A DNA stretch of 64,000 nt. It comes from an uncultured bacterium (GTDB taxonomy: Bacteria > Myxococcota_A > Polyangia > Polyangiales > Houyiibacteriaceae). How positions within the stretch are numbered: position 1 is the first letter of the stretch; every line of letters starts with the position of its first letter. Location: assembly GCA_938024995.1 (NCBI GenBank), contig CALJDU010000006.1, positions 147,052-211,051 of the forward strand. The letters run 5' to 3'. Made by a program: the position numbers and the translations under genes. Shown here in pieces: positions 1 to 64,000 of this stretch. The notes under the pieces are model-generated. The model saw only the letters and a list, made by a program, of their open reading frames with translations. It made no database searches and was not told the origin of the DNA.

Positions 1-218
1 GTTGCGCGGCGAAGCGACTGAAGAGCGCAATGTCACACTCAGGGATGGCGACAGCTTGAGGCGAACATCCCGTGATCACTCAGACTTTAGGCGGATTGCG
101 GTCTGTAGGCCGTGGTTTGTAAGCCGCTGTTTGTCTTCGTACCCGTTCAAGTAGGGGCACCTACCTCAAAGGTTTTTGAATTGACTTAGAGAATCGGCTA
201 AATCACACTCGGACAATC

Positions 219-2930
<2,712 letters not shown>

Positions 2931-3105
2931 TCCTTTGGGGGCTCATCGCCCTCTTGGCTAGCCGATTCACCCCATCGTTCGCCTCGTCGCGCGTCGGAAA
3001 CGAGTGAGCTTCCGGGTCCCCCTTTTCGGTTCCGACTGACTTGTGGTGGTGGCGTCTTGGGGAGCCTCTGCTTTGGGTCGTTCGGCTCTTTGGTAGGGTG
3101 CGCGC

Positions 3106-3963
3106 ATGAGCGAAGAAGCGATTGAGCGAGTCACGGTGCTGGGCGCCGGGACGATGGGACACGGCATCGCGCAGATCTGTGCGGTCGCGGGCTACGAGGT
3201 CGTGATGCGTGATGTGGCGCAGGCGGCGCTGGACAAGGGCATCGCGGGGATCACGAAGAGCCTCGACAAGTTCGTGAGCAAGGAGCGGCTGAGCGCGGAC
3301 CAGCGCGCGTCGGCTCTTTCGCGGATCAAGACGACCGAGAGTCTCGAGGACGCGGTCAGGGACGCGGACCTGGTCGTGGAGGCGATCCCGGAGCGCATGT
3401 CGCTCAAGCTCGAGACGTTTCGCGCGGTCGACGCGCACGCACCCGCGCACGCCCTCCTCGCGACCAACACGTCTTCGCTCAGCGTCACCGAGATCGCCGG
3501 CGCGACCGGGCGACCTGCTCAAGTGGTCGGCCTCCACTTCTTCAACCCCGTACCGATCATGAAGCTCCTCGAGATCGTCCGCGGCCTTCGCTGTGACGAC
3601 GCGACCATCGAGCGCGCGAAAGCGTTCGCGAGCTCGGTTGGCAAAGAGCCGATCGTGGTGAACGACTGGCCGGGGTTCGCGACCAGCCGCCTCGGGATCA
3701 TCTTGGGCTGCGAAGCGATCCGCATGGTCGAGCAGGGCGTCGCGAGTCCCGCCGACATCGATAAGGCGATGGAGCTCGGCTATCGGCACCCGATGGGACC
3801 GCTCAAGCTCACCGATCTCGTCGGTCTCGATGTGCGGCTCGCGATCATGGAGCACCTCTACGCCGAGCTGGGCGACCAGTTCCGGCCGCCTACGTTGCTT
3901 CGCCAGATGGTCCGCGCGGGCAAGCTCGGACGGAAGTCGGGCGAGGGCTTCTACACGTACTGA
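3106..3963 (+). CDS. 3-hydroxyacyl-CoA (3-hydroxybutyryl-CoA) dehydrogenase
   Basis: Oxidises (S)-3-hydroxyacyl-CoA to 3-ketoacyl-CoA with NAD(P), in beta-oxidation or the butanoate branch. At 285 residues it has the length of the short stand-alone enzymes (Hbd/PaaH type). The N-terminal Rossmann motif is VLGAGTMGHG (11-20). The HFFNPVP segment contains catalytic His144, followed by the Glu156 region. The C-terminal helical domain has the conserved DWPGF segment and a DIDKAMELGYRHPMGP-type signature. It starts at an ATG and ends 23 bases before the convergent SpoIID-domain gene. No other fatty-acid gene is adjacent, so the exact substrate chain length cannot be read from context. Confidence 0.95.
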   Translation: MSEEAIERVTVLGAGTMGHGIAQICAVAGYEVVMRDVAQAALDKGIAGITKSLDKFVSKERLSADQRASALSRIKTTESLEDAVRDADLVVEAIPERMSLKLETFRAVDAHAPAHALLATNTSSLSVTEIAGATGRPAQVVGLHFFNPVPIMKLLEIVRGLRCDDATIERAKAFASSVGKEPIVVNDWPGFATSRLGIILGCEAIRMVEQGVASPADIDKAMELGYRHPMGPLKLTDLVGLDVRLAIMEHLYAELGDQFRPPTLLRQMVRAGKLGRKSGEGFYTY

Positions 3964-3985
3964 CGCTCGCCGGACCCGACGCTGG

Positions 3986-5704
3986 TTAGTCGCGACGTCG
4001 ACGCAGGAGCAACGCGAAGACCATCAACGCCAAGGGCGCGGCGTCGCTTGTTCGCGCGACCCGGCAGCTGCACCCGCCCTCGTCGTCTGGGTTCTCGCGT
4101 CCTCCGTCGACTCCAGCGTCCTCGGTTCCAGCGTCCTCGCTTCCGGCGTCGTCCATCCCGGCGTCGTCCAACCCCGCGTCGGGCTCCGGTCCCGCGTCTG
4201 GAACCGTGCCGGCCGCGGGCGTGACGCGAACCGCGTCCGCCAAGATCTTCTGATCGGGGGCGACCTCGCCTTCGTAGTTGTCGAGGAGGCGCACTTCGTT
4301 TTCGCCGTCGAGCTCGTACTCGCCGAGCTTCTGCCATCCCGACACGTTCTGGTCGATGATCACTTCGCTCACGCCGCCCGCGTGTTCGACCTCGTAACGA
4401 ACCGCCGCGTAAGTCTCGAAGCCAGCTTCCAGATAGACCTCGATGGTGTAGCGGCCTGGGTCTTCCATGTTCACCGACCAACGCGCCCAGTTGCTCGGCT
4501 CGGGATCCGAAAAGGCGTTCGTCCAGAGCAAGCTGCCCTCGTGTCCGCGCGGCTCTTGTCGCCAGTAGCGCGCGGGCCCAAACGACGCGAAGCAGGCTCC
4601 CTTTTCATCGAGCACACCGCCGCTCGGGCCCAGCGGGAGGCACGGTTCATCCAAGGCGCCCCCCGCGACGCTCGCGGCCGGATAGTAGTGCTCCACGATC
4701 CAGACGTAGTCTTTGGGCGCGGCGTCGAACCCGTCGTAGTCGCACGGGTCGGTGGCGCATCGTCCGGAGGCCCAGCGGTGCGAGCCGTTCTGACACATCC
4801 CGCGACCATGGCCGAAGAGGTCTGTGCCGCGGCAAACGGGATCATTGACCTCATCCCGCGTTGGGTGACCGTTCTCGGCGCTGTACTCGGCGAACACCAG
4901 CGCGCCGCTTCGCATCACGAGCTGCCCTCGGGTGTGCTCGACGGCGGCCGTCGCTCCGTCGCTTCGGCTGTCTTTGTAGACCTGCGTCACGGAGCCATCG
5001 TCGACGTCGGCGCAGTCCCATCGGCCGCCGCGCTGAACGTGTCGGAACGCGTAGCTGCGCGCCGCGATCGCGCCCGCGCGCAGAGACTCTTGGTGCCACG
5101 ACGGGATCCACTCGCTCGGGACCACGCCTTTGACGTATTCCTCGAACGGGATCTCTTCGACGGTGCCCTCGCAGCTCCGGTCGGCAAAACCATTCGCTCG
5201 GGTTGGCTCCAGCGGAGTGCGACGCGCCCGCCAAACGCGGATGGTGTCCGGGACGCGGGGCGCGGTCTCGGCGAAGGTCGCGCTGCCCGGCCCGTCGTGT
5301 TCCGGAACGAGCGTCACGCGGAACTGCGGCGCGCTCTCGTCGCGATGATCCTTGTACGCGAGCCAACGCGCGACGTTGGCTTCGTCGTGCTGCGCGGGGA
5401 AAAGCTCGACGGTCACATCCTCGCCCGCGCGCACGAAGTCCACGCCGCCGCGGCCAAAGGTCTCCGCGGTCACCGCGAGGTAGTGCGCGCCGTCGCGCGG
5501 GAGGAGCAGACTGAAGCGGCCGCTCTCATCGGTGCGCGCCCGGGTCTCGCTCTCATGAAGTCGAACCACGCTCCCGGCGATTGGGGAACCATCGATCCCA
5601 GAGACGACCTGACCGAAGACGCGCTCTACACGCTCGGCGGATTGAGCCGAGGCGCTCGACGCGACCACGAAGACAACGGCAAAGGCGAAGAAGCGGCTAA
5701 CCAC
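3986..5704 (-). CDS. SpoIID/LytB-domain surface protein with golvesin-like domain and MYXO-CTERM-like tail
   Basis: Exported protein probably acting on peptidoglycan or attached to the cell surface. GTG start, then a signal peptide of about 20 residues. A carboxypeptidase-regulatory-like beta-sandwich covers about 28-103. A SpoIID domain follows (about 175-320) with the VVPSEW and AARSYA segments and a GHGRGMCQNG motif that matches the GHGxGMSQxGA signature of this amidase/lytic family. A golvesin C-terminal-like domain lies at about 400-500. An Asp-Ala-Gly repeat linker leads to a C-terminal GCSC, a hydrophobic stretch and a final RRRRD, the layout of the MYXO-CTERM sorting signal that leads to cleavage and surface anchoring in myxobacteria. 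It is the last of three tightly spaced minus-strand genes (43 bases after the upstream one). The domain calls are firm; enzymatic activity is inferred. Confidence 0.85.
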   Translation of the reverse strand: MVSRFFAFAVVFVVASSASAQSAERVERVFGQVVSGIDGSPIAGSVVRLHESETRARTDESGRFSLLLPRDGAHYLAVTAETFGRGGVDFVRAGEDVTVELFPAQHDEANVARWLAYKDHRDESAPQFRVTLVPEHDGPGSATFAETAPRVPDTIRVWRARRTPLEPTRANGFADRSCEGTVEEIPFEEYVKGVVPSEWIPSWHQESLRAGAIAARSYAFRHVQRGGRWDCADVDDGSVTQVYKDSRSDGATAAVEHTRGQLVMRSGALVFAEYSAENGHPTRDEVNDPVCRGTDLFGHGRGMCQNGSHRWASGRCATDPCDYDGFDAAPKDYVWIVEHYYPAASVAGGALDEPCLPLGPSGGVLDEKGACFASFGPARYWRQEPRGHEGSLLWTNAFSDPEPSNWARWSVNMEDPGRYTIEVYLEAGFETYAAVRYEVEHAGGVSEVIIDQNVSGWQKLGEYELDGENEVRLLDNYEGEVAPDQKILADAVRVTPAAGTVPDAGPEPDAGLDDAGMDDAGSEDAGTEDAGVDGGRENPDDEGGCSCRVARTSDAAPLALMVFALLLRRRRD

Positions 5705-5747
5705 ACGCGCTTGTTAGCAGCGTCACGGAGAAAAGCAAACCGTCCGG

Positions 5748-6416
5748 TCACTGTTTCGCTTTCCCCTTTGTTTTGTCCTGGGTTCTGACCGCTTTGATGC
5801 GCAAAGGAGCGGATGCGCGACCGCTCAAGACGCCTCGGGTCGCCCGCGCTCGATACGTCCCGCCATCACGCCGGTCGGGATCGGGCTCGCGGTTCGCGTA
5901 GCCGACGACCACGGCTTCGGTGTCCGCCCCAAGGATCGACTCGATCACCCGCGCGTCTTTCGGGAGCGTCACGTTGGCTTTCATCGCGAGGTAGTCGGCG
6001 TGGACGCGGGCAGCGGGCGTGTCGAGCTCAATCACGCTCGCGTCCGCGAGCTTCACCTGCGCGGCCGAGGTGTCGACCCGTGCTGAGCCGGAGTCGTCCG
6101 TGAGCAAGAAGTCGAACGCGCGCGCTTCGGTGGTGAGGGTCAGCCACCCGATGTCGGGCGCGGGAACTTGGATGACGATGCTGTACGCCGCGCAGGGCCG
6201 ATCCGAGAGCGGGGACTTGGTCTCGCCGACCAAGACGACGGTTCCTTTCACCTTCGCGACGTCTCCATCACGGAGGTCGGCGGTGCGCTTCTCGGTCGCC
6301 TCCGAAAGCGAGCGCGCGAAGCGATCTTCTCCGCTCGCGCGATCACGTGCGTAGGCCGCTGCGACCGCGCCACCGACGAACACCGCGAGGGCGCCGAATC
6401 CGAAAAACGGGTCCAC
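5748..6416 (-). CDS. GIDE-like single-pass membrane protein of unknown function
   Basis: GTG start; 222 residues. An N-terminal hydrophobic segment (about residues 5-22) is followed by a soluble region. The segment around residues 50-85 (GDVAKVKGTVV, then a PLSDRPCAAY stretch) resembles the GIDE domain (E3 ubiquitin-ligase-like), which in bacteria occurs in small membrane proteins without the RING finger. No RING cysteines are present. The C-terminus is basic. It lies 12 bases downstream of the DUF3604 lipoprotein gene and 43 bases upstream of the SpoIID gene, suggesting co-transcription and an envelope role. The GIDE assignment is by eye and moderate; function is not known. Confidence 0.75.
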   Translation of the reverse strand: MDPFFGFGALAVFVGGAVAAAYARDRASGEDRFARSLSEATEKRTADLRDGDVAKVKGTVVLVGETKSPLSDRPCAAYSIVIQVPAPDIGWLTLTTEARAFDFLLTDDSGSARVDTSAAQVKLADASVIELDTPAARVHADYLAMKANVTLPKDARVIESILGADTEAVVVGYANREPDPDRRDGGTYRARATRGVLSGRASAPLRIKAVRTQDKTKGKAKQ

Positions 6417-6428
6417 GCGTCAGCGCTC

Positions 6429-8552
6429 TCAGTCGCCGGGGAGGTACCAGATCGGCGAGGTCCAGGCGCGCTCTTGAACGGTCTGCGGGATGCTGCCGTC
6501 ACAACACGCGGAGAGCGCGGAGGTGGGGTCGACCGTCGCGCAGTCGACGCCCTCCGCGAGGCAGAGCCGCTGGCTCCAGCGACACGTCGGGTTCTCGACG
6601 ATCCGCGCGTAGTAGAAGGCGGGGAGGGCGGGGTCGAACTCGGGGTCCACCCAGCGTCCGCAGAGCGAATCAAAGCCAGCGCCGGAAGGCTCGCAGGTCG
6701 CGGTGTCGACCGTCGCGCCGTTGTCCGGATCGCCGGCGAGCTCAAAGACCTGCTCGTGGCTCTCGCCGTCGGCGTCGAGCCAACCCTTGATGATCTGCAC
6801 GCGCTGAAGCTGGACGCTCTCGGGATCCTTGAGCGTGTTCACGACCAACACAGGCGCCGCGCCGTCGCCGGTGCCCGTGAGCACGCCGCCCATCGGGACG
6901 CCTTCGTCGTAACCGACCTGCACCAGGTCGGGGTTGTCGCAGATATCGTCTGCGTAGCCGAAGCCGCCGAAGAAGCGCGCGACGATCCGCGGGCCGCTGG
7001 TCGCGTAGGTCTCTCGGGCGCGCATACCGTCGAAGAGATCCGCGCGCGTGTTTCGCTCGGCCCACACGACCGCGAGCCCGCCCGGGGAGCTGGTCCGCAA
7101 GCTGATGGTCACGCCGCCGGGCGGCTCGAGCGCTTCTTCGGGCTCGTCGTCGGCGTCACCGGTGTGGCCCTGCCAGTTGGTCTCGGTGACCTCGCCGGGC
7201 GTCGCGTTGTGCGTGTCGGTGCTCCCGATGAAGCCGAACTGGAACGGGTTCTCGCCGACCCGGGCCCATTCCGCGAGCCCGTTACGGAGCGCGCCGCGGA
7301 CGAAGTCTTGGGGCGCGACGCAGCCGCGGCCGACGAAGCTGCTCGCGGCTTCGCCGCAGATCCCGACGCAATCGTCTTCGAGGGGGTCTTCGCCAGGCGC
7401 GCAGAACTTCTCCTTCACTTGCTCAAACGCGCAGAGCTCGTCCTCGCTCGCGAGCGGATCGACGATCCCGCTGACGCACTCGGAGCTGCCCTTGTGCTGG
7501 TACATCTCGACGAGCGGCTCGAGGCGGCTTCGGCGCGCGGCGAACTCGGCGTCGTAGGGGGTCTCGTCGTCGCGTTCCGGGATGAACATTTGCCCAACCG
7601 AGATGTTCGAGTTGTGCGGGATCGAGATGAGGTCGCAGTCGCCTTCTTGGTTCAGGCAGTTGTTCTCGATGCCTTCCCACATGAGCGAGGGCGTGTCCGC
7701 GTCGACGTAGCTGATCGGGTGCCGAAGCACGGTGCCGCCGCGGAAGATGATGTTGCGGTGAATGTTCCGGCCGCCGCCGCCATCCGCGCCGGTCCACTCG
7801 TATCCCACGAAGGCCGAGAAGCTGCAGCTCTCGCTGGTGTCGTTCGCTTCGTTCGCGGCCTCGATGATCTCTCCCCACACGTCATCGAGCTCGTTCGCGC
7901 AAAGCGTTGGGTCCGCGAGGCACAAGCGCGTCTGCAAGGGGCGGGAGGAGCTCCCGATCGAGCGCAGGAACTCGCCGAAGTCGGCGTTCGCCGCGTTGCC
8001 TTCACGCCAGCTGACGCAGGTACGGGTGTCATAACCAGGTGAGCTCGGGTCCGAGCAGATGCTGGTCGGGGCGAGCAGCTCCGCGTGATCGGTGACGGCC
8101 GCGAAGTCGAGCGGTCGGTCGAGCTGAACGCGTCGCGTGGGGTTGCCGGCCGAGTCGTACGGCGGGAGCCCGATTTCTTCTCCACGCGCGAACCGGTAGG
8201 CGTCGGCCGGGCCCGTGCGAACATCGTAGGCGGCGGCGTCAAAGGAGAAGCGCGTGTGGACGTGGAGGTCTCCAAAGAACGGGGACTTGAGCGGGTTGCT
8301 CGCCGCGCACTCTTCGCGCTCGTCTCCCGTCACGATCAAGGGGTCGACCGGCGTCGTGTCGATGTTGGTGTCGGCGGCGTCGGCGTCGCCCGTATCCGCG
8401 CCGGTGTCGTCGGCTGCCGTGTCCACGCCCGTGTCGGTCGGTCCGTCATCGTCATCACCGCACCCGACGGTGCCGAACGCGAGGCACACACAGAGCGCGC
8501 TGAGGCTCACGGACGAGCGGAGCAGGGACGCACAATCGAGCAGGCGAAGCAT
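6429..8552 (-). CDS. DUF3604-family lipoprotein (PHP-like metal hydrolase)
   Basis: About 707 residues. The chosen ATG starts MLRLLD and gives a signal peptide with lipid cysteine at residue 31; a longer reading frame would add 32 unlikely residues. After the Cys comes a very acidic Asp/Thr/Ala-rich linker of about 35 residues. The folded part opens with FGDLHVHTRFSFDA, the His-rich metal-binding start of DUF3604, which is related to PHP-type phosphoesterases. Other supporting motifs are TDHAELL, YEWT and an IGSTDTHN segment. It is probably an outer-membrane or surface hydrolase of unknown substrate. It leads a three-gene minus-strand unit and is divergent from the amidohydrolase gene (105-base intergenic region). 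Family is firm; substrate unknown. Confidence 0.88.
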   Translation of the reverse strand: MLRLLDCASLLRSSVSLSALCVCLAFGTVGCGDDDDGPTDTGVDTAADDTGADTGDADAADTNIDTTPVDPLIVTGDEREECAASNPLKSPFFGDLHVHTRFSFDAAAYDVRTGPADAYRFARGEEIGLPPYDSAGNPTRRVQLDRPLDFAAVTDHAELLAPTSICSDPSSPGYDTRTCVSWREGNAANADFGEFLRSIGSSSRPLQTRLCLADPTLCANELDDVWGEIIEAANEANDTSESCSFSAFVGYEWTGADGGGGRNIHRNIIFRGGTVLRHPISYVDADTPSLMWEGIENNCLNQEGDCDLISIPHNSNISVGQMFIPERDDETPYDAEFAARRSRLEPLVEMYQHKGSSECVSGIVDPLASEDELCAFEQVKEKFCAPGEDPLEDDCVGICGEAASSFVGRGCVAPQDFVRGALRNGLAEWARVGENPFQFGFIGSTDTHNATPGEVTETNWQGHTGDADDEPEEALEPPGGVTISLRTSSPGGLAVVWAERNTRADLFDGMRARETYATSGPRIVARFFGGFGYADDICDNPDLVQVGYDEGVPMGGVLTGTGDGAAPVLVVNTLKDPESVQLQRVQIIKGWLDADGESHEQVFELAGDPDNGATVDTATCEPSGAGFDSLCGRWVDPEFDPALPAFYYARIVENPTCRWSQRLCLAEGVDCATVDPTSALSACCDGSIPQTVQERAWTSPIWYLPGD

Positions 8553-8657
8553 GGCGAGAGTGTATGGGCTCGCTCGTGCAATACCAATCGACCGCGGCGT
8601 CCCCCCTGACCTGCCGGGTACTGGGTCCTTCTCGCGCGCATATGTCATGGTGGAAAC

Positions 8658-10061
8658 GTGACGAACCCCGAGTGGATCGGTTCCCGACGCGTCCTCGGTC
8701 CCTTTGGACCCGACGGGAGGCTCGAGGTGGCGCCGCGCTACCTGCGCATCTCAGGTGGCCGGATCGCGGAGATTCGCGAGACCCCGCCCGACGTCCCGTT
8801 CGATGATCTCGGAGAGCGGCTCATCACGCCGGCCTTCATCAACGCGCATACGCACCTCGCGCTCGGGGTCCTGCGCGGGTTCGACCTCGGGTCCTCCGCG
8901 GGCAACATGGTCGAGGACTTCTTCTTCGCGGTCGAGTCGCTCTTCACGAAGGAAGACGTCCGCGCGTTCGCTCGGATGGGCGCCTACGAGAGCCTGCTCT
9001 TCGGTGTCGGGCTTGTCTACGACCACTACTATCACGCGACCTCGATCACGGCGGCGCTCAAGGACACCGGGCTCGCGGGCGTGGTCGCGCCGACCCTGCA
9101 AGACCTCGACGGTCCCGGGGTGTCGCACGCGGAGCGCTCGCTCGAGGACACCCGCGCGATCGCCGAAGACTCAGACCTTCAGCGGCGCGGCATCTTCGCG
9201 GCGCTTGGACCACACGCGACCGACACCGTGAGCGAGGCGCTCTTCGGCCGCGCGGTCGAGCTCGCCAGTTCGCTCAACGTGCCCCTCCACGCGCATCTCG
9301 CGCAGTCGATCGAGGAGTACCAACGCGCGCGCGAGCGCCACGGTTGTTCGCCGACCGAGTGGCTCGAGCGGATCGGCGCGCTCTCGGTGCCCAGCCTCTT
9401 CGCGCACGGCATCTACTGTTCGTTCTCGGATCTCGAGCTGCTCAACAAGCGCGACCAGGCGCTGGTGCACTGCCCATACTCCGCGCTCGTGTTTGGTTTT
9501 CCCGCGCGGCTCGACGCCTGGCACGTCGCCGGTTCTCGTTTCGCGGTCGCGACCGACTGCGCCGCGAGCAACGACTCCATGGGCGTGCAAAAAGAGCTGC
9601 GCTACGTCGCCGGCCAACGCGTCGCGCGCGCGTCGTTCGAGAAAGCCTACGTTCGCTTTCTCTTGGAGAGCGATGCCCAGGACGCGGAGAAGGCGTGGGA
9701 GGATCGCCAAGACGCCCGCGCGCGGATGTCGCGCTTTGACGATCCGCGCGAGCTCTTGTCGCTCGTGTGGGACACGCCGGGTCGCTTTCATCCCGGGTTC
9801 CGCGCGGGCGTGGTCGCGGAAGGCGCGCTCGCGAACTTGATCGCGTGGGACCTTGATCATCCAGCGCTCTGGCCTGGTGATCCGATCGCGGCGCTCACTT
9901 TCGCGGAACCGTCTCACGCCATTCACGCGATGTGGGTCTGCGGCGCGGAGATCGGGAGCCGAGGGGACTACGCGCGCAGCATCGTGAACTCGCCGGAGTA
10001 TCGCGAAGCGCGAGAAGAAGCGGACGCTCGCTTCCGCGCGATCAAAGACCGCTTGGCGTAG
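8658..10061 (+). CDS. Amidohydrolase (SsnA/TrzA/guanine-deaminase-like subgroup)
   Basis: Cytoplasmic metal-dependent deaminase or chlorohydrolase-type enzyme of 467 residues. Metal ligands are visible in order: HTHLALG, HAHLAQS, HG in FAHGIYCS and the Asp in ATDCAASND. The C-terminal strand ends with the usual composite beta-sandwich return. Closest named groups are SsnA-like proteins, guanine deaminase and S-adenosylhomocysteine/methylthioadenosine deaminase; the sequence alone does not choose between them. The start is a GTG, 105 bases from the divergent DUF3604 gene. The following gene is a membrane protein and gives no clue to the substrate. Confidence 0.88.
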   Translation: MTNPEWIGSRRVLGPFGPDGRLEVAPRYLRISGGRIAEIRETPPDVPFDDLGERLITPAFINAHTHLALGVLRGFDLGSSAGNMVEDFFFAVESLFTKEDVRAFARMGAYESLLFGVGLVYDHYYHATSITAALKDTGLAGVVAPTLQDLDGPGVSHAERSLEDTRAIAEDSDLQRRGIFAALGPHATDTVSEALFGRAVELASSLNVPLHAHLAQSIEEYQRARERHGCSPTEWLERIGALSVPSLFAHGIYCSFSDLELLNKRDQALVHCPYSALVFGFPARLDAWHVAGSRFAVATDCAASNDSMGVQKELRYVAGQRVARASFEKAYVRFLLESDAQDAEKAWEDRQDARARMSRFDDPRELLSLVWDTPGRFHPGFRAGVVAEGALANLIAWDLDHPALWPGDPIAALTFAEPSHAIHAMWVCGAEIGSRGDYARSIVNSPEYREAREEADARFRAIKDRLA

Positions 10062-10112
10062 CCGTTCGATCGCGCTCACCGCGGTGCCCGTCACCGTCCA
10101 GCTGCATGCGGC

Positions 10113-10943
10113 ATGCTGCGCTATGTTTGCGTGATGGCGTGGGAACCGATCGAGCAGTGGCCGGGCCACAAGACCCACGACTCGTTTCGTCAGGCGAGCG
10201 AGCCTTTGGTGGCCGAACGTGGTTCTCGTTCCCTGTTTGAGCGCTTCCGCGGCTTCTGGGGGTCGACCGACGAAGACCGCGCGAGCCGCCTCGTTCATCG
10301 CATCGCGCTCACGTCGAACTACGTCTACGTCGAGCGCGCGGACGGTTCACGGGTGCGCACCCCGCGGGCCGCTCTCATCGCGCAGCAATCCGTCGGCTCG
10401 GTCGTTCGTTATGGGGTTCGCCGCGGCGACGACTTCCTCCTCTACGCGAGGAAGGACTGCAACGTGCAGGACGCGCTCCAGGAGCAGCTCGGCAACGCGG
10501 GCAACCCCGTGGAGTACGGAAACGTTGGGCTGGCCTTGCTCGTCGCGGCGCTCGTCTCGCCCTTTAGCCTCTTCGTCTTCCTGCTCATCACGTTCTTCAA
10601 CGGCGAGCCGGTTTTCGCGGTCGGGCACACCGCCCAACGCGCGCTCGTTTTCGGCATCTCGACCCCGTTCTTGTTCGGGACGCTGTGGCTGTGGCTCTGG
10701 CTGCCGTTCCGCCTGCGCGTCGACACGCTCGGGCTTCACATCTCCCGCGGGTTCATCCCGTGGTTGCGCTGGTATGTACCCATCGACGAACTCGAGCTCG
10801 AGCCGGTGTTTCAGGACGCGGTCTTCTTGCTCCGCGTCCCGCGCAGGTTCGGTTCGCTCTTCAAGCGGAGGAAAGTGACCCTCGATCGACGTTTCGCGGA
10901 CCGGCGCGCGGCCGAGCAGGCGCTGCGTGAGCCGCGGCCCTGA
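10113..10943 (+). CDS. Two-helix membrane protein of unknown function
   Basis: 276 residues, not assigned to a named family. The first ~120 residues are soluble and resemble a PH-like or nucleotide-free signalling region with no motif I recognise. Two strongly hydrophobic segments follow at about 138-160 and 178-200. The C-terminal basic domain, rich in Leu/Glu and then Arg, has a look reminiscent of bacterial PH-type (YcxB/bPH) domains. ATG at 10113 is used here; an alternative ATG at 10134 would remove seven residues and begins MAWEPIEQW. It converges on the sensor kinase gene with only six bases between the stop codons. Confidence 0.75.
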   Translation: MLRYVCVMAWEPIEQWPGHKTHDSFRQASEPLVAERGSRSLFERFRGFWGSTDEDRASRLVHRIALTSNYVYVERADGSRVRTPRAALIAQQSVGSVVRYGVRRGDDFLLYARKDCNVQDALQEQLGNAGNPVEYGNVGLALLVAALVSPFSLFVFLLITFFNGEPVFAVGHTAQRALVFGISTPFLFGTLWLWLWLPFRLRVDTLGLHISRGFIPWLRWYVPIDELELEPVFQDAVFLLRVPRRFGSLFKRRKVTLDRRFADRRAAEQALREPRP

Positions 10944-10949
10944 GCGTGA

Positions 10950-12215
10950 TCACGTGACGTTCGGCGAGGCTCTCGGGCCGGAACGAGGAAGACGAAGAAC
11001 CAGGTCCCCACTTTCGGCGCTGAGCGTTCCGTCATGCGCGCGGGCGATCCGCGCGGTCAGCGACAAACCGAGTCCCAGCGATCCCCTTGAGTCCGCGTTG
11101 TCGAGCCCGCGTCGATCGGGTCCGCCTTTACGCGCGTAGGGCGCGACAAGCTGAGCGAGTTCTTCATTCGTCAGTCCGTCGCCGTGATCGCGGACCAGGA
11201 AGCAGACCTCGTCGTCGCTCCCCGTCACAGTGACCGAGCGCAGCCCGCCGCCATGGTCTCTCGCGTTTCGGATGAGGTTCGTAAGCGCGCGAAGGAGAAG
11301 CGTGGGGTCTGCCCGCAGCTGCACGTCGTCGTCTGCGCTCAGGTCGCTCTCGTCGAACGCCTCGAGGGCGCGCCTCGCGATCGCGGCGCCGTCCACCTCG
11401 CGGAGCTCGGTTCCGATCGCGTCGAGCTTGCCGCCCGCGAGGAGCTGGCCGACGAGATCATCGATCGCCAGGACCTCGTCCTCGAGCTCACCCGCGTATC
11501 GCTCGTCGAGCCCATGGTCGCGGGCGTGGTCGATGAGCAAGCGCGCGTGCCCGAGCGGGGTCCGGATCTCGTGGCTCACGCTAGCGAGCAAGAGCTTCTG
11601 ATCCTCCGCGTGAGCCTCGACCCGGCGGGCCATTTGATTGAGCGCGTTCTTGAGCGTGCGCACCTCTGCCGGGTCGTGATGGTGCTCCTCGAGCCGCGCG
11701 GAAAAGTCGCCGCCGCCGATCTTCTCCGCGAGCTCGGCGGTCTCCTGGAGCGAACGGCTGAGTCGCTTCGCGATCTGTCCAGCGATGAGCCACAGGCCGA
11801 ACAGGAAGAGCCCGATGAGTCCCGCTCCGCGGATCACCTCCGCGCGACGATGCCGTTTGCACACGCGGATCTCGCCGACGACCTCGCCGCCGCGCCGCAC
11901 GCTAGCCCGCAGCGCGTGATCACCACAGCTCCCGGACCGCGCCACCAGCTCGTCGAGGTCACGAACCTCGATCTCGACGTTGATGGTCGCGGCCAGCTCG
12001 TCGGCCAACGCTTGCAGCGCCGCGTCTTGTTCCCATCGCTCCGCGAAGCGAGCCGCGACAAAGTCGGCCGCGGTCGTGAAGCCGGTGGCGTCGCGCTGCT
12101 GAGAGAAGTGGGCGATCGCCGCGACCAGGAGGGCCACCAACAAGAGCGCGCCCCCGAACCAGAGAAAGAGGCGCCGCTGAAGCGTGCCGCGATGTCCGTG
12201 CGCGTAGCGTTTCAC
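10950..12215 (-). CDS. Sensor histidine kinase (CpxA/EnvZ-like architecture)
   Basis: Membrane two-component sensor that phosphorylates the regulator encoded just upstream. Two transmembrane helices (about 16-37 and 130-148) flank a periplasmic domain of about 90 residues holding two cysteines (Cys97 and Cys119) that could form a disulfide. A HAMP linker follows, then HisKA with His215 in SHEIRTP, and an HATPase domain with the N-box NLIRNARDHG, G1 DHGDG and G2 GSLGLGLSL. The start is a GTG that overlaps the regulator stop as GTGA, so the two are translationally coupled. The upstream CpxP/Spy-like gene suggests sensing of envelope or metal stress (inference). Confidence 0.95.
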   Translation of the reverse strand: MKRYAHGHRGTLQRRLFLWFGGALLLVALLVAAIAHFSQQRDATGFTTAADFVAARFAERWEQDAALQALADELAATINVEIEVRDLDELVARSGSCGDHALRASVRRGGEVVGEIRVCKRHRRAEVIRGAGLIGLFLFGLWLIAGQIAKRLSRSLQETAELAEKIGGGDFSARLEEHHHDPAEVRTLKNALNQMARRVEAHAEDQKLLLASVSHEIRTPLGHARLLIDHARDHGLDERYAGELEDEVLAIDDLVGQLLAGGKLDAIGTELREVDGAAIARRALEAFDESDLSADDDVQLRADPTLLLRALTNLIRNARDHGGGLRSVTVTGSDDEVCFLVRDHGDGLTNEELAQLVAPYARKGGPDRRGLDNADSRGSLGLGLSLTARIARAHDGTLSAESGDLVLRLPRSGPRASPNVT

Positions 12216-12886
12216 GGGGACTCGTCCGCGAGCACGTAGCCAACGCCGCGGACCGTTCGGATCCGGCTGGGACGTTTCGGGTCGTCGCCGAGCTTCTTGC
12301 GGAGCTTGGAGATGTGCACGTCGACGGTCCGCTCGGAAACGATCACGTCGCGACCCGCGGCGGCGAGAAGCGCGCTCCGCGGGACCACTCGTCCCGCGCG
12401 CCGGAGCAGCGCGACCAAGAGATCAAACTCAAGGCCGGTCAGCTCGACGGCGCGACCTTCAATGGTCACCTCGCGCCGGGGAACGTCCGCGACCAGTCCC
12501 GCGACGCTGAAGCGCTCTTCGTTCATCACGTTGCGACGGGTGACAGCGCGGATCCGAGCGAGGAGCTCACGGGCAGAGAACGGCTTGCTGACGTAGTCGT
12601 CCGCGCCGAGCTCGAGGCCTACGACGCGATCGGTCTCTTCGCCTCGCGCGGTCAGCATCACGACCGGCACTTTGCTCTTCTCGCGGATCCGCCGAAGCAC
12701 CTCGAGGCCGTCCATCCCCGGCATCATCACGTCGAGAAGCACGACGTCCGGGCCGCTCTCCAGGGCGCGCAATCCGCTCGGCCCATCGGCCGCGTGGCCA
12801 ACGACCACTCCGTGTCCACCAAGGTAGTCACGGAGCAGGTCGAAGAGCCTCGCGTCGTCGTCGATGAGGAGGGCCGAGAGAGTCAT
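12212..12886 (-). CDS. OmpR-family response regulator
   Basis: 224-residue DNA-binding regulator partnered with the overlapping histidine kinase. The receiver has acidic Asp10/Asp11, phosphoacceptor Asp52, the LTA segment around 78-80 and Lys101 in VSKPF. The winged helix-turn-helix output domain (about 130-224) contains the ELTGLEFDLL and RTVDVHISKLRKKLG segments typical of OmpR/PhoB. It lies 27 bases after a small exported-protein gene and a Spy/CpxP-like gene, which are plausible members of its own regulon, as in cpxRA-cpxP and zraPSR layouts. Confidence 0.95.
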   Translation of the reverse strand: MTLSALLIDDDARLFDLLRDYLGGHGVVVGHAADGPSGLRALESGPDVVLLDVMMPGMDGLEVLRRIREKSKVPVVMLTARGEETDRVVGLELGADDYVSKPFSARELLARIRAVTRRNVMNEERFSVAGLVADVPRREVTIEGRAVELTGLEFDLLVALLRRAGRVVPRSALLAAAGRDVIVSERTVDVHISKLRKKLGDDPKRPSRIRTVRGVGYVLADESP

Positions 12887-12913
12887 TGCCGGGAGTGTAT
12901 GCGACGAGTCGCG

Positions 12914-13177
12914 TTACGGAGCGACCGGAGCGGGCTGCGGCACAGGGACGTAGACCGGGACCGTGACGAATTGTGGCGCCGCGACGCTCGGGTTCGGGAC
13001 CGCGCGCTGAGCTGGCGCGTCCAAATCTCGAGCGGCCTGCACGCACGTCCGGGCGACGTGGTTCATCACGCGTTGCCGGTGATGATGACGGTGATGCGCG
13101 TGCGCGGCGATCCCTGCGCTGAAGCCGGAGACCGCGCCGAGGGCGAGCACGATCGTGATGATTCTATCTCGGACCAT
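12914..13177 (-). CDS. Small exported His-rich protein in stress module
   Basis: 87 residues. The start chosen (ATG at 13177) has a strong AAGGAG ribosome site a few bases upstream. A longer start at 13210 would create an ATGA overlap with the preceding stop codon but lacks a good ribosome site. A signal peptide (about 1-25) ends in HA, directly followed by a His/Arg cluster (HAHHRHHHRQR) and then a Pro/Val-rich C-terminus. It sits between the Spy/CpxP-like gene and the response regulator. The His cluster suggests metal binding in the periplasm, but no family is recognised. Confidence 0.7.
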   Translation of the reverse strand: MVRDRIITIVLALGAVSGFSAGIAAHAHHRHHHRQRVMNHVARTCVQAARDLDAPAQRAVPNPSVAAPQFVTVPVYVPVPQPAPVAP

Positions 13178-13206
13178 GGATGTTCTCCTTGGGAAGGGGT
13201 TACGGC

Positions 13207-13677
13207 TCATCGGTAGGGACCACTGGTTGCGCGGTGGCCGAAGAGATCAAAGAGCTGCGCGCGTTGATCCGCGTCGAGCGTCGCGTGCATCTTCTGAAGC
13301 GCGTGCTTGAGCGCGGTCTGCGCGCGGGTGACCACATCGCGCTGGGTCTCGAAGACCGCGTCGAGCTCCACCTCGTTGAGATCGTCCGCGCGGACCGCGT
13401 CGACCATGCCGTGCCTGCCCGCGCGGAGCTCGTCTTTGAGCGGGAAGAGCGTGCGCGTCAGCTCGTCGACGATGTCGTGGATCTCCCGCGCTTGATCGTC
13501 GCTGGCGTCGACCACGTCCAGCATCCGCTCGACCTTGTGCCGAAGCAGGCGTCGCTTGAACCCGCGATGGCGTCGACCGTGACCGCGACGACGTCCTCCG
13601 CCGCGGAAACCGTGCAACCGGCGCTTGTGATGAATCAGTCCCGCGAGACACGCGGCACCGAAGAGAAACCCAAACAT
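13207..13677 (-). CDS. Spy/CpxP/ZraP-like periplasmic stress protein
   Basis: 156 residues, with an AAGGAG ribosome site seven bases before the ATG. A short hydrophobic N-terminus (FGFLFGAACLAGLI) is followed by a very basic His/Arg/Gly segment and then an all-helical region. Two helical hairpins contain LDVVDASDDQAREIHDIV and a LDADQRAQLFDLF segment near the C-terminus, which matches the LTxxQ-type repeat of Spy/CpxP and heavy-metal-sensor families. These are small periplasmic chaperones or metal sensors controlled by two-component systems. It is the first gene of the minus-strand module with the His-rich peptide, OmpR regulator and sensor kinase. Assignment rests on helix pattern and context, so it is moderate. 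Confidence 0.75.
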   Translation of the reverse strand: MFGFLFGAACLAGLIHHKRRLHGFRGGGRRRGHGRRHRGFKRRLLRHKVERMLDVVDASDDQAREIHDIVDELTRTLFPLKDELRAGRHGMVDAVRADDLNEVELDAVFETQRDVVTRAQTALKHALQKMHATLDADQRAQLFDLFGHRATSGPYR

Positions 13678-13800
13678 GTTCTGACTCCTTCTTGGCGGGC
13701 TCCCTGCCCGTCACAAAGTCATCTTGGGTCTCGCGTGTGAACGGAGTGTGTGCGCGATTGTGAAGAAGTGTGAAGTCGCGCGCGCGAGGTCAGCGAGGGC

Positions 13801-14313
13801 TCAAAGACCGGTGACCGTGAGCCCGACGATCTTCTCGAGCGGCGCGTTGTCTCGCTCGGTCTCGCAGTAGCCGTGCCCGTCGAGGTCGAGCGTCTTGAGG
13901 TTGGGGAGCGCTTCGATCCCCGTGAAGTTCGTCACTTGGTAAATCGACGACTCGCCGCCCGTGTCGAGCTCGCCGTCGAAGAGCTGCAGCGCGGATTCGG
14001 ACTCGCCTTCGACGATGATGTAGATCTCGTTCCCGCCGTCGAAGTGGATCGCCTCAACCTGCGCGAGCTGCTCGGCGGTGAGGTCGAGCGTGCCGAGCGT
14101 CGCGAGCACCCCGCGGAGGATCGCCTCCACGTTGTCTTGGTCTTCGACGACGCGATCACCTTCCTCTTCGGCGATGAACTTCTCGAAGGGAGCGACGGCG
14201 GTTTGGATGAGCGGGTTGAGCTGTTCTTTGTTGACCGCGCCAGCCGTCATGAGCGCTTCAAGAACGCCGAGCTGGAACCCCGCACACGGAAAAAGGTCGT
14301 TGAGCTTCGGCAT
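13801..14313 (-). CDS. Uncharacterised 170-residue protein downstream of ttcA
   Basis: Start set at the ATG encoding MPKLND; an upstream extension would run antisense through ttcA and has shadow-like composition. The protein is acidic and cytoplasmic, with no signal peptide. Its N-terminal half is helical (GVLEALMTAGAVNKEQ...), and the C-terminal half alternates strands and short turns (IEALPNLKTLDLDGHG). Similar small proteins occur in myxobacteria as DUF-type families, possibly DUF6892, which I cannot verify. It follows the ttcA stop by 32 bases on the same strand and may be co-transcribed. Function unknown. Confidence 0.8.
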   Translation of the reverse strand: MPKLNDLFPCAGFQLGVLEALMTAGAVNKEQLNPLIQTAVAPFEKFIAEEEGDRVVEDQDNVEAILRGVLATLGTLDLTAEQLAQVEAIHFDGGNEIYIIVEGESESALQLFDGELDTGGESSIYQVTNFTGIEALPNLKTLDLDGHGYCETERDNAPLEKIVGLTVTGL

Positions 14314-14345
14314 CGGGTCTTCGCGTCTTTCGCTGTTCGTCCGGA

Positions 14346-15155
14346 TCAGAGGATCGGGAGCTGGCGGGCTCCGGGTCGCGCGGGCGGCGGGAGATCGCTC
14401 TCTTCTTTGGTCAGCTTCAGATCCATCAAGTGGCTCGGGCGTACGTTGCCGAGCGCGGCGAGCATGCTCTCGCGCACCTTCGGGATCTTCTCTTCGAGCT
14501 CCGTCAGCATCTGCTTGACGTTCTGCCGCCAGAGGTTGTCTTGAGAGCCGCACAGGTTGCACGGCAAGATCGGGAACGCCTTCTCGTCGGCGAGCGTCGC
14601 GATGTCTTTTTCGGCGGCGTACATGAGCGGGCGGATAACGGTGTTGCGGCCGTCTTTGGTCACGAGCTTGGGCGGCATCGAGCCGATCGATCCCGCGAAC
14701 ATCATGTTGAGCATCAGCGTCTCGATCGCGTCGTCTCGGTGATGACCGAGCGCGATCTTCTGACAGTCGAGCTCCTCCGCGAGGTTGTAGAGGATCCCGC
14801 GACGAAGCCGAGAGCAGAGCGAACAGTACGTCTTCCCCTCTTCGACCCGGTCGGTGACGATCGAGTACGTGTCTTCCGAGACGATGCGGTAGTCGAACCC
14901 GCCCGCTTCGAGCCACTCACGGAGCGGCGCCCCGTCGTAGCCGGGGTGCCCTTGATCGAGGTGGACCGCGATCAGGGAGAAGGGAACCGGGGAGCGTCGA
15001 CGTGCGCGCTCGAGCAGGTGCAGCATCGCGTAGCTGTCCTTGCCGCCGCTCATGCACACCATCACCCGGTCGCCCGCCGCGATGAGATCAAAGTCCCGAA
15101 TGCAGCGACCCATCGATCTCGCGAGATCCCGTTCGAGGCGGTCGTGCAGCGGCAT
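14346..15155 (-). CDS. ttcA: tRNA 2-thiocytidine synthetase TtcA
   Basis: ATP- and iron-sulfur-dependent enzyme that converts cytidine-32 to 2-thiocytidine in tRNA. The PP-loop SGGKDS lies at 36-41. The two cysteine pairs that hold the iron-sulfur cluster are present: Cys111/Cys114 in CSLC and Cys199/Cys202 in CNLC. GHHRDDAIET (about 137-146) is also typical of the family. The ATG encoding MPLHDRL gives 269 residues, close to the usual 270-310; a longer frame upstream begins in the intergenic region with no homology. It is divergent from the kinase gene across 191 bases and probably co-transcribed with the small downstream gene. Confidence 0.95.
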   Translation of the reverse strand: MPLHDRLERDLARSMGRCIRDFDLIAAGDRVMVCMSGGKDSYAMLHLLERARRRSPVPFSLIAVHLDQGHPGYDGAPLREWLEAGGFDYRIVSEDTYSIVTDRVEEGKTYCSLCSRLRRGILYNLAEELDCQKIALGHHRDDAIETLMLNMMFAGSIGSMPPKLVTKDGRNTVIRPLMYAAEKDIATLADEKAFPILPCNLCGSQDNLWRQNVKQMLTELEEKIPKVRESMLAALGNVRPSHLMDLKLTKEESDLPPPARPGARQLPIL

Positions 15156-15346
15156 AGCCCGAATGTACGCAGCTGTAGACGCCCCGCAAGCGTTCCCGAA
15201 CCTCGGGAAAAAGCGCGGTTGATCTGCGGGTGAGGGTCGTCGCTTGCGCAAAATCGCCAAAGGTACAGACCCAAGTGAGCGTCAAAGCTGTGCGGGTAGT
15301 TTCGACCTCCCAACCGGCCTGATACCATTCGGCGACTCAACCCCTG

Positions 15347-16897
15347 ATGATGAGCGAGGAATATCCCGACGACGCGCCCACGAAGGCAGCGATTCGACTG
15401 CCGCAACGTGACTGGGTGGGTGAGGTCATTGACGGTCGCTACCGGATTCTGGAGAAAATCGGTGAAGGCGGCATGGGTTCTGTCTATGCCGCGACCCACC
15501 TGAAGCTGGGGAAGAAGGTCGCGCTAAAGATCATCCATCCCGATCTCATCGGGGACCAGGAGATGGCGACCCGTTTCGCGCGGGAGGCGATGGCGAGCGG
15601 CCGGTTGGAGCACCCCAACGTGGTTTCCGCGCTCGACTTCGGAACGCTCCCAGACGGCGCGGCCTATCTCGCGATGCAGTTCGCGAAAGGGCGCAGCCTT
15701 GAGCAGGCGCTTGAGACCGATGGCCGCTTCGGTTGGGCGGACGCGTGTGACATCGCTGCGCAGGTCGCGGACGCGATGGGAGCGGCTCACGCCCAAGGCA
15801 TCATTCATCGCGATCTCAAGCCGGAGAACATCCTGCTCGAGAAGAACGAGAACGGCATCAAGGTGCGCGTCCTCGATTTCGGGATCGCGCGGGTGCCGAA
15901 GAACGCCATGAACGCTCCCGCTGGCGCCGCGCCTCGGCGGTCGCTCACGCGGGTCGGCACGGTGATGGGTACACCGGGTTACATGGCGCCGGAGCAGGCG
16001 GTCGGCGACGACGTCGATGTGCGCGCGGACATCTACTGCCTCGGCATCGTCCTCTGGGAGATGGTCGCGGGACGAGCGCTCTTCCCGATGACCGACCTCA
16101 CGGAGATCGTCGCGGAGCAATACAAGGAGTCGGTGCCGCCGCTCGGCAAGGAGACCGGCGACGCGACCATCCCCGCGACGCTTGAGTCCTTGGTCGTGCG
16201 CTGTCTTCGGCGAAAGCGTGACCAGCGACCGGAGAGCGCGGTCGAGATCCGGGACGCGTTGCGCGAGCTCATCTTTGATGTGCGCGCTCGGTCTGGGATG
16301 CGCCCCGCGGCGAACGCGCCGCGCGAGGACGACACGCGTAAGATCACGACCGGCGCGGGCAAGATCGCGGTCACGCCTGACGCAGGTGTCGACACAAAGA
16401 AGCAGAAGATGTTCATGGCCGCGGGAGCGCTCGCGCTCTTGCTCATCGGGGGCATCGCGATCGCGGCGCTGGGAGGCGACGACTCGACGGTCACCCCGCT
16501 CGACGAACCCGTGATGGAAATGGACGAAGGTCCAACCGCTGAGGAGCTCGTCATCGCGATCGAAGACGTGCTCGCGCATGGGTCGGAGCGTCGCCGTCAG
16601 GCCGCCGCGAACCTCTTGCTGTCGGTTCCCGCCGATGACATTCCCCGTTTCGCGGTCCTCGCGGCACAGATCGAGCTTGAGCCCACGTGCACCGGGAAGC
16701 GCACGCTGCTGCGTGAGTTGGCGGACCTTCAGGAGCCCCACTCGCTGCCGCTGGTGATGCGCTTCGACACTGGCCCGCAGACCGGGATTCGCTGCCTGGC
16801 GCGAGTGAACGCGCGGCTGAAGCGTACCCTCAACGCGATCATTGAAGCCGAGGCCGGAGCCGCGGGTCCGGAAGAGGGCGCTGAAGCCAACCCGTAA
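15347..16897 (+). CDS. Membrane-anchored Ser/Thr protein kinase
   Basis: 516 residues. Active Hanks-type kinase domain (about 30-310): glycine loop GEGGMGSVY (39-47), Lys61, HRD 154-156, Asn161, DFG 177-179, and an activation segment with GTPGYMAPEQ. A transmembrane helix lies near 353-375. The C-terminal ~120 residues, placed outside the membrane, are helical with two cysteines (CTGKRTLL and GIRCLAR) that could pair; I recognise no named sensor domain there. It starts at tandem ATG codons. Downstream genes on the same strand are an acidic-linker lipoprotein (52 bases) and a methyltransferase, with no clear functional link. Confidence 0.94.
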   Translation: MMSEEYPDDAPTKAAIRLPQRDWVGEVIDGRYRILEKIGEGGMGSVYAATHLKLGKKVALKIIHPDLIGDQEMATRFAREAMASGRLEHPNVVSALDFGTLPDGAAYLAMQFAKGRSLEQALETDGRFGWADACDIAAQVADAMGAAHAQGIIHRDLKPENILLEKNENGIKVRVLDFGIARVPKNAMNAPAGAAPRRSLTRVGTVMGTPGYMAPEQAVGDDVDVRADIYCLGIVLWEMVAGRALFPMTDLTEIVAEQYKESVPPLGKETGDATIPATLESLVVRCLRRKRDQRPESAVEIRDALRELIFDVRARSGMRPAANAPREDDTRKITTGAGKIAVTPDAGVDTKKQKMFMAAGALALLLIGGIAIAALGGDDSTVTPLDEPVMEMDEGPTAEELVIAIEDVLAHGSERRRQAAANLLLSVPADDIPRFAVLAAQIELEPTCTGKRTLLRELADLQEPHSLPLVMRFDTGPQTGIRCLARVNARLKRTLNAIIEAEAGAAGPEEGAEANP

Positions 16898-16949
16898 GCG
16901 GGCCGGTCGCCTGCTCGCGACGCGGGATCGATCAAGCTATCGTAGCGGC

Positions 16950-17558
16950 GTGTCTTCCCTTATTGCGCGCTCCCGTTCCTTGTCTCGCCTCACCGTTGTC
17001 CTGTTGTCGCTCGTCGCTTTGCTTGGCTGCGGGGATGACGACGCGATGGACACGTCGCCGCCGGATGCGGCAGAGGACGTGAGCGCAGACGTGAGCGGAG
17101 ACGTGAGCGGAGACGCGCGTGACGATGTCGCTCGTGACGTGGGCGAAGACACCGCAGGCGGACCTTTCATCGTCGTCGGGACCGGTCTCTCCGAGTTCAT
17201 CACGGTCGAGAACGGCGATGAGCTCGAGATGGTGATGGGACCTCAAGGTGGCTGGCACATCGACGTCTCTGTGCAGATCCGCGGCCTCGTGCCCGAAGAC
17301 CTCGAGCTCGAGATCAACGGCTTCGACGAGGAGACTGGAGAGCAGGTCGCGATTCGCGTCGAGCGCATCCTCTCCCCGCGCCGCGTTTTGGAGGACGGAG
17401 AAGGTCACGTCCGCCTGGGCGATCTCCTGGTCTTCATGATCCTCTCGGAGGACGAGATTGTGGGGCGTAGCGTCCGCGTGGAGGCCCGCTGCACCCAGCC
17501 GGACGGACTCAGCGCGGAAGACTCCATGGTTGTCGTGATCGCCGACGACGAGGCGTAA
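16950..17558 (+). CDS. Lipoprotein with Asp-rich repeat linker
   Basis: 202 residues from a GTG start; a start further upstream would overlap the kinase gene and add a basic, shadow-like leader. The signal peptide ends in a good lipobox (ALLGC, lipid Cys27) followed by GDDD. The linker carries a 12-base repeat encoding DVSA/DVSG units (DNA about 17078-17118). The rest is one beta-rich domain of about 140 residues with a late Cys, resembling an Ig-like or choice-of-anchor fold, but I assign no family. The outer-membrane location is inferred from the lipobox. Confidence 0.8.
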   Translation: MSSLIARSRSLSRLTVVLLSLVALLGCGDDDAMDTSPPDAAEDVSADVSGDVSGDARDDVARDVGEDTAGGPFIVVGTGLSEFITVENGDELEMVMGPQGGWHIDVSVQIRGLVPEDLELEINGFDEETGEQVAIRVERILSPRRVLEDGEGHVRLGDLLVFMILSEDEIVGRSVRVEARCTQPDGLSAEDSMVVVIADDEA

Positions 17559-17644
17559 CGAAGACCGCTCGTCGCAGGAGTTGCCCGGGAGGCGTCTCCA
17601 GGAGTTGCTCGGGAGGTGCGGCGGACCTACCTAGAACCGCTACT

Positions 17645-18682
17645 ATGGACACGATGAACTCTACGCCCATGCTCGCGCGCGCGGCCTACCGCGCACAGCA
17701 CACGTCGATGATCTGGTCGAGCACGATGGCGCAGATGGCGCTTCGACGCGTCACCCGCAGCAAGATCGGTCCGCCACCGCCCGATGTGCAGGAGTCGGTC
17801 GACCAGCGTCTTCGTGAGCTCCTCGATCGCGACCTCGCGAACGTCGACGCCGGCCACTACCCGGCCTCGCTCCTCTTTCAGATGCCGGTGCGCGAGTACG
17901 CCAAGACGTTCCCGCGGCTCCTCCGCGAGTTCCCGCGCGTCCTCGCTCGGATCGCGCGTCGTGACTACAAAGATCTCCCGAAGGACGTCGACCTCGCGAA
18001 GTACCCGCCCTACTTCCGGCGGACGTTTCACTGGCAGACGGATGGCTATCTCAGCAAGCGCTCCGCGGAGCTCTATGACGCCGGGGTTGAGTTCCTCTTC
18101 GCGGGCACCGCGGACATCATGCGGCGGCAGATCATCCCGCCGATCTCGAAGTTCATCAAAGAGCGCGGCGCGGACGACGCGCGTTTGCTCGACGTCGCCG
18201 CGGGGACAGGTCGCACGCTCTCGCAAATCGCGATCGCGCACCCCAAGCTGCGACTGACCGCGCTCGATCTCTCGCCCTTCTACTTACAGGTCGCGCGGAA
18301 GCAGCTGCGCGATGTGGCGGACGTCTCGTTCGTCGCCGAGAACGCCGAGGCGATGCCGTTTCAGGACGCGCATTTCGACATGGTGACGAGCGTCTACCTC
18401 TTTCACGAGCTCCCCAAGAACGCGCGGCGCAATGTCTTTCGCGAGATGTTCCGGGTGCTCCGCCCGGGCGGCCTCTTGGTCATCGAAGACTCCGCGCAGC
18501 TGGCGGAGAGCGCCGAGCTCGCCGAGGTTCTCGGGAACTTCAGTCAGGAGTTCCACGAGCCCTTCTACGCGGACTACGTTCGTGACGACCTCCGCGCCGC
18601 GCTCGAGGCCACCGGATTCGATGTCGAAGAGGTGCAAGAGTGCTTCGTCGCCAAGGTCGTCGTGGCGCGCAAGCCAGCGTAA
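17645..18682 (+). CDS. SAM-dependent methyltransferase, class I
   Basis: 345 residues. The N-terminal ~150 residues are helical and include YAKTFPRLL and FHWQTDGYLS. The methyltransferase core begins with LLDVAAGTGRT (about residue 180), the SAM-binding motif I. TALDLSPFY is motif II, and ENAEAMPFQDAHFDMV is motif III/IV of the UbiE/MenG-like group. VLRPGGLLVIED is the motif typical of small-molecule methyltransferases. The acceptor is unknown. It starts 86 bases after the lipoprotein gene and ends 16 bases before the archaemetzincin gene, so it may share a transcript with it. Confidence 0.9.
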   Translation: MDTMNSTPMLARAAYRAQHTSMIWSSTMAQMALRRVTRSKIGPPPPDVQESVDQRLRELLDRDLANVDAGHYPASLLFQMPVREYAKTFPRLLREFPRVLARIARRDYKDLPKDVDLAKYPPYFRRTFHWQTDGYLSKRSAELYDAGVEFLFAGTADIMRRQIIPPISKFIKERGADDARLLDVAAGTGRTLSQIAIAHPKLRLTALDLSPFYLQVARKQLRDVADVSFVAENAEAMPFQDAHFDMVTSVYLFHELPKNARRNVFREMFRVLRPGGLLVIEDSAQLAESAELAEVLGNFSQEFHEPFYADYVRDDLRAALEATGFDVEEVQECFVAKVVVARKPA

Positions 18683-18698
18683 GCGTACGATCGCCGCG

Positions 18699-19457
18699 GT
18701 GACCGATCGCGCTCGTCAGCTCCTCCTGTTCCTCTGCATCGTGATGCTGAGTGGATGCGACGGCGCGGAGGCGCAGCGCGAAGAGCCACGCGCTGAACCG
18801 ACCCAAGCGCCAGTCCCCGCGCCGACCGAAGCGATCGAACCCGCGGTTGCCGAACCGCCCGCGGACCTGAAGCGCGCGCTCGTGAAGCTCGTCGTCCTGG
18901 GCGAGTTCGACGACGCGCTCGCGGAAGCGGTCGCGCAGGGTCTTCGTGATGAGCTCCAGGTAGAGGTCGAGATGATCTCCGGTGAGCCGCTCCCGCGCCG
19001 CGCGTACTACCGACCGCGTCGTCGCTATCGCGCGGAGCGTTTGCTCGACCATCTTCGTCAGCGCCTCGAAGGCGCCCCGGCGAGTGTCCGCGTGCTCGGC
19101 CTGACCTCCGTCGACATCTCGACCACGAAAGGCAACGTGCGCGACTGGGGGATCCTTGGCCTCGGCGACATCGGCGGACGCGCGTGCGTGATCAGCTCGT
19201 TCCGCATGCGCCGTCGCGGGCTTCGTGATCAGGCGCACCTCCGCTTTCGGGTCGTGAGCACCGCCATTCACGAGGTCGGCCATACGCTGGGCCTCGAGCA
19301 CTGCCTCGAACCGCGGGGCGTGATGAACGATGCGCGCGGGACGATCCGGACGGTGGACCAGAGCAGCGGCCACCTGGGGCCCGAGTGTCGCGCGGAGCTC
19401 GATCGGGAGGAGCCGCGGCGATTCGACTTCTCCCAGGCGACTGAAGCTTCCCCGTGA
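18699..19457 (+). CDS. Exported archaemetzincin-family metalloprotease lipoprotein
   Basis: 252 residues from a GTG. A signal peptide ends in LSGC (lipid Cys20), then comes a Pro/Glu-rich spacer to about residue 55. The catalytic domain shows archaemetzincin hallmarks: AYYRPRRRYRAERLL (102-116), VLGLTSVDIS (132-141) and the zinc site HEVGHTLGLEHC with His191, Glu192, His195, His201 and the adjoining Cys202, then Met209 for the Met-turn. The family pattern has four cysteines binding a second zinc. Here Cys202 and Cys230 remain, but the middle two positions are Gly207 and Gly227. The stop overlaps the next gene start as GTGA. Family is firm; export and the changed zinc site are unusual for this otherwise mostly cytosolic family. 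Confidence 0.88.
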   Translation: MTDRARQLLLFLCIVMLSGCDGAEAQREEPRAEPTQAPVPAPTEAIEPAVAEPPADLKRALVKLVVLGEFDDALAEAVAQGLRDELQVEVEMISGEPLPRRAYYRPRRRYRAERLLDHLRQRLEGAPASVRVLGLTSVDISTTKGNVRDWGILGLGDIGGRACVISSFRMRRRGLRDQAHLRFRVVSTAIHEVGHTLGLEHCLEPRGVMNDARGTIRTVDQSSGHLGPECRAELDREEPRRFDFSQATEASP

Positions 19458-20866
19458 TCGCGGAAGAACACGAAGCGGCCCACGAGCTCGGGACCGACTC
19501 GGGTCGACGGCTCGGCGTCGCGACATCCACGATGCTGGTCATCGCGTCCATGATCGGGACGGGCGTCTTCACGACCAGCGGCTTCTTGGTACGCGATCTG
19601 GGCTCTCCCATGTTGGTGCTCTTGGCGTGGGCCCTCGGCGGCCTGGCCGCGCTCTTCGGTGCGCTCTCGTATGCTGAGCTCAGCGCCGCGCTCCCCAACA
19701 ACGGCGGTGAGTACTACCTGCTCTCGCGTGTCTTTCATCCGGCGCTCGGCTTCGCCGCGGGCATCGTCTCGCTGGTGGTCGGATTCTCTGCGCCGATCGC
19801 GGCCTCCGCGATCGCGTTCGGCGAGTACACCAAGCGCGCGCTCGGGGTCGACGATCCGAACTTCGTGATGACCGCGGGTCTTGGACTGATCGTGGTCTCG
19901 ACCATGGTGCACCTCGGCAGCGTGCAGAGCGGGACGCGCTTTCAAAACGTCACGACCGCGATCAAGCTCGCTTTCGTCGTCGGGGTAATCTACCTGGGGC
20001 TCTCGCAAGGAGACGTCGGTCGGTTGAGCGAGGTGCCCGCTTCCCCACGCGAGGGGACCTTTGGCGCGCTCGCGGTCTCGCTCGTCTTCGTCTCGTTCGC
20101 TTACAGCGGCTGGAACGCGGCGGCCTACCTCGCCGGCGAGACCCGTGACCCAAGCAAGACCCTTCCGCGCGCGCTCTTCATCGGGACGGTCACGGTCACC
20201 GTGCTCTACGTCGCGCTCACCGCCGCGCTCTTGATGGCGGCGCCGACCGAAACGCTCTCGGGCGTGCTCGAGGTCGCGCATGTCGCGGCCGCTGCGCTCT
20301 TCGGCGAAGACGCGGGTCGCTTCGTTTCAGGCGTCATCGCGATCGGCCTGATCAGCACCGTGGGCGCGCTGACGATGACCGGGCCGCGGGTCTACGAAGC
20401 GATCGGCGCGGACTACCCGCTGCTGCGCGCGCTCTCCAGGCGAAGCGAAGGGCGCGGTCCGGGTTTCGCGATCGCGACCCAAGCGGTGATCGCGGCCGCC
20501 CTCGCGATGACCGCGAGCTTTGACACGCTCCTGATCTACATCGGCTTTACGCTCTCGTTCTTCGCGGCGATGACCGCGCTCGCTGTGATCGTGCTGCGCC
20601 GGACCGAGCCCGATCTGCCGCGACCGTACCGCGTCACCGCGTATCCGCTGCCGCCGGTCGTCTTCATCGCGCTGATGCTCTGGATGATGTGGTTCACGGT
20701 TCGCTCCAGCCCGATCGTGACGCTCGCCGGCGCGGCGACGATCGTGTTCTCGTTCATCGTCTGGCTCATCGTGCGTCCCCGCGGAGGTTCGCCGCAGGAG
20801 CTCATCACGTCAGGCACGCACCCGATCCCGCTCTCCATTGCGCCGGTGCCGTACGAAGAAGAGTAG
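19454..20866 (+). CDS. APC-superfamily amino acid permease
   Basis: 470 residues with about 12 hydrophobic segments. The first helix carries TMLVIASMIGTGVFTTSG, the substrate- and sodium-site GxG signature of APC transporters. Another conserved element is FSYSGWN-like FAYSGWNAAAYLAGE near residue 215. The closest style is the broad-specificity amino acid transporters (LAT/AAT-like), and the substrate cannot be told. It starts with a GTG overlapping the archaemetzincin stop (GTGA), so the two are translationally coupled: a peptidase and an amino-acid carrier in one operon. It ends seven bases from the convergent TIGR02996-like gene. Confidence 0.92.
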   Translation: MIAEEHEAAHELGTDSGRRLGVATSTMLVIASMIGTGVFTTSGFLVRDLGSPMLVLLAWALGGLAALFGALSYAELSAALPNNGGEYYLLSRVFHPALGFAAGIVSLVVGFSAPIAASAIAFGEYTKRALGVDDPNFVMTAGLGLIVVSTMVHLGSVQSGTRFQNVTTAIKLAFVVGVIYLGLSQGDVGRLSEVPASPREGTFGALAVSLVFVSFAYSGWNAAAYLAGETRDPSKTLPRALFIGTVTVTVLYVALTAALLMAAPTETLSGVLEVAHVAAAALFGEDAGRFVSGVIAIGLISTVGALTMTGPRVYEAIGADYPLLRALSRRSEGRGPGFAIATQAVIAAALAMTASFDTLLIYIGFTLSFFAAMTALAVIVLRRTEPDLPRPYRVTAYPLPPVVFIALMLWMMWFTVRSSPIVTLAGAATIVFSFIVWLIVRPRGGSPQELITSGTHPIPLSIAPVPYEEE

Positions 20867-20873
20867 CCGTGGC

Positions 20874-23297
<2,424 letters not shown>

Positions 23298-23304
23298 CAG
23301 CGAC

Positions 23305-24750
23305 GTGCGCGACGTCGCGATTATCGGCGCGGGCTTTGGTGGCCTCGGCGCGGCGCTCCGCTTATCGGAGCTCGGGGCGGACGTCATCCTCTGCGAGTCG
23401 CTCAAGTACCCGGGCGGTTGCGCGAGCACCTTCACGCGCCGCAAGCACCGCTTTGAGTCCGGCGCGACGCTCTTCTCGGGGTTCGGTGAGGGCCAGCTCT
23501 TTCAACAGCTGATCGCGCGCTACAAACTCGACGTCGAGGTGGACATTCTCGATCCGATGGTCGAGCTGCGCGCGCCAGGCTTTACGCTCGCGGTCCCGCC
23601 CGATCGCGAGGGCTTCCTCTCGCGGATGGCCGCGCTCTCGGGGGCCGACGCTCCTCGCGTGCGCGCGTTCTTTAAGGAGCAGGAGCGAGTCGCGTCCGCG
23701 CTCTGGTCGCTCTTTTCAGACCCCGCGCTGCTCCCGCCCTTTGATCTCCGCGCGCTCCTTCGCCACGCCGGTCGCGCGCCGCGGTACCTCCCGCTCTTGC
23801 GCCTGATCGGTCAGCCGCTCACCCACGTTCTCGCGCGGCATGGGCTTGAGGACGCGCGCGCGCTTCGGGTCTTCCTCGACGCGGTCTGCCAGATCACGGT
23901 GCAGGCCGCGGCAGATGAGGTGGAAGCTCCGTTCGCGATGGCCGCGATGGACTACTACTTCCGCGGCACGGGTCACGTTCGGGGCGGCATCGGGACCCTC
24001 GCGTGGGCGCTCGTCTCTGCGATCGAGCACAACGGTGGCGAGGTCGTGATGTCGAACCCGGTTCGCGCGATCCGGCGTGAGCGGGGCGCGTGGACGCTGA
24101 CGACGCGTCGCGGAGAGATACGCGCGCGCCGCGTGGTCGCGAACATGCTGCCGCAGGGCGTGACGCGGCTCAGCGGGCAGACCTCGCGAGAGCTGGACGC
24201 GTTGACGAGCTCGGTGGAGGACGGATGGGGCGCCGCGATGCTCTACCGCGTGCTCGAGCCCGGCGAGCATCTGGGTGATCACGCGCATCACCTGGAGCTC
24301 GTCAGCGACGCGAGCGCGCCCTTCATCGAGGGCAACCACGTGTTCGTGTCCATCTCCGATGCGCGTGAAGACCGCGGACCCGACGAAGCGCGAACCGCGA
24401 CCCTCTCGACGCACGTGCCGATGAAGAAGCTCCGCGCCGAGCCCGATCCCGGCGAGTACATCGCGGGGGTACAAGCGCGGATGCGGGACACGATCGCGCA
24501 GCGCGCTCCGGAGCTCCGCGCGCGTTTCGAAATGCCGGGCAGCCCGCGGACCTTCGAGCGCTTCACGGGTCGCGACCACGGTTACGTCGGCGGGATCCCG
24601 CGCCGCGTCGGTCTCCATCACTACACCCGGATGTGGCCGCGCCCAGTGCTCCCGGATCTCTACCTTGTCGGCGACACGGTCTTCCCGGGACAGAGCACGC
24701 TCGGCACGGCGCTCGGCGGCATCAAGCTCGCTGAATTTATCAGGGTCTGA
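23305..24750 (+). CDS. FAD-dependent oxidoreductase of the phytoene desaturase/carotenoid isomerase type
   Basis: 481 residues from a GTG. The N-terminal dinucleotide motif is IIGAGFGGLGAALRLSE with the following acidic Glu30. GGCASTFTRR (about 38-47) is the CrtI/CrtH-type desaturase signature, and the C-terminus carries LYLVGDTVFPGQSTLGTALGG for FAD binding. It may act on a carotenoid or another polyprenoid, or be a prolycopene isomerase-like enzyme. No other carotenoid genes are next to it; the partner just upstream is hemB (eight bases), which suggests a tetrapyrrole or light-related regulon as an alternative. Family firm, substrate open. Confidence 0.9.
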   Translation: MRDVAIIGAGFGGLGAALRLSELGADVILCESLKYPGGCASTFTRRKHRFESGATLFSGFGEGQLFQQLIARYKLDVEVDILDPMVELRAPGFTLAVPPDREGFLSRMAALSGADAPRVRAFFKEQERVASALWSLFSDPALLPPFDLRALLRHAGRAPRYLPLLRLIGQPLTHVLARHGLEDARALRVFLDAVCQITVQAAADEVEAPFAMAAMDYYFRGTGHVRGGIGTLAWALVSAIEHNGGEVVMSNPVRAIRRERGAWTLTTRRGEIRARRVVANMLPQGVTRLSGQTSRELDALTSSVEDGWGAAMLYRVLEPGEHLGDHAHHLELVSDASAPFIEGNHVFVSISDAREDRGPDEARTATLSTHVPMKKLRAEPDPGEYIAGVQARMRDTIAQRAPELRARFEMPGSPRTFERFTGRDHGYVGGIPRRVGLHHYTRMWPRPVLPDLYLVGDTVFPGQSTLGTALGGIKLAEFIRV

Positions 24751-24998
24751 GTCGCAGACCCTCGCGCCTTTGGCGCTCAAACGTTCGCAAGGCGTGAGTC
24801 GTCAAGCTCCCGAGCTCCTCGAGTCCCGTGGCGTTCTGGGCAAGGCGCAAGAAAGAAGGACACTGTGGTGTCCGACTGACGCAGCAACGCCTCCGTCGTC
24901 CTGAGGCGTTCAAAAATACTCGGCATTGTTGTCGGTCAGAGGACACGAGAGATACGGGCAGCATCACACATCGCATCCAGCGACTTTTCAGCAGCCTG
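24742..24998. other. Convergent intergenic stretch rich in hairpins
   Basis: About 250 bases between the convergent desaturase and lipoprotein genes. An 8-bp perfect stem (24742-24749 with 24755-24762) overlaps the desaturase stop codon and may help end its transcript. GGACAC/GTGTCC (24858-24863, 24868-24873) and AACGCCTC/GAGGCGTT (24887-24894, 24903-24910) form two further perfect stems. The stretch after about 24840 is less GC-rich than its surroundings. No U-run terminator and no convincing coding frame is seen. It could be terminator structure or the worn remains of a small mobile element. Confidence 0.5.
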
Positions 24999-26078
24999 CT
25001 AGAGGCGCGTGATGAAGACGCGGCTCTCGAGCTGTTGGCGCGCGCGCATGCCGAGGTCGAAGAGGTAGCGGGCGTCGCCGATGGTCACGAGCTGGACGCT
25101 GAGGCCGCGCGTCCACTCCATGTGCGAGTGCTCGCGGAGCGGGTGGATCTCGCCGGTGGGCGCGGACACGACGGTGCCGCGGGTCTGATCTTGGAAGGCG
25201 ACGTGGCGCGCGCTGAGGTCGACCCGCGCGCCGACCGTATGGGCGGGCTCGCTGGTGCGCTGTCCGGCGTCGATCCGGCGCGGCTCATCCGCGAGCCCGT
25301 TGCGCTTGAGGAAACCAAAGCGGACCTCCTCGGAGGTCGTCCACGCGACCCCTACGCCGTTGCCACGAACGACCGCGTCGACCTCTTCGGTCACGCCGCG
25401 GGCCAGCTCGAGAGGCGCGGTCTCGCGGCTATCGGTCAGGAACTGCGCGTCGACTCCGTCGCGGCTGGAGCGCACGAGCATGACTCCGTCGAGGTAACGC
25501 TCAACCGCGACGTCGGTGGTGATGCGATCGGGGAGGGCGTGCGGGAAGCGCGTCACCGACGAATCGCCGAGCCGCACCGCCACGACGCCACCGTTGTCCA
25601 GCGCGAAGGCGCAGTGGAGCCGGTCTGCGGAATCCGTCGCGAGAGACGCGGCGATCGGGTTCTGGTCCGACAAGCTCGGGAGCGCGGTCGCGGCGCCGGT
25701 GGCGGGATCGATGCTCGACCACCAGAGGCCCACGCCTTCTTGAGGCAGGTACGCGATGACGATTCGATCACCACGGGTCGTGATCGCGAGCGGCCGACCC
25801 GCTCCGGAGATGACGCCGATGTTGCGAAAGGAGCCAGGCGTCGCGGGGTCGCCCGTGAAGAGCATGAGCTCACCTTCGGTCGAAGCGAGGGCGAGCGCGA
25901 CCCGATCACCGAAGGGTGTCGCGAGCATCGCGCGGACCGGCGGGAGCTCGCAGTTCGCGCCGCAGTGCTCTTCTTCGACCGCTGGGAAGAGCGGCGTCGC
26001 TTGCATCCCTTGCGTTCCCTTGGCGCAGCCCGCGAGGGTCATCGCAACGAGCGCGAGGGTGATCGCCGCCTGCTTCAA
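24999..26078 (-). CDS. Lipoprotein with repeated beta-strand (propeller-like) body
   Basis: 359 residues. It starts at TTG because the TTGA overlaps the upstream stop codon and gives a clean signal peptide with lipobox TLAGC (lipid Cys18). No ATG gives a complete signal peptide. After a short Cys-containing stretch (CGANC), the body has repeated strand pairs ending in short turns (GDRVALALAS, GDRIVIAYL, GNGVGVAWTT), which suggests a beta-propeller of surface type. No enzyme motif is visible. It is translationally coupled to the larger upstream lipoprotein and probably works with it at the outer membrane. Confidence 0.75.
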   Translation of the reverse strand: MKQAAITLALVAMTLAGCAKGTQGMQATPLFPAVEEEHCGANCELPPVRAMLATPFGDRVALALASTEGELMLFTGDPATPGSFRNIGVISGAGRPLAITTRGDRIVIAYLPQEGVGLWWSSIDPATGAATALPSLSDQNPIAASLATDSADRLHCAFALDNGGVVAVRLGDSSVTRFPHALPDRITTDVAVERYLDGVMLVRSSRDGVDAQFLTDSRETAPLELARGVTEEVDAVVRGNGVGVAWTTSEEVRFGFLKRNGLADEPRRIDAGQRTSEPAHTVGARVDLSARHVAFQDQTRGTVVSAPTGEIHPLREHSHMEWTRGLSVQLVTIGDARYLFDLGMRARQQLESRVFITRL

Positions 26079-27721
26079 TTTCCAAACCTCAGGTCAAAAG
26101 CGTAGGCGCGAACGCCGTCGTGCTCCACAAGGAGCGGGCGTCGCGCTAGGCGCGGAGAGCCCGGGAGCGGCTCCGCGATGAGCGGGTATGAGTCCGGCAC
26201 CGCGCCTTTGGCGAGACGGACGATGACCTCGAAGGTGTTGCGGAGCGTGTCGTCGCTCGCGCCGAGCAAGGGCGAGCCCCACACCGACTCCACCTCGGTC
26301 TCGATTTGGTTCTGCGCGACCTGCAGGTTCAGCCGCGTTCCGTTGGGGACGAGGGCGACGCGACCGCGCATCGTGACCGTGCCTGAGGCGAGACGCGCGA
26401 AGGCGCCCATGACGTTGGCGCCGATGTCGATCCGGACGCGAGTCGCCTCGACACGCATGGAGCCATCTTCACCGATCGCGACCGACGGGACCTCAAGCGG
26501 TCGCACCGAGATGACCGGGTGCGCGACGGAGAGCGCGGAGAGGCGCGAGAGGGTCGGCAGCAGCATTGAGATGTCGAGCTCTTCCAAGATCGAGGCGTCC
26601 GCGTCGTAGCAACCGACGCCCGCTTGGTGCGCCGCCCACAGCATCCGCGCGATCGAAGCCTCCCCGATCACGAGCCGCGCGTGGGCATCCGTCTCGCCCA
26701 AGATCTCGACCGGCAACGGCCGCGTGCGCGGCGCGTTCTTGAGCGGCGCGCAGCGATGCCGAAACGAGGGTCGCGCGCTCAAGCGAAGCGCGAGGTCGAG
26801 CCCGCTGGCGCTCTGCGCAACGTCATCGGCCAGAGAAGCGGCCAGCGAGACACGTCGCTGTTCGTCTGGGGAAGCGATCTCGATGGAGGCGGCGAGCGGC
26901 GCGGGATCACAACGTCCCGAGTTCTCCCCGCGTGATCGGCGACAGAGACCGTCTTCGGCGCAGCTTGAGCCGGGATCGCAGCCCATGGAGCACGGTCGGC
27001 AGCTGAGGGCCGCGGTGCGCTCCGTGACCGCGCTCGTGAGCGCTGCGTTGGCGCGCTCCGCGAGCATTTCCGTGACCCCCGCGACGTTGGCGACCGAGCA
27101 CCAGAGCGTTCCGCAACGGTTCCGGCCGGCGACGGTTACGTCTTCTGCAGACACGCCCGCGCCCATCTCCGCGCTCGCGACCTCAAGCACCGTCAGACCG
27201 GTTCGGGCGTCGATGCGAAACCCAAACCCGACCTGCGCGTCGATCGTTCGGGGCTGGGCCATCGCGGTGTCGACGAGCACGCTGCACTCCGGGTTGCTGG
27301 TGAACGCGCACGGCCAGGTCTGTTCGTAGCGGACCGGGATCGCGTCGGTCACCGCGCGCACGGCGACGTCGACGTTGAGCCCGGGTCGTTCGCTCAGACC
27401 GACCTCGAGCCGCTCGGGATCCAGCCGAACCGCGCAACCACCGTCCGGGCACACCGTGATGTCGTCTTGTTGGACCCGCGGGATGTCGACGACGAGATCG
27501 TTGGGCGAGAGCGAGCCGATCGTGGACGTGATCGCGTTGAGCCCGCTTGGCGTGATCCGCAACCACGCGGAGCGCTGGTCGACGCGGTAGGTCGCCTCCG
27601 CCGCGGTGCTCGCCGCGGGGCGCCAGTCGTCTTGTTGATCGCAGCCAAAGACGAAGAGAGTGACCGCTGCAGCGATCACGGCGGAGCGCAGAGAAGCGCT
27701 TGAGGGTGGAGAGCGTCGCAC
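26075..27721 (-). CDS. Large lipoprotein of unknown function with Cys-rich insert
   Basis: 548 residues from a GTG at 27721. A frame-extended ATG at 27772 lies inside a strong hairpin and gives no better signal peptide. The signal sequence ends FVFGC (lipid Cys27). The middle carries a Cys-rich segment (CRPCSMGCDPGSSC and neighbours, about residues 240-275) that resembles EGF-like or trypsin-inhibitor-like inserts seen in myxobacterial surface proteins. The flanking regions have amphipathic beta pattern reminiscent of BPI/TULIP-type lipid-binding folds, though this is a weak impression. Its stop overlaps the downstream lipoprotein start as TTGA. Confidence 0.72.
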   Translation of the reverse strand: MRRSPPSSASLRSAVIAAAVTLFVFGCDQQDDWRPAASTAAEATYRVDQRSAWLRITPSGLNAITSTIGSLSPNDLVVDIPRVQQDDITVCPDGGCAVRLDPERLEVGLSERPGLNVDVAVRAVTDAIPVRYEQTWPCAFTSNPECSVLVDTAMAQPRTIDAQVGFGFRIDARTGLTVLEVASAEMGAGVSAEDVTVAGRNRCGTLWCSVANVAGVTEMLAERANAALTSAVTERTAALSCRPCSMGCDPGSSCAEDGLCRRSRGENSGRCDPAPLAASIEIASPDEQRRVSLAASLADDVAQSASGLDLALRLSARPSFRHRCAPLKNAPRTRPLPVEILGETDAHARLVIGEASIARMLWAAHQAGVGCYDADASILEELDISMLLPTLSRLSALSVAHPVISVRPLEVPSVAIGEDGSMRVEATRVRIDIGANVMGAFARLASGTVTMRGRVALVPNGTRLNLQVAQNQIETEVESVWGSPLLGASDDTLRNTFEVIVRLAKGAVPDSYPLIAEPLPGSPRLARRPLLVEHDGVRAYAFDLRFGN

Positions 27722-27752
27722 GCGGCTCGATTGATAACAGAAACCCAGGAAT

Positions 27753-27790
27753 GAAGAGAGCGCGCTCGCCAAATGGCGGGCGCGCTCTTC
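27753..27790 (-). terminator. Long GC-rich hairpin between FHA-CpaF gene and lipoprotein gene
   Basis: An imperfect inverted repeat (arms 27753-27770 and 27775-27790, four-base AAAT loop) with a two-base bulge and one wobble position. It lies 23 bases after the stop of the FHA-CpaF gene on the same (minus) strand. There is no clean U-run after it, so it may attenuate rather than fully terminate. It overlaps the alternative upstream ATG of the lipoprotein, which argues for the downstream GTG. Confidence 0.45.
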
Positions 27791-27812
27791 AAAAGTGACC
27801 GTGTTGTCTTGG

Positions 27813-29930
27813 CTAGAAGGTCGGCTTGCCGGTCATCTTGAAGGCTGACCCGTCGTAGCTGCCGAGGACGTTGGTCGTGCCAGGACCGGTGACCTCGATG
27901 ATCGACGTCACGCGACGACCCTCACCGCGTCGCTCCACCTGCACCACAACCTGAACCGCTGCGGTGATGAGGGAGGTCGTGGCGGCCTGGTTGATAACGC
28001 CGAGCGACGTCAGGTTCGCGAGCGCGGTGAGCGCGTCGCCGCGGGCGTGGATCCCGACGATGCAACCGTCGCGCGAGGTGAGCGTGCCGAGCACCGCGGC
28101 GGTGTCAGCGCCCGCGACGCCGTCGACGACGAGACGATCCGCGTGCATCTGACTCGCCCGCGAGACGAGCTCACCAAGCGAGATGCCGTTCGCGACGAAA
28201 CGCGCGGCGGCGGGGACGTCGAGCGTGCTCTGGGACTCGACGACGACCGCGCCTTGTCCCGAGACGCGCGCTAGGGCGCCGACCACGCTGCTCGTCCCGG
28301 CGCCAGACGCACCCATGACGACGACGTTCTTGCGCGCGTTGACCGCGCGGGTGAGCAGGTCGATGACGGTGCTGTCAGTGATGGCGCTGGCCGCGAGGTC
28401 TTCGCCGCCGGCGCGTCGCACCTGCACAATGGGTCCACCCGGAGCGACGTCGGAGCCGTAGACGGTGACCGCGTGACCGGAGGGAAGCGTGTTTTCGTAG
28501 ATGCCGCTCGAGGAAAGCGAGTGACCCGCGAGGTTGGCGATGCGCTTCGCGATCGTAGAGGCCGCAAAGCTTGAGGAGACCGAGGCCCCCGACTCTTTCA
28601 ACCCGTCACCGCGATCCACGTAGACCATGCCACCGCCGTGCACGACGGCCTCGTTGATGCCGCCATCCGTGAGGATCGCGTCAAAGGGACCCAGACCGAT
28701 CGCCTCGGCGAGGGCCGCGGCAGCGAGGGCGGCGTCGCCATCGACCGAGGAGAGCGCCGCGTTGATCGCGGCCTTCGCGTCCGACTCACGAGAGGCGTCA
28801 ACGACGTCCATGTGAAGGTCGAAGTTCGCGACGTTGCCCATCAGCTCCGCGAGCTTGCTAACCGACGCGACCGGGAGCGGAGCGGCCGCGACCGGGGTGT
28901 GGGCGATCGGCGCTGCGGCAGCCGCGGCAGCCGCGGGAGCGGCAGGCGCCACGGTCGGGCCGCCGGGAGGCGTCGCGGGCTCGGGCGTCTTGTCGGGGTC
29001 GGTTACCGGAGCTGCGGATGGACCGCCAAGCGAAGGCGCGCCCAGCGAGGGACCGCCCAGCGAGGGACCACCCAGTGAGGGACCACCCAGCGATGGACCG
29101 CCGAGGGACGGTGCCGGTGCCGCACCGGACGGCGTAGGCGCGGGAGCGGTGGCGTCGGCGGGACCACCCAGCGGCGGAGGTCCGCTCAACGCCGGAGGCG
29201 GAGCGAAGGGAGGTGGAGGCGAGCTTGGCGCGGGCGCGGGGGCTGCCGCGGGAGGACCTCCAAGAGACGGCGGGCCACCAAGCGAGGGCGGGCCACCAGG
29301 GGAGGGAGGGCCACCAAGCGAGGGAGGGCCACCGAGCGAGGGAGGGCCACCAAGCGAGGGAGGGCCACCAAGCGCGGGAGCCGGAGAGGGCGGTCCACCA
29401 AGAGCGGGCGGTCCACCGAGGGCGGGGGGTCCACCAAGAGCGGGAGGTCCACCTGGGGCGGCGGCCGGACCCGGCGTTGGCATTGGAACTGGGGGCACCG
29501 CCGCGGAGGCGCGCATGGTTCGCTTTGGCGCGTTGACGGCGTGATTGGTGGGACCGCCGAGGCCGTCCGCGGGAGGCGGACCACCGGGAAGAGGAGGGGG
29601 CGCGGACACGGGACCGGGCGGCGGAGCGAACTGCTCCGAGGCCTGATCCTCAACGGCGAGGATGAAGTCCCCGATGTAGATCTTGTCGCCTGGCTTTACG
29701 ACCAGCGGCGAGGTGATCTTACGTCCGTTGACGTAGGTACCGTTGGTGCTCTTCAGATCGACGACAATGAAACGTGAGTCCTTGAGGACAATGCGGGAGT
29801 GCCGCTTACTGACGTTTCCCTTGGGCAGGATGATGTCGTTCCCTTGGACGCGACCGATGGTGACCTCGGTCTTGTCGAACTCCATCTTCTTCTGAGTTCC
29901 ACCTTTTTCGGTGATGACGACTCCGAACAT
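27813..29930 (-). CDS. FHA domain fused to a degenerate CpaF/TadA-type ATPase domain
   Basis: 705 residues. The N-terminal FHA domain (about 18-95) is complete, with TIGRVQGNDI, KRHSRI and STNGTYVNG, so it should bind phosphothreonine, perhaps made by kinases such as those in this window. A Pro/Gly/Ala linker (about 110-330) contains two repeat arrays. The C-terminal ~330 residues match CpaF/TadA secretion ATPases: a pre-domain, VVMGASGAGTSSVV at the Walker A position (about 541-549), HADRLVVDGVAG for the Walker B region and GIHARGDALTAL for the conserved HAxxxxDAL segment. The Walker A Lys is replaced by Thr. ATP hydrolysis is therefore unlikely. It lies downstream of an Hsp70 gene on the same strand but has its own promoter. 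Confidence 0.88.
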   Translation of the reverse strand: MFGVVITEKGGTQKKMEFDKTEVTIGRVQGNDIILPKGNVSKRHSRIVLKDSRFIVVDLKSTNGTYVNGRKITSPLVVKPGDKIYIGDFILAVEDQASEQFAPPPGPVSAPPPLPGGPPPADGLGGPTNHAVNAPKRTMRASAAVPPVPMPTPGPAAAPGGPPALGGPPALGGPPALGGPPSPAPALGGPPSLGGPPSLGGPPSLGGPPSPGGPPSLGGPPSLGGPPAAAPAPAPSSPPPPFAPPPALSGPPPLGGPADATAPAPTPSGAAPAPSLGGPSLGGPSLGGPSLGGPSLGAPSLGGPSAAPVTDPDKTPEPATPPGGPTVAPAAPAAAAAAAAPIAHTPVAAAPLPVASVSKLAELMGNVANFDLHMDVVDASRESDAKAAINAALSSVDGDAALAAAALAEAIGLGPFDAILTDGGINEAVVHGGGMVYVDRGDGLKESGASVSSSFAASTIAKRIANLAGHSLSSSGIYENTLPSGHAVTVYGSDVAPGGPIVQVRRAGGEDLAASAITDSTVIDLLTRAVNARKNVVVMGASGAGTSSVVGALARVSGQGAVVVESQSTLDVPAAARFVANGISLGELVSRASQMHADRLVVDGVAGADTAAVLGTLTSRDGCIVGIHARGDALTALANLTSLGVINQAATTSLITAAVQVVVQVERRGEGRRVTSIIEVTGPGTTNVLGSYDGSAFKMTGKPTF
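29021..29115 (-). repeat. 15-base tandem repeat encoding SLGGP
   Basis: Five or so imperfect 15-base copies within the FHA-CpaF linker encode the pentapeptide SLGGP. Copies differ at single bases. It is protein-coding low complexity that extends a flexible Pro/Gly spacer. Confidence 0.8.
29253..29455 (-). repeat. 18-base tandem repeat encoding PPSLGG or PPALGG
   Basis: Roughly ten 18-base copies in the FHA-CpaF linker encode hexapeptides PPSLGG or PPALGG. The unit differs in length from the 15-base array nearer the ATPase domain, so the two arrays expanded separately. The copies are near identical at DNA level, which suggests recent slippage. Confidence 0.8.
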
Positions 29931-29986
29931 TCAACCCTCATCTGCGCTGTGCTCAGCGCGAAAAAATCCGCCAAATTAGGCGCCCG

Positions 29987-30015
29987 ATTGAACCGCGGGG
30001 GACCTGCGAGGTCAA
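29987..30015 (-). promoter_or_regulatory. Sigma70-type promoter for the FHA-CpaF gene
   Basis: Read on the minus strand: -35 TTGACC (30010-30015), a 17-base spacer and -10 TTCAAT (29987-29992). The start site would be near 29980, leaving about 50 bases of leader before the ATG at 29930. The match is 5 of 6 and 4 of 6 to the consensus with ideal spacing. It suggests the gene is transcribed separately from the Hsp70 gene 183 bases upstream. Confidence 0.5.
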
Positions 30016-30113
30016 GAGAATCGACTGATTTCAGGCAGGTGTTTCGAGCCCCGTTCCGTTTTGCGGAGCCCTTGTTTCCTTTTCCTCGCCCGTGGGGAGG
30101 TGAAACCCTCTCG

Positions 30114-32897
30114 TCAGTCGATGAGTCGCAGGCCAGGCGGCAGCGAGTCGCCGAAGATCCGTCGTTCATCCGCTTCGTCGAGGTGCGTCACCTCGCGGAC
30201 CATCGCGACCCAGTTCTCGGGTGCATCGGCGGCGGTCAATCGTTGCGCGATCTTCTTTCGGATACCTTCGTCTAGATCCCGCTCGCGATCTCCGCTGGCG
30301 CGCGCGAGCAACGTCGCGGCGAGCGCGGCCTCACGAACCTCGGTCCAGTCGAAGCGGATCGCTTGCTCAAGCCAGGAGAGCGCGATCCGCGCGGGCACGA
30401 CGTTGTGCGCGCTTCCGTAGAACGGCACCCGGGCACCGAGGCGACCCACCGCCCACCAACCTTGCGGGTTGTCTTCGTGATCGATCAAGCGCGTGACGAG
30501 CCAGCCGCCGACCTTCGCTTTGCGCTCCGCGGAGATGCGCTCCAGCGAACCCGCCAAGCGGATCATGTCGTCGACGCCGAGTTTCTTCGGGCCCTTGGGT
30601 TTTTGTCGCGGACGTCGCGAAGGCGGCTCGAGGTAAAACGCGATCTCGCTTAGGAGGCGCTCCTGCGTCTCGGCGGTGAGGCCGCCCGCGATGCGCCGCC
30701 ACATGATCCAGAACTCGCTCCAGTTCTGCGCCTCGGCCGGGAACTGCACGCTCTGTTTGAGGAGCGCGGCGAGCTGACCGCTGCGCCACTCGTCGAGCGG
30801 GTAACCAAAGCCAGGCCGCAACGAGTAGCCGATCAAGTGGTACCAAATGCGCTCGTGATCCTTGCTCCGTCGCCGACGCTTTTGACCGGCGAAGAGCGCG
30901 GACCAGATCTCGCGCAGGAGCGGTGGGTCCCATCCTTCTCGCGCGCCCAAGATCTTCTCGAGGTCGGGGCGGAGGCGCTTGATGTCGCGCGGGCGAACCT
31001 CTTGCTCGCCTTTGCTCTTTCCGTAGACCAACCGGATCCGATCCGTCGCCTCCGCGAAGCGGGGATGGAGCTGGGTGACGCGTTGCGCGGAGAGGCTCGC
31101 TTGCCCTTTGCCCCGCAACTGAAACTCAAGCTTGAACCGCTTGGCGGCGTCCTCCGCGTGGACACAGCTCATCTCCAACGTGCCGACCTCGGTCAGCCCG
31201 CTCACGAGGGTCACGGGGATCTCGCGTCCCTCGTCCTCTTCGCCCAGGACCGCGGCGATCGGAGGTAGATCGGTGTAGCGATCGGCGGTGATCTCGACGA
31301 GCTCGCCGGGCCGCACGTGGCGCACCTCGGACGGAGTGGACGCGAGGTGAAAGCGAACCGGCCGCCCCAGCTTGAGCGAGAACGTGCGGTTCGGGAGGGT
31401 GATCTCTTCGCCTTCTTCGGCGCCGCGAGGGAGCACGCAGACGGCATCGCGACCCGTCGCGTCTTTGCTCTTGCGGTCGACCATCAAGAAGTACGCGCGC
31501 GCGGAGCCTCCGCCGATCTTCAGGCCGCGTCCACGTCGCGCGAGACCGTAGGCCACCGCGCCACGAGCGACCGCGCGATCGGGATCTTCGCCGCGGAGAT
31601 CCGCGACCTCCGCGCCGCGCCAGCGAGAGAGCGCGCCGCGCATGCGTTCCCGGAGCAGGGCGCCTCGGAAGACGCCGCCGTTGAAGAGCACCGCGTCCGG
31701 GACCGCGAGCGATGAAGGGCTGGGCGCGCGATCGCCGAGCGCCTCTCGAGCGACGTCATCGTTGCGGGCGAAGAAGTCGGTGACGTGACGCGTGATCCCC
31801 GCGTCAGCGACGTACGGCAAGCCGAACTCGACGATCCCGCCGCGACGCTTCTCCGGGCGCGCGTCGGCGTCGACCTCCGGGAAGAATCCATCGAGGACCA
31901 ACCGGTGAACCTCGTCGCGCGTGATCTCGCTCTTCATGGTGCCGCCCACGAGTGCCCGTCCAGAGCCGAGCACCGTGACGACCGCGCGCTCGGGAGCGTC
32001 TTCGCTGAGGAGGCGCTCCTTGGCGATGCGGCACTGCTGAATGAGCTGGTGGAAACGCGCGGAGTTGAGCTTCTTCCCCTTCGCGATCTTCGGCTCGACG
32101 ATCTTCGCGAGCGCGAGATCCATGTTGTCGCCGCCGAGCATCAAGTGTTCGCCGACCGCGACGCGGGTGAGGCGCGGACCGTTCTCGCGGAGCTCAACCT
32201 GGATCAACGTGAGATCGGTTGTGCCGCCGCCCACGTCGACGACGCTGACGAGCCGAATGTCTTTGAGCGCGGTCTCCAGGTCATCGCGGCGTTGGTCGAG
32301 CCAGGCGTAGAACGCCGCTTGGGGCTCCTCGACGAAGCGAACCTTAGGCAGGCCAGCGCTCTTGGCGGCGCGCAAAGTGAGCGCGCGCGCGCCTTCGTCG
32401 AAGGACGCGGGAACGGTGACGACGACCTCTTGGGTCTCGAGCGGGTTCCGCGGGAAGCGCGCGTCCCAAGCGCGCTTGAGGTGACGCAGGTACGACGCCG
32501 ACGCTTCGACGGGGGAGACCTTTTGCACCTCGTCCGCGGCGCCCCACGGCAAGATGGCGGCGGTGCGATCCACCGCGCCGTGTGAGAGCCAGCTCTTCGC
32601 GCTCGTGACGATGCGGCCGGGCACCTTGCTTCCCCGACGGAGCGCGAGCTCGCCGAGGACCGCGTCTTCGTCGCTGTGCCAGGGCAACTTGCGATCGTGC
32701 TCCTCGAGCTCTCCGTCGCGCGGGTGATAGCGAACAGAAGGGAGCGAGAGGCGCGCAGCGATCTCGCCCGGCGCGATCAGCTGCTCGATCTCAAACACCT
32801 CCACCGAGACGTCTTCCGCTGCGGTATCCGCGTACGCGACGACCGTGTTGGTGGTTCCGAGATCAATCCCGACGATGTAACGAGCGTGAGCAGGCAC
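30114..32897 (-). CDS. Hsp70/DnaK-family chaperone with DUF3731 C-terminus
   Basis: About 927 residues, much longer than DnaK (about 640). The N-terminal ATPase domain begins IVGIDLGTTNTVVAY, and VDVGGGTTDLTLI is the second phosphate motif; both are intact, so it should bind ATP. A substrate-binding-like region follows. The C-terminal ~250 residues match DUF3731 (RRRRSKDHERIWYHL, LRPGFGYPLDEWR, WRRIAGGL), an extension found in a class of large Hsp70 proteins. GTG at 32897 is chosen because homology begins at once; a TTG at 32936 would add 13 residues with no ribosome site. No DnaJ or GrpE is nearby. Confidence 0.9.
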   Translation of the reverse strand: MPAHARYIVGIDLGTTNTVVAYADTAAEDVSVEVFEIEQLIAPGEIAARLSLPSVRYHPRDGELEEHDRKLPWHSDEDAVLGELALRRGSKVPGRIVTSAKSWLSHGAVDRTAAILPWGAADEVQKVSPVEASASYLRHLKRAWDARFPRNPLETQEVVVTVPASFDEGARALTLRAAKSAGLPKVRFVEEPQAAFYAWLDQRRDDLETALKDIRLVSVVDVGGGTTDLTLIQVELRENGPRLTRVAVGEHLMLGGDNMDLALAKIVEPKIAKGKKLNSARFHQLIQQCRIAKERLLSEDAPERAVVTVLGSGRALVGGTMKSEITRDEVHRLVLDGFFPEVDADARPEKRRGGIVEFGLPYVADAGITRHVTDFFARNDDVAREALGDRAPSPSSLAVPDAVLFNGGVFRGALLRERMRGALSRWRGAEVADLRGEDPDRAVARGAVAYGLARRGRGLKIGGGSARAYFLMVDRKSKDATGRDAVCVLPRGAEEGEEITLPNRTFSLKLGRPVRFHLASTPSEVRHVRPGELVEITADRYTDLPPIAAVLGEEDEGREIPVTLVSGLTEVGTLEMSCVHAEDAAKRFKLEFQLRGKGQASLSAQRVTQLHPRFAEATDRIRLVYGKSKGEQEVRPRDIKRLRPDLEKILGAREGWDPPLLREIWSALFAGQKRRRRSKDHERIWYHLIGYSLRPGFGYPLDEWRSGQLAALLKQSVQFPAEAQNWSEFWIMWRRIAGGLTAETQERLLSEIAFYLEPPSRRPRQKPKGPKKLGVDDMIRLAGSLERISAERKAKVGGWLVTRLIDHEDNPQGWWAVGRLGARVPFYGSAHNVVPARIALSWLEQAIRFDWTEVREAALAATLLARASGDRERDLDEGIRKKIAQRLTAADAPENWVAMVREVTHLDEADERRIFGDSLPPGLRLID

Positions 32898-33077
32898 GAG
32901 CGAGAAAGCTCTAGTGCGTGAGCGCGCGCTCTTCAACTTGTTTGGGCGAAGCCGAGGGAAAAGACCTCAAGAAACACCTCGGCATCAACGCCCGACGGTG
33001 CTCACAGGCGAACGCATGAGGAAAAGGACCCCAAGCGAAACCGGCGGAGCCGAGGTGCCTTCCGCACAAGACGGCCA

Positions 33078-33114
33078 ACAAAAAAGCGCACAGACCTCGT
33101 GGGTCCATGCGCTT
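33078..33114 (-). terminator. Rho-independent terminator of the response regulator gene
   Basis: On the minus strand a stem AAGCGCA/TGCGCTT (33108-33114 with 33084-33090) encloses a smaller GACC/GGTC stem. It is followed directly by six U residues (complement of 33080-33085). It lies about 30 bases after the response regulator stop codon and is the clearest intrinsic terminator in the window. Confidence 0.8.
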
Positions 33115-33142
33115 GTTGTGTGGCGATGGGTATCGCTGAGGC

Positions 33143-33748
33143 TTAGCGGCTCGCGCGCTTGAGCACTTGCTGCGCAAGCGTCGCGAGGCTGCGCGCGCCG
33201 CTCTTCTTGAGCAGCGAACGGGTCTGCGCCTTCACGGTGTTCTCCGCGACGCCCAAGCGGTTCGCGAGCTCGCGGCGCGGGAGGCCTTCAACGGACAGGA
33301 GCAGGAGGGCGCGTTCACGACGCGTGAGCGACCACTCCTTCACCATGTCGTCGACACGCATGACAACACGCGCCTCCACACCACCGGCGTGGTCCATGGC
33401 GCGGTCAATGAACGGGGTCAGGTTTTCGGAAGTCGCCGGCTTGCACACGTACTCCGCGCGAAGCGCCTGAACACGGTTCACGACCTCGCGGTTGAACTCA
33501 CCCGTCAGCACGAGCACTGGAAGCTCCTCATGTGCCTCACGAATTTGCGTGAGGAGGTCGAGCCCAAAGCCATCCGGCAAACGGAGATCGAGAATCACCC
33601 CGATGTAGTCCCCGCTGCCGAGCGCGTGCCGCGCCTCGCTCAACGTGTGAACGATGTCGGTCGGACGATGCTTTCGAAAGTGTCGCGCGAGGCTGCGCGC
33701 AAACGCCGCCTCGTCTTCAACGATTAGAAATCCCTGTTGTGGTTCCAT
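33143..33748 (-). CDS. Response regulator with receiver and LuxR-type helix-turn-helix
   Basis: 201 residues from the ATG encoding MEPQQGF. The receiver domain (about 5-120) has VEDEAAF with the acidic pocket, ILDLRLPDG holding the phosphoacceptor Asp, VLTGEF and the KPAT lysine. The C-terminal domain contains LTRRERALLLLSVEGLPRRELANRLGVAENTVKAQ, a LuxR/FixJ-style HTH. No histidine kinase is adjacent, so it is an orphan. A good promoter lies inside the 3' end of the LOG-family gene upstream; from it a leaderless start at 33850 would add 34 poorly structured residues, but the receiver fold needs only the 33748 start. Confidence 0.92.
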   Translation of the reverse strand: MEPQQGFLIVEDEAAFARSLARHFRKHRPTDIVHTLSEARHALGSGDYIGVILDLRLPDGFGLDLLTQIREAHEELPVLVLTGEFNREVVNRVQALRAEYVCKPATSENLTPFIDRAMDHAGGVEARVVMRVDDMVKEWSLTRRERALLLLSVEGLPRRELANRLGVAENTVKAQTRSLLKKSGARSLATLAQQVLKRASR

Positions 33749-33833
33749 CGGTTCGATGTCTCGTCCCCTTACCCTTGCTTGGTTACCAAACTCTACCCGA
33801 GTCCCCAGTTGGTTCCGAGGGTAGCCGCCCTTG

Positions 33834-35033
33834 CTAAACGTTTCCATCATTACTGGAAAGTATAGGAGGGTTATTCGTTATATGTCGAATTATTCCTGTA
33901 GAGGTGTCACTTACCCCTAGCATCTCCCCATAACGGTTACCAGCCGCAAGGTGTTTTACAAGTGGGTAAACGGGCTTAGTTTTCGTCCAATAGGCTTCGT
34001 CCAAAAACACCATCGGGCTTATGAATTTAAATGTCCGGTAGTGGTTCTGAGCAACGTCCATGAAGACCTCTTGGATGGTTCCGGCGCTCCCGGGCGCGTA
34101 GACGACGCCATGAGTGGCGATGGCCAAGAGGCCATCTTCGCGGAGCGAGTTGGAGAAGTACTTCGCGACGTGGGTGGCGAAGAGGTTGCTCGGTTCGTGT
34201 CCGTAGAACCACGTGGGGATCGCGAGGCTCTCCCCGCCGTTTGGATAGCGATCGAGAACCTCGAACGCGGTGTCGAACCAAGCGGGGTCTTTGTAGGAGT
34301 CGGCGCGTCCGAGCGTCTCGATCGCGAAGTCGAGCGCGTCGTCCTCATGAACCGCGAGCCACGCGCCGAGCTGCGTCGCTTCCATCGCGCCAGGTCCGCC
34401 ACCGCTCGCGAGGAAGTAGCCGAGCCGCGTGAGCGCGCGCGAGATCTCCGCGACCAACCGAAACGAAGGCTCGCTCCGCTTCATCGCGTGACCGCCCATA
34501 ATCGCGACAACTTTCTTTTCCGAGGGGCTGTCCGCCGAGTCAGCAAGTGAGTCGGAGCCCGAGCTCTTGTCCGTGTCGGGAGGTGTTCGTGATCCGCTCA
34601 AGAGATCATGAAGCGCGTCATCGATCGCGTGGTCGTGGAGACGCTGCGCGAGCTCATCGAGGATCGGCGTGGGTCGCTGCTGCCGCCCGGCTTGGTACCA
34701 GTCGTAGATCTTCGCGTCGGTCGTATCGCGCGCGAAGCTCTTGTCGTCCCCACGGATGAACCCCGTCATCAACTCGGCGGGTGTGTAGAGCGAAGGTCGG
34801 TATGGCCGGAAGGGAACGTCTGCGAGAACCGGAAACGCGATCGCGCCGGTCGCGACGAGCGCGTGTTCGGTCTCTGCGTCGAGCTGACATCCGAGGAGCG
34901 TGAGCCCTCGCCCGCTTCGATTTTGAAGCTCGGCGATCCCGCGCAGGTCGAGCCCTTGGACGACGACATCCTCAAGCGTGGAGTGCGCGGCCAGATGAGC
35001 GTGCAAAGCGGCGACAGATTCGATTTCCCACAT
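33834..35033 (-). CDS. LOG-family protein (nucleoside monophosphate phosphoribohydrolase-like)
   Basis: 399 residues. The C-terminal half (about 174-399) is a Rossmann-type LOG domain: VVAIMGGHAMKRS, ASGGGPGAMEATQLG (about 209-223) and YAPGSAGTIQEVF, where the usual PGGxGTxxE motif is PGSAGTIQE. These enzymes cleave nucleoside 5'-monophosphates to base and ribose 5-phosphate (PpnN or cytokinin-activating LOG types). The N-terminal ~170 residues are family-specific. The last 220 bases of coding sequence are much richer in A and T than the rest and contain the promoter for the next gene. Divergent from topA across 161 bases. Confidence 0.85.
   Translation of the reverse strand: MWEIESVAALHAHLAAHSTLEDVVVQGLDLRGIAELQNRSGRGLTLLGCQLDAETEHALVATGAIAFPVLADVPFRPYRPSLYTPAELMTGFIRGDDKSFARDTTDAKIYDWYQAGRQQRPTPILDELAQRLHDHAIDDALHDLLSGSRTPPDTDKSSGSDSLADSADSPSEKKVVAIMGGHAMKRSEPSFRLVAEISRALTRLGYFLASGGGPGAMEATQLGAWLAVHEDDALDFAIETLGRADSYKDPAWFDTAFEVLDRYPNGGESLAIPTWFYGHEPSNLFATHVAKYFSNSLREDGLLAIATHGVVYAPGSAGTIQEVFMDVAQNHYRTFKFISPMVFLDEAYWTKTKPVYPLVKHLAAGNRYGEMLGVSDTSTGIIRHITNNPPILSSNDGNV
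33859..33888 (-). promoter_or_regulatory. Sigma70-type promoter for the response regulator
   Basis: Read on the minus strand: -35 TCGACA (33883-33888), an 18-base spacer and -10 TATACT (33859-33864), each 5 of 6 to the consensus. The predicted start is near 33852. It lies within the AT-rich coding end of the LOG-family gene, about 100 bases before the preferred regulator start and 2 bases before an in-frame ATG at 33850. Confidence 0.55.
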
Positions 35034-35154
35034 GAGAGAGGGGTATCCGCCCTGCTCGGAGGGTAAGTTTGCGGTCCCTCACACACATACGTAAGCGCAT
35101 GAAACCTATGGTCTTTTACTTTGCTGGGATCCCATTCAAGCGTGATCCGCTTGT

Positions 35155-35185
35155 TTGACAACCCCCCGGGGGTCCGCGCTACAGG
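35155..35185 (+). promoter_or_regulatory. Possible topA promoter with a C/G palindrome in the spacer
   Basis: A perfect TTGACA (35155-35160) is followed after 19 bases by TACAGG (35180-35185), a weak -10. The spacer contains CCCCCCGGGGG, an almost perfect palindrome. The start site would be about three bases before the topA ATG, giving a near-leaderless transcript. The long spacer and poor -10 make this tentative. Confidence 0.3.
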
Positions 35186-35194
35186 CTGCCTGAC

Positions 35195-38017
35195 ATGTCT
35201 CAAGCGCTCGTAATTGTAGAGTCTCCCGCAAAGGCCCGGACGATCGAAAAGTACCTCGGTGAGGGGTACGTGGTGGAGTCGTCCATCGGTCACATCCGCG
35301 ACCTCCCCAAGAGCGCCGGCGACATTCCGGAGAAGCTCAAGAAAGAGAAGTGGACCCGTCTTGGGGTCAACGTCGATGACGGCTTCAAGCCGCTCTACGT
35401 TGTCGACCCCGACAAGAAATCGCACATCACGCATCTCAAGAAGCTGCTCAAGGCGAGCGACAAGCTCTACCTCGCGACAGATGAAGACCGTGAAGGGGAG
35501 AGCATCGCGTGGCACCTGCTCGAGGTGCTCAAGCCGAAGGTGCCGGTTGAGCGGATGGTCTTTCACGAGATCACCAAGAAGGCGATCCAGGAAGCGCTCG
35601 GCAAGACGCGTAAGATCAACGACGATCTCGTGACCGCGCAGGAGGCGCGCCGGATCTTGGATCGCTTGGTCGGCTACGAGGTGTCGCCGGTCCTGTGGAA
35701 GAAGGTCATGCCGAAGCTCTCGGCGGGACGCGTGCAGTCGGTCGCGACCCGCGTGATCGTGGAGCGTGAACGTGAGCGGATGCGCTTCGTCCGCGCGAGC
35801 TACTGGGACCTCGCCGCGCACCTGTCCGCGGATACCGGCTCGAAGAAGGAGAAGTTCACGGCGAACCTCGCGTCCGTAGACGGCAAGCGACCCGCGAGCG
35901 GTAAGGACTTCGGTGAAGACGGCAAGCTCAAGCGCGACGATGTCGTGCTCCTCAGTGAAGCCGACGCGAACAAGCTCGCGACCTCGCTCAAGTCGGGCAC
36001 CTTCGAGGTCAGCAAGGTCGAGAAGAAGCCGTACACGCGAAAGCCGGCTGCGCCCTTCATGACGTCGACGATGCAGCAGGAGGCGGGGCGTAAGCTGAAG
36101 TTCAGCGCCAAGCGCGCGATGTCTTCCGCGCAGCGCCTCTACGAGCAGGGCTTCATCACCTACATGCGTACCGATAGCACCACGCTCAGCGAGACCGCGC
36201 TGACCGCGGCGCGGACTCAGATCAAAGAGCTCTACGGCAGTGAGTACGTCCCGGCGGCGCCGCGCACCTACAAGAAGAAGGTGAAGAACGCGCAGGAGGC
36301 GCATGAGGCGATTCGTCCAGCGGGCGATGACTGGCCCACGCCGCAGGCCGTGGCGAAAAAGATCGGCGCGGATGAAGCGCGGCTCTACGAACTGATCTGG
36401 AAGCGAACGGTCGCCTCACAGATGGTCGACGCCAAGGGCGAGCGGCTCTCGGTGCGGATCGCCGGCAAGGGTCAGGGCGGCGAGAACGTCGAGCTCTCGC
36501 TCAGCGGTCTGACGATCACGTTCCCTGGTTTCCTCAAAGCGTACGTGGAGGGGAGCGACGATCCGGACGCCGAGATCGAGAACAAAGAGAAGCACCTGCC
36601 GGCGCTCTCCGTCGGTCAGAAGATCAACGGCGAGGACTTCATCGCGAAGGGCCACGAGACGCTCCCGCCCGCGCGCTTCACAGAGGCTTCGCTGGTCAAG
36701 CGGCTCGAGGAGCTCGGGGTCGGTCGCCCGTCCACCTACGCCTCGATCATCGGGACCATTCAGAAGCGTGACTACGTCTGGAAGAAGTCGAGCGCGCTCA
36801 TCCCGTCGTTCAAGGCGTTCAGCGTCGTCGGCCTTCTTGAGAAGCACTTTGGCCACCTCGTCGACTACGCCTTCACCGCGAAGATGGAAGATGATCTGGA
36901 CGCCATCGCGAGCGGTGAGCGCCAGAGCATCCCGTGGCTCGAGGACTTCTACTTTGGCGAGACCAAGGGCACCGGCTTGCAGTCGATGGTCAGCGATCGG
37001 CTCGACGAGATCGACGCGCGCCAGATCAACACCATCCCGCTCGGCGAGGACGCGAACGGCGTGACCATCTCGGTCCGCGTCGGCCGCTACGGTCCTTACC
37101 TCGAGCGAGGCGAAGATCGCGCGAGCTTGCCAGAGGACATCCCTCCTGATGAGCTCACCTTGGCAAAAGCGCTCGAGTACATCGAGGCGCCCTCCGGTGA
37201 TCGCGAGCTCGGCCTTGACCCCGAGACCGAGCTCACCATCTATCTTCGCGCGGGCCGCTTCGGTCACTACGTGCAGGTCGGCGAAGCGGGCGGCGACAAA
37301 AAGGAAAAGCCGAAGACCGCGTCGATCTTGAAGTCGATGGACCCAGCGACGCTGACGCTTGAAGAAGCGCTCAAGGTCTTGGCCTTGCCGCGCTTGGTCG
37401 GCGTCGCGCCGGATGGCGAAGAGATCCACGCGCTCAACGGTCGCTACGGTCCTTACATGACGAAGGCCGCGCCGGGTGCGGCCAAGAAGGACAACCGCAG
37501 CCTCACGACCGAAGATCAGATGTTCACGATCGACGTCGAGGGCGCGCTGAAGATCTTCGCGGAGCCTCGTAAGCGAGGTCGCGCCGCGGCCGCCGCGCCG
37601 CTCAAGGAGCTGGGGGTAGACCCCGTTTCGGAGCAGCCGATCTTGCTCAAGAAAGGACGCTTCGGTCCGTATGTGACGGACGGCGAGACCAACGCTTCGC
37701 TCCGCACCGCGGACGACCCGGAGACCATCACGCCGGAGCGCGCACAGGAGCTTCTGCAGATCCGTCGCGAGAAGGGTCCGACCAAGAAGAAGAAGAAGAA
37801 GGCCGCCAAGAAGAAGGCGACCAAGAAGAAGACGACCAAGAAGGCCGCCAAGAAGAAGACGACCAAGAAGGCCGCCAAGAAGAAGACGGCCGCGAAGAAG
37901 ACGACCAAAAAGACCGCCAAAAAGAAGGCGACCAAGAAGGCCGCCAAGAAGAAGACGGCCGCGAAGAAGACGACCAAGAAGGCCGCCAAAAAGAAGGCGA
38001 CCAAGAAGGCCGACTGA
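35195..38017 (+). CDS. topA: DNA topoisomerase I with Lys-rich C-terminal tail
   Basis: 940-residue type IA topoisomerase that relaxes negative supercoils. The Toprim domain opens with LVIVESPAKARTIEKYLG and has the DEDREGE acidic motif. Catalytic Tyr323 is in FITYMRTDST. The C-terminus has no zinc-finger cysteines; instead there are four or so repeated segments with GRYGPY or GRFGPYV (Topo_C repeats, about 630-860), followed by a Lys/Ala/Thr-rich tail of about 75 residues. A similar arrangement is known from actinobacterial TopA, where the tail binds DNA and aids processivity. The ATG follows the divergent promoter region directly. The next gene begins nine bases after the stop. Confidence 0.97.
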   Translation: MSQALVIVESPAKARTIEKYLGEGYVVESSIGHIRDLPKSAGDIPEKLKKEKWTRLGVNVDDGFKPLYVVDPDKKSHITHLKKLLKASDKLYLATDEDREGESIAWHLLEVLKPKVPVERMVFHEITKKAIQEALGKTRKINDDLVTAQEARRILDRLVGYEVSPVLWKKVMPKLSAGRVQSVATRVIVERERERMRFVRASYWDLAAHLSADTGSKKEKFTANLASVDGKRPASGKDFGEDGKLKRDDVVLLSEADANKLATSLKSGTFEVSKVEKKPYTRKPAAPFMTSTMQQEAGRKLKFSAKRAMSSAQRLYEQGFITYMRTDSTTLSETALTAARTQIKELYGSEYVPAAPRTYKKKVKNAQEAHEAIRPAGDDWPTPQAVAKKIGADEARLYELIWKRTVASQMVDAKGERLSVRIAGKGQGGENVELSLSGLTITFPGFLKAYVEGSDDPDAEIENKEKHLPALSVGQKINGEDFIAKGHETLPPARFTEASLVKRLEELGVGRPSTYASIIGTIQKRDYVWKKSSALIPSFKAFSVVGLLEKHFGHLVDYAFTAKMEDDLDAIASGERQSIPWLEDFYFGETKGTGLQSMVSDRLDEIDARQINTIPLGEDANGVTISVRVGRYGPYLERGEDRASLPEDIPPDELTLAKALEYIEAPSGDRELGLDPETELTIYLRAGRFGHYVQVGEAGGDKKEKPKTASILKSMDPATLTLEEALKVLALPRLVGVAPDGEEIHALNGRYGPYMTKAAPGAAKKDNRSLTTEDQMFTIDVEGALKIFAEPRKRGRAAAAAPLKELGVDPVSEQPILLKKGRFGPYVTDGETNASLRTADDPETITPERAQELLQIRREKGPTKKKKKKAAKKKATKKKTTKKAAKKKTTKKAAKKKTAAKKTTKKTAKKKATKKAAKKKTAAKKTTKKAAKKKATKKAD
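37785..38014 (+). repeat. Lys-rich tandem repeat at the topA 3' end
   Basis: Repeated AAG/GCC/ACC codons encode KKKAAKK, KKTTKKAAKK and similar units to the last codon. The copies are near identical at the DNA level and form long direct repeats, so copy number may vary between strains. The product is a strongly basic, disordered tail, probably for DNA contact. Confidence 0.85.
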
Positions 38018-38025
38018 AAGCGAAC

Positions 38026-39615
38026 GTGACCGTGGACGACGTTGTTCGGGCTCCGTTCACGATGTCCCCGCAACGCGAACGTGCTTACGCCGCGGTCTGC
38101 GCTGACGCTCATGACGAGTCGCTCCGCGAGGTCTACGCCGACCTCGCAGACGTTGAAGGCGATCCGCACGGCGCGATGATCCGCGTAGCGAAACGCGCGA
38201 AGAGTGATCCGGCCGCCGAGCGCGAACTCGAGGATCTCTTCGCGGTGTATGGGCGCGCGGCGTTTCTCCCGCTTGAGGGGCTCGCGGTCGACATGAAGGC
38301 GGAGGACGGGTTCGTGTCGGTGTTACATCTCCCGACGCGGGACCGTCTTCACTCGCGCGGGGTCCAGCATCTGGTCGCCGCTTGCGAGCGCGCGCCGCTC
38401 ACGACGTTTCGGTGCAGCGGAGCGGAGCCGCCGAAGGAGCTTCTTCCCGCGTTGGCGCACGCCACGAACGTGGAGCAGTTCGTCCTCACTGAGGAGAACG
38501 CGCCGGCGCTCTTGCGTGTGCGCTCGGCCGAGATCATCTCGACCTCCAACGCGACCCAAGTGGTGATGAACGGTCACCTCGATCAGATTCGGGAACTCAC
38601 CGTGACGCCGGGAGAGCCACGCATCGTCCAGCCGCTGATCGATCACGTCGCGCAGCACTGCCACGATCTCGAGGTGCTCTGCGCGCGCACCGTCCACCCC
38701 GCGCTCGGCGAGCTCCCGAAGCTGCGCGAGCTCAAGCTCACGAACGTCACGCTCGACCCGTCGTTCTTCACCTGGCGGTTCCCGGCGCTCCGCTCGCTCT
38801 CGATCATGGGAGGCGAGTGGGACCCCGCCGCGATCGCGCGCTTCGCGAACGCGCATCAGCTCGAGTCGCTGAGCGTCCACTCTATGCCGCTTCGCGATGA
38901 CTTTCGGGCCGCGTTGAACGGTGCCCCGCTGACCCGACTCGGGCATGGCGAAGCCGAGTTCACCTACGCCGGGCTCTCGCTGCCGAAGCTGCGCTCGCTT
39001 AACATCAGCGAGCAGGGCGCGGAGTTTCATCGCGCGGCGGGTCACATCTTCGACCAACTCGAAGAGCTCTACGCGTTCACCCGCGAGTACGACGGGCTTC
39101 ACTTCGCGGCGAGCGCGTTCCCGCGGCTCAAGAGGCTGACCATCGAGGACTTCGACGTTGAAGTGAACCGCTTCTCGGGTTGGCTCGACGCGCGACCTTT
39201 CCGAGAGCTTGAGGAGCTCTGTTTGAGCACCGCGGACCGCGGTTTGTCGGCATCGTTTCTGCAGCGCGCCGAGAAGCTCGAGCACCTTCACGTTCCCGAC
39301 GTTCAGCTGAGCTACCTGCGTCACCCGCTCCGGAGCCTGGGGTTGCGTCCGCGAGACCTTGAGCCGCTCTGCGACTATCTCCAATCGAGCGACGTGCTCA
39401 GTCTTCGCGAACTGGAGGTCGACCTCACGGACGACATCGCGGATGCGCTCCTCACCTCGCCGATCCGCGCGCTCTCGATCCGTGATCGCTATCGCTGCGC
39501 TGACGATCGCAAGCTCGCGCTTCGGCGGCGGTTTGGTCATCGCCTCACCAATAGCTGGAGCTGCGCCCACATGAGCGTGCCCGCCGACCGCGACCCGAGC
39601 TACTTCCGCGACTGA
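38026..39615 (+). CDS. TIGR02996-like protein with leucine-rich-repeat-like body
   Basis: 529 residues from a GTG; an in-frame ATG at 38062 (MSPQRER) is a possible later start. The N-terminal segment YAAVCADAHDESLREVYADLADVEGDPHGAMIRVAKR (about 20-56) matches the TIGR02996 repeat-companion pattern. The rest shows irregular LxxL periodicity (LPKLRSLNI, LREL, FPRLKRLTI) like worn leucine-rich repeats. No signal peptide or membrane helix. It follows topA by nine bases, so it may be read through from topA. Similar in design to 20874-22145, but without the WGR-like start. Function unknown. Confidence 0.8.
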   Translation: MTVDDVVRAPFTMSPQRERAYAAVCADAHDESLREVYADLADVEGDPHGAMIRVAKRAKSDPAAERELEDLFAVYGRAAFLPLEGLAVDMKAEDGFVSVLHLPTRDRLHSRGVQHLVAACERAPLTTFRCSGAEPPKELLPALAHATNVEQFVLTEENAPALLRVRSAEIISTSNATQVVMNGHLDQIRELTVTPGEPRIVQPLIDHVAQHCHDLEVLCARTVHPALGELPKLRELKLTNVTLDPSFFTWRFPALRSLSIMGGEWDPAAIARFANAHQLESLSVHSMPLRDDFRAALNGAPLTRLGHGEAEFTYAGLSLPKLRSLNISEQGAEFHRAAGHIFDQLEELYAFTREYDGLHFAASAFPRLKRLTIEDFDVEVNRFSGWLDARPFRELEELCLSTADRGLSASFLQRAEKLEHLHVPDVQLSYLRHPLRSLGLRPRDLEPLCDYLQSSDVLSLRELEVDLTDDIADALLTSPIRALSIRDRYRCADDRKLALRRRFGHRLTNSWSCAHMSVPADRDPSYFRD

Positions 39616-39652
39616 CGGCGCTATCGCTGAACCGCGCTTCAACTCTGTCGCC

Positions 39653-39664
39653 GTGACGCGTCAC
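39653..39664. promoter_or_regulatory. Perfect 12-base palindrome upstream of the small acidic protein gene
   Basis: GTGACGCGTCAC is self-complementary over all 12 bases and lies 105 bases before the small gene start. Its size and symmetry suit a dimeric regulator site, but a chance palindrome in GC-rich DNA is also possible. Confidence 0.3.
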
Positions 39665-39769
39665 GAATGAGCGATCGCACGCGAGCACCTGCGTCATGGT
39701 CTGGCGTGTGCATCTTCCCAGCACACAACGCAAGCGTGACGATGTTGCGCGGCGGAGGAGTGAAGAACA

Positions 39770-39970
39770 ATGGCGAAGAAGAGCGACTACATCCACACCG
39801 ACGAAGACCACGACGCGAACCTTTTCGCGGGTCTCGAAACTCTCGCTCATACCGAGAAGTCCCTTGATGGCTGGTCCGAAAAGACCCGTGAGGAAGACGA
39901 GAGCTTCCTTGGCTGGTCTGTGCAGAATTTCCGTATGGATGTGGACTGCTGGGGAACGCGGCTCGCGTAA
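39770..39970 (+). CDS. Small acidic protein of unknown function
   Basis: 66 residues. A strong GGAGGAG ribosome site ends ten bases before the ATG, and the frame does not overlap another gene, so it is probably real. The protein is acidic and hydrophilic, with a His/Asp/Glu segment (HTDEDHDANLF), helical EKSLDGW stretches, one Cys and two Trp near the C-terminus. No signal peptide, no known domain. It stands alone between the TIGR02996-like gene and a hairpin-rich non-coding stretch. Confidence 0.6.
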   Translation: MAKKSDYIHTDEDHDANLFAGLETLAHTEKSLDGWSEKTREEDESFLGWSVQNFRMDVDCWGTRLA

Positions 39971-40317
39971 ACACCCTGTCGCATGACCGGTCCGGTGGCC
40001 ACTGATGGCTCGCCGAGTGACCACTCTCATGTGACAGCGCTGCGCAGCGCCACCTTCCTTTCGCACTTCTCTTATGACGCGGTGTGCCGTTTTCGGCGCG
40101 CCGCTTCTTGTTTGGGGGCGATTGCGCCCCCTCAGCGCTTCGCGCTCTCACCCCACGCTCGCATTCGCTCGCCGCTTCACGTCGTTCGCCAAGAACCTTC
40201 GCTTCGCTTCGGTGTTTTGTCACAACGTTCCGCGTGGCTGCCGCAGGATGCTGGCGAAAAGCGTGGTTTGAAACCGCGAATGAATGAAGCGTCGTTCAGC
40301 GTTCTTTCGACTGGCTC
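39971..40317. other. Non-coding stretch with clustered hairpins and palindromes
   Basis: About 350 bases without a credible gene. It holds a 10-base palindrome CGGCGCGCCG (40094-40103), a 7-bp perfect stem GGGGGCG/CGCCCCC with a four-base loop (40114-40120, 40125-40131), immediately followed by AGCGC/GCGCT (40134-40138, 40142-40146), and later GGTTTGAAACC (40265-40275). Between them are GCTTCG-like stretches. No U-run is seen, so a simple terminator is not shown. A structured RNA, a REP-like element or a decayed gene are all possible. Confidence 0.45.
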
Positions 40318-41607
40318 CTACGGTGCCGTGGCGCCCGCTTCGCATGGCGTCACGTCAAAGTCGACGACTTGCTGACATGACATCTGCGCACCGTCGGCCG
40401 GTCGCGAGTTGCAGCCTTCCGCGTCGCCGTTGCCAGTGAAGAAGCCCGCGAGCACGGCGGTCTCTCCGCAGTTGCGGATCGTGATCGTGTAGTCGACGCG
40501 CCCGCCGCCGAAGCAGCTCTCGTAGTTGGAGACGCGCACCTGGTAGGCGCCCGCGGGGGCGCGTCCGGAAGAAAAGAAGACGTGCTCGGTGTTCACGCCC
40601 ATGTTGCTGCCGCAGCCCGCGTTCGCGTCGAGGTCGAGGCGCCCACCCGAGGTCGAGTTTCGGTTCTGATAAGAGATGGTCGTGCCGGTCGCGTCGACCA
40701 CATAGAGATCGAGGTCAGTCGCCTTGGTCATCGAGAGCGTGACCTCGAGGTCACCGGTGCCGAGCGGCATGACCCGAACGTTGCGCGTGACGTAGCTGGA
40801 GACGCGGTCTTGGTCGTCGATGACCGCGATGTGCATGACCGCGTCGAGCGGCTTGTCGTCGGAGACCGTGTTGCCTTCGGGCGTGATCGGCGCGTCGATC
40901 CCGAAGCGGACTGTGCCGTCGCCGTCGCCGGTCACGCGGACCTGACCAAGCTCCGTGTCAACGACTGAGGGAATGAAGAAGTGACCCTGGTAGCCTTCGA
41001 AGTAAACGTAGGCGCCCGCGACGGTTCCTTCCGAGTGCATCGGTAGCTCTGCGGGGACGCCCGCGACGACGTGCAGTGGTTCTCCGCTCGGGTCGCGGAG
41101 CCGAATCGACGGCCCGGAGCCGCCTGTTTGTGTCGGCGCGTTCCCGGGGCGGAGCTGGCCGCCCGGAACGATCCACGGGTTGTCGAGCGTGTGACCGCTT
41201 CGCTGAAGCGATCCCACATGTGCTTGGTTGGTGAGGCCGCTGGGTAGCAAACCTTGCACCGTGACGTGAGGTCCTGGCCGGTACCGCGGCCGCATCGCGG
41301 CGAGCGCTTGTGCGCGTTGGTCGGCGCTTGGACCGACCGCGCCGATGCCCGCGAGCGGATCGTCGTTTAGCGGGTCATCCACCACGTCCACAACGGGTTC
41401 GTCGCCGCCGATGGTGACGTCTCCGGGGAGCTCGCCTCCGAAGCGCTGGTAGAGCATGACGCCGCCGGCGCCTGCGCAGCACAAGAGCGTCACGCTGATG
41501 ATGCCGAGCGCGGCGAACGCGCCGTAGTCGGTCCCGGACGAGGTCGGCGGGAGAGAGTCACGGGGCGGCGGTTCGCTATAACGTTTGCGGTAACGCTTGC
41601 GGCTCAT
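40318..41607 (-). CDS. Membrane-anchored protein with YfaP/DUF2135-like domain
   Basis: 429 residues. A short basic start is followed by a single transmembrane helix (about 30-53), then an extracytoplasmic body. A Pro/Gly-rich region leads to a domain with strand pattern around 165-265. The segment KATDLDLYVVDATGTTISYQNRNSTSGGRLDLD matches YfaP-like DUF2135. Four cysteines in the last 110 residues (NAGCG, SCFGGG, RNCGE, SCQQV) plus a final DVTPC could form disulfides. The start overlaps the YbgC stop as ATGA, so it is coupled to the thioesterase. Role unknown, probably at the cell envelope. Confidence 0.8.
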   Translation of the reverse strand: MSRKRYRKRYSEPPPRDSLPPTSSGTDYGAFAALGIISVTLLCCAGAGGVMLYQRFGGELPGDVTIGGDEPVVDVVDDPLNDDPLAGIGAVGPSADQRAQALAAMRPRYRPGPHVTVQGLLPSGLTNQAHVGSLQRSGHTLDNPWIVPGGQLRPGNAPTQTGGSGPSIRLRDPSGEPLHVVAGVPAELPMHSEGTVAGAYVYFEGYQGHFFIPSVVDTELGQVRVTGDGDGTVRFGIDAPITPEGNTVSDDKPLDAVMHIAVIDDQDRVSSYVTRNVRVMPLGTGDLEVTLSMTKATDLDLYVVDATGTTISYQNRNSTSGGRLDLDANAGCGSNMGVNTEHVFFSSGRAPAGAYQVRVSNYESCFGGGRVDYTITIRNCGETAVLAGFFTGNGDAEGCNSRPADGAQMSCQQVVDFDVTPCEAGATAP

Positions 41608-42014
41608 GACGCACCTCCAGAGAGCCCGATCCGATCTGTGACCTCGACGGGCACGCGGACCAGTTTACGCGCTCCATCGACGCACACCAGCTCCACCTTT
41701 CCCTCCACGATCGGCTTGTCGTTCCCTGGACGATGGATGTTCTGGATGAACGCGAGTCGGTACTCGCTTTCCAGCCGGACCGTGGTTCGCACCTCGATGG
41801 TGTCGCCAAATTCTGCACCCTCGCGGTAGGTCGCTTCAGCCTTGTAGACCACAAAACCGACCCCGCGGTGATAGAGCGCGACGAGCTCCTCGACCCCGAG
41901 GAGGTGCTCGCGGGCGCGTTCGAAGTACTTCAGGTAATTCGCGTGGTACACCACGCCAGAATGGTCCGTGTCTTCGTAGTAGATCTGCACGCGATGGACG
42001 TGAGGCGACGACAT
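41604..42014 (-). CDS. Acyl-CoA thioesterase, YbgC/FcbB family
   Basis: 136 residues from the ATG encoding MSSPHVH; ATGs at 42029 and 42062 add unconserved residues. The hot-dog fold shows YYEDTDHSGVVYHANYLKYFERAREHLL with the catalytic Asp and the His/Tyr that follow, the signature of YbgC (Tol-Pal associated) and 4-hydroxybenzoyl-CoA thioesterases. It hydrolyses acyl-CoA in the cytoplasm. In many proteobacteria ybgC is next to tolQRAB; here tol genes are absent, and the partner is a YfaP-like membrane protein with an ATGA overlap. Confidence 0.92.
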   Translation of the reverse strand: MSSPHVHRVQIYYEDTDHSGVVYHANYLKYFERAREHLLGVEELVALYHRGVGFVVYKAEATYREGAEFGDTIEVRTTVRLESEYRLAFIQNIHRPGNDKPIVEGKVELVCVDGARKLVRVPVEVTDRIGLSGGAS

Positions 42015-42112
42015 GCGCGCAGAGTACATCTCAACGAGTCGACGCCCAGGTGTTTGCGTCATGAACGAACGCAGACCCGCGTATCGCGTGAGTCCCCGCT
42101 GGAGTTTTTGAG

Positions 42113-42931
42113 ATGCGCGCGCGGGTAGCCCAAGACTTCGCGTATCTACGCCATGAGCTCATGCCGTTGCCGATCGCGCACCGCGGCGGTTCGAAACGGT
42201 GGCCGGAGAACACGCTCTTCGCCTTCGAGCGGGCGATGGAGCTCGGCATCGACACCATCGAGACCGACGTTCACCGAACGCGCGATGGCCACCTGGTGCT
42301 CTTTCATGATCCCGCGCTCGAGCGGACGACCAATGGGCGCGGCTTCGTCGCCAGTAAGACGCTCCGCGAGATCAAAGAGCTCGACGCCGGGTACCGGTTC
42401 AGCGACGGCGAAGGCTTCCCGTTTCGAAGCCAAGGGATCCGGGTCCCGACGCTTCACGAGGCGCTCGATCTCGATGTTCAGCTCAACCTCGAGATCAAAC
42501 CGACCGATCGCGAGACGGTGTGGGATCTCCTGAGAGTCATCCACGATCGCCAGTGTCATGATCGTGTGCTCGTCGCCTCTAGTCATGACGTGCAGACCCG
42601 TCGCTTTCGCGCATGCACAAACCGCGTGTGCACCTCCGCCGGCAAGCGCGGCATCATGCGGTTCTACGCGGCGGTGCGGAGCGGCGTTCACCTCGGCACC
42701 TATCCATTCCAAGCGCTCCAGGTCCCGCTTACCTACGGCGACATCTTGGTGACCACCGCGAAGTTTGTGCGCGAGGCGCAGGCGCGCGGGATCCGTGTTC
42801 ACGTGTGGACCATCGATGATCGCGAGCACATGGAGCACCTTCGCGATCTCGGGGTCGACGCGATCATGAGCGACCTGCCCGATGTCCTCGTGGATGTGCT
42901 CGGGGCTCCTTCGCCTCTGCTGTCTTCTTGA
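42113..42931 (+). CDS. Glycerophosphodiester phosphodiesterase (GDPD)
   Basis: 272 residues. A GGAG ribosome site eight bases upstream supports the ATG at 42113 over the one at 42161 (MPLPIAHRGG). The active-site segment AHRGGSKRWPENTLFAFERAMELGIDTIETDVHRTRDGHLVLFHD holds both catalytic histidines and the metal-binding acids. NLEIKP and VHVWTIDD are also diagnostic. It hydrolyses glycerophosphodiesters to glycerol 3-phosphate and an alcohol. No signal peptide, so cytoplasmic (UgpQ-type). Divergent from the YbgC unit; the downstream MoaA gene begins 108 bases later. Confidence 0.94.
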   Translation: MRARVAQDFAYLRHELMPLPIAHRGGSKRWPENTLFAFERAMELGIDTIETDVHRTRDGHLVLFHDPALERTTNGRGFVASKTLREIKELDAGYRFSDGEGFPFRSQGIRVPTLHEALDLDVQLNLEIKPTDRETVWDLLRVIHDRQCHDRVLVASSHDVQTRRFRACTNRVCTSAGKRGIMRFYAAVRSGVHLGTYPFQALQVPLTYGDILVTTAKFVREAQARGIRVHVWTIDDREHMEHLRDLGVDAIMSDLPDVLVDVLGAPSPLLSS

Positions 42932-43039
42932 GGGCGAGCGCGCCCCTCTGCGTTCTATTCACGCCCGAGTGAGGATGCCCGCTTGCATGAGAGTGAGCAT
43001 CGCGCTCGCATTTCCAGGCGTCCGTACTAAGGTCAGGCC

Positions 43040-44110
43040 GTGCGCCTCCCTGTTGTTTCTCGGTCCGCGATCTGCGACGAGCTTCCGCCTCGTCCGGCGG
43101 GCTTTGCGCCGGGGGCGCTGACCGATGCGCAAGGCCGCGCCTACACATACCTGCGCTTGAGCGTGACCGACCGATGCGACCTCGGTTGCGTCTACTGCAT
43201 GCCGCCGAGCGGCGAAGAAGACCACGGGCTGCGCAAGGAGCTGCTGACCTTTGAGGAGAGCGCTCGCTTGGTGCGCGTCTTCAGCGAGCAAGGCATTCGG
43301 CGAGTGCGCTTCACGGGAGGCGAGCCGCTCGTGCGCAAGGACATGGTCGACCTGGTCGGCTTGGTTCGCGATGCCTCGCCGCAGGTGGAGTCGCTCGTGA
43401 TGACCACCAACGCGACGCGTCTCGGGACGCTCGCCGAGCCGCTCGTCCGCGCGGGGCTTCGCGGGGTGAACATCTCGATCGACTCGCTCAAGCCCGAGCG
43501 CTTCGCGGCGATCACGCGCGGCGGCGATCTGCGCAAGGTCCTCGCGGGCATCGACGCGGCGCGTGACGCGGGGCTCACGATCAAGCTCAACATCGTCGCG
43601 CTCCGCGGCAAAAACGATGACGAGCTTTACGACCTGGTGTCGTTCGCGTGGCGCATCGGCGCCATCCCGCGCTTTATTGAACTGATGCCGCTCGGTGAAG
43701 CCGCGAACCTTCCCGCGGACACTCTGATGACCGCGCGAGACATCCAAGCGGTGCTCCTCCAGAGTCACGGCCAGAACCTCAGCCGACCGATCGAGCGCGA
43801 CGCGCATCGAGGACCCGCGAGCTACCTCGCGAACCCCTCGGGACAGCGGGTCGGCTTCATCACGGCGATGAGCGATGAGTTCTGCGGCTCGTGCAACCGG
43901 GTTCGGGTCACCGCGCGCGGCGAGGTCCGCGCGTGTCTCGCCTCACGACGCGCGATCAGTCTCCGGGACGTGATGCGCGGGGGCGGCGACGATGACGATC
44001 TCGCATGGGCGATTCACTGGGCGCTCTCGGCGAAGGCGCGCGGGCATGACTTCTTGAACCCGCGCGAGACCGAGCATCAGAACGTCGGCATGAGCCTCAT
44101 CGGCGGCTAG
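43040..44110 (+). CDS. moaA: GTP 3',8-cyclase MoaA
   Basis: Radical SAM enzyme that starts molybdenum cofactor synthesis. It starts at a GTG and has 356 residues. The SAM cluster motif is CDLGCVYCM, and a second cluster is formed by FCGSCNRVRVTARGEVRACL (CxxCx13C). The required C-terminal double glycine is present (IGG). GGEPLVRKD and the TTNATRL segment are standard. The DRCDLGC segment begins near residue 46 and is preceded by a longer than usual leader (about 35 residues). No other moa gene is adjacent, so the pathway is scattered. Confidence 0.97.
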   Translation: MRLPVVSRSAICDELPPRPAGFAPGALTDAQGRAYTYLRLSVTDRCDLGCVYCMPPSGEEDHGLRKELLTFEESARLVRVFSEQGIRRVRFTGGEPLVRKDMVDLVGLVRDASPQVESLVMTTNATRLGTLAEPLVRAGLRGVNISIDSLKPERFAAITRGGDLRKVLAGIDAARDAGLTIKLNIVALRGKNDDELYDLVSFAWRIGAIPRFIELMPLGEAANLPADTLMTARDIQAVLLQSHGQNLSRPIERDAHRGPASYLANPSGQRVGFITAMSDEFCGSCNRVRVTARGEVRACLASRRAISLRDVMRGGGDDDDLAWAIHWALSAKARGHDFLNPRETEHQNVGMSLIGG

Positions 44111-44152
44111 CCGCCTGCTCGCGAAGCCCTCGCGAGCCGTCTCTTTGGGCGG

Positions 44153-45232
44153 CTACTTGAGCGTGATGCCGAAGCTCGTGAGCGCCTTGCGGAGCGGCGC
44201 GCCTTCTTCGCGCAGCGCGGTCAGCGTTCGCGTGTAGCCATCTTCCAACAGCTCCCGTCGCGCGGCGAAGTTCATCGGTGAGTGCATGAACATCGTGGCG
44301 TCATCCCGCGCGGGCTCGATCAGCTCGATCGTCACGTCCTCGTGCTCGTGGCGGAGCTTCTCGAGCCCGGCCGCGAGACGCGCCTCGGCGACCAGACGCC
44401 AGCTCTGGTTGTAGACCCAGAGCATCCCCTTGTCGCGCACGCGGTTCTGCGCTCCGTGCCCCGTGGGCACCGCGCCCTTGCCCGCGCGTACCGGGATCAT
44501 CGCGTTCACGGCGATCACCAGCTCACACCCGCGCGCGATCGCGACGTCGATATGAGAGACCTCGCCGACGCCGCCCGCGATGTAGTCACGATGCCCGATA
44601 CGAACCGGCGCGAAGAGAAGGGGAGCGGCCATCGAGGCGGCCACCGCTTTCGCGACCGGGACCTCATCGATCGCGCCGCGGCCGAAGAGCGCGCGTTCGC
44701 CGCCGTCGAGATCGTTCGCGACCAACACCAGGTCGGCCGGCATCTCGGTGAAGCTGTGCGGGAGCCCGCGGCGCGTCATGAAGTCGATGAAGAAGGACTC
44801 GAAGGCGTCCATCGTGAAGACGCCCGCCGGGAGCGAGTCATAGAAGCGATCGATCTCCGTCCACACATCGAACCCGAGCGGGTTGATCGTGACCGCGCCC
44901 AAAATCCGCCGAAGCGACCCCAGCGCCGAGCCCCAGACGCGCTTCATCTCGCGCCGATCGAAGCGCATCAGGTGCTGGCGCTGGAGCGGGAAGAAGTCAT
45001 CGGCCGGATCGAGGAGCGCGCGGTACATGCGCTGCGCGGAGATCCCGCCCGCGAAACCCGTCGCGACCACCGCGCCAGCGGACGCGCCCACGATCACGTC
45101 GAAGTCGCTCGCGCGGAAGTCCTCGCACGCCTCTTCGATCGCCGCGAGCACGCCGACCTCGTACATCGCGCCGGTGATGCCTCCACCCGCGAGGCAGAGC
45201 CCCTTTTTTGCGCCGTGCGTCTTGTGCCTCAT
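44153..45232 (-). CDS. Patatin-like phospholipase homologue lacking the usual catalytic Asp
   Basis: 359 residues. The oxyanion loop GGGITG (16-21) and nucleophile Ser51 in GASAG (49-53) are intact. The dyad Asp normally sits in a DGG/DGA motif. Here the matching segment is YIAGGVGEVSH, with Ala219 in the Asp position; Asp216 is three residues earlier. The rest of the fold (CELVIAVNAM, SMAAPLLFAPVRIG) aligns well. If Asp216 cannot take over, the protein is inactive. It is minus strand, 34 bases upstream of nothing and 42 bases from the convergent moaA stop; the next minus-strand gene upstream is the large VIT/VWA gene. Confidence 0.85.
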   Translation of the reverse strand: MRHKTHGAKKGLCLAGGGITGAMYEVGVLAAIEEACEDFRASDFDVIVGASAGAVVATGFAGGISAQRMYRALLDPADDFFPLQRQHLMRFDRREMKRVWGSALGSLRRILGAVTINPLGFDVWTEIDRFYDSLPAGVFTMDAFESFFIDFMTRRGLPHSFTEMPADLVLVANDLDGGERALFGRGAIDEVPVAKAVAASMAAPLLFAPVRIGHRDYIAGGVGEVSHIDVAIARGCELVIAVNAMIPVRAGKGAVPTGHGAQNRVRDKGMLWVYNQSWRLVAEARLAAGLEKLRHEHEDVTIELIEPARDDATMFMHSPMNFAARRELLEDGYTRTLTALREEGAPLRKALTSFGITLK

Positions 45233-45266
45233 GTCGGCAGGGTACCAGTGCGCAATGGTCTCGCGA

Positions 45267-48200
45267 CTAGATCGACACTCCGCGCGCTCTCAGCCGCTCG
45301 ACCGCGATCTCGACGTCGCGTTGCTTGGGCTCGCGGAAGGTCATGGGAGGCGGCTGCGCCACACCGTCCGTCTTTTTCATTTCGCGCACCTTCACGCCGC
45401 GGTTCTTCAGCACGGAGACGATCCAGTTGAGCCGCCCGTGTTCATCGCTCGCGCGTAACGCATCTTCGTTGCCGGTGATCGCTTCCCGAACGTGTTCCTC
45501 GATCCGCTGTCGATCGAGCTCGCTCTCCGCGGCGCCGCAGATCATCGGGACCAAGATCGGGGCGTCGCGCAGCAAGAGATACATCCCGCCGGTCGCGCGG
45601 GCGATCGCGCGGTAGACCGCTTCGCCTCCGTTGTAACTGCGCAGGTTCGGGAGGCAGCCGATCGCGTAGACCGCGATGCCCATCTCGCGGAGGTTCTCGC
45701 TCTGGGTAAACCAGTGGTCGCCGGTCGGGGGACCGCTCGGGAAACCGTCGCCGCCGTCGTTGGTGACGCCGTGGGGAGGCGCGTCACCGAACCACACCAC
45801 CGCGCGGGCGGCGTTCGGTCGCCACGAGAGTCGCGCGACGTCGTGAAGCGCGGCCGTGACCGCTTCGGGACCATCGCCGCCTCCGGACGCCACCAACTTC
45901 AGCACGTCGCCGCGCACGCTCGCGAAGTCGTCCGTCAGCGCGGTGACCTGGGTGATGTACGTGTTCTCTTGTGGCGGGTGGTCACGATAGCTCACCAGCC
46001 CCAGCCGCAGGCTCTCGCAAAGCGCGGACTCTTGCAGCGCGACGATCAGCTGCTGCAGGCGCTGACGAACCTCGCTGATCTGCGAACCCATCGAACCGGT
46101 CGCGTCGACCATAAACACCAGGTCAAGCTCGCCGCGCTTCTTTGTCTTGAGCCACGCGAGCTCGCGCTCCGGATACGGTTCGCTCCCCGGAAGCGTCACC
46201 GGGACCTGCGGAGGCGGAGTCTCGGCGCGCGCGCGATCAGCCGGTTCCATGGGCATCGCGTCCATCGTCCCAGGCGGGCGCGGCGGCATCACGGGAGGCG
46301 GAGTCGGCGCCGAAGCGGGACGACGCTTTGTGCGCGAAGGCGTCCTCGCGGCGGGAGCTGAGCGCTCCATCATGACGCCCATCTCCGGACTTGGCGCGGA
46401 CGGCACCGGCGCAGCCATCGCGGGCGGAGGAGGTGCGGCCATCGCTGGCGGCATCGGCGCCGGCATCGCAGGAGGCGCGCCGCCCCGCGTTCCTCTCGAG
46501 GAGGCTCGGGAGGGCGACATTGGTCGCGGTCGACTCCGCGTGAGAGGAGCCGGGGGAGGAAGGTCGCCGCGCGTTCGATCACCCACGGTCTCGCGCGGCA
46601 CGCAGGCGAAGGTCTCCTGCGACAGGGTGAAGCGGAGCTTGTAGTCACCTGCTCCGATCACGTCGCCGTCTTTCAGCGCGCGCTTTCGAACGGCGCGGCC
46701 CTCCACGTACGTCGCGTTGGTGGACTCGGAGTCGTAGAGCACATAGCCGTCGCCCTCGGCGCGGATCTCGAAATGGAATCGGCTGACGTTGTTGGCGGCG
46801 AGGACAAGATCGCTGCCGTCCCGACGCCCGATCGTTACCCGTGGCTTGCTGATCGTGAAGCGCGCCCCGACGCCCTCTCCCTTGATCACCTCCAGCACAC
46901 CCTTTTTGAACTCGGTCGGCTCGACGGCCACTTCGGAGTCCTCCGCGACCAGCGACGTAAAGGGGCTCACGATGTTGTGGGCGAGGGCGAGCGCGGTCAG
47001 CTCCGGGGCGGCTTCACCGAGCGCTTCGTGGCTCTTGTCGGTGAACGAGTCGATCTTCTTCCGCGCCCAGGCTCGCGTGAGGCCGTGGGTGCGCGCGACG
47101 GTGGGCAACGTGACCGGCACCTCTTGCCGGAACGACTTCCCGCCAGGCGTCACGCCGGTGATCACGAGCGTGCTCTCGCCGCTGCCTTCGTAGCGCCCGA
47201 GCACCCTGATGGGTTGGCCGCCGTGGAGATCGGGGATGCGCCGCGGGAGGTACTCCGTGACCTCCGCCTCCCAGTACATCTGGAGGTCCATCAGAACCGG
47301 TCCGCCATCGCGGACGCGCCGCGCGAAGCGCTTCAAGGTCTCGCGGTCGCCGGGCTGGACCACCTCCGCGATGCCCCCGGTCGTCGTCGCGATTCGCGTC
47401 AGCAGCCGTCGGTTCGCGCCCGCGCCCACGCCGAGCAGGTAGACGGGGGTCGTTACGCGCTCTTTGATCCGCGACAGAACGCGGCCCGTGTTTCCGATCG
47501 CGGCGTCGGTGATCAAGACGATCGCTTGGGTCCGTCCGTCTCGCTTGGCGACGTCGGCCATCGCCTCGAGCGCGCGCGTGAGCTCGGTTCCGCCGCGCGG
47601 CTGACGCTCGAGGAGAAACGCGTCCACGCGCTCGATCAACTCCGGCGAGACCGCCTCGTAGCGCTCCCCGTGTTCACCGTAAAACTCACGTTCGTGATCG
47701 AACGTCACGAGGCGAACCGTGTCGCCTTGCGGGAGCGCGGTCAGGAGCTCTCGCGTCGCCTCGCGGGCGAGCGCGTGTCCTTCGCTGCGCATCGACGCCG
47801 ATCGGTCGACCAAGATCAGGACGTCGCGCGGCAGGGTCGGGCGCGTGACCGGATCGGTCCCCGGCGTGAGCAAGGCGTGGCAGTAGCGACACGGAACGAC
47901 GGTCCCCATGCCGGGGATCTCTTTCGCGTGGTCGAGGCTCTCGATCGGCCCGCCGCAGTTCCCGCAACAGAGCGGCTGCATCCCTGGCTTCTTGATCGGA
48001 TCGAGGTTGGATTTGGGCGGCGTGATCGTCAGCAGAAACGTGCCGCGGGGGTCGTCTTCGGCGCGCTCGAACTGAACGACCGGCGCGACGCCTGCGCGGG
48101 CCGCTTGGAAGGTGAGATGGAAGTCGCGGTTCGGGACTCCGTCTTCCGCGCGAAGCGTGACCCGCTGGCGCTCCATGTTCCGGTCGTGGGTCACGGCGTG

Positions 48201-48818
48201 AGAACGACAGCGAACCTCTTCTGCGTGACGCGGGAGCGTCACCTCGATGCTGACGTCCGCGGCGCGGTTGGGGTTGCGGCGCGGCGGAGGGAGCGCGGCG
48301 GAGGCGGCCATGACCGCGTCGATGGACGCGTCAGGGGGCGCGTCGAGGTAGCGGGTGGGCGCGACCATCGGAAAGTCGAAGCGGTACTCGCCATCGTCGA
48401 AAGGCAAGAGCTGTTGGTACGTCAGCTCGACCTCGATCTCCGCGCCAGGCGCGAGGTTCGCGACGGAGAGGGTGAAGAGGTCCGGGCTGTCTTCCTCGAG
48501 CAGGGTCGCGGCGCGTCCTTCACTGCGCGCCCGCTCGTAGATCTCGCGCGCTTCTGCTTTGCGCTTGATGACCGCGCGGACGATGCGGTCGCCGATCCGG
48601 AAGAGCATCTGATGGACGCTCGCGCCTTGCGGCAACGGGAAGCTGTAGACCGCTTCGATCGCTTGGTCGCGATCGTTGAGGAACCGCTGCTCGACCGAGA
48701 CGGTCGCGACGGGGCCCAAGAGCGAGGCCTCGACGTGCGTCTCCTGGAGCGGGAGCGCCTGGCCGTCACTCGCGGTGAGCGTGCCCTCCGTGGGTGCGTT
48801 TTGACGATCCGCGATCAT
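45267..48818 (-). CDS. VIT-VWA-FHA-VWA multidomain protein
   Basis: 1183 residues, no signal peptide, so probably cytoplasmic. Domains in order: VIT (about 10-135), a Cys-rich insert with two CxxC pairs (CGNCGG and CRYC, about 283-315) like a small zinc ribbon, VWA with MIDAS motif DRSAS (about 325-500), a further beta region, FHA (about 658-727, with TIGRRDGSDL, RFHFEI, STNATYVEG), a Pro/Ala/Met-rich linker and a second VWA (about 893-1090) with MIDAS DATGS. VIT-VWA pairs resemble inter-alpha-trypsin-inhibitor heavy chains. The FHA points to phosphothreonine input from kinases. Divergent from the malic enzyme gene by 85 bases. Function unknown; likely a scaffold. Confidence 0.9.
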   Translation of the reverse strand: MIADRQNAPTEGTLTASDGQALPLQETHVEASLLGPVATVSVEQRFLNDRDQAIEAVYSFPLPQGASVHQMLFRIGDRIVRAVIKRKAEAREIYERARSEGRAATLLEEDSPDLFTLSVANLAPGAEIEVELTYQQLLPFDDGEYRFDFPMVAPTRYLDAPPDASIDAVMAASAALPPPRRNPNRAADVSIEVTLPRHAEEVRCRSHAVTHDRNMERQRVTLRAEDGVPNRDFHLTFQAARAGVAPVVQFERAEDDPRGTFLLTITPPKSNLDPIKKPGMQPLCCGNCGGPIESLDHAKEIPGMGTVVPCRYCHALLTPGTDPVTRPTLPRDVLILVDRSASMRSEGHALAREATRELLTALPQGDTVRLVTFDHEREFYGEHGERYEAVSPELIERVDAFLLERQPRGGTELTRALEAMADVAKRDGRTQAIVLITDAAIGNTGRVLSRIKERVTTPVYLLGVGAGANRRLLTRIATTTGGIAEVVQPGDRETLKRFARRVRDGGPVLMDLQMYWEAEVTEYLPRRIPDLHGGQPIRVLGRYEGSGESTLVITGVTPGGKSFRQEVPVTLPTVARTHGLTRAWARKKIDSFTDKSHEALGEAAPELTALALAHNIVSPFTSLVAEDSEVAVEPTEFKKGVLEVIKGEGVGARFTISKPRVTIGRRDGSDLVLAANNVSRFHFEIRAEGDGYVLYDSESTNATYVEGRAVRKRALKDGDVIGAGDYKLRFTLSQETFACVPRETVGDRTRGDLPPPAPLTRSRPRPMSPSRASSRGTRGGAPPAMPAPMPPAMAAPPPPAMAAPVPSAPSPEMGVMMERSAPAARTPSRTKRRPASAPTPPPVMPPRPPGTMDAMPMEPADRARAETPPPQVPVTLPGSEPYPERELAWLKTKKRGELDLVFMVDATGSMGSQISEVRQRLQQLIVALQESALCESLRLGLVSYRDHPPQENTYITQVTALTDDFASVRGDVLKLVASGGGDGPEAVTAALHDVARLSWRPNAARAVVWFGDAPPHGVTNDGGDGFPSGPPTGDHWFTQSENLREMGIAVYAIGCLPNLRSYNGGEAVYRAIARATGGMYLLLRDAPILVPMICGAAESELDRQRIEEHVREAITGNEDALRASDEHGRLNWIVSVLKNRGVKVREMKKTDGVAQPPPMTFREPKQRDVEIAVERLRARGVSI

Positions 48819-48903
48819 TGCTGTCCCTCCATGGATGAACGCCGCGAATCAGCGCGCTCTGACAAGAACCCACCCCGCGGAAAATCTTTGGGTACTGTAC
48901 GGC

Positions 48904-51162
48904 ATGATCCGCAAGGAAGACGCGCTCCGTTATCACTCGAGGGGCAGGCCGGGGAAGCTCGAGGTGGTCCCGACGAAGCCGCTTCAGACACAACGGGAGC
49001 TGAGCCTCGCGTATTCCCCGGGCGTCGCCGAGCCGTGTCGCGAGATCGCCAAAGATCGTTCCGCGATCAGTAAATACACCGCGCGAAAGAACCTCGTCGC
49101 GGTCATCACGAACGGGACCGCGGTTCTCGGGCTCGGCGACATCGGACCCTACGCCGCGAAGCCGGTCATGGAGGGCAAGGCGGTGCTCTTCAAGAAGTAC
49201 GCGGACATCGACGTGTTCGACATTGAGGTCGACGAGAAGGACCCGCAGAAGTTCATCGAGGTGGTCGCCGCGCTTGAGCCGACCTTCGCGGGGATCAACC
49301 TCGAGGACATCGCGGCCCCGGACAGCTTCACCATCGAGCAGACGCTGGAAGCGCGGATGCAGATCCCGGTGTTTCACGACGACCAGCACGGCACCGCGAT
49401 CATCAGCTCTGCGGCGCTGATGAACGCGTGCGAGCTTCAAGGGAAGAAGCTGGAGTCGATCAAGGTGGCGTGTATCGGCGCTGGGGCCGCGGCTGTGGGC
49501 TGCATGCGGATGTGGAAGAAGCTCGGAGTGAGCGCCGCGAACATCACGATGTTCGACGTCGAGGGCGTGCTGAAGAGCGATCGCGAGGGGCTCGACGAAG
49601 CGCGCGCCGAGTTCGCGCAGCCGGCCGATGATCCGCGCGAGACCTTGGCGGATGTGCTGAAGGGCGCGGACGTGATGCTCGGCCTGAGCGCGGGCAACAT
49701 CGTGAAGAAGGAGATGCTCGCGGGGATGGCGGACAAGCCGATCATCTTCGCGCTCGCCAATCCCGATCCGGAGATCCCGTACGCGGACGCCAAGGAGGCG
49801 CGCCCGGACGCGATCGTGGGCACCGGCCGCAGCGACTTCCCGAACCAGGTGAACAATGTGCTCGGGTTCCCTTACATCTTCCGCGGCGCGCTCGACGTCG
49901 AAGCGACCCACATCAACGACGAGATGAAGCTGGCCGCGTCCAAGGCCCTCGCGCGGCTCGCGCGTGAAGGTGTCCCCGAAGACGTGCTCGAGGCGTACGG
50001 TCGCGAAGCGATTCAGTTCGGGCGCGACTACATCATCCCCAAACCCATGGATACGCGTTCGTTGGCGTGGGTGGCCTCGGCGGTGGCGCAGGCCGCGATC
50101 GATTCCGGCGTCGCGCAAGACCCGATCGACATCGCTCGCTATCGGCAAGAGCTCGAGCAGAAGCTCAGCCCGACGCGTCGGGTCATGTGGAACATCACCA
50201 GTGTCGCGAAGAAGAACCCGCGCCGGATCGTGATGCCTGAAGGGGAAGAGGACGCGATCTTGCGGGCGGCGGATATCGCGGCGCATGAAGGCATCGCGCA
50301 CCCGATCGTGATCGGCCGAACCGAGGTGGTGCGCCAACGCGCGCGTGCGCTCGGGATCGACCTCGCGCCCATTCAGATCATCGAGCGCAACGAGTTCCCC
50401 AAGCTCGACGAATACGCAGCTGCTTTCTTCGAGCGGCGTCAACGCCGAGGCCAGACGCTCCGGCGCGCGCACGCTCAGATCCGCAACAGCCGGACGTACT
50501 ACGGCATGATGATGGTGCACCAAGGCGACGCCGATGGCCTCGTGAGCGGTCTGCGCTCGCCGTACCCAAAGACGATCCGGCCGGCCCTCGAGATCATCGG
50601 GATCCGCGACGGGGTGCGGCGGGCGGCGGGCACGTACATGGTCATCACCAAGAACGACGTGAAGTTCTTCGCGGACACCACGATCAACATCGATCCCGAC
50701 GCGGAGACCTTGGCCGAGACCGCGCTGCTCACGGCGGAGCTGGTGCGCGAGCTCGGCATCACGCCGCGGGTGGCGATGCTCTCGTTCTCCAACTTCGGCG
50801 ACGCGCCCCACGCGGCTTCGGAAAAGGTCGCCCGGGCGGCCCGGATGGTTCAGGAGCGTGACCCGACCTTGATGGTGGACGGCGAGATGCAGGCCGACGT
50901 CGCGCTCTCAGCAGAAGCGCGCGCGCCGTACGCTGGGTTCACATCGCTCACGAGTGACGCCAACGTGTTGATCTTCCCGAACCTCGGCGCGGGCAACATC
51001 GCCTACAAGCTCATGGGCGTGATGAGCAACGCGAACATCATCGGACCGCTCGTCATGGGCATGAAGCGTCCGGTCAACGTGCTCCAGCAAGGGGCGAGCG
51101 TCGACACGATCGTCCACATGATCTCGTTGACCGTCGCGCGCGCGGTGCGACTCGATCAGTAG
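48904..51162 (+). CDS. maeB: NADP-dependent malic enzyme with phosphotransacetylase domain
   Basis: Converts malate to pyruvate and CO2. 752 residues from the ATG encoding MIRKED; an earlier ATG adds 23 unconserved residues. The malic domain (about 1-420) has SPGVAEPC, VTNGTAVLGLGDIG, the DDQHGT segment and a GAGAAAVGCMRM Rossmann motif. The C-terminal ~320 residues are a phosphotransacetylase-like domain (GLVSGLRSPYPKTIRPALEIIG, LTSDANVLIFPNLGAGN), as in bacterial MaeB, where it is regulatory rather than catalytic. Monocistronic by spacing; the next gene is convergent. Confidence 0.96.
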   Translation: MIRKEDALRYHSRGRPGKLEVVPTKPLQTQRELSLAYSPGVAEPCREIAKDRSAISKYTARKNLVAVITNGTAVLGLGDIGPYAAKPVMEGKAVLFKKYADIDVFDIEVDEKDPQKFIEVVAALEPTFAGINLEDIAAPDSFTIEQTLEARMQIPVFHDDQHGTAIISSAALMNACELQGKKLESIKVACIGAGAAAVGCMRMWKKLGVSAANITMFDVEGVLKSDREGLDEARAEFAQPADDPRETLADVLKGADVMLGLSAGNIVKKEMLAGMADKPIIFALANPDPEIPYADAKEARPDAIVGTGRSDFPNQVNNVLGFPYIFRGALDVEATHINDEMKLAASKALARLAREGVPEDVLEAYGREAIQFGRDYIIPKPMDTRSLAWVASAVAQAAIDSGVAQDPIDIARYRQELEQKLSPTRRVMWNITSVAKKNPRRIVMPEGEEDAILRAADIAAHEGIAHPIVIGRTEVVRQRARALGIDLAPIQIIERNEFPKLDEYAAAFFERRQRRGQTLRRAHAQIRNSRTYYGMMMVHQGDADGLVSGLRSPYPKTIRPALEIIGIRDGVRRAAGTYMVITKNDVKFFADTTINIDPDAETLAETALLTAELVRELGITPRVAMLSFSNFGDAPHAASEKVARAARMVQERDPTLMVDGEMQADVALSAEARAPYAGFTSLTSDANVLIFPNLGAGNIAYKLMGVMSNANIIGPLVMGMKRPVNVLQQGASVDTIVHMISLTVARAVRLDQ

Positions 51163-51183
51163 CGGCGCTCAACGCATCGCGGT

Positions 51184-52317
51184 CTATACGTCGTCGTCCG
51201 CGTTCCACGCGCGGCGACGGTTTCTTCTTTTGAACCACTCGCGCGCGCGGGTCTGTGCGCGACGTCGCGCGTCGAAGTCTCCGGCGGGATCGAGCGCGAA
51301 GCTCTCGCCCGCGATACGTTCAAGCTCCGAACACGCGAGCGCGCAGATCACGGGCTGGCGATCCACGAACCCGTGCATCAGCCACTCCTCGCGACACTCG
51401 CGTCGATGACGTCGCCACCAGGTCCGCCAGGCGTCCTGGGACTCGCCTTGGTTGCCGCCGGTCAGCAAGATCAGCGCTTGTTGCGCGAGGTCCGCGATGC
51501 GCTCGTTCCCGAGCGCGACGATCATCGGCTCGACGGCTTTCTCGTCACGCGCCGCGCTGAGCGCTTCGATCGCGAGTTCAGCGCGCTTGCCGCTCGACAT
51601 GACCTCTTGGCGGAGCTGTAGAAGCCACTCTTCGCCGACGTGCGACGGGAGCTTCGTGAGACCGCTGACGACCGCCGCGCGAACGCCCGGATCGCGATCG
51701 TAGAGCAGCTGCGCGAGCCGTCGGTTGACGCCCGCGTCGTTGAGATCAATCGCGATGAGCGCGCCGTAGAAGCGAACGTCGGGGTGCTTGGCTTCGAGGA
51801 GAAGCGCGACATAGGGCGCCGCGTGTACACCCAGCGCGACCATCAGTCGTCCCACTGCGCAGACAGAGCGACCGCGCGCGAGCTGAATATGCGGACTGTG
51901 GCGATGAAACCAGAGGGCGCCGGGGAAGAAGTCGAGCATCGTCGAGAGCACGATGCTTGGCGGAAACTGGAGCAGGCGCTGGTGAAGAAGCTCGTCTTCA
52001 CCGGGACCACATCGATGCAGCTCCTCGACGAGCGGGACGATCTTCTCCAGCGTGGTCTTCGGCTTGGGCGGCGGGCGTTCACTCGCGGTTCCCACCGCCG
52101 TGATCGTGCTCTGCTCGACGACCTCCGTTTCGGTGCCCTGGCCTCGCGGATCGTGTCGAGCGAGGATCGGAGGCCGGCTAATCCGCGCCGCGGGGATACG
52201 CTCGATCCAGCTCTCGCGGATGGAGTTCACGACCTCGGTGCGCGAGTCGTAGAAGCCGTACTTCCCTGGCCGGTAGGATTCCGCCACAACGTTCAGCGTA
52301 GCAGCTCCTCCTCCCAT
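51184..52317 (-). CDS. HEAT-repeat-like protein of unknown function
   Basis: About 377 residues from the ATG encoding MGGGAATLN; the frame is open further upstream, but that part looks like noise. Another start could be a GTG at about 52290 because GGAGGAGGAG lies just before it. The central part shows HEAT-like helical pairs (VRFYGALIAIDLNDAGVNRRLAQLLYDRDPGVRAAV, AELAIEALSAARDEKAVEPMI). The C-terminus is rich in Arg/Trp (RTWWRRHRRECREEWL). No signal peptide. It is the last gene of a four-gene minus-strand group, 44 bases after a YcxB-like gene. Function unknown. Confidence 0.75.
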   Translation of the reverse strand: MGGGAATLNVVAESYRPGKYGFYDSRTEVVNSIRESWIERIPAARISRPPILARHDPRGQGTETEVVEQSTITAVGTASERPPPKPKTTLEKIVPLVEELHRCGPGEDELLHQRLLQFPPSIVLSTMLDFFPGALWFHRHSPHIQLARGRSVCAVGRLMVALGVHAAPYVALLLEAKHPDVRFYGALIAIDLNDAGVNRRLAQLLYDRDPGVRAAVVSGLTKLPSHVGEEWLLQLRQEVMSSGKRAELAIEALSAARDEKAVEPMIVALGNERIADLAQQALILLTGGNQGESQDAWRTWWRRHRRECREEWLMHGFVDRQPVICALACSELERIAGESFALDPAGDFDARRRAQTRAREWFKRRNRRRAWNADDDV

Positions 52318-52360
52318 TGGTGGCCCGCGAGAGCGAAGCGAGCGGATCTTCTTCGTTCCG

Positions 52361-52909
52361 TTAGGGTGAAGAAAAGAGCGCAGCGCGGATCTTCTGCTGC
52401 GCTGCGTCGCCAAGATGGCGTAACGGAATCGGGTGAACCTCTTTGCCCGCGTAGACCACGACGAGCTCCTTCGCGTCCGCGACATCGTCGATCATTCGCC
52501 AGGGAATGGAGGTCGCCCGTTCACCCTTTTCAACCCGAAAGTGTGTGGGGACGAAGCTGTAGCGGATCTTCTTTCGCGAGCGGAGCGCCCAGGACTCACG
52601 TGACGCGCGGCGAAGGAGATACGGGATGAGGAGCGTGACGCCGACGAGCGCGGCGGCGGTGAGCATGAGCGCGCGGCTCCGATTGAAGACCAGCGCGCCC
52701 AGCGCGACGAGCGAGAGAATCGCGATGACGAAGTAGAGCGCTCGCGCCGCGCGTCCAATTGGTCGACGGGTGAGCGTCGCGATCAACGCGCGTCGCTCAT
52801 CATCCTCGTTGAGCTCGATGTCGATCGTGAGCGCTTCTGGATGAGAGATCGCGCTCGGATCGATCGCGCTCGAATCGATCGCGCTCGGTTCGCTGAGGTC
52901 ATTCGCCAT
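52361..52909 (-). CDS. YcxB-like membrane protein
   Basis: 182 residues from the ATG encoding MANDLSE, two bases after the dipeptidase stop codon; a longer frame extends into that gene and is rejected. A short low-complexity SAIDSSAIDPSAIS leader matches a 15-base DNA repeat. Two hydrophobic helices lie at about 62-80 and 85-103. The C-terminal soluble part (SFVPTHFRVEKGERATSIPWRMIDDVADAKELVVVYAG) has the YcxB-like (PH-type) pattern, a small membrane-associated domain of unknown function. Probably co-transcribed with the M19 gene. Confidence 0.78.
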   Translation of the reverse strand: MANDLSEPSAIDSSAIDPSAISHPEALTIDIELNEDDERRALIATLTRRPIGRAARALYFVIAILSLVALGALVFNRSRALMLTAAALVGVTLLIPYLLRRASRESWALRSRKKIRYSFVPTHFRVEKGERATSIPWRMIDDVADAKELVVVYAGKEVHPIPLRHLGDAAQQKIRAALFSSP

Positions 52910-52911
52910 CG

Positions 52912-53979
52912 TCAACCGCGGAGCAGCTCTACCGCGCGCAGGACGTTGCCGCCGAGGATCTTCCCAATGCGTTCGCTCGACCATCCACGGCGAAGCATCA
53001 GCTCGACCAGTTTCGGCATCTCGCGCGGCGTCGGGATATCCGGAGGAGGCACGATCGCGCCATCGTAGTCTGTGCCGATCGAGGCGTGGTCTTCTCCCAC
53101 CGTCTCGATAATGTGCTCGATGTGGTCGATGATGTGGCTCGCGGTCACGCCGCGTTTTCCGAGGAAGCTCGCCTGGAACATGACGCCGATGGTCCCGCCG
53201 GTGTCGGCGACCGCGCGCATCTGCTCGTCGGTGATGTTGCGCCAGTGCTCGTAGACGCCAGCGATCCCGGTGTGCGTCACGATGAGCGGTTGTGACTTGT
53301 CGTGAACCTCGACCGCGTCGAAGAAGCCGCGGCGAGAGATGTGCGCGAGGTCGACGAAGATCTTCTTCTCGTTGAGGCGCCGCACGTAGTCGCGACCGAG
53401 ACTCGTGAGACCGTCTCTGCCGCCGAGTCGCGACGCGGGCGAGCTGGTGACGCCGAGGTTCGAGTTGGACAGGTGCACGAGCGTGACGCGCAGGACGTCG
53501 CCATCTTTCAGGTGGTCGAGATCGTCGCGATGATGGCTGAGCGCGTTCCCGCCTTGGATGCCGATGAAGGCGCCGTGCAGACCCTCTGCTCGCGCCGCGC
53601 GGTACTCGGCCGCGGTGCGAACATGGCGATAGTGGGAGGAGGCGTTGGCGAGCTCCCGCTTGAGGCGCGCGAGGTTCTTCACGAAGAGCGGGGTGCGCAC
53701 ACGTGACGGCAAGAACGGGTTCGTCGTGATGATCCAGGTCGCACCGGTCAGCCCGGCTTCGAGCGCGCGGGGGAAGTCGCAGTGGCTGTAGAACGCGCGA
53801 CCGAAGAGCCCGAGGTTGTGCTTCTTGTGGAGGTTGTAGCCGAAGATGCGTGTCCAGATGAAGCTGTCGAGGTGCAGGTCGATAACGTCGGACGCGAGGT
53901 AGAGCGACATCGCTTCGCTGCTGATCCCGAGCTCATTCGCGTACGCGTTCGGATCGTCGTGGGGGTCGGCAAACTGCAT
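52912..53979 (-). CDS. M19 (renal dipeptidase family) homologue with Gln for the bridging Glu
   Basis: 355 residues from the ATG encoding MQFADPH. The TIM-barrel metal site is mostly present: HLD (about 43-45) for the first His/Asp pair, THTG and HWRNITDEQM for the two later histidines, and IGTDYDG near the end. The usual Glu that bridges the two zincs sits in a GIEGG motif; here it is GIQGG. This should weaken a binuclear zinc site. The lack of a signal peptide suggests a cytoplasmic location, unlike the mammalian enzyme. Downstream partner, two bases away, is the YcxB-like membrane protein. Family firm, activity doubtful. Confidence 0.88.
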   Translation of the reverse strand: MQFADPHDDPNAYANELGISSEAMSLYLASDVIDLHLDSFIWTRIFGYNLHKKHNLGLFGRAFYSHCDFPRALEAGLTGATWIITTNPFLPSRVRTPLFVKNLARLKRELANASSHYRHVRTAAEYRAARAEGLHGAFIGIQGGNALSHHRDDLDHLKDGDVLRVTLVHLSNSNLGVTSSPASRLGGRDGLTSLGRDYVRRLNEKKIFVDLAHISRRGFFDAVEVHDKSQPLIVTHTGIAGVYEHWRNITDEQMRAVADTGGTIGVMFQASFLGKRGVTASHIIDHIEHIIETVGEDHASIGTDYDGAIVPPPDIPTPREMPKLVELMLRRGWSSERIGKILGGNVLRAVELLRG

Positions 53980-54038
53980 GGCGCAACGGTACAACCGAAC
54001 GTACCGGCTGGTTAGTGCTTGGTGTCCTTCGCAGCCCG

Positions 54039-55766
54039 CTAGAGCGCGCGGAGCCGGCGGGTGAGCCGGACCATGGCGCGTCGCTTCTTCCAGCCGCGCG
54101 TCCGCGGATACTGCGCTTGGACGTACGGGAGCGCAGCTCTTCCCCAGCCCGCGCGGATGGCGCCGAACCCCTCAAGGAACTCGTCGTCGTCCGCGCCCTG
54201 AATGACCCGAACCAGATCCGAAAGCGCGCGCGGATCGGAAGCGGTGGCCCTCGCGTCCTGGTGCACGGCGGAGCGGTAACGCTCGAGCGCGGACTTGTAC
54301 CAACCGAGGTGCATGAAGAGCCGCGCGAGCACGAGGTGCGTGCGAACGTCGCTTCGGTGCTCGCGCGCGTAGCGAAGGAGCGGCCGGACGTCGGCGCGCT
54401 GCTCGAAGGTGTCGTTGCGCGCGATCCGGTCCATCGTGGTCTCGAGCAGATCCGGGAGCGTCTCGCGAAGCGGTCCTTGTGAACGGTTGGCGATCGCGAC
54501 GTAGTTCACGGAAGCGGGCGCGGAGGGAATAAAGCGACCCTCGATAACCTCGCCTTCAATGCGTCCATCCGCGGCGACTGGCGCGGGCGCTTCTTCTGGC
54601 GGCGCTTCTTCGGCTTCTTCGGCTTCTTCGGCCTCAGCGGCTTCTTCGGGAGCGACTTCTTCGGACGGCGGTTCTTCAGGCGTGGCTTCGGCAGCTTCTT
54701 CCTCGGCCTCTTCCGGCGGGAGTGTTGGCACCGATGCTTCTTCAGGCGTGTTCGTCTCGACGTTCGCGACGTTGTCGACCGTCTCGTTGGTCACGTCCGC
54801 GGCGGGCTCGCTCCTTGGCCACAGGAACCAAGCGAGACCGACGACCGCGGCGATCGCGAGCATCAAGGGCACGCGCGAGGTGTCCGGCGCGGGCGCTTTG
54901 TCTGCCGCGGGCGCTTTGTCTGCCGCCACGGGAGGCGCGGACGAGGGCTTGTCGACGGATTCGGTTGCTTCGGCTTCGCGAAGCTTGATCTCGCGGAACG
55001 CGAACTGCGCTTCCTCGATGTCGTCGAAGCGGCGCCGCTCCGGGTTGTCGATCGCCTTTTTGATCCACTCGCCGAGACCGGTGTAGGCGTCGAAGTGATA
55101 GCTCCGAATCTTGCCGTGGGGCTCACGGCCAGTCGCGGCGTAACGCAGGACCTGCGCGATGGAGACCTGGTCGCTCGCGAAGTCAGCGCGCTGCTGCTCG
55201 ACCTCCGGCGCGCGGAACCGGGTGGTGTACTTGCCTGGATCTTGCGGATGACCTTCGCGTTGTTGAACCAGGAGCTGAATGCCGAGGCCCACCACGAAGA
55301 TCCCATCCGCGCCGGCGATGATGTTCCGAGGTGTTAGGTCTCCGTGCCAAACGCCAGCCGAGTGCGCAGAGGCGGTGACGGCGATCAGTTCGTAGCCGAG
55401 GTTGAGCACGTCCTCCGGCTCAACGGCTCCCGCTTCGATCGTCGTGAAGAGCGGGTCTGCGTCGATCCACTTGTAGGCGATGTACGGGACGTCATGCAGG
55501 ACCCCGTAGTCAACGACCGGCACCAGACCTTCTTCACGGATCTTCGCGATGTGTCCGAGCACCTCAAGAACCAGGTCCGCCTCTTCGTCGATCGAGCAGT
55601 CCACCGGAACCGTGGCCAGGACGACCTTCGTTCCTTCGTCTAGACCATCGACGCCAGCGGCGATCGCTTCGTACATCAACGCGGTGCCGCCCCATGAAGA
55701 GGGCTCGCCCACCTCATAGCGACCCTCGAAGAGTTCGCTTAGCGCCTTTTGGGTGTCGCTCGACAC
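54039..55766 (-). CDS. Transmembrane pseudokinase
   Basis: 575 residues from a GTG. A kinase-like fold spans about 15-265, but catalytic residues are gone: the VAIK Lys is Thr52 (VVLAT), HRD is HGD (141-143), and the DFG Asp is Gly160 in VVGLG. Asn148 of the catalytic loop remains. A transmembrane helix lies near 296-313, after a short KAPA repeat. A Glu/Ala/Pro-rich acidic stretch (about 330-395) leads to a helical, TPR-like C-terminus (about 420-575). This layout mirrors the active kinases of the window, so it may act as a scaffold or allosteric partner. It stands 57 bases from the penicillin-acylase gene upstream. Confidence 0.85.
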   Translation of the reverse strand: MSSDTQKALSELFEGRYEVGEPSSWGGTALMYEAIAAGVDGLDEGTKVVLATVPVDCSIDEEADLVLEVLGHIAKIREEGLVPVVDYGVLHDVPYIAYKWIDADPLFTTIEAGAVEPEDVLNLGYELIAVTASAHSAGVWHGDLTPRNIIAGADGIFVVGLGIQLLVQQREGHPQDPGKYTTRFRAPEVEQQRADFASDQVSIAQVLRYAATGREPHGKIRSYHFDAYTGLGEWIKKAIDNPERRRFDDIEEAQFAFREIKLREAEATESVDKPSSAPPVAADKAPAADKAPAPDTSRVPLMLAIAAVVGLAWFLWPRSEPAADVTNETVDNVANVETNTPEEASVPTLPPEEAEEEAAEATPEEPPSEEVAPEEAAEAEEAEEAEEAPPEEAPAPVAADGRIEGEVIEGRFIPSAPASVNYVAIANRSQGPLRETLPDLLETTMDRIARNDTFEQRADVRPLLRYAREHRSDVRTHLVLARLFMHLGWYKSALERYRSAVHQDARATASDPRALSDLVRVIQGADDDEFLEGFGAIRAGWGRAALPYVQAQYPRTRGWKKRRAMVRLTRRLRAL

Positions 55767-55823
55767 GCGCGGAGGATATCGGCGCGACCCGCGTTGGTCG
55801 AGTCGCGACGGTTTGTCGGAAGC

Positions 55824-58800
55824 TTAGGGCTGAGGAACGAAGGTGAAGCGCGCGTTCGCGCCCGCGATCACCTGCTCAGGTGTGAGGCGCATTGGGGTGG
55901 TCTGATTCGCGAGCCAGTCCTGCGCTTGGTCCGCGAAGTGCGGCGAAGCGGGTCGACCCGACTGACCGCCCGGCAAGGTGTTTTGACCCGTGGTCTCATC
56001 TCCCCGAACGGCCACGACCATCCGGAACACGGGGATGGAGCCAAACGTGAAGTCCGTTGGGGAGAACCCGTTGTTGGCCGCGTCGACCACGAAGTTGTCT
56101 CCGCCTCGCGGGAAGCCAGGGAGACCGAAACGTGGATCGTCTTCGTTCAGATCAGGCGCGAGGGGCAACCGCTCCGGCGTGATCGAGAAGCGGTCGACCA
56201 AGAAGCCGAACATGTCGTCGCCGTCGAGGAAGTCACCGATGAGCGCGTCGAAGCGAGTGTGATGGCGCAGGCCCCAGAGCCACTGGTCCCACTCGCCGAT
56301 CCCGTCACCCGTACCAAAGCCTCCGGCGCCAGGACCGGTGGGCGAAGAGCGCAAGAAGGCGAGCGCTTCATCCAGCGCGAGGAGCGCATCTTCGGTCGCG
56401 GTCTCGATCTCGTCGGTCCCGAGCACATCGAAGAACGCTGACTCGTTGGTGTCAGGGTTGAACGAGGCGAGCTCGAGCGGGTTGCCTTCGCCGCGCCCGC
56501 GGATCCAGCGCGTGAGCAGGCGCATCCGTCCGCCGCTCCCGGTCGGGGTCAGCGTTCCTCCGGGGAAGCGTTCGTCGCCGAGCACTTTTCGCTCAAAGCG
56601 TCCGAGCCAGGCGTTGAAGATCATCGTCGCGACCGCGTCTCGTCGGTCCGCTTCGGTGGGCTCTTCGTAGAAGGTCGCGACGCCGGAGCGCGCGAGGAAA
56701 CCGCGGTCGCGCCACTCGATGAGCCGGCGCTCGACCTCGTCGTAGTCCGCGTTTGCGTTTCTCCATAGCTCCGCCAGGCGCGCCTCGACGCTGCCGCCGG
56801 CGGGATCGGTCTCAGACGCCGCGCGCGCGTCAGCGATGCCCTCAAGGATCAGCCCGGTCATCATCGCGCCGAGCGGGGAGCGCACGTCGGCCTGGAGCTC
56901 CGCCATGTCGCTTACGTCGTGGTCTTCGCTCGCGCGGAGCCGGTCATCGATCCGCGTCGCGCGGAAGTCCTCGTGCCACGGGCCGCCGATGTAGAAAGGA
57001 TCGTTCTCGAGGTCGTTGTCTTGGGCCATCGTGCCCGGGTCGTTGTTGGCGGTGACGACGAAGCCTCGTCCGGGCGCGACCGCGGCGGGGTAACGATCAC
57101 GCGGGACGACGCAACGGTGCGGGGCCGTTACGCTCTCATCCACGCGGCCGTCGTCGCTGAGCGGGAGTTCGAAGCCGCGGAAGCGCGTCCCATCGATCAA
57201 CAGACGTGGGTCGGCTCCGTCGGCGAAGCGCCCATCGTCTCCGCGCAGATGCTCACGGCAGGGCATGACTTGGTAGGGCAGGTACGCCACGTCACCGCTT
57301 GAGTCCGCGGCGACGACGTTCTGCGAGTAGCCGACCAAGGCGTCGCTCCTCTCCTGCATCTCCCTGACCGTACGCGCGTGGCCCCACTCTTCGAGCGTGA
57401 GGCCAAAGTTGGGACCGTCGAGCGGGGTGTAGTCGAAGCTGACCGCGCGGATGACGCCGTCGCCGTCGAGGTCTTGGGGCACGACGAAGTCGGACAAGAG
57501 CATGACCTTGAACTCACCGTCGGCGACCGCTTCGTCTTCGGTGACGACGCGCCCTTCGATCGCGGTGATCAAGCGACCGTCAAACGTGGCGACGCGGTTC
57601 ACGCGAACGGTTCGGCCGACGCTGGAGAGCGAAGGGCGGTCGGCGATCTCGTAGACCTCTTCGACGAGCGTGACCGGTCGCTCTTCCCCGAGGTAGCGGG
57701 TCGCGCGAGGCGCGCCGTTGTCGTCGAGGAGCAGCTCGTCTTCAAACCAGTCGGTGATGTCTCCGAAGAACTGCGTCTGGTTCCACGCCACGTCGCCGTT
57801 CGTGCCGACCGCCATGAGCGGCACGCCGGGGAACGCCAGACCCACCTGTCGCGTGTCGCCGCCGCCCAAGAGCTTCGTGTCAACGCCCATGCGGAAGAAG
57901 AGCGTCGGCACGGTGCCGGGAAGGTGACCGTCGCCGCAGAGCATCGCGGCGCCATCGGAAGACCGGCTCCCCGCGACCGCCCAGGCGTTCGAGCCGAAGC
58001 CGTCGACGCGGTGCAAGCGCTCTTGAATCCCTGCGAGGCGATCCGCGAGACGCGCGAGCGTGACCTCAGGAAGGACCGCGCGTCGGCGCTCGAGCGGTGA
58101 CCGCGGCGGGACCGGGTCGATGATCGGCAAGGCGTCTCCGCTCTCGCTTCCCCAACCCCCTGCCGACGCGTAGCCCTCGCTGTTCGTCACGCGGTCAAAC
58201 GCATCGAGCAGTCCGGCGTGGCGAAGCGCTTGAAGCGGCGCGCCGTCGAAGTGATCCGCGAGCTGTCGCTGGGCGCGTGCGTGGCCCACATCCGTCGTCT
58301 CGTAACCGAGGCTGTAGGTGACCGCGGCGGCCACCGCGGAGACATCGCGCAAGGTGAAAGGCTCAAGCAACGCCGGTACGCGAACCCCAAAGAGCGGCGC
58401 GGCCAACGAGTACTCCTCGGGCGGCAGCTCTTCGCGATCACCGACCGCTTCGATGTAGGCGTTCACGCCCTCGACGAACGCTTGGTAGCGCGCGCGCTGG
58501 GTACCCGTAAACCGAGCGAGCGCGGTGTCGACCACGACGGTCATCCCGGTGCCGCGCGACTCCATGTCGATCTCAAGGGCCGCGTCTCCGAGGAGCGCGC
58601 TGAGCCGCCCCGTCGACAAGCGCCGCGCCATGTCCATCTCGAAGAAGCGATCACGCGCGACGATGTAGCCGAGCAGGCGCGCCGCGTCCTCGCGGTTCTC
58701 CGCGTAGACATGCGGCACATCGTTCTCGGTAAAGACGATGTAGCCCGGCGCGCTCAGGCCAGGCATCGAGATGCGACGGGTCTCGTCGACCGCGCCGATC

Positions 58801-58979
58801 ACGGGCGGCGGTTCAAGGTCCGCGTCCGGACCGTCCGCGCTGTCGATCGCGCCATCGGTCGTGTCGCCCGAGTTCGTGTCCGAAGAGGCGTCCGCGGGAG
58901 CGTCATCGTCGCCACACCCGGCGACGAGCAGCGAAGCGAGAAGAAAGGGCAGGGCGCAGGGGGCGAGCGGGCGAAGCAT
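55824..58979 (-). CDS. Penicillin acylase family lipoprotein (Ntn hydrolase)
   Basis: About 1051 residues. The ATG encoding MLRPLAPC gives a signal peptide with lipobox LVAGC (lipid Cys22), followed by an Asp/Ser/Thr-rich linker; a further upstream ATG adds 11 unneeded residues. The family's catalytic Ser, which becomes the N-terminus after self-cleavage, is in GFGSNAWAVAG. The partner segment GDGHLPGTVP follows. It is probably exported and cleaved into two chains, then hydrolyses amide bonds such as N-acyl-homoserine lactones or beta-lactam side chains; the substrate cannot be told. It lies 34 bases after ribA on the same strand. Confidence 0.9.
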   Translation of the reverse strand: MLRPLAPCALPFLLASLLVAGCGDDDAPADASSDTNSGDTTDGAIDSADGPDADLEPPPVIGAVDETRRISMPGLSAPGYIVFTENDVPHVYAENREDAARLLGYIVARDRFFEMDMARRLSTGRLSALLGDAALEIDMESRGTGMTVVVDTALARFTGTQRARYQAFVEGVNAYIEAVGDREELPPEEYSLAAPLFGVRVPALLEPFTLRDVSAVAAAVTYSLGYETTDVGHARAQRQLADHFDGAPLQALRHAGLLDAFDRVTNSEGYASAGGWGSESGDALPIIDPVPPRSPLERRRAVLPEVTLARLADRLAGIQERLHRVDGFGSNAWAVAGSRSSDGAAMLCGDGHLPGTVPTLFFRMGVDTKLLGGGDTRQVGLAFPGVPLMAVGTNGDVAWNQTQFFGDITDWFEDELLLDDNGAPRATRYLGEERPVTLVEEVYEIADRPSLSSVGRTVRVNRVATFDGRLITAIEGRVVTEDEAVADGEFKVMLLSDFVVPQDLDGDGVIRAVSFDYTPLDGPNFGLTLEEWGHARTVREMQERSDALVGYSQNVVAADSSGDVAYLPYQVMPCREHLRGDDGRFADGADPRLLIDGTRFRGFELPLSDDGRVDESVTAPHRCVVPRDRYPAAVAPGRGFVVTANNDPGTMAQDNDLENDPFYIGGPWHEDFRATRIDDRLRASEDHDVSDMAELQADVRSPLGAMMTGLILEGIADARAASETDPAGGSVEARLAELWRNANADYDEVERRLIEWRDRGFLARSGVATFYEEPTEADRRDAVATMIFNAWLGRFERKVLGDERFPGGTLTPTGSGGRMRLLTRWIRGRGEGNPLELASFNPDTNESAFFDVLGTDEIETATEDALLALDEALAFLRSSPTGPGAGGFGTGDGIGEWDQWLWGLRHHTRFDALIGDFLDGDDMFGFLVDRFSITPERLPLAPDLNEDDPRFGLPGFPRGGDNFVVDAANNGFSPTDFTFGSIPVFRMVVAVRGDETTGQNTLPGGQSGRPASPHFADQAQDWLANQTTPMRLTPEQVIAGANARFTFVPQP

Positions 58980-59013
58980 GCCGGACGCTACCGCGGTGAG
59001 CGCCCGGTTCAAG

Positions 59014-59643
59014 CTATGACGTGCGATCCAGTGGTGCGTCGAAGAGATCGACGCCGCCGATCAGGTGCCCCATCCGCTTCTCTTTCGCGTCCAGGTAGTG
59101 CTCGCTGAGCTTGTGGGGCGTGACGACGTGCGGGACGCGGCGAGCGATCGTGATGCCCTCACGCTCGAGCGCAACCATCTTCGCTGGGTTGTTGGTCATG
59201 AGCGCGATCGAGCGCACCTCGAGGTCGCGGAGAATGTCCGCGGCGGCGGTGTAGTGCCGCAGGTCATCTCCCAGACCCAGCGCGCGATTGGCGTCCACCG
59301 TGTCGAGCCCCTGTTCTTGCAGCGCGTAGGCCTTCACCTTGTCCCCGAGACCGATCCCGCGGCCTTCTTGGCGAAGGTAGATGACGACGCCCCGTCCAGC
59401 GCGCTCGAGTCTCTCCATCGCGAGCTCAAGTTGGTCACGGCAGTCGCACTTGAGCGAGCCGAAGACCTCGCTCGTCAGGCACTCGCTGTGCACCCGGGTC
59501 ATCACTTGCTCACCGCGGATATCGCCGCGAACGAGCGCGACGTGCTCCTTCATCTCCCGGCCGCTTTCATCGCGGTAGACGTGCATGGAGAACGTGCCGA
59601 AGCGGGTGGGAAGGTTGGCTTCAGAGTATCGACGAGTCGCCAC
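59014..59643 (-). CDS. ribA: GTP cyclohydrolase II
   Basis: First step of riboflavin synthesis: GTP to 2,5-diamino-6-ribosylamino-pyrimidinone phosphate. 209 residues from a GTG. Zinc ligands lie in HSECLTSEVFGSLKCDCRDQL (one Cys in SECL, two in KCDC), and RQEGRGIGL plus the VDANRALGLGDDLRHY segment are diagnostic. There is no fused RibB domain, so this is the stand-alone cyclohydrolase. No other rib gene is adjacent; the nearest neighbour is the penicillin-acylase gene 34 bases downstream. Upstream sequence (71 bases) is too short and unstructured for an FMN riboswitch. Confidence 0.96.
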   Translation of the reverse strand: MATRRYSEANLPTRFGTFSMHVYRDESGREMKEHVALVRGDIRGEQVMTRVHSECLTSEVFGSLKCDCRDQLELAMERLERAGRGVVIYLRQEGRGIGLGDKVKAYALQEQGLDTVDANRALGLGDDLRHYTAAADILRDLEVRSIALMTNNPAKMVALEREGITIARRVPHVVTPHKLSEHYLDAKEKRMGHLIGGVDLFDAPLDRTS

Positions 59644-59714
59644 GGCGGGAACATAGGCGCAGGAGCACCTCCGTCAAGCTTCGCGGTGTGTCGCGGGCGT
59701 GTTAGGAACAAGAC

Positions 59715-61211
59715 ATGAGCGGCGCGCTGCGATCGGATCTCGCTACGTTCTGCCGCGCGTCGGACTCGACCGCGGACCGCGCGGCTTATGCGCGCGACCT
59801 GTGGCCGAGGCAGCAGATCGTCACCCGCGCCGGAACCGCGATGCCGTCGCCGCCGGCGGTGGTCGTCTGGCCGGAGAGCACTCAAGACGTTCAAGCGATC
59901 CTCCGGTTCGCCAGTGAGCGGCAGATCCCGGTCGTGCCCTTTGGTGCCGGGAGCGGGGTGTGCGGCGGGATCTTGCCGAGCGACGAGACCATCGTGCTCG
60001 ACACGAAGAAGATGCGCGCGGTGTCGATCGATCGCGACGCCAGCGAGGTCACCGCGCAGAGCGGGATCATCGGTCAGCATCTCGAGGACGCGCTCGCGCA
60101 GGCGGGGCTCACGCTGGGCCACTTCCCTTCGTCGATCTACTGCTCAACGCTGGGCGGGTGGATCGCGGCGCGTTCCGCAGGGCAGTGCTCGGGTCGCTAC
60201 GGAAAGATCGAGGACATGGTCAAGCGGCTCACCGTCGTCGACGGAACCGGAGCGCTTCATCACGGTGAGCGCGGCGGCGAGAACGCGGCGCTGCTCCCGC
60301 TCTTCATTGGGAGCGAGGGCATCCTCGGCGTCGTGACGGAGGCGTCGCTCGCGATCGCGGAAGTGCGCGGGCGGGCGTTCGCGTCGTTCATGTGCCCGAG
60401 CACCGACGCGGGGCTGACCGCGATTCGTCGTATCTACCAAGCGGGCCTGCGCCCAGCCGTCGCGCGGCTCTACGATCCCTTCGACTCCGTCATCGCGAAA
60501 CGGCTCGGGCACAAGTCGAGCGGGCCGAGCGAGCGGACCGGGCCCAGCTTGGCGAAGCGCCTCGTGGTCCGCGCGATTCGAAAGCCTCAGCTCCTCAACG
60601 AGCTCATCTCGCGCGCGCCCGACAAGATGCTCGGCGGCGCGAAGCTGGTGTTCATGTGGGAAGGCGAACCATCGCTGATCGCCGCGGAGCGTGAAGAGGT
60701 GCAAGCGATCTGCGCAGACGTGCGCGCGACTGACACGGGCGAAGAGCCGGCGCGTTACTGGTTCAAAAATCGTCACAAGGTCAGCTATCGGCAGTCGCCT
60801 TACTTCGCGGCCGGCGCGTTCATCGACACGATGGAGGTCGCGTCGACGTGGTCGCGACTGATGCCGATGTATCGCGCGGTTCGTGAAGCGCTCGCGGGGC
60901 ATGTCTTCGTGATGGCGCACTTCAGTCACGCCTACCCGGACGGTGCGTCCATCTACTTCACGTTCGTCGGGTCCGCGGAGAGCGACGAAGAGGCGCTGCG
61001 CGAATACGACAAGACCTGGGCGTCGGCGCTCGCGGCGGTGGTACGCGCTGGCGGGACGCTCTCCCATCATCACGGGGTCGGCCGGAGCAAAGCGCCGCAG
61101 ATGCGCGCGGAGCAGGGGCACGCGCTGGAGATGGTCAGAGCGCTGAAGCGCGTGATGGATCCCGCGGGCATTTTGAACCGGGGGTCGCTGATTCCGGAGC
61201 CATCGCGATGA
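59715..61211 (+). CDS. FAD-linked oxidase (GlcD-like subunit)
   Basis: 498 residues with an N-terminal FAD_binding_4 domain (VPFGAGSGVCGG, GGWIAARSAGQCSGRYGKIEDMV) and a C-terminal FAD-linked oxidase domain that ends HHHGVGRSK. These are the marks of the vanillyl-alcohol-oxidase superfamily, close to glycolate oxidase GlcD, D-lactate dehydrogenase and alkyl-dihydroxyacetonephosphate synthase. The last shares the RYWFKNRHKVSYRQSP-like segment, so AGPS-type activity is a second option. The stop overlaps the next gene (ATGA), which encodes a shorter FAD-binding partner. Confidence 0.92.
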   Translation: MSGALRSDLATFCRASDSTADRAAYARDLWPRQQIVTRAGTAMPSPPAVVVWPESTQDVQAILRFASERQIPVVPFGAGSGVCGGILPSDETIVLDTKKMRAVSIDRDASEVTAQSGIIGQHLEDALAQAGLTLGHFPSSIYCSTLGGWIAARSAGQCSGRYGKIEDMVKRLTVVDGTGALHHGERGGENAALLPLFIGSEGILGVVTEASLAIAEVRGRAFASFMCPSTDAGLTAIRRIYQAGLRPAVARLYDPFDSVIAKRLGHKSSGPSERTGPSLAKRLVVRAIRKPQLLNELISRAPDKMLGGAKLVFMWEGEPSLIAAEREEVQAICADVRATDTGEEPARYWFKNRHKVSYRQSPYFAAGAFIDTMEVASTWSRLMPMYRAVREALAGHVFVMAHFSHAYPDGASIYFTFVGSAESDEEALREYDKTWASALAAVVRAGGTLSHHHGVGRSKAPQMRAEQGHALEMVRALKRVMDPAGILNRGSLIPEPSR

Positions 61212-62095
61212 CGTCGGCGGACGAACATCGCCGAGCGTTCGCCGCGGCCATCCGTAGAGGCGCTCCCGGTTCGTTAGAAGAAGGCGATCGGCTCGCGATC
61301 TTGCCGAGCAATCAGCGCGAGGTGGCCACCGTGCTTCGCATCGCTTCGGAACATCGCGTCGCGCTCGCGGTGCCGGGGAGCGGGCTGCACGACAAAACAG
61401 ATCGCGTCGCGCTCGACCTCCGACGGCTCGACGAGGTCATTCGCTACGACGACACCTCACTTCTGGTTCACGTGGCGTCGGGCTGCACCCTGGCGTCGCT
61501 GGAGCGCTCGCTGCAGAAGCGAGGTTGCTCGCTTCGTCTCGCGAGCCACGTGGGCGCCCAGAGCGTCGGGGAGTGGCTCGCGCGTGGTGCGTTAGGGAGG
61601 CGTCAGCGTGAAGACGATCCGGTCGAGCAGGTCGTCGCGGGTCTGACGTTCGTGACCGCGAGCGGTGAGTCCGTGACCGTGAGGCCTGCGCCGCGCCGCG
61701 CGGTGGGACCGGATCTCGTGAGCGCGATGGTGGGGGGACGAGGGCGCCTCGGCGTGATCACCGCGGCCTGGCTCTCGGTGTCACTCGAACGCCCGCTCAC
61801 GCACGTAGCGATCTTGTTCCCTTCGTTTTCGTTGGCGACCGCGTCACGCGAAGAGCTTCGTCGCGTCGGGGTTCGGGCAGTACAATCGGAAGTGAGCCGC
61901 GCCGCGGAAGGCGGACGCGTCGATTGGTGGCTCGAGCGCCGTGGTGAGGTCGACATCGTGACCAGCATCAGCGAGCAGCATCAGGGCGTATGGATCGAGG
62001 GGCTGGCGAAGATCTCAGGAACGCCGCCGGCGCCTCCGTCTTCGATCGTGTGTTCGCTTGCGCGCGAGCTCGATCCCCACGGGATCCTCTGCTGA
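61208..62095 (+). CDS. FAD-binding oxidase subunit (GlcE-like)
   Basis: 295 residues, starting in an ATGA overlap with the GlcD-like gene. The N-terminal part resembles FAD_binding_4 (VALAVPGSGLHDKT, RYDDTSLLVHVASGCTLASLE), as in GlcE. At 295 residues it is shorter than many GlcE proteins (about 350). The C-terminus keeps short motifs (VDWWLERRG, LARELDPHGIL) but not the full oxidase domain. A GlcF-type iron-sulfur gene is not next to it. It probably pairs with the GlcD-like subunit. It ends ten bases from the convergent membrane-protein gene. Confidence 0.85.
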   Translation: MTSADEHRRAFAAAIRRGAPGSLEEGDRLAILPSNQREVATVLRIASEHRVALAVPGSGLHDKTDRVALDLRRLDEVIRYDDTSLLVHVASGCTLASLERSLQKRGCSLRLASHVGAQSVGEWLARGALGRRQREDDPVEQVVAGLTFVTASGESVTVRPAPRRAVGPDLVSAMVGGRGRLGVITAAWLSVSLERPLTHVAILFPSFSLATASREELRRVGVRAVQSEVSRAAEGGRVDWWLERRGEVDIVTSISEQHQGVWIEGLAKISGTPPAPPSSIVCSLARELDPHGILC

Positions 62096-62104
62096 CGCCG
62101 AGCC

Positions 62105-62608
62105 CTACTCGCTCGCGGCTTCTGCCGCGTCCGCGGCTTCTGCTGCTTCCGCTGCCTCTTCCGCTTCGTCGGCGGCGATCTCGGCTTCAAGCTCCGCTTC
62201 GACGACTTCCTTTGTGCGGGTCCACTGACCGGTGACGAGCCCGCCGGCAAAGAGGACCATGCAGCCGACGAGCGTGAGCCAGAGCCCGGCGAAGGTGATG
62301 TTGTAGAGGAAACGAGCGGCCTCGAAGACGCCCCAGCTGATCGCGGCTGCGCCGGTGAAGGTCGCGACGCCGGCGGAGATGCGCTTGTACTTCAGGGAGA
62401 GCAGCGCGGAGACGAGCGCCATGATCGGGAGCAAGAACGCGGCGGAGTATTGCGGTCCGAAGCGACTCGCCTCGAGGGCCAAGCGGAAGCCAGAGAACTG
62501 ACCAAGCTCGAAGCCGATCCATGAGGAGAAGAAGCCTCCGATGACGAGGATCGAGCCAGCCAAAACGACGAGGTTCATCCTCTTCACGCGGTTCATGAGA
62601 CGGAGCAT
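62105..62608 (-). CDS. Four-helix membrane protein with acidic Ala/Glu tail
   Basis: 167 residues. About four hydrophobic helices (near 12-30, 44-66, 76-94 and 101-121), then an Ala/Glu-rich cytoplasmic tail of about 40 residues (EAEEAAEAAEAAD). ATG at 62608 is used; ATG at 62578 would give a tighter start (MNLVVLAGS). No domain recognised. It converges with the GlcE-like gene and is divergent from the TPR lipoprotein. The low-complexity tail suggests coiled-coil or helical contact with a soluble partner (inference). Confidence 0.75.
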   Translation of the reverse strand: MLRLMNRVKRMNLVVLAGSILVIGGFFSSWIGFELGQFSGFRLALEASRFGPQYSAAFLLPIMALVSALLSLKYKRISAGVATFTGAAAISWGVFEAARFLYNITFAGLWLTLVGCMVLFAGGLVTGQWTRTKEVVEAELEAEIAADEAEEAAEAAEAADAAEAASE

Positions 62609-62712
62609 AGAGAAATTGCCGCGTGCTTCGGTGATTTCGCGCTGTGAAACGTGAAATTTGAGTTTCTTTCGGAGAAGGGGAAACCGGCCACGGATTGGGT
62701 CGACGAAGGCAC

Positions 62713-63672
62713 ATGCGCCGCCCCTCCGAGTTCTTCGTCACCTCTCTCGTTTGCTCGACGATCGGGATTTGTTTCTTGGTTACAAGTGGTTGCGCGACTG
62801 GCGGGCTTCCGCGAGAGGCCGTGACGCACAACACGGTCGGCGCAGAGCTACTGGCGGAGGGCCGAATGGACGACGCAGAAGCGCGGTTTCGTCTCGCGCT
62901 CGAGTATCAGCCGCGCTTCTCTGAGCCTCACCAGAACCTCGGCCTGGTCGCGCTCTCTCGGGGCGACCTTGAGGAAGCCGAAGCGCACCTTCGCGCCGCG
63001 ACCCGCCTCAACGAGGACTTCGCGGAGGCCTGGTCGAACTTGGGCATCGTGTACGAGCGGATGTCGCGCAACGATGACGCTCGTGGCGCATACGACCGCG
63101 CGCTCTCGATCAACCCTGGTCTGATCAACGCGCGGCGCAACATCTCGCGCCTGCTCGTCTCGCGGCGCGCGTTCGGACCAGCGCGGGCGCACTTGATGCG
63201 CTTGGTTCAGCTCGTCCCGAACGACCCGCAAGCGGAAGGGCTGCTCGCGTACGTAGAGCTTCGGATTGAGCGCCCCGCGGAAGCCGAGCGTCGCGCGACG
63301 CGTCTCCTCGCGACCCATCCGGAGAACGCGGTGGGGCTGACGGTTCGCGGGATCATCCTCGCGCAGCGCGGTGAACTTGAGCGCGCCAAGCACGACCTGC
63401 AGCGCGCGAGCGCCGACCCTCTTGTTGGATACGACGCGCGTCTTCGACTTGCCGCTGTCACCGTCGCGGGCGGTGAGCTGGAGCGCGCTCGTCCGCTCGT
63501 ATCCTCGCTCTTGGTGGAGGGGGCGGAGGACGCGGCGGTGCAGTTGGTCGCGGGTTACCTCGAGCTCGCGCTGGGGCACGTCGACGCGGCGCGCGCATAC
63601 GCTGAGGACGCGCTGCGCCTCGCGCCTGATCTCGCGGCGGCGCGCTCGCTCATCGAGCGGATCGACGGTTGA
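62713..63672 (+). CDS. TPR lipoprotein
   Basis: 319 residues from the ATG encoding MRRPSEF; a TTG six codons earlier is less likely. A signal peptide with lipid Cys27 (VTSGC) is followed by at least six tetratricopeptide repeats with the WxxLGxxYxxxxxxxxAxxxFxxAL pattern (AWSNLGIVYERMSRNDDARGAYDRAL is the best). It is probably an outer-membrane-anchored periplasmic scaffold, similar in layout to PilF/Tgl-like pilotins, though that link is only structural. Its stop overlaps the next gene start (TTGA), so the two are coupled. Confidence 0.88.
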   Translation: MRRPSEFFVTSLVCSTIGICFLVTSGCATGGLPREAVTHNTVGAELLAEGRMDDAEARFRLALEYQPRFSEPHQNLGLVALSRGDLEEAEAHLRAATRLNEDFAEAWSNLGIVYERMSRNDDARGAYDRALSINPGLINARRNISRLLVSRRAFGPARAHLMRLVQLVPNDPQAEGLLAYVELRIERPAEAERRATRLLATHPENAVGLTVRGIILAQRGELERAKHDLQRASADPLVGYDARLRLAAVTVAGGELERARPLVSSLLVEGAEDAAVQLVAGYLELALGHVDAARAYAEDALRLAPDLAAARSLIERIDG

Positions 63673-64000
63673 GAGCGATCGTTGTCGTGTTGATCGGTTT
63701 ACTCGCTGTTGCCCAAGGATGCGGGAGCGTCTCGCTTCCCGACGTCGCGCTGTTCGGGACGACCCGGCGCGTGTTGACCGATCGGGCCGCGACGCGCGCT
63801 CGAAACGTGGACGGCAGCATCGGGCTCCGGCTCACGTTTCGGGAGCGGCCGCGTGACATTCCGCGGCGAGACGTGATTTCTCGCGCGCCGCGCTTCTCGC
63901 CGTTTCCCTGTGGCGTCGTTCAGCTCTGTCGTTGGGAAGCGACGGAGCGCGATCGGGTCACGCGGTCATGGGAGCAGCGCGTCGCGTTCTCAGGAAGGAG
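63669..64000 (+). CDS. Lipoprotein, 3' end beyond the window
   Basis: A TTG start at 63669 overlaps the TPR stop codon as TTGA, and the frame stays open to the window end (110 codons). It gives a hydrophobic leader (IVVVLIGLLAVAQGC, lipid Cys18) followed by GSVS and a body with Arg-rich and beta-type stretches (IGLRLTF). This is coupled to the TPR lipoprotein and so is probably part of the same complex. No family can be named from the visible part. Confidence 0.65.
   Translation, partial: MRAIVVVLIGLLAVAQGCGSVSLPDVALFGTTRRVLTDRAATRARNVDGSIGLRLTFRERPRDIPRRDVISRAPRFSPFPCGVVQLCRWEATERDRVTRSWEQRVAFSGR

Follow-up and report, generated by a model that had tools for sequence, protein, structure and literature searches.

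Archaemetzincin lipoprotein with a reduced four-cysteine site, and stepwise cysteine loss among its exported relatives

The locus and its protein

The window, by which we mean the whole stretch of 64,000 nucleotides analysed, holds the one M54 gene found in its genome (at 18699-19457), flanked by a methyltransferase and an amino-acid permease. Features at the locus are as follows, with C1 to C4 denoting the four cysteine positions of the archaemetzincin Cys4 site.

17645..18682, + strand: SAM-dependent methyltransferase, 16 bases upstream of the protease (Pfam Methyltransf_25, 7e-23)
18699..19457, + strand: archaemetzincin-family lipoprotein gene, 252 aa, GTG start (Pfam PF07998, NCBIfam NF033823, PDB archaemetzincins)
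18699..18758, + strand: lipoprotein signal peptide by sequence, with n-region VTDRAR, hydrophobic core and lipobox LSGC containing Cys20
19185..19187, + strand: Cys163, third cysteine of the mature protein, on the strand preceding the active-site helix
19269..19301, + strand: catalytic motif His191-Glu192-x-x-His195-x-x-Gly198-x-x-His201, by sequence
19302..19304, + strand: Cys202, C1 of the Cys4 site, kept (sequence, homologue alignment)
19308..19310, + strand: Glu204, at C1+2; Glu or Asp in 26/26 proteins lacking C3, Glu in 0/72 four-cysteine proteins of the same set
19317..19319, + strand: Gly207, at the C2 position (sequence, homologue alignment)
19323..19325, + strand: Met209 of the Met-turn, by sequence
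19377..19379, + strand: Gly227, at the C3 position (sequence, homologue alignment)
19386..19388, + strand: Cys230, C4, kept (sequence, homologue alignment)
19454..20866, + strand: APC-family amino-acid permease, its start overlapping the protease stop as GTGA (Pfam PF13520, 9e-46)
20874..22145, - strand: 423-aa protein resembling leucine-rich repeats on reading, with no Pfam match

The assignment of the protein to the archaemetzincins, made in an earlier note from the sequence by eye, was borne out by profile, PDB sequence and fold. It scored 38.9 bits against Pfam PF07998 (Peptidase_M54; curated cut-off 24.4) and matched archaemetzincin crystal structures at 3e-10 in a PDB sequence search. 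With an AlphaFold model of its domain (pLDDT 81, pTM 0.82) as the Foldseek query, five archaemetzincin chains ranked first (TM 0.69-0.71 by query length), followed by ADAM8 and other metzincins. Against the NCBIfam archaemetzincin subfamily model NF033823 it reached 107 bits (8e-31), short of the naming cut-off of 145 bits, and six exported relatives, four-cysteine proteins included, scored 89-118 bits, so that the exported group goes unnamed by NCBI's model. Membership of the CarG-like subfamily NF033824 is contradicted by a score of 62.8 bits against a cut-off of 250, and by the presence of Glu192.

The published archaemetzincin fingerprint is HEXXHXXGXXHCX4CXMX17CXXC, with the four cysteines arranged around one zinc in crystal structures (PMC3427221, PMC4681839). 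The window protein fits every spacing of this fingerprint, yet glycine replaces the second and third cysteines (CGGC for CCCC), and it thereby departs from the four-cysteine pattern CX4CXMX17CXXC at C2 and C3. The HEXXHXXGXXH motif with its catalytic Glu, and the Met-turn Met at C1+7, are all present across residues 191-209 (HEVGHTLGLEH...M209). Counted from the GTG at 18699, the residues named in the earlier note (His191, Glu192, His195, His201, Cys202, Gly207, Met209, Gly227 and Cys230) are all exact. Its description of a site reduced to exactly two cysteines holds for the Cys4 site and not for the whole protein, which has five: Cys13 and Cys20 in the signal peptide, Cys163 as an extra cysteine of the mature protein, and Cys202 and Cys230. 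By these features it is an exported archaemetzincin whose second metal site is reduced and, from its catalytic set, probably a working protease.

Downstream, the permease GTG overlaps the protease stop at 19454-19457. This coupling by GTGA, already remarked upon, has a counterpart in two further genomes from the window's family, with the gene order and a 4-base overlap both conserved (ATGA in G016, GTGA in G025); it was not seen in G001, G058, G062 or G174. Such conservation supports a putative joint role of protease and permease in the window's family. With the two genes translationally coupled in three genomes, protease and permease probably act together, by a weak inference, in supplying peptides or amino acids from the envelope; peptide scavenging in particular is a guess. 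Adjacency of the methyltransferase was not seen in the relatives compared. A PADLOC match of this methyltransferase to mad2 (8e-19) most likely arises through the shared methyltransferase domain alone, and PADLOC returned nothing for the protease.

Cysteine states among homologues

M54 genes were gathered from the window's order, its close relatives, its class, its phylum, a second phylum and named contigs (Sandaracinus, Nannocystis, Plesiocystis, Verrucomicrobia, Fibrobacteria, Bacteroidota and others), reduced to 195 different proteins and scored for the states of C1-C4 on a MAFFT alignment. All four cysteines were present in 142; C3 was lost in 24, C1 and C4 together in 11, C4 in seven, C2 and C3 together in two and C2 in one, while C1 had become His in four and four were fragments. 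The other four possible two-cysteine pairs, and forms with one or no cysteine, were absent from the 195. The 24 proteins that have lost C3 belong to Sandaracinaceae/Nannocystaceae. Relatives with 54-69% identity to the window protein have three cysteines and neighbouring clades have four, which places it, on this alignment, as a variant inside the archaemetzincin family.

The CGGC state is shared by the window protein and one other (L035 = L109), from a Deltaproteobacteria MAG, isolate B10_G4, at ~58-60% protein identity. An assembly or sequencing error could in principle have produced both glycines, given a genome in 119 contigs and the rarity of the state; the recurrence of CGGC in this second, independent genome at such a distance, and a Gly at the C3 position in most near relatives, make that explanation hardly credible.

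Catalytic residues are intact in all 26 proteins lacking C3. The residue at C1+2 is Glu in 24/24 of the three-cysteine proteins and Glu or Asp in both CGGC proteins; among the 72 four-cysteine proteins of the same set none has Glu and five have Asp. Two other residues were considered as replacements. Cys163 is a cysteine in both CGGC proteins and Ala or Ser in 24/24 of the three-cysteine proteins lacking C3, and was dropped as a substitute for C2 since it is common in four-cysteine proteins and the two CGGC proteins may share ancestry (AU p 0.65). His225 was ruled out as a replacement ligand, not being conserved in L035 and others.

Other exported groups have lost different cysteines. The 11 proteins lacking C1 and C4 and keeping C2 and C3 (L118, L121, L123, L172, L173, L177, L180, L184, L185, L230 and L232) are a mirror image of the window protein, and each has four cysteines in its domain. 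Loss of C4 alone occurs in exported proteins with Tat signals (L051, L053, L062, L063, L066, L071 and L234). The four archaemetzincins with His for C1 (L197, L198, L199 and L261) likely form a CCCH zinc site.

Trees were built, two of them with the four cysteine columns excluded. Most proteins lacking C3 group together, with a small four-cysteine Tat-signal clade (L020, L023, L025, L026 and L061) beside or nested among them; support for the C3-less proteins as a single clade was 79/57. The first tree makes sisters of the two CGGC proteins, the larger one sets them apart, and the AU test permits one clade (p 0.65). C2 was thus lost once or twice, and later than C3; the count stays at once or twice because the trees differ and the test allows a single clade. 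Proteins lacking C1 and C4 form a separate clade (UFBoot 92), and loss of C4 alone happened on four further occasions, in four separate places, bringing the losses of C4 counted on the tree to five. Cysteine loss in exported members is stepwise, and the CGGC state of the window protein is real and part of this wider process.

Export and envelope oxidation

The lipoprotein signal claimed for the window protein stands by sequence, with a lipobox LSGC at residues 17-20. Asp at lipoprotein position +2 was dropped as an inner-membrane signal, since inner-membrane lipoproteins of Myxococcus xanthus favour Lys there (PMC3222651). For homologues, a signal was called by rule, as a hydrophobic stretch that follows a start codon and a positively charged residue. 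By this rule 99/142 of the CCCC proteins bear signals, as do nearly all proteins with cysteine losses; of those that the rule misses, L078, L079, L089 and L230 look signal-bearing when the N-terminus is read, and L099 less clearly so. Apart from the four conservative changes to His, cysteine losses are therefore all in signal-bearing proteins; for most of these the signal was called by the rule, for five by reading the N-terminus. In a Pfam-only sample of the window's order, 46/56 M54 proteins carry a signal and 10/10 of the signal-less ones are CCCC, so the earlier note's picture of a mainly cytosolic family is wrong for the present group, in which export is the rule.

The same note would have abandoned its reading of the reduced site had signal-bearing homologues kept all four cysteines. 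As a general rule they largely do (about 99 proteins), although the specific loss in the window protein is real. Export is accordingly rejected as the cause of cysteine loss, because those ~99 signal-bearing homologues keep CCCC; it permits such loss and does not cause it. Protection of the site by Tat export, in which folding comes first, was also ruled out: 7/7 of the proteins that have lost C4 bear Tat-like signals, and many lipoproteins are CCCC.

At 94% completeness, the window's genome encodes several proteins of the DsbA family, a CPFC or CPYC motif being present in some. Neither DsbB nor VKOR had a match in it, so catalysed envelope oxidation remains unsupported there. Across 20 compared genomes DsbB was absent from all, and VKOR was present in 12, among them G001 (the source of the second CGGC protein) and three-cysteine Nannocystaceae genomes, and was not found in G016, G025, G058, G062 or G174. 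With VKOR present in four-cysteine genomes, three-cysteine genomes and one two-cysteine genome and missing elsewhere, VKOR/DsbB was ruled out as a correlate of cysteine loss; given this distribution, oxidation machinery does not track the cysteine states.

Proposed fate of the second zinc site

We consider it on balance probable that the locus encodes an envelope-anchored protease whose Cys4 site has been dismantled stepwise, with a Cys202-Cys230 disulfide in its place and a permease-linked role in supply. After signal cleavage Cys20 would be lipidated, and an acidic and proline-rich linker would reach the metzincin domain, in which, by homology, His191, His195 and His201 would hold the catalytic zinc and Glu192 would act as general base. 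From an ancestral CCCC state, the path would lead through CCGC plus Glu, with C3 lost on a background of a carboxylate at C1+2, to CGGC by loss of C2. The window protein has most likely lost the classical second zinc.

What took its place is a separate matter. Published work points both ways: against our reading, removing one cysteine from M. kandleri AmzA (C163A) or from CarG (Ser mutants) left the protein unstable or inactive; in its favour, two disulfides occupy the place of the Cys4 zinc in other metzincins (PMC3427221). The counterparts of Cys202 and Cys230 adjoin one another around the second zinc in solved relatives. That these two cysteines are joined in a disulfide holding the C-terminal subdomain together, as the earlier note suggested, is a step to which, taken alone, we give somewhat less than even weight. 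In its favour, C1 and C4 are one of the only two pairs ever retained, two-cysteine proteins keeping the complementary pairs C1+C4 or C2+C3, and the group keeping C2 and C3 has an even number of cysteines in all its members. Complementary pairs would be expected if C1 pairs with C4 and C2 with C3. This pattern is suggestive only, coming from two or three independent events: at a chance of 1/3 for each independent event beyond the first, agreement with one partition would arise by chance at ~1/9 for three events and 1/3 for two. Against the disulfide stand the lack of DsbB and VKOR matches and the three-cysteine state, which would fit a metal site too. A disulfide for zinc in the window protein is thus plausible without being proved, and its rivals are serious.

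The first of these follows from the three-cysteine intermediate. All 24 such proteins keep C2 as well, an odd number that a simple C1-C4 disulfide leaves unexplained, and three cysteines with a conserved Glu fit an altered metal site no less than a disulfide. The second metal site might accordingly persist with changed ligands, as Cys3Glu in the three-cysteine relatives (Cys-x-Glu-x-x-Cys plus C4), and as Cys202, Glu204 and Cys230 with water or another ligand, holding the metal more weakly, in the window protein. Because every protein lacking C3 carries Glu or Asp at C1+2, a residue pattern so uncommon among four-cysteine proteins, ligand replacement is a real rival; and the strict retention of all three cysteines in the 24, across Nannocystaceae and the window's order, suggests a working site in the intermediate and speaks against a plain disulfide there. 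However, members of the neighbouring four-cysteine Tat-signal clade have Asp at C1+2, so a carboxylate may already have been in place when C3 was lost and be a mere mark of lineage; in the window protein a further cysteine has gone, leaving three candidate ligands, and His225 offers no conserved fourth. We regard ligand replacement as unlikely for the window protein, if a serious contender.

Relaxed decay would be another course, the second site being unneeded in exported members and the remaining cysteines being leftovers with neither bond nor metal. The recurrence of losses in several exported groups, with C4 lost five times, the variety of replacement residues (G, D, N, R, V, S, T, E and P) and, again, the missing oxidation enzymes are what such decay would produce. 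Free decay should also yield one- and zero-cysteine forms and unmatched pairs, and the 195 homologues hold no one- or zero-cysteine form and, among two-cysteine proteins, complementary pairs only; we judge decay as unlikely as ligand replacement. The C1-C4 disulfide is therefore our preferred, tentative reading for the window protein. Its extension to a natural series in exported archaemetzincins, from Cys4 zinc through Cys3Glu to a single disulfide, C1-C4 or C2-C3 by lineage, is a doubtful proposition.

Comparison with known systems

Archaemetzincins were said in the 2012 family paper to occur in "very few eubacteria" (PMC3427221), yet exported members are common in Myxococcota; our literature search found no assayed archaemetzincin of the exported type. 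The closest characterised relative is AmzA (MEROPS M54; 2X7M, 3ZVS, 4AXQ, 3LMC), with which the window protein shares the fold, HEXXHXXGXXH, the Met-turn and the spacing of the cysteine positions, with a sequence 26-29% identical to the structures from A. fulgidus and M. kandleri and 21% identical to 3LMC; it differs in being a lipoprotein and in lacking C2 and C3 of the Cys4 zinc site. Standard assays showed no activity for A. fulgidus AmzA (PMC3427221). AMZ-tk of Thermococcus kodakarensis, of the same family, degrades casein with zinc; unlike the window protein it retains all four zinc-finger cysteines, and the paper describing it mentions no signal peptide (PMC4681839). CarG of Myxococcus xanthus, a non-proteolytic archaemetzincin-like protein (NF033824), is likewise myxobacterial with an archaemetzincin fold, but has Gln for the catalytic Glu, belongs to a transcriptional regulator and needs all four cysteines (PMC3427221), whereas the window protein has an intact Glu, an export signal and an NF033824 score far below 250.

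Next best by fold are the adamalysin/ADAM metzincins (Bap1, ADAM33, ADAM8), in which disulfides replace the Cys4 zinc (PMC3427221). They are a separate family, with two disulfides instead of a single C1-C4 pair, and are linked to the window protein only through the metzincin fold. A trade of zinc site for disulfide upon the move to the envelope has usually been argued from such distant metzincin families, zinc in one and disulfides in another. Here a single family, in proteins roughly 40-60% identical, spans the four-cysteine state, two different intermediates and two different end states, and the question of zinc to disulfide thereby becomes directly testable.
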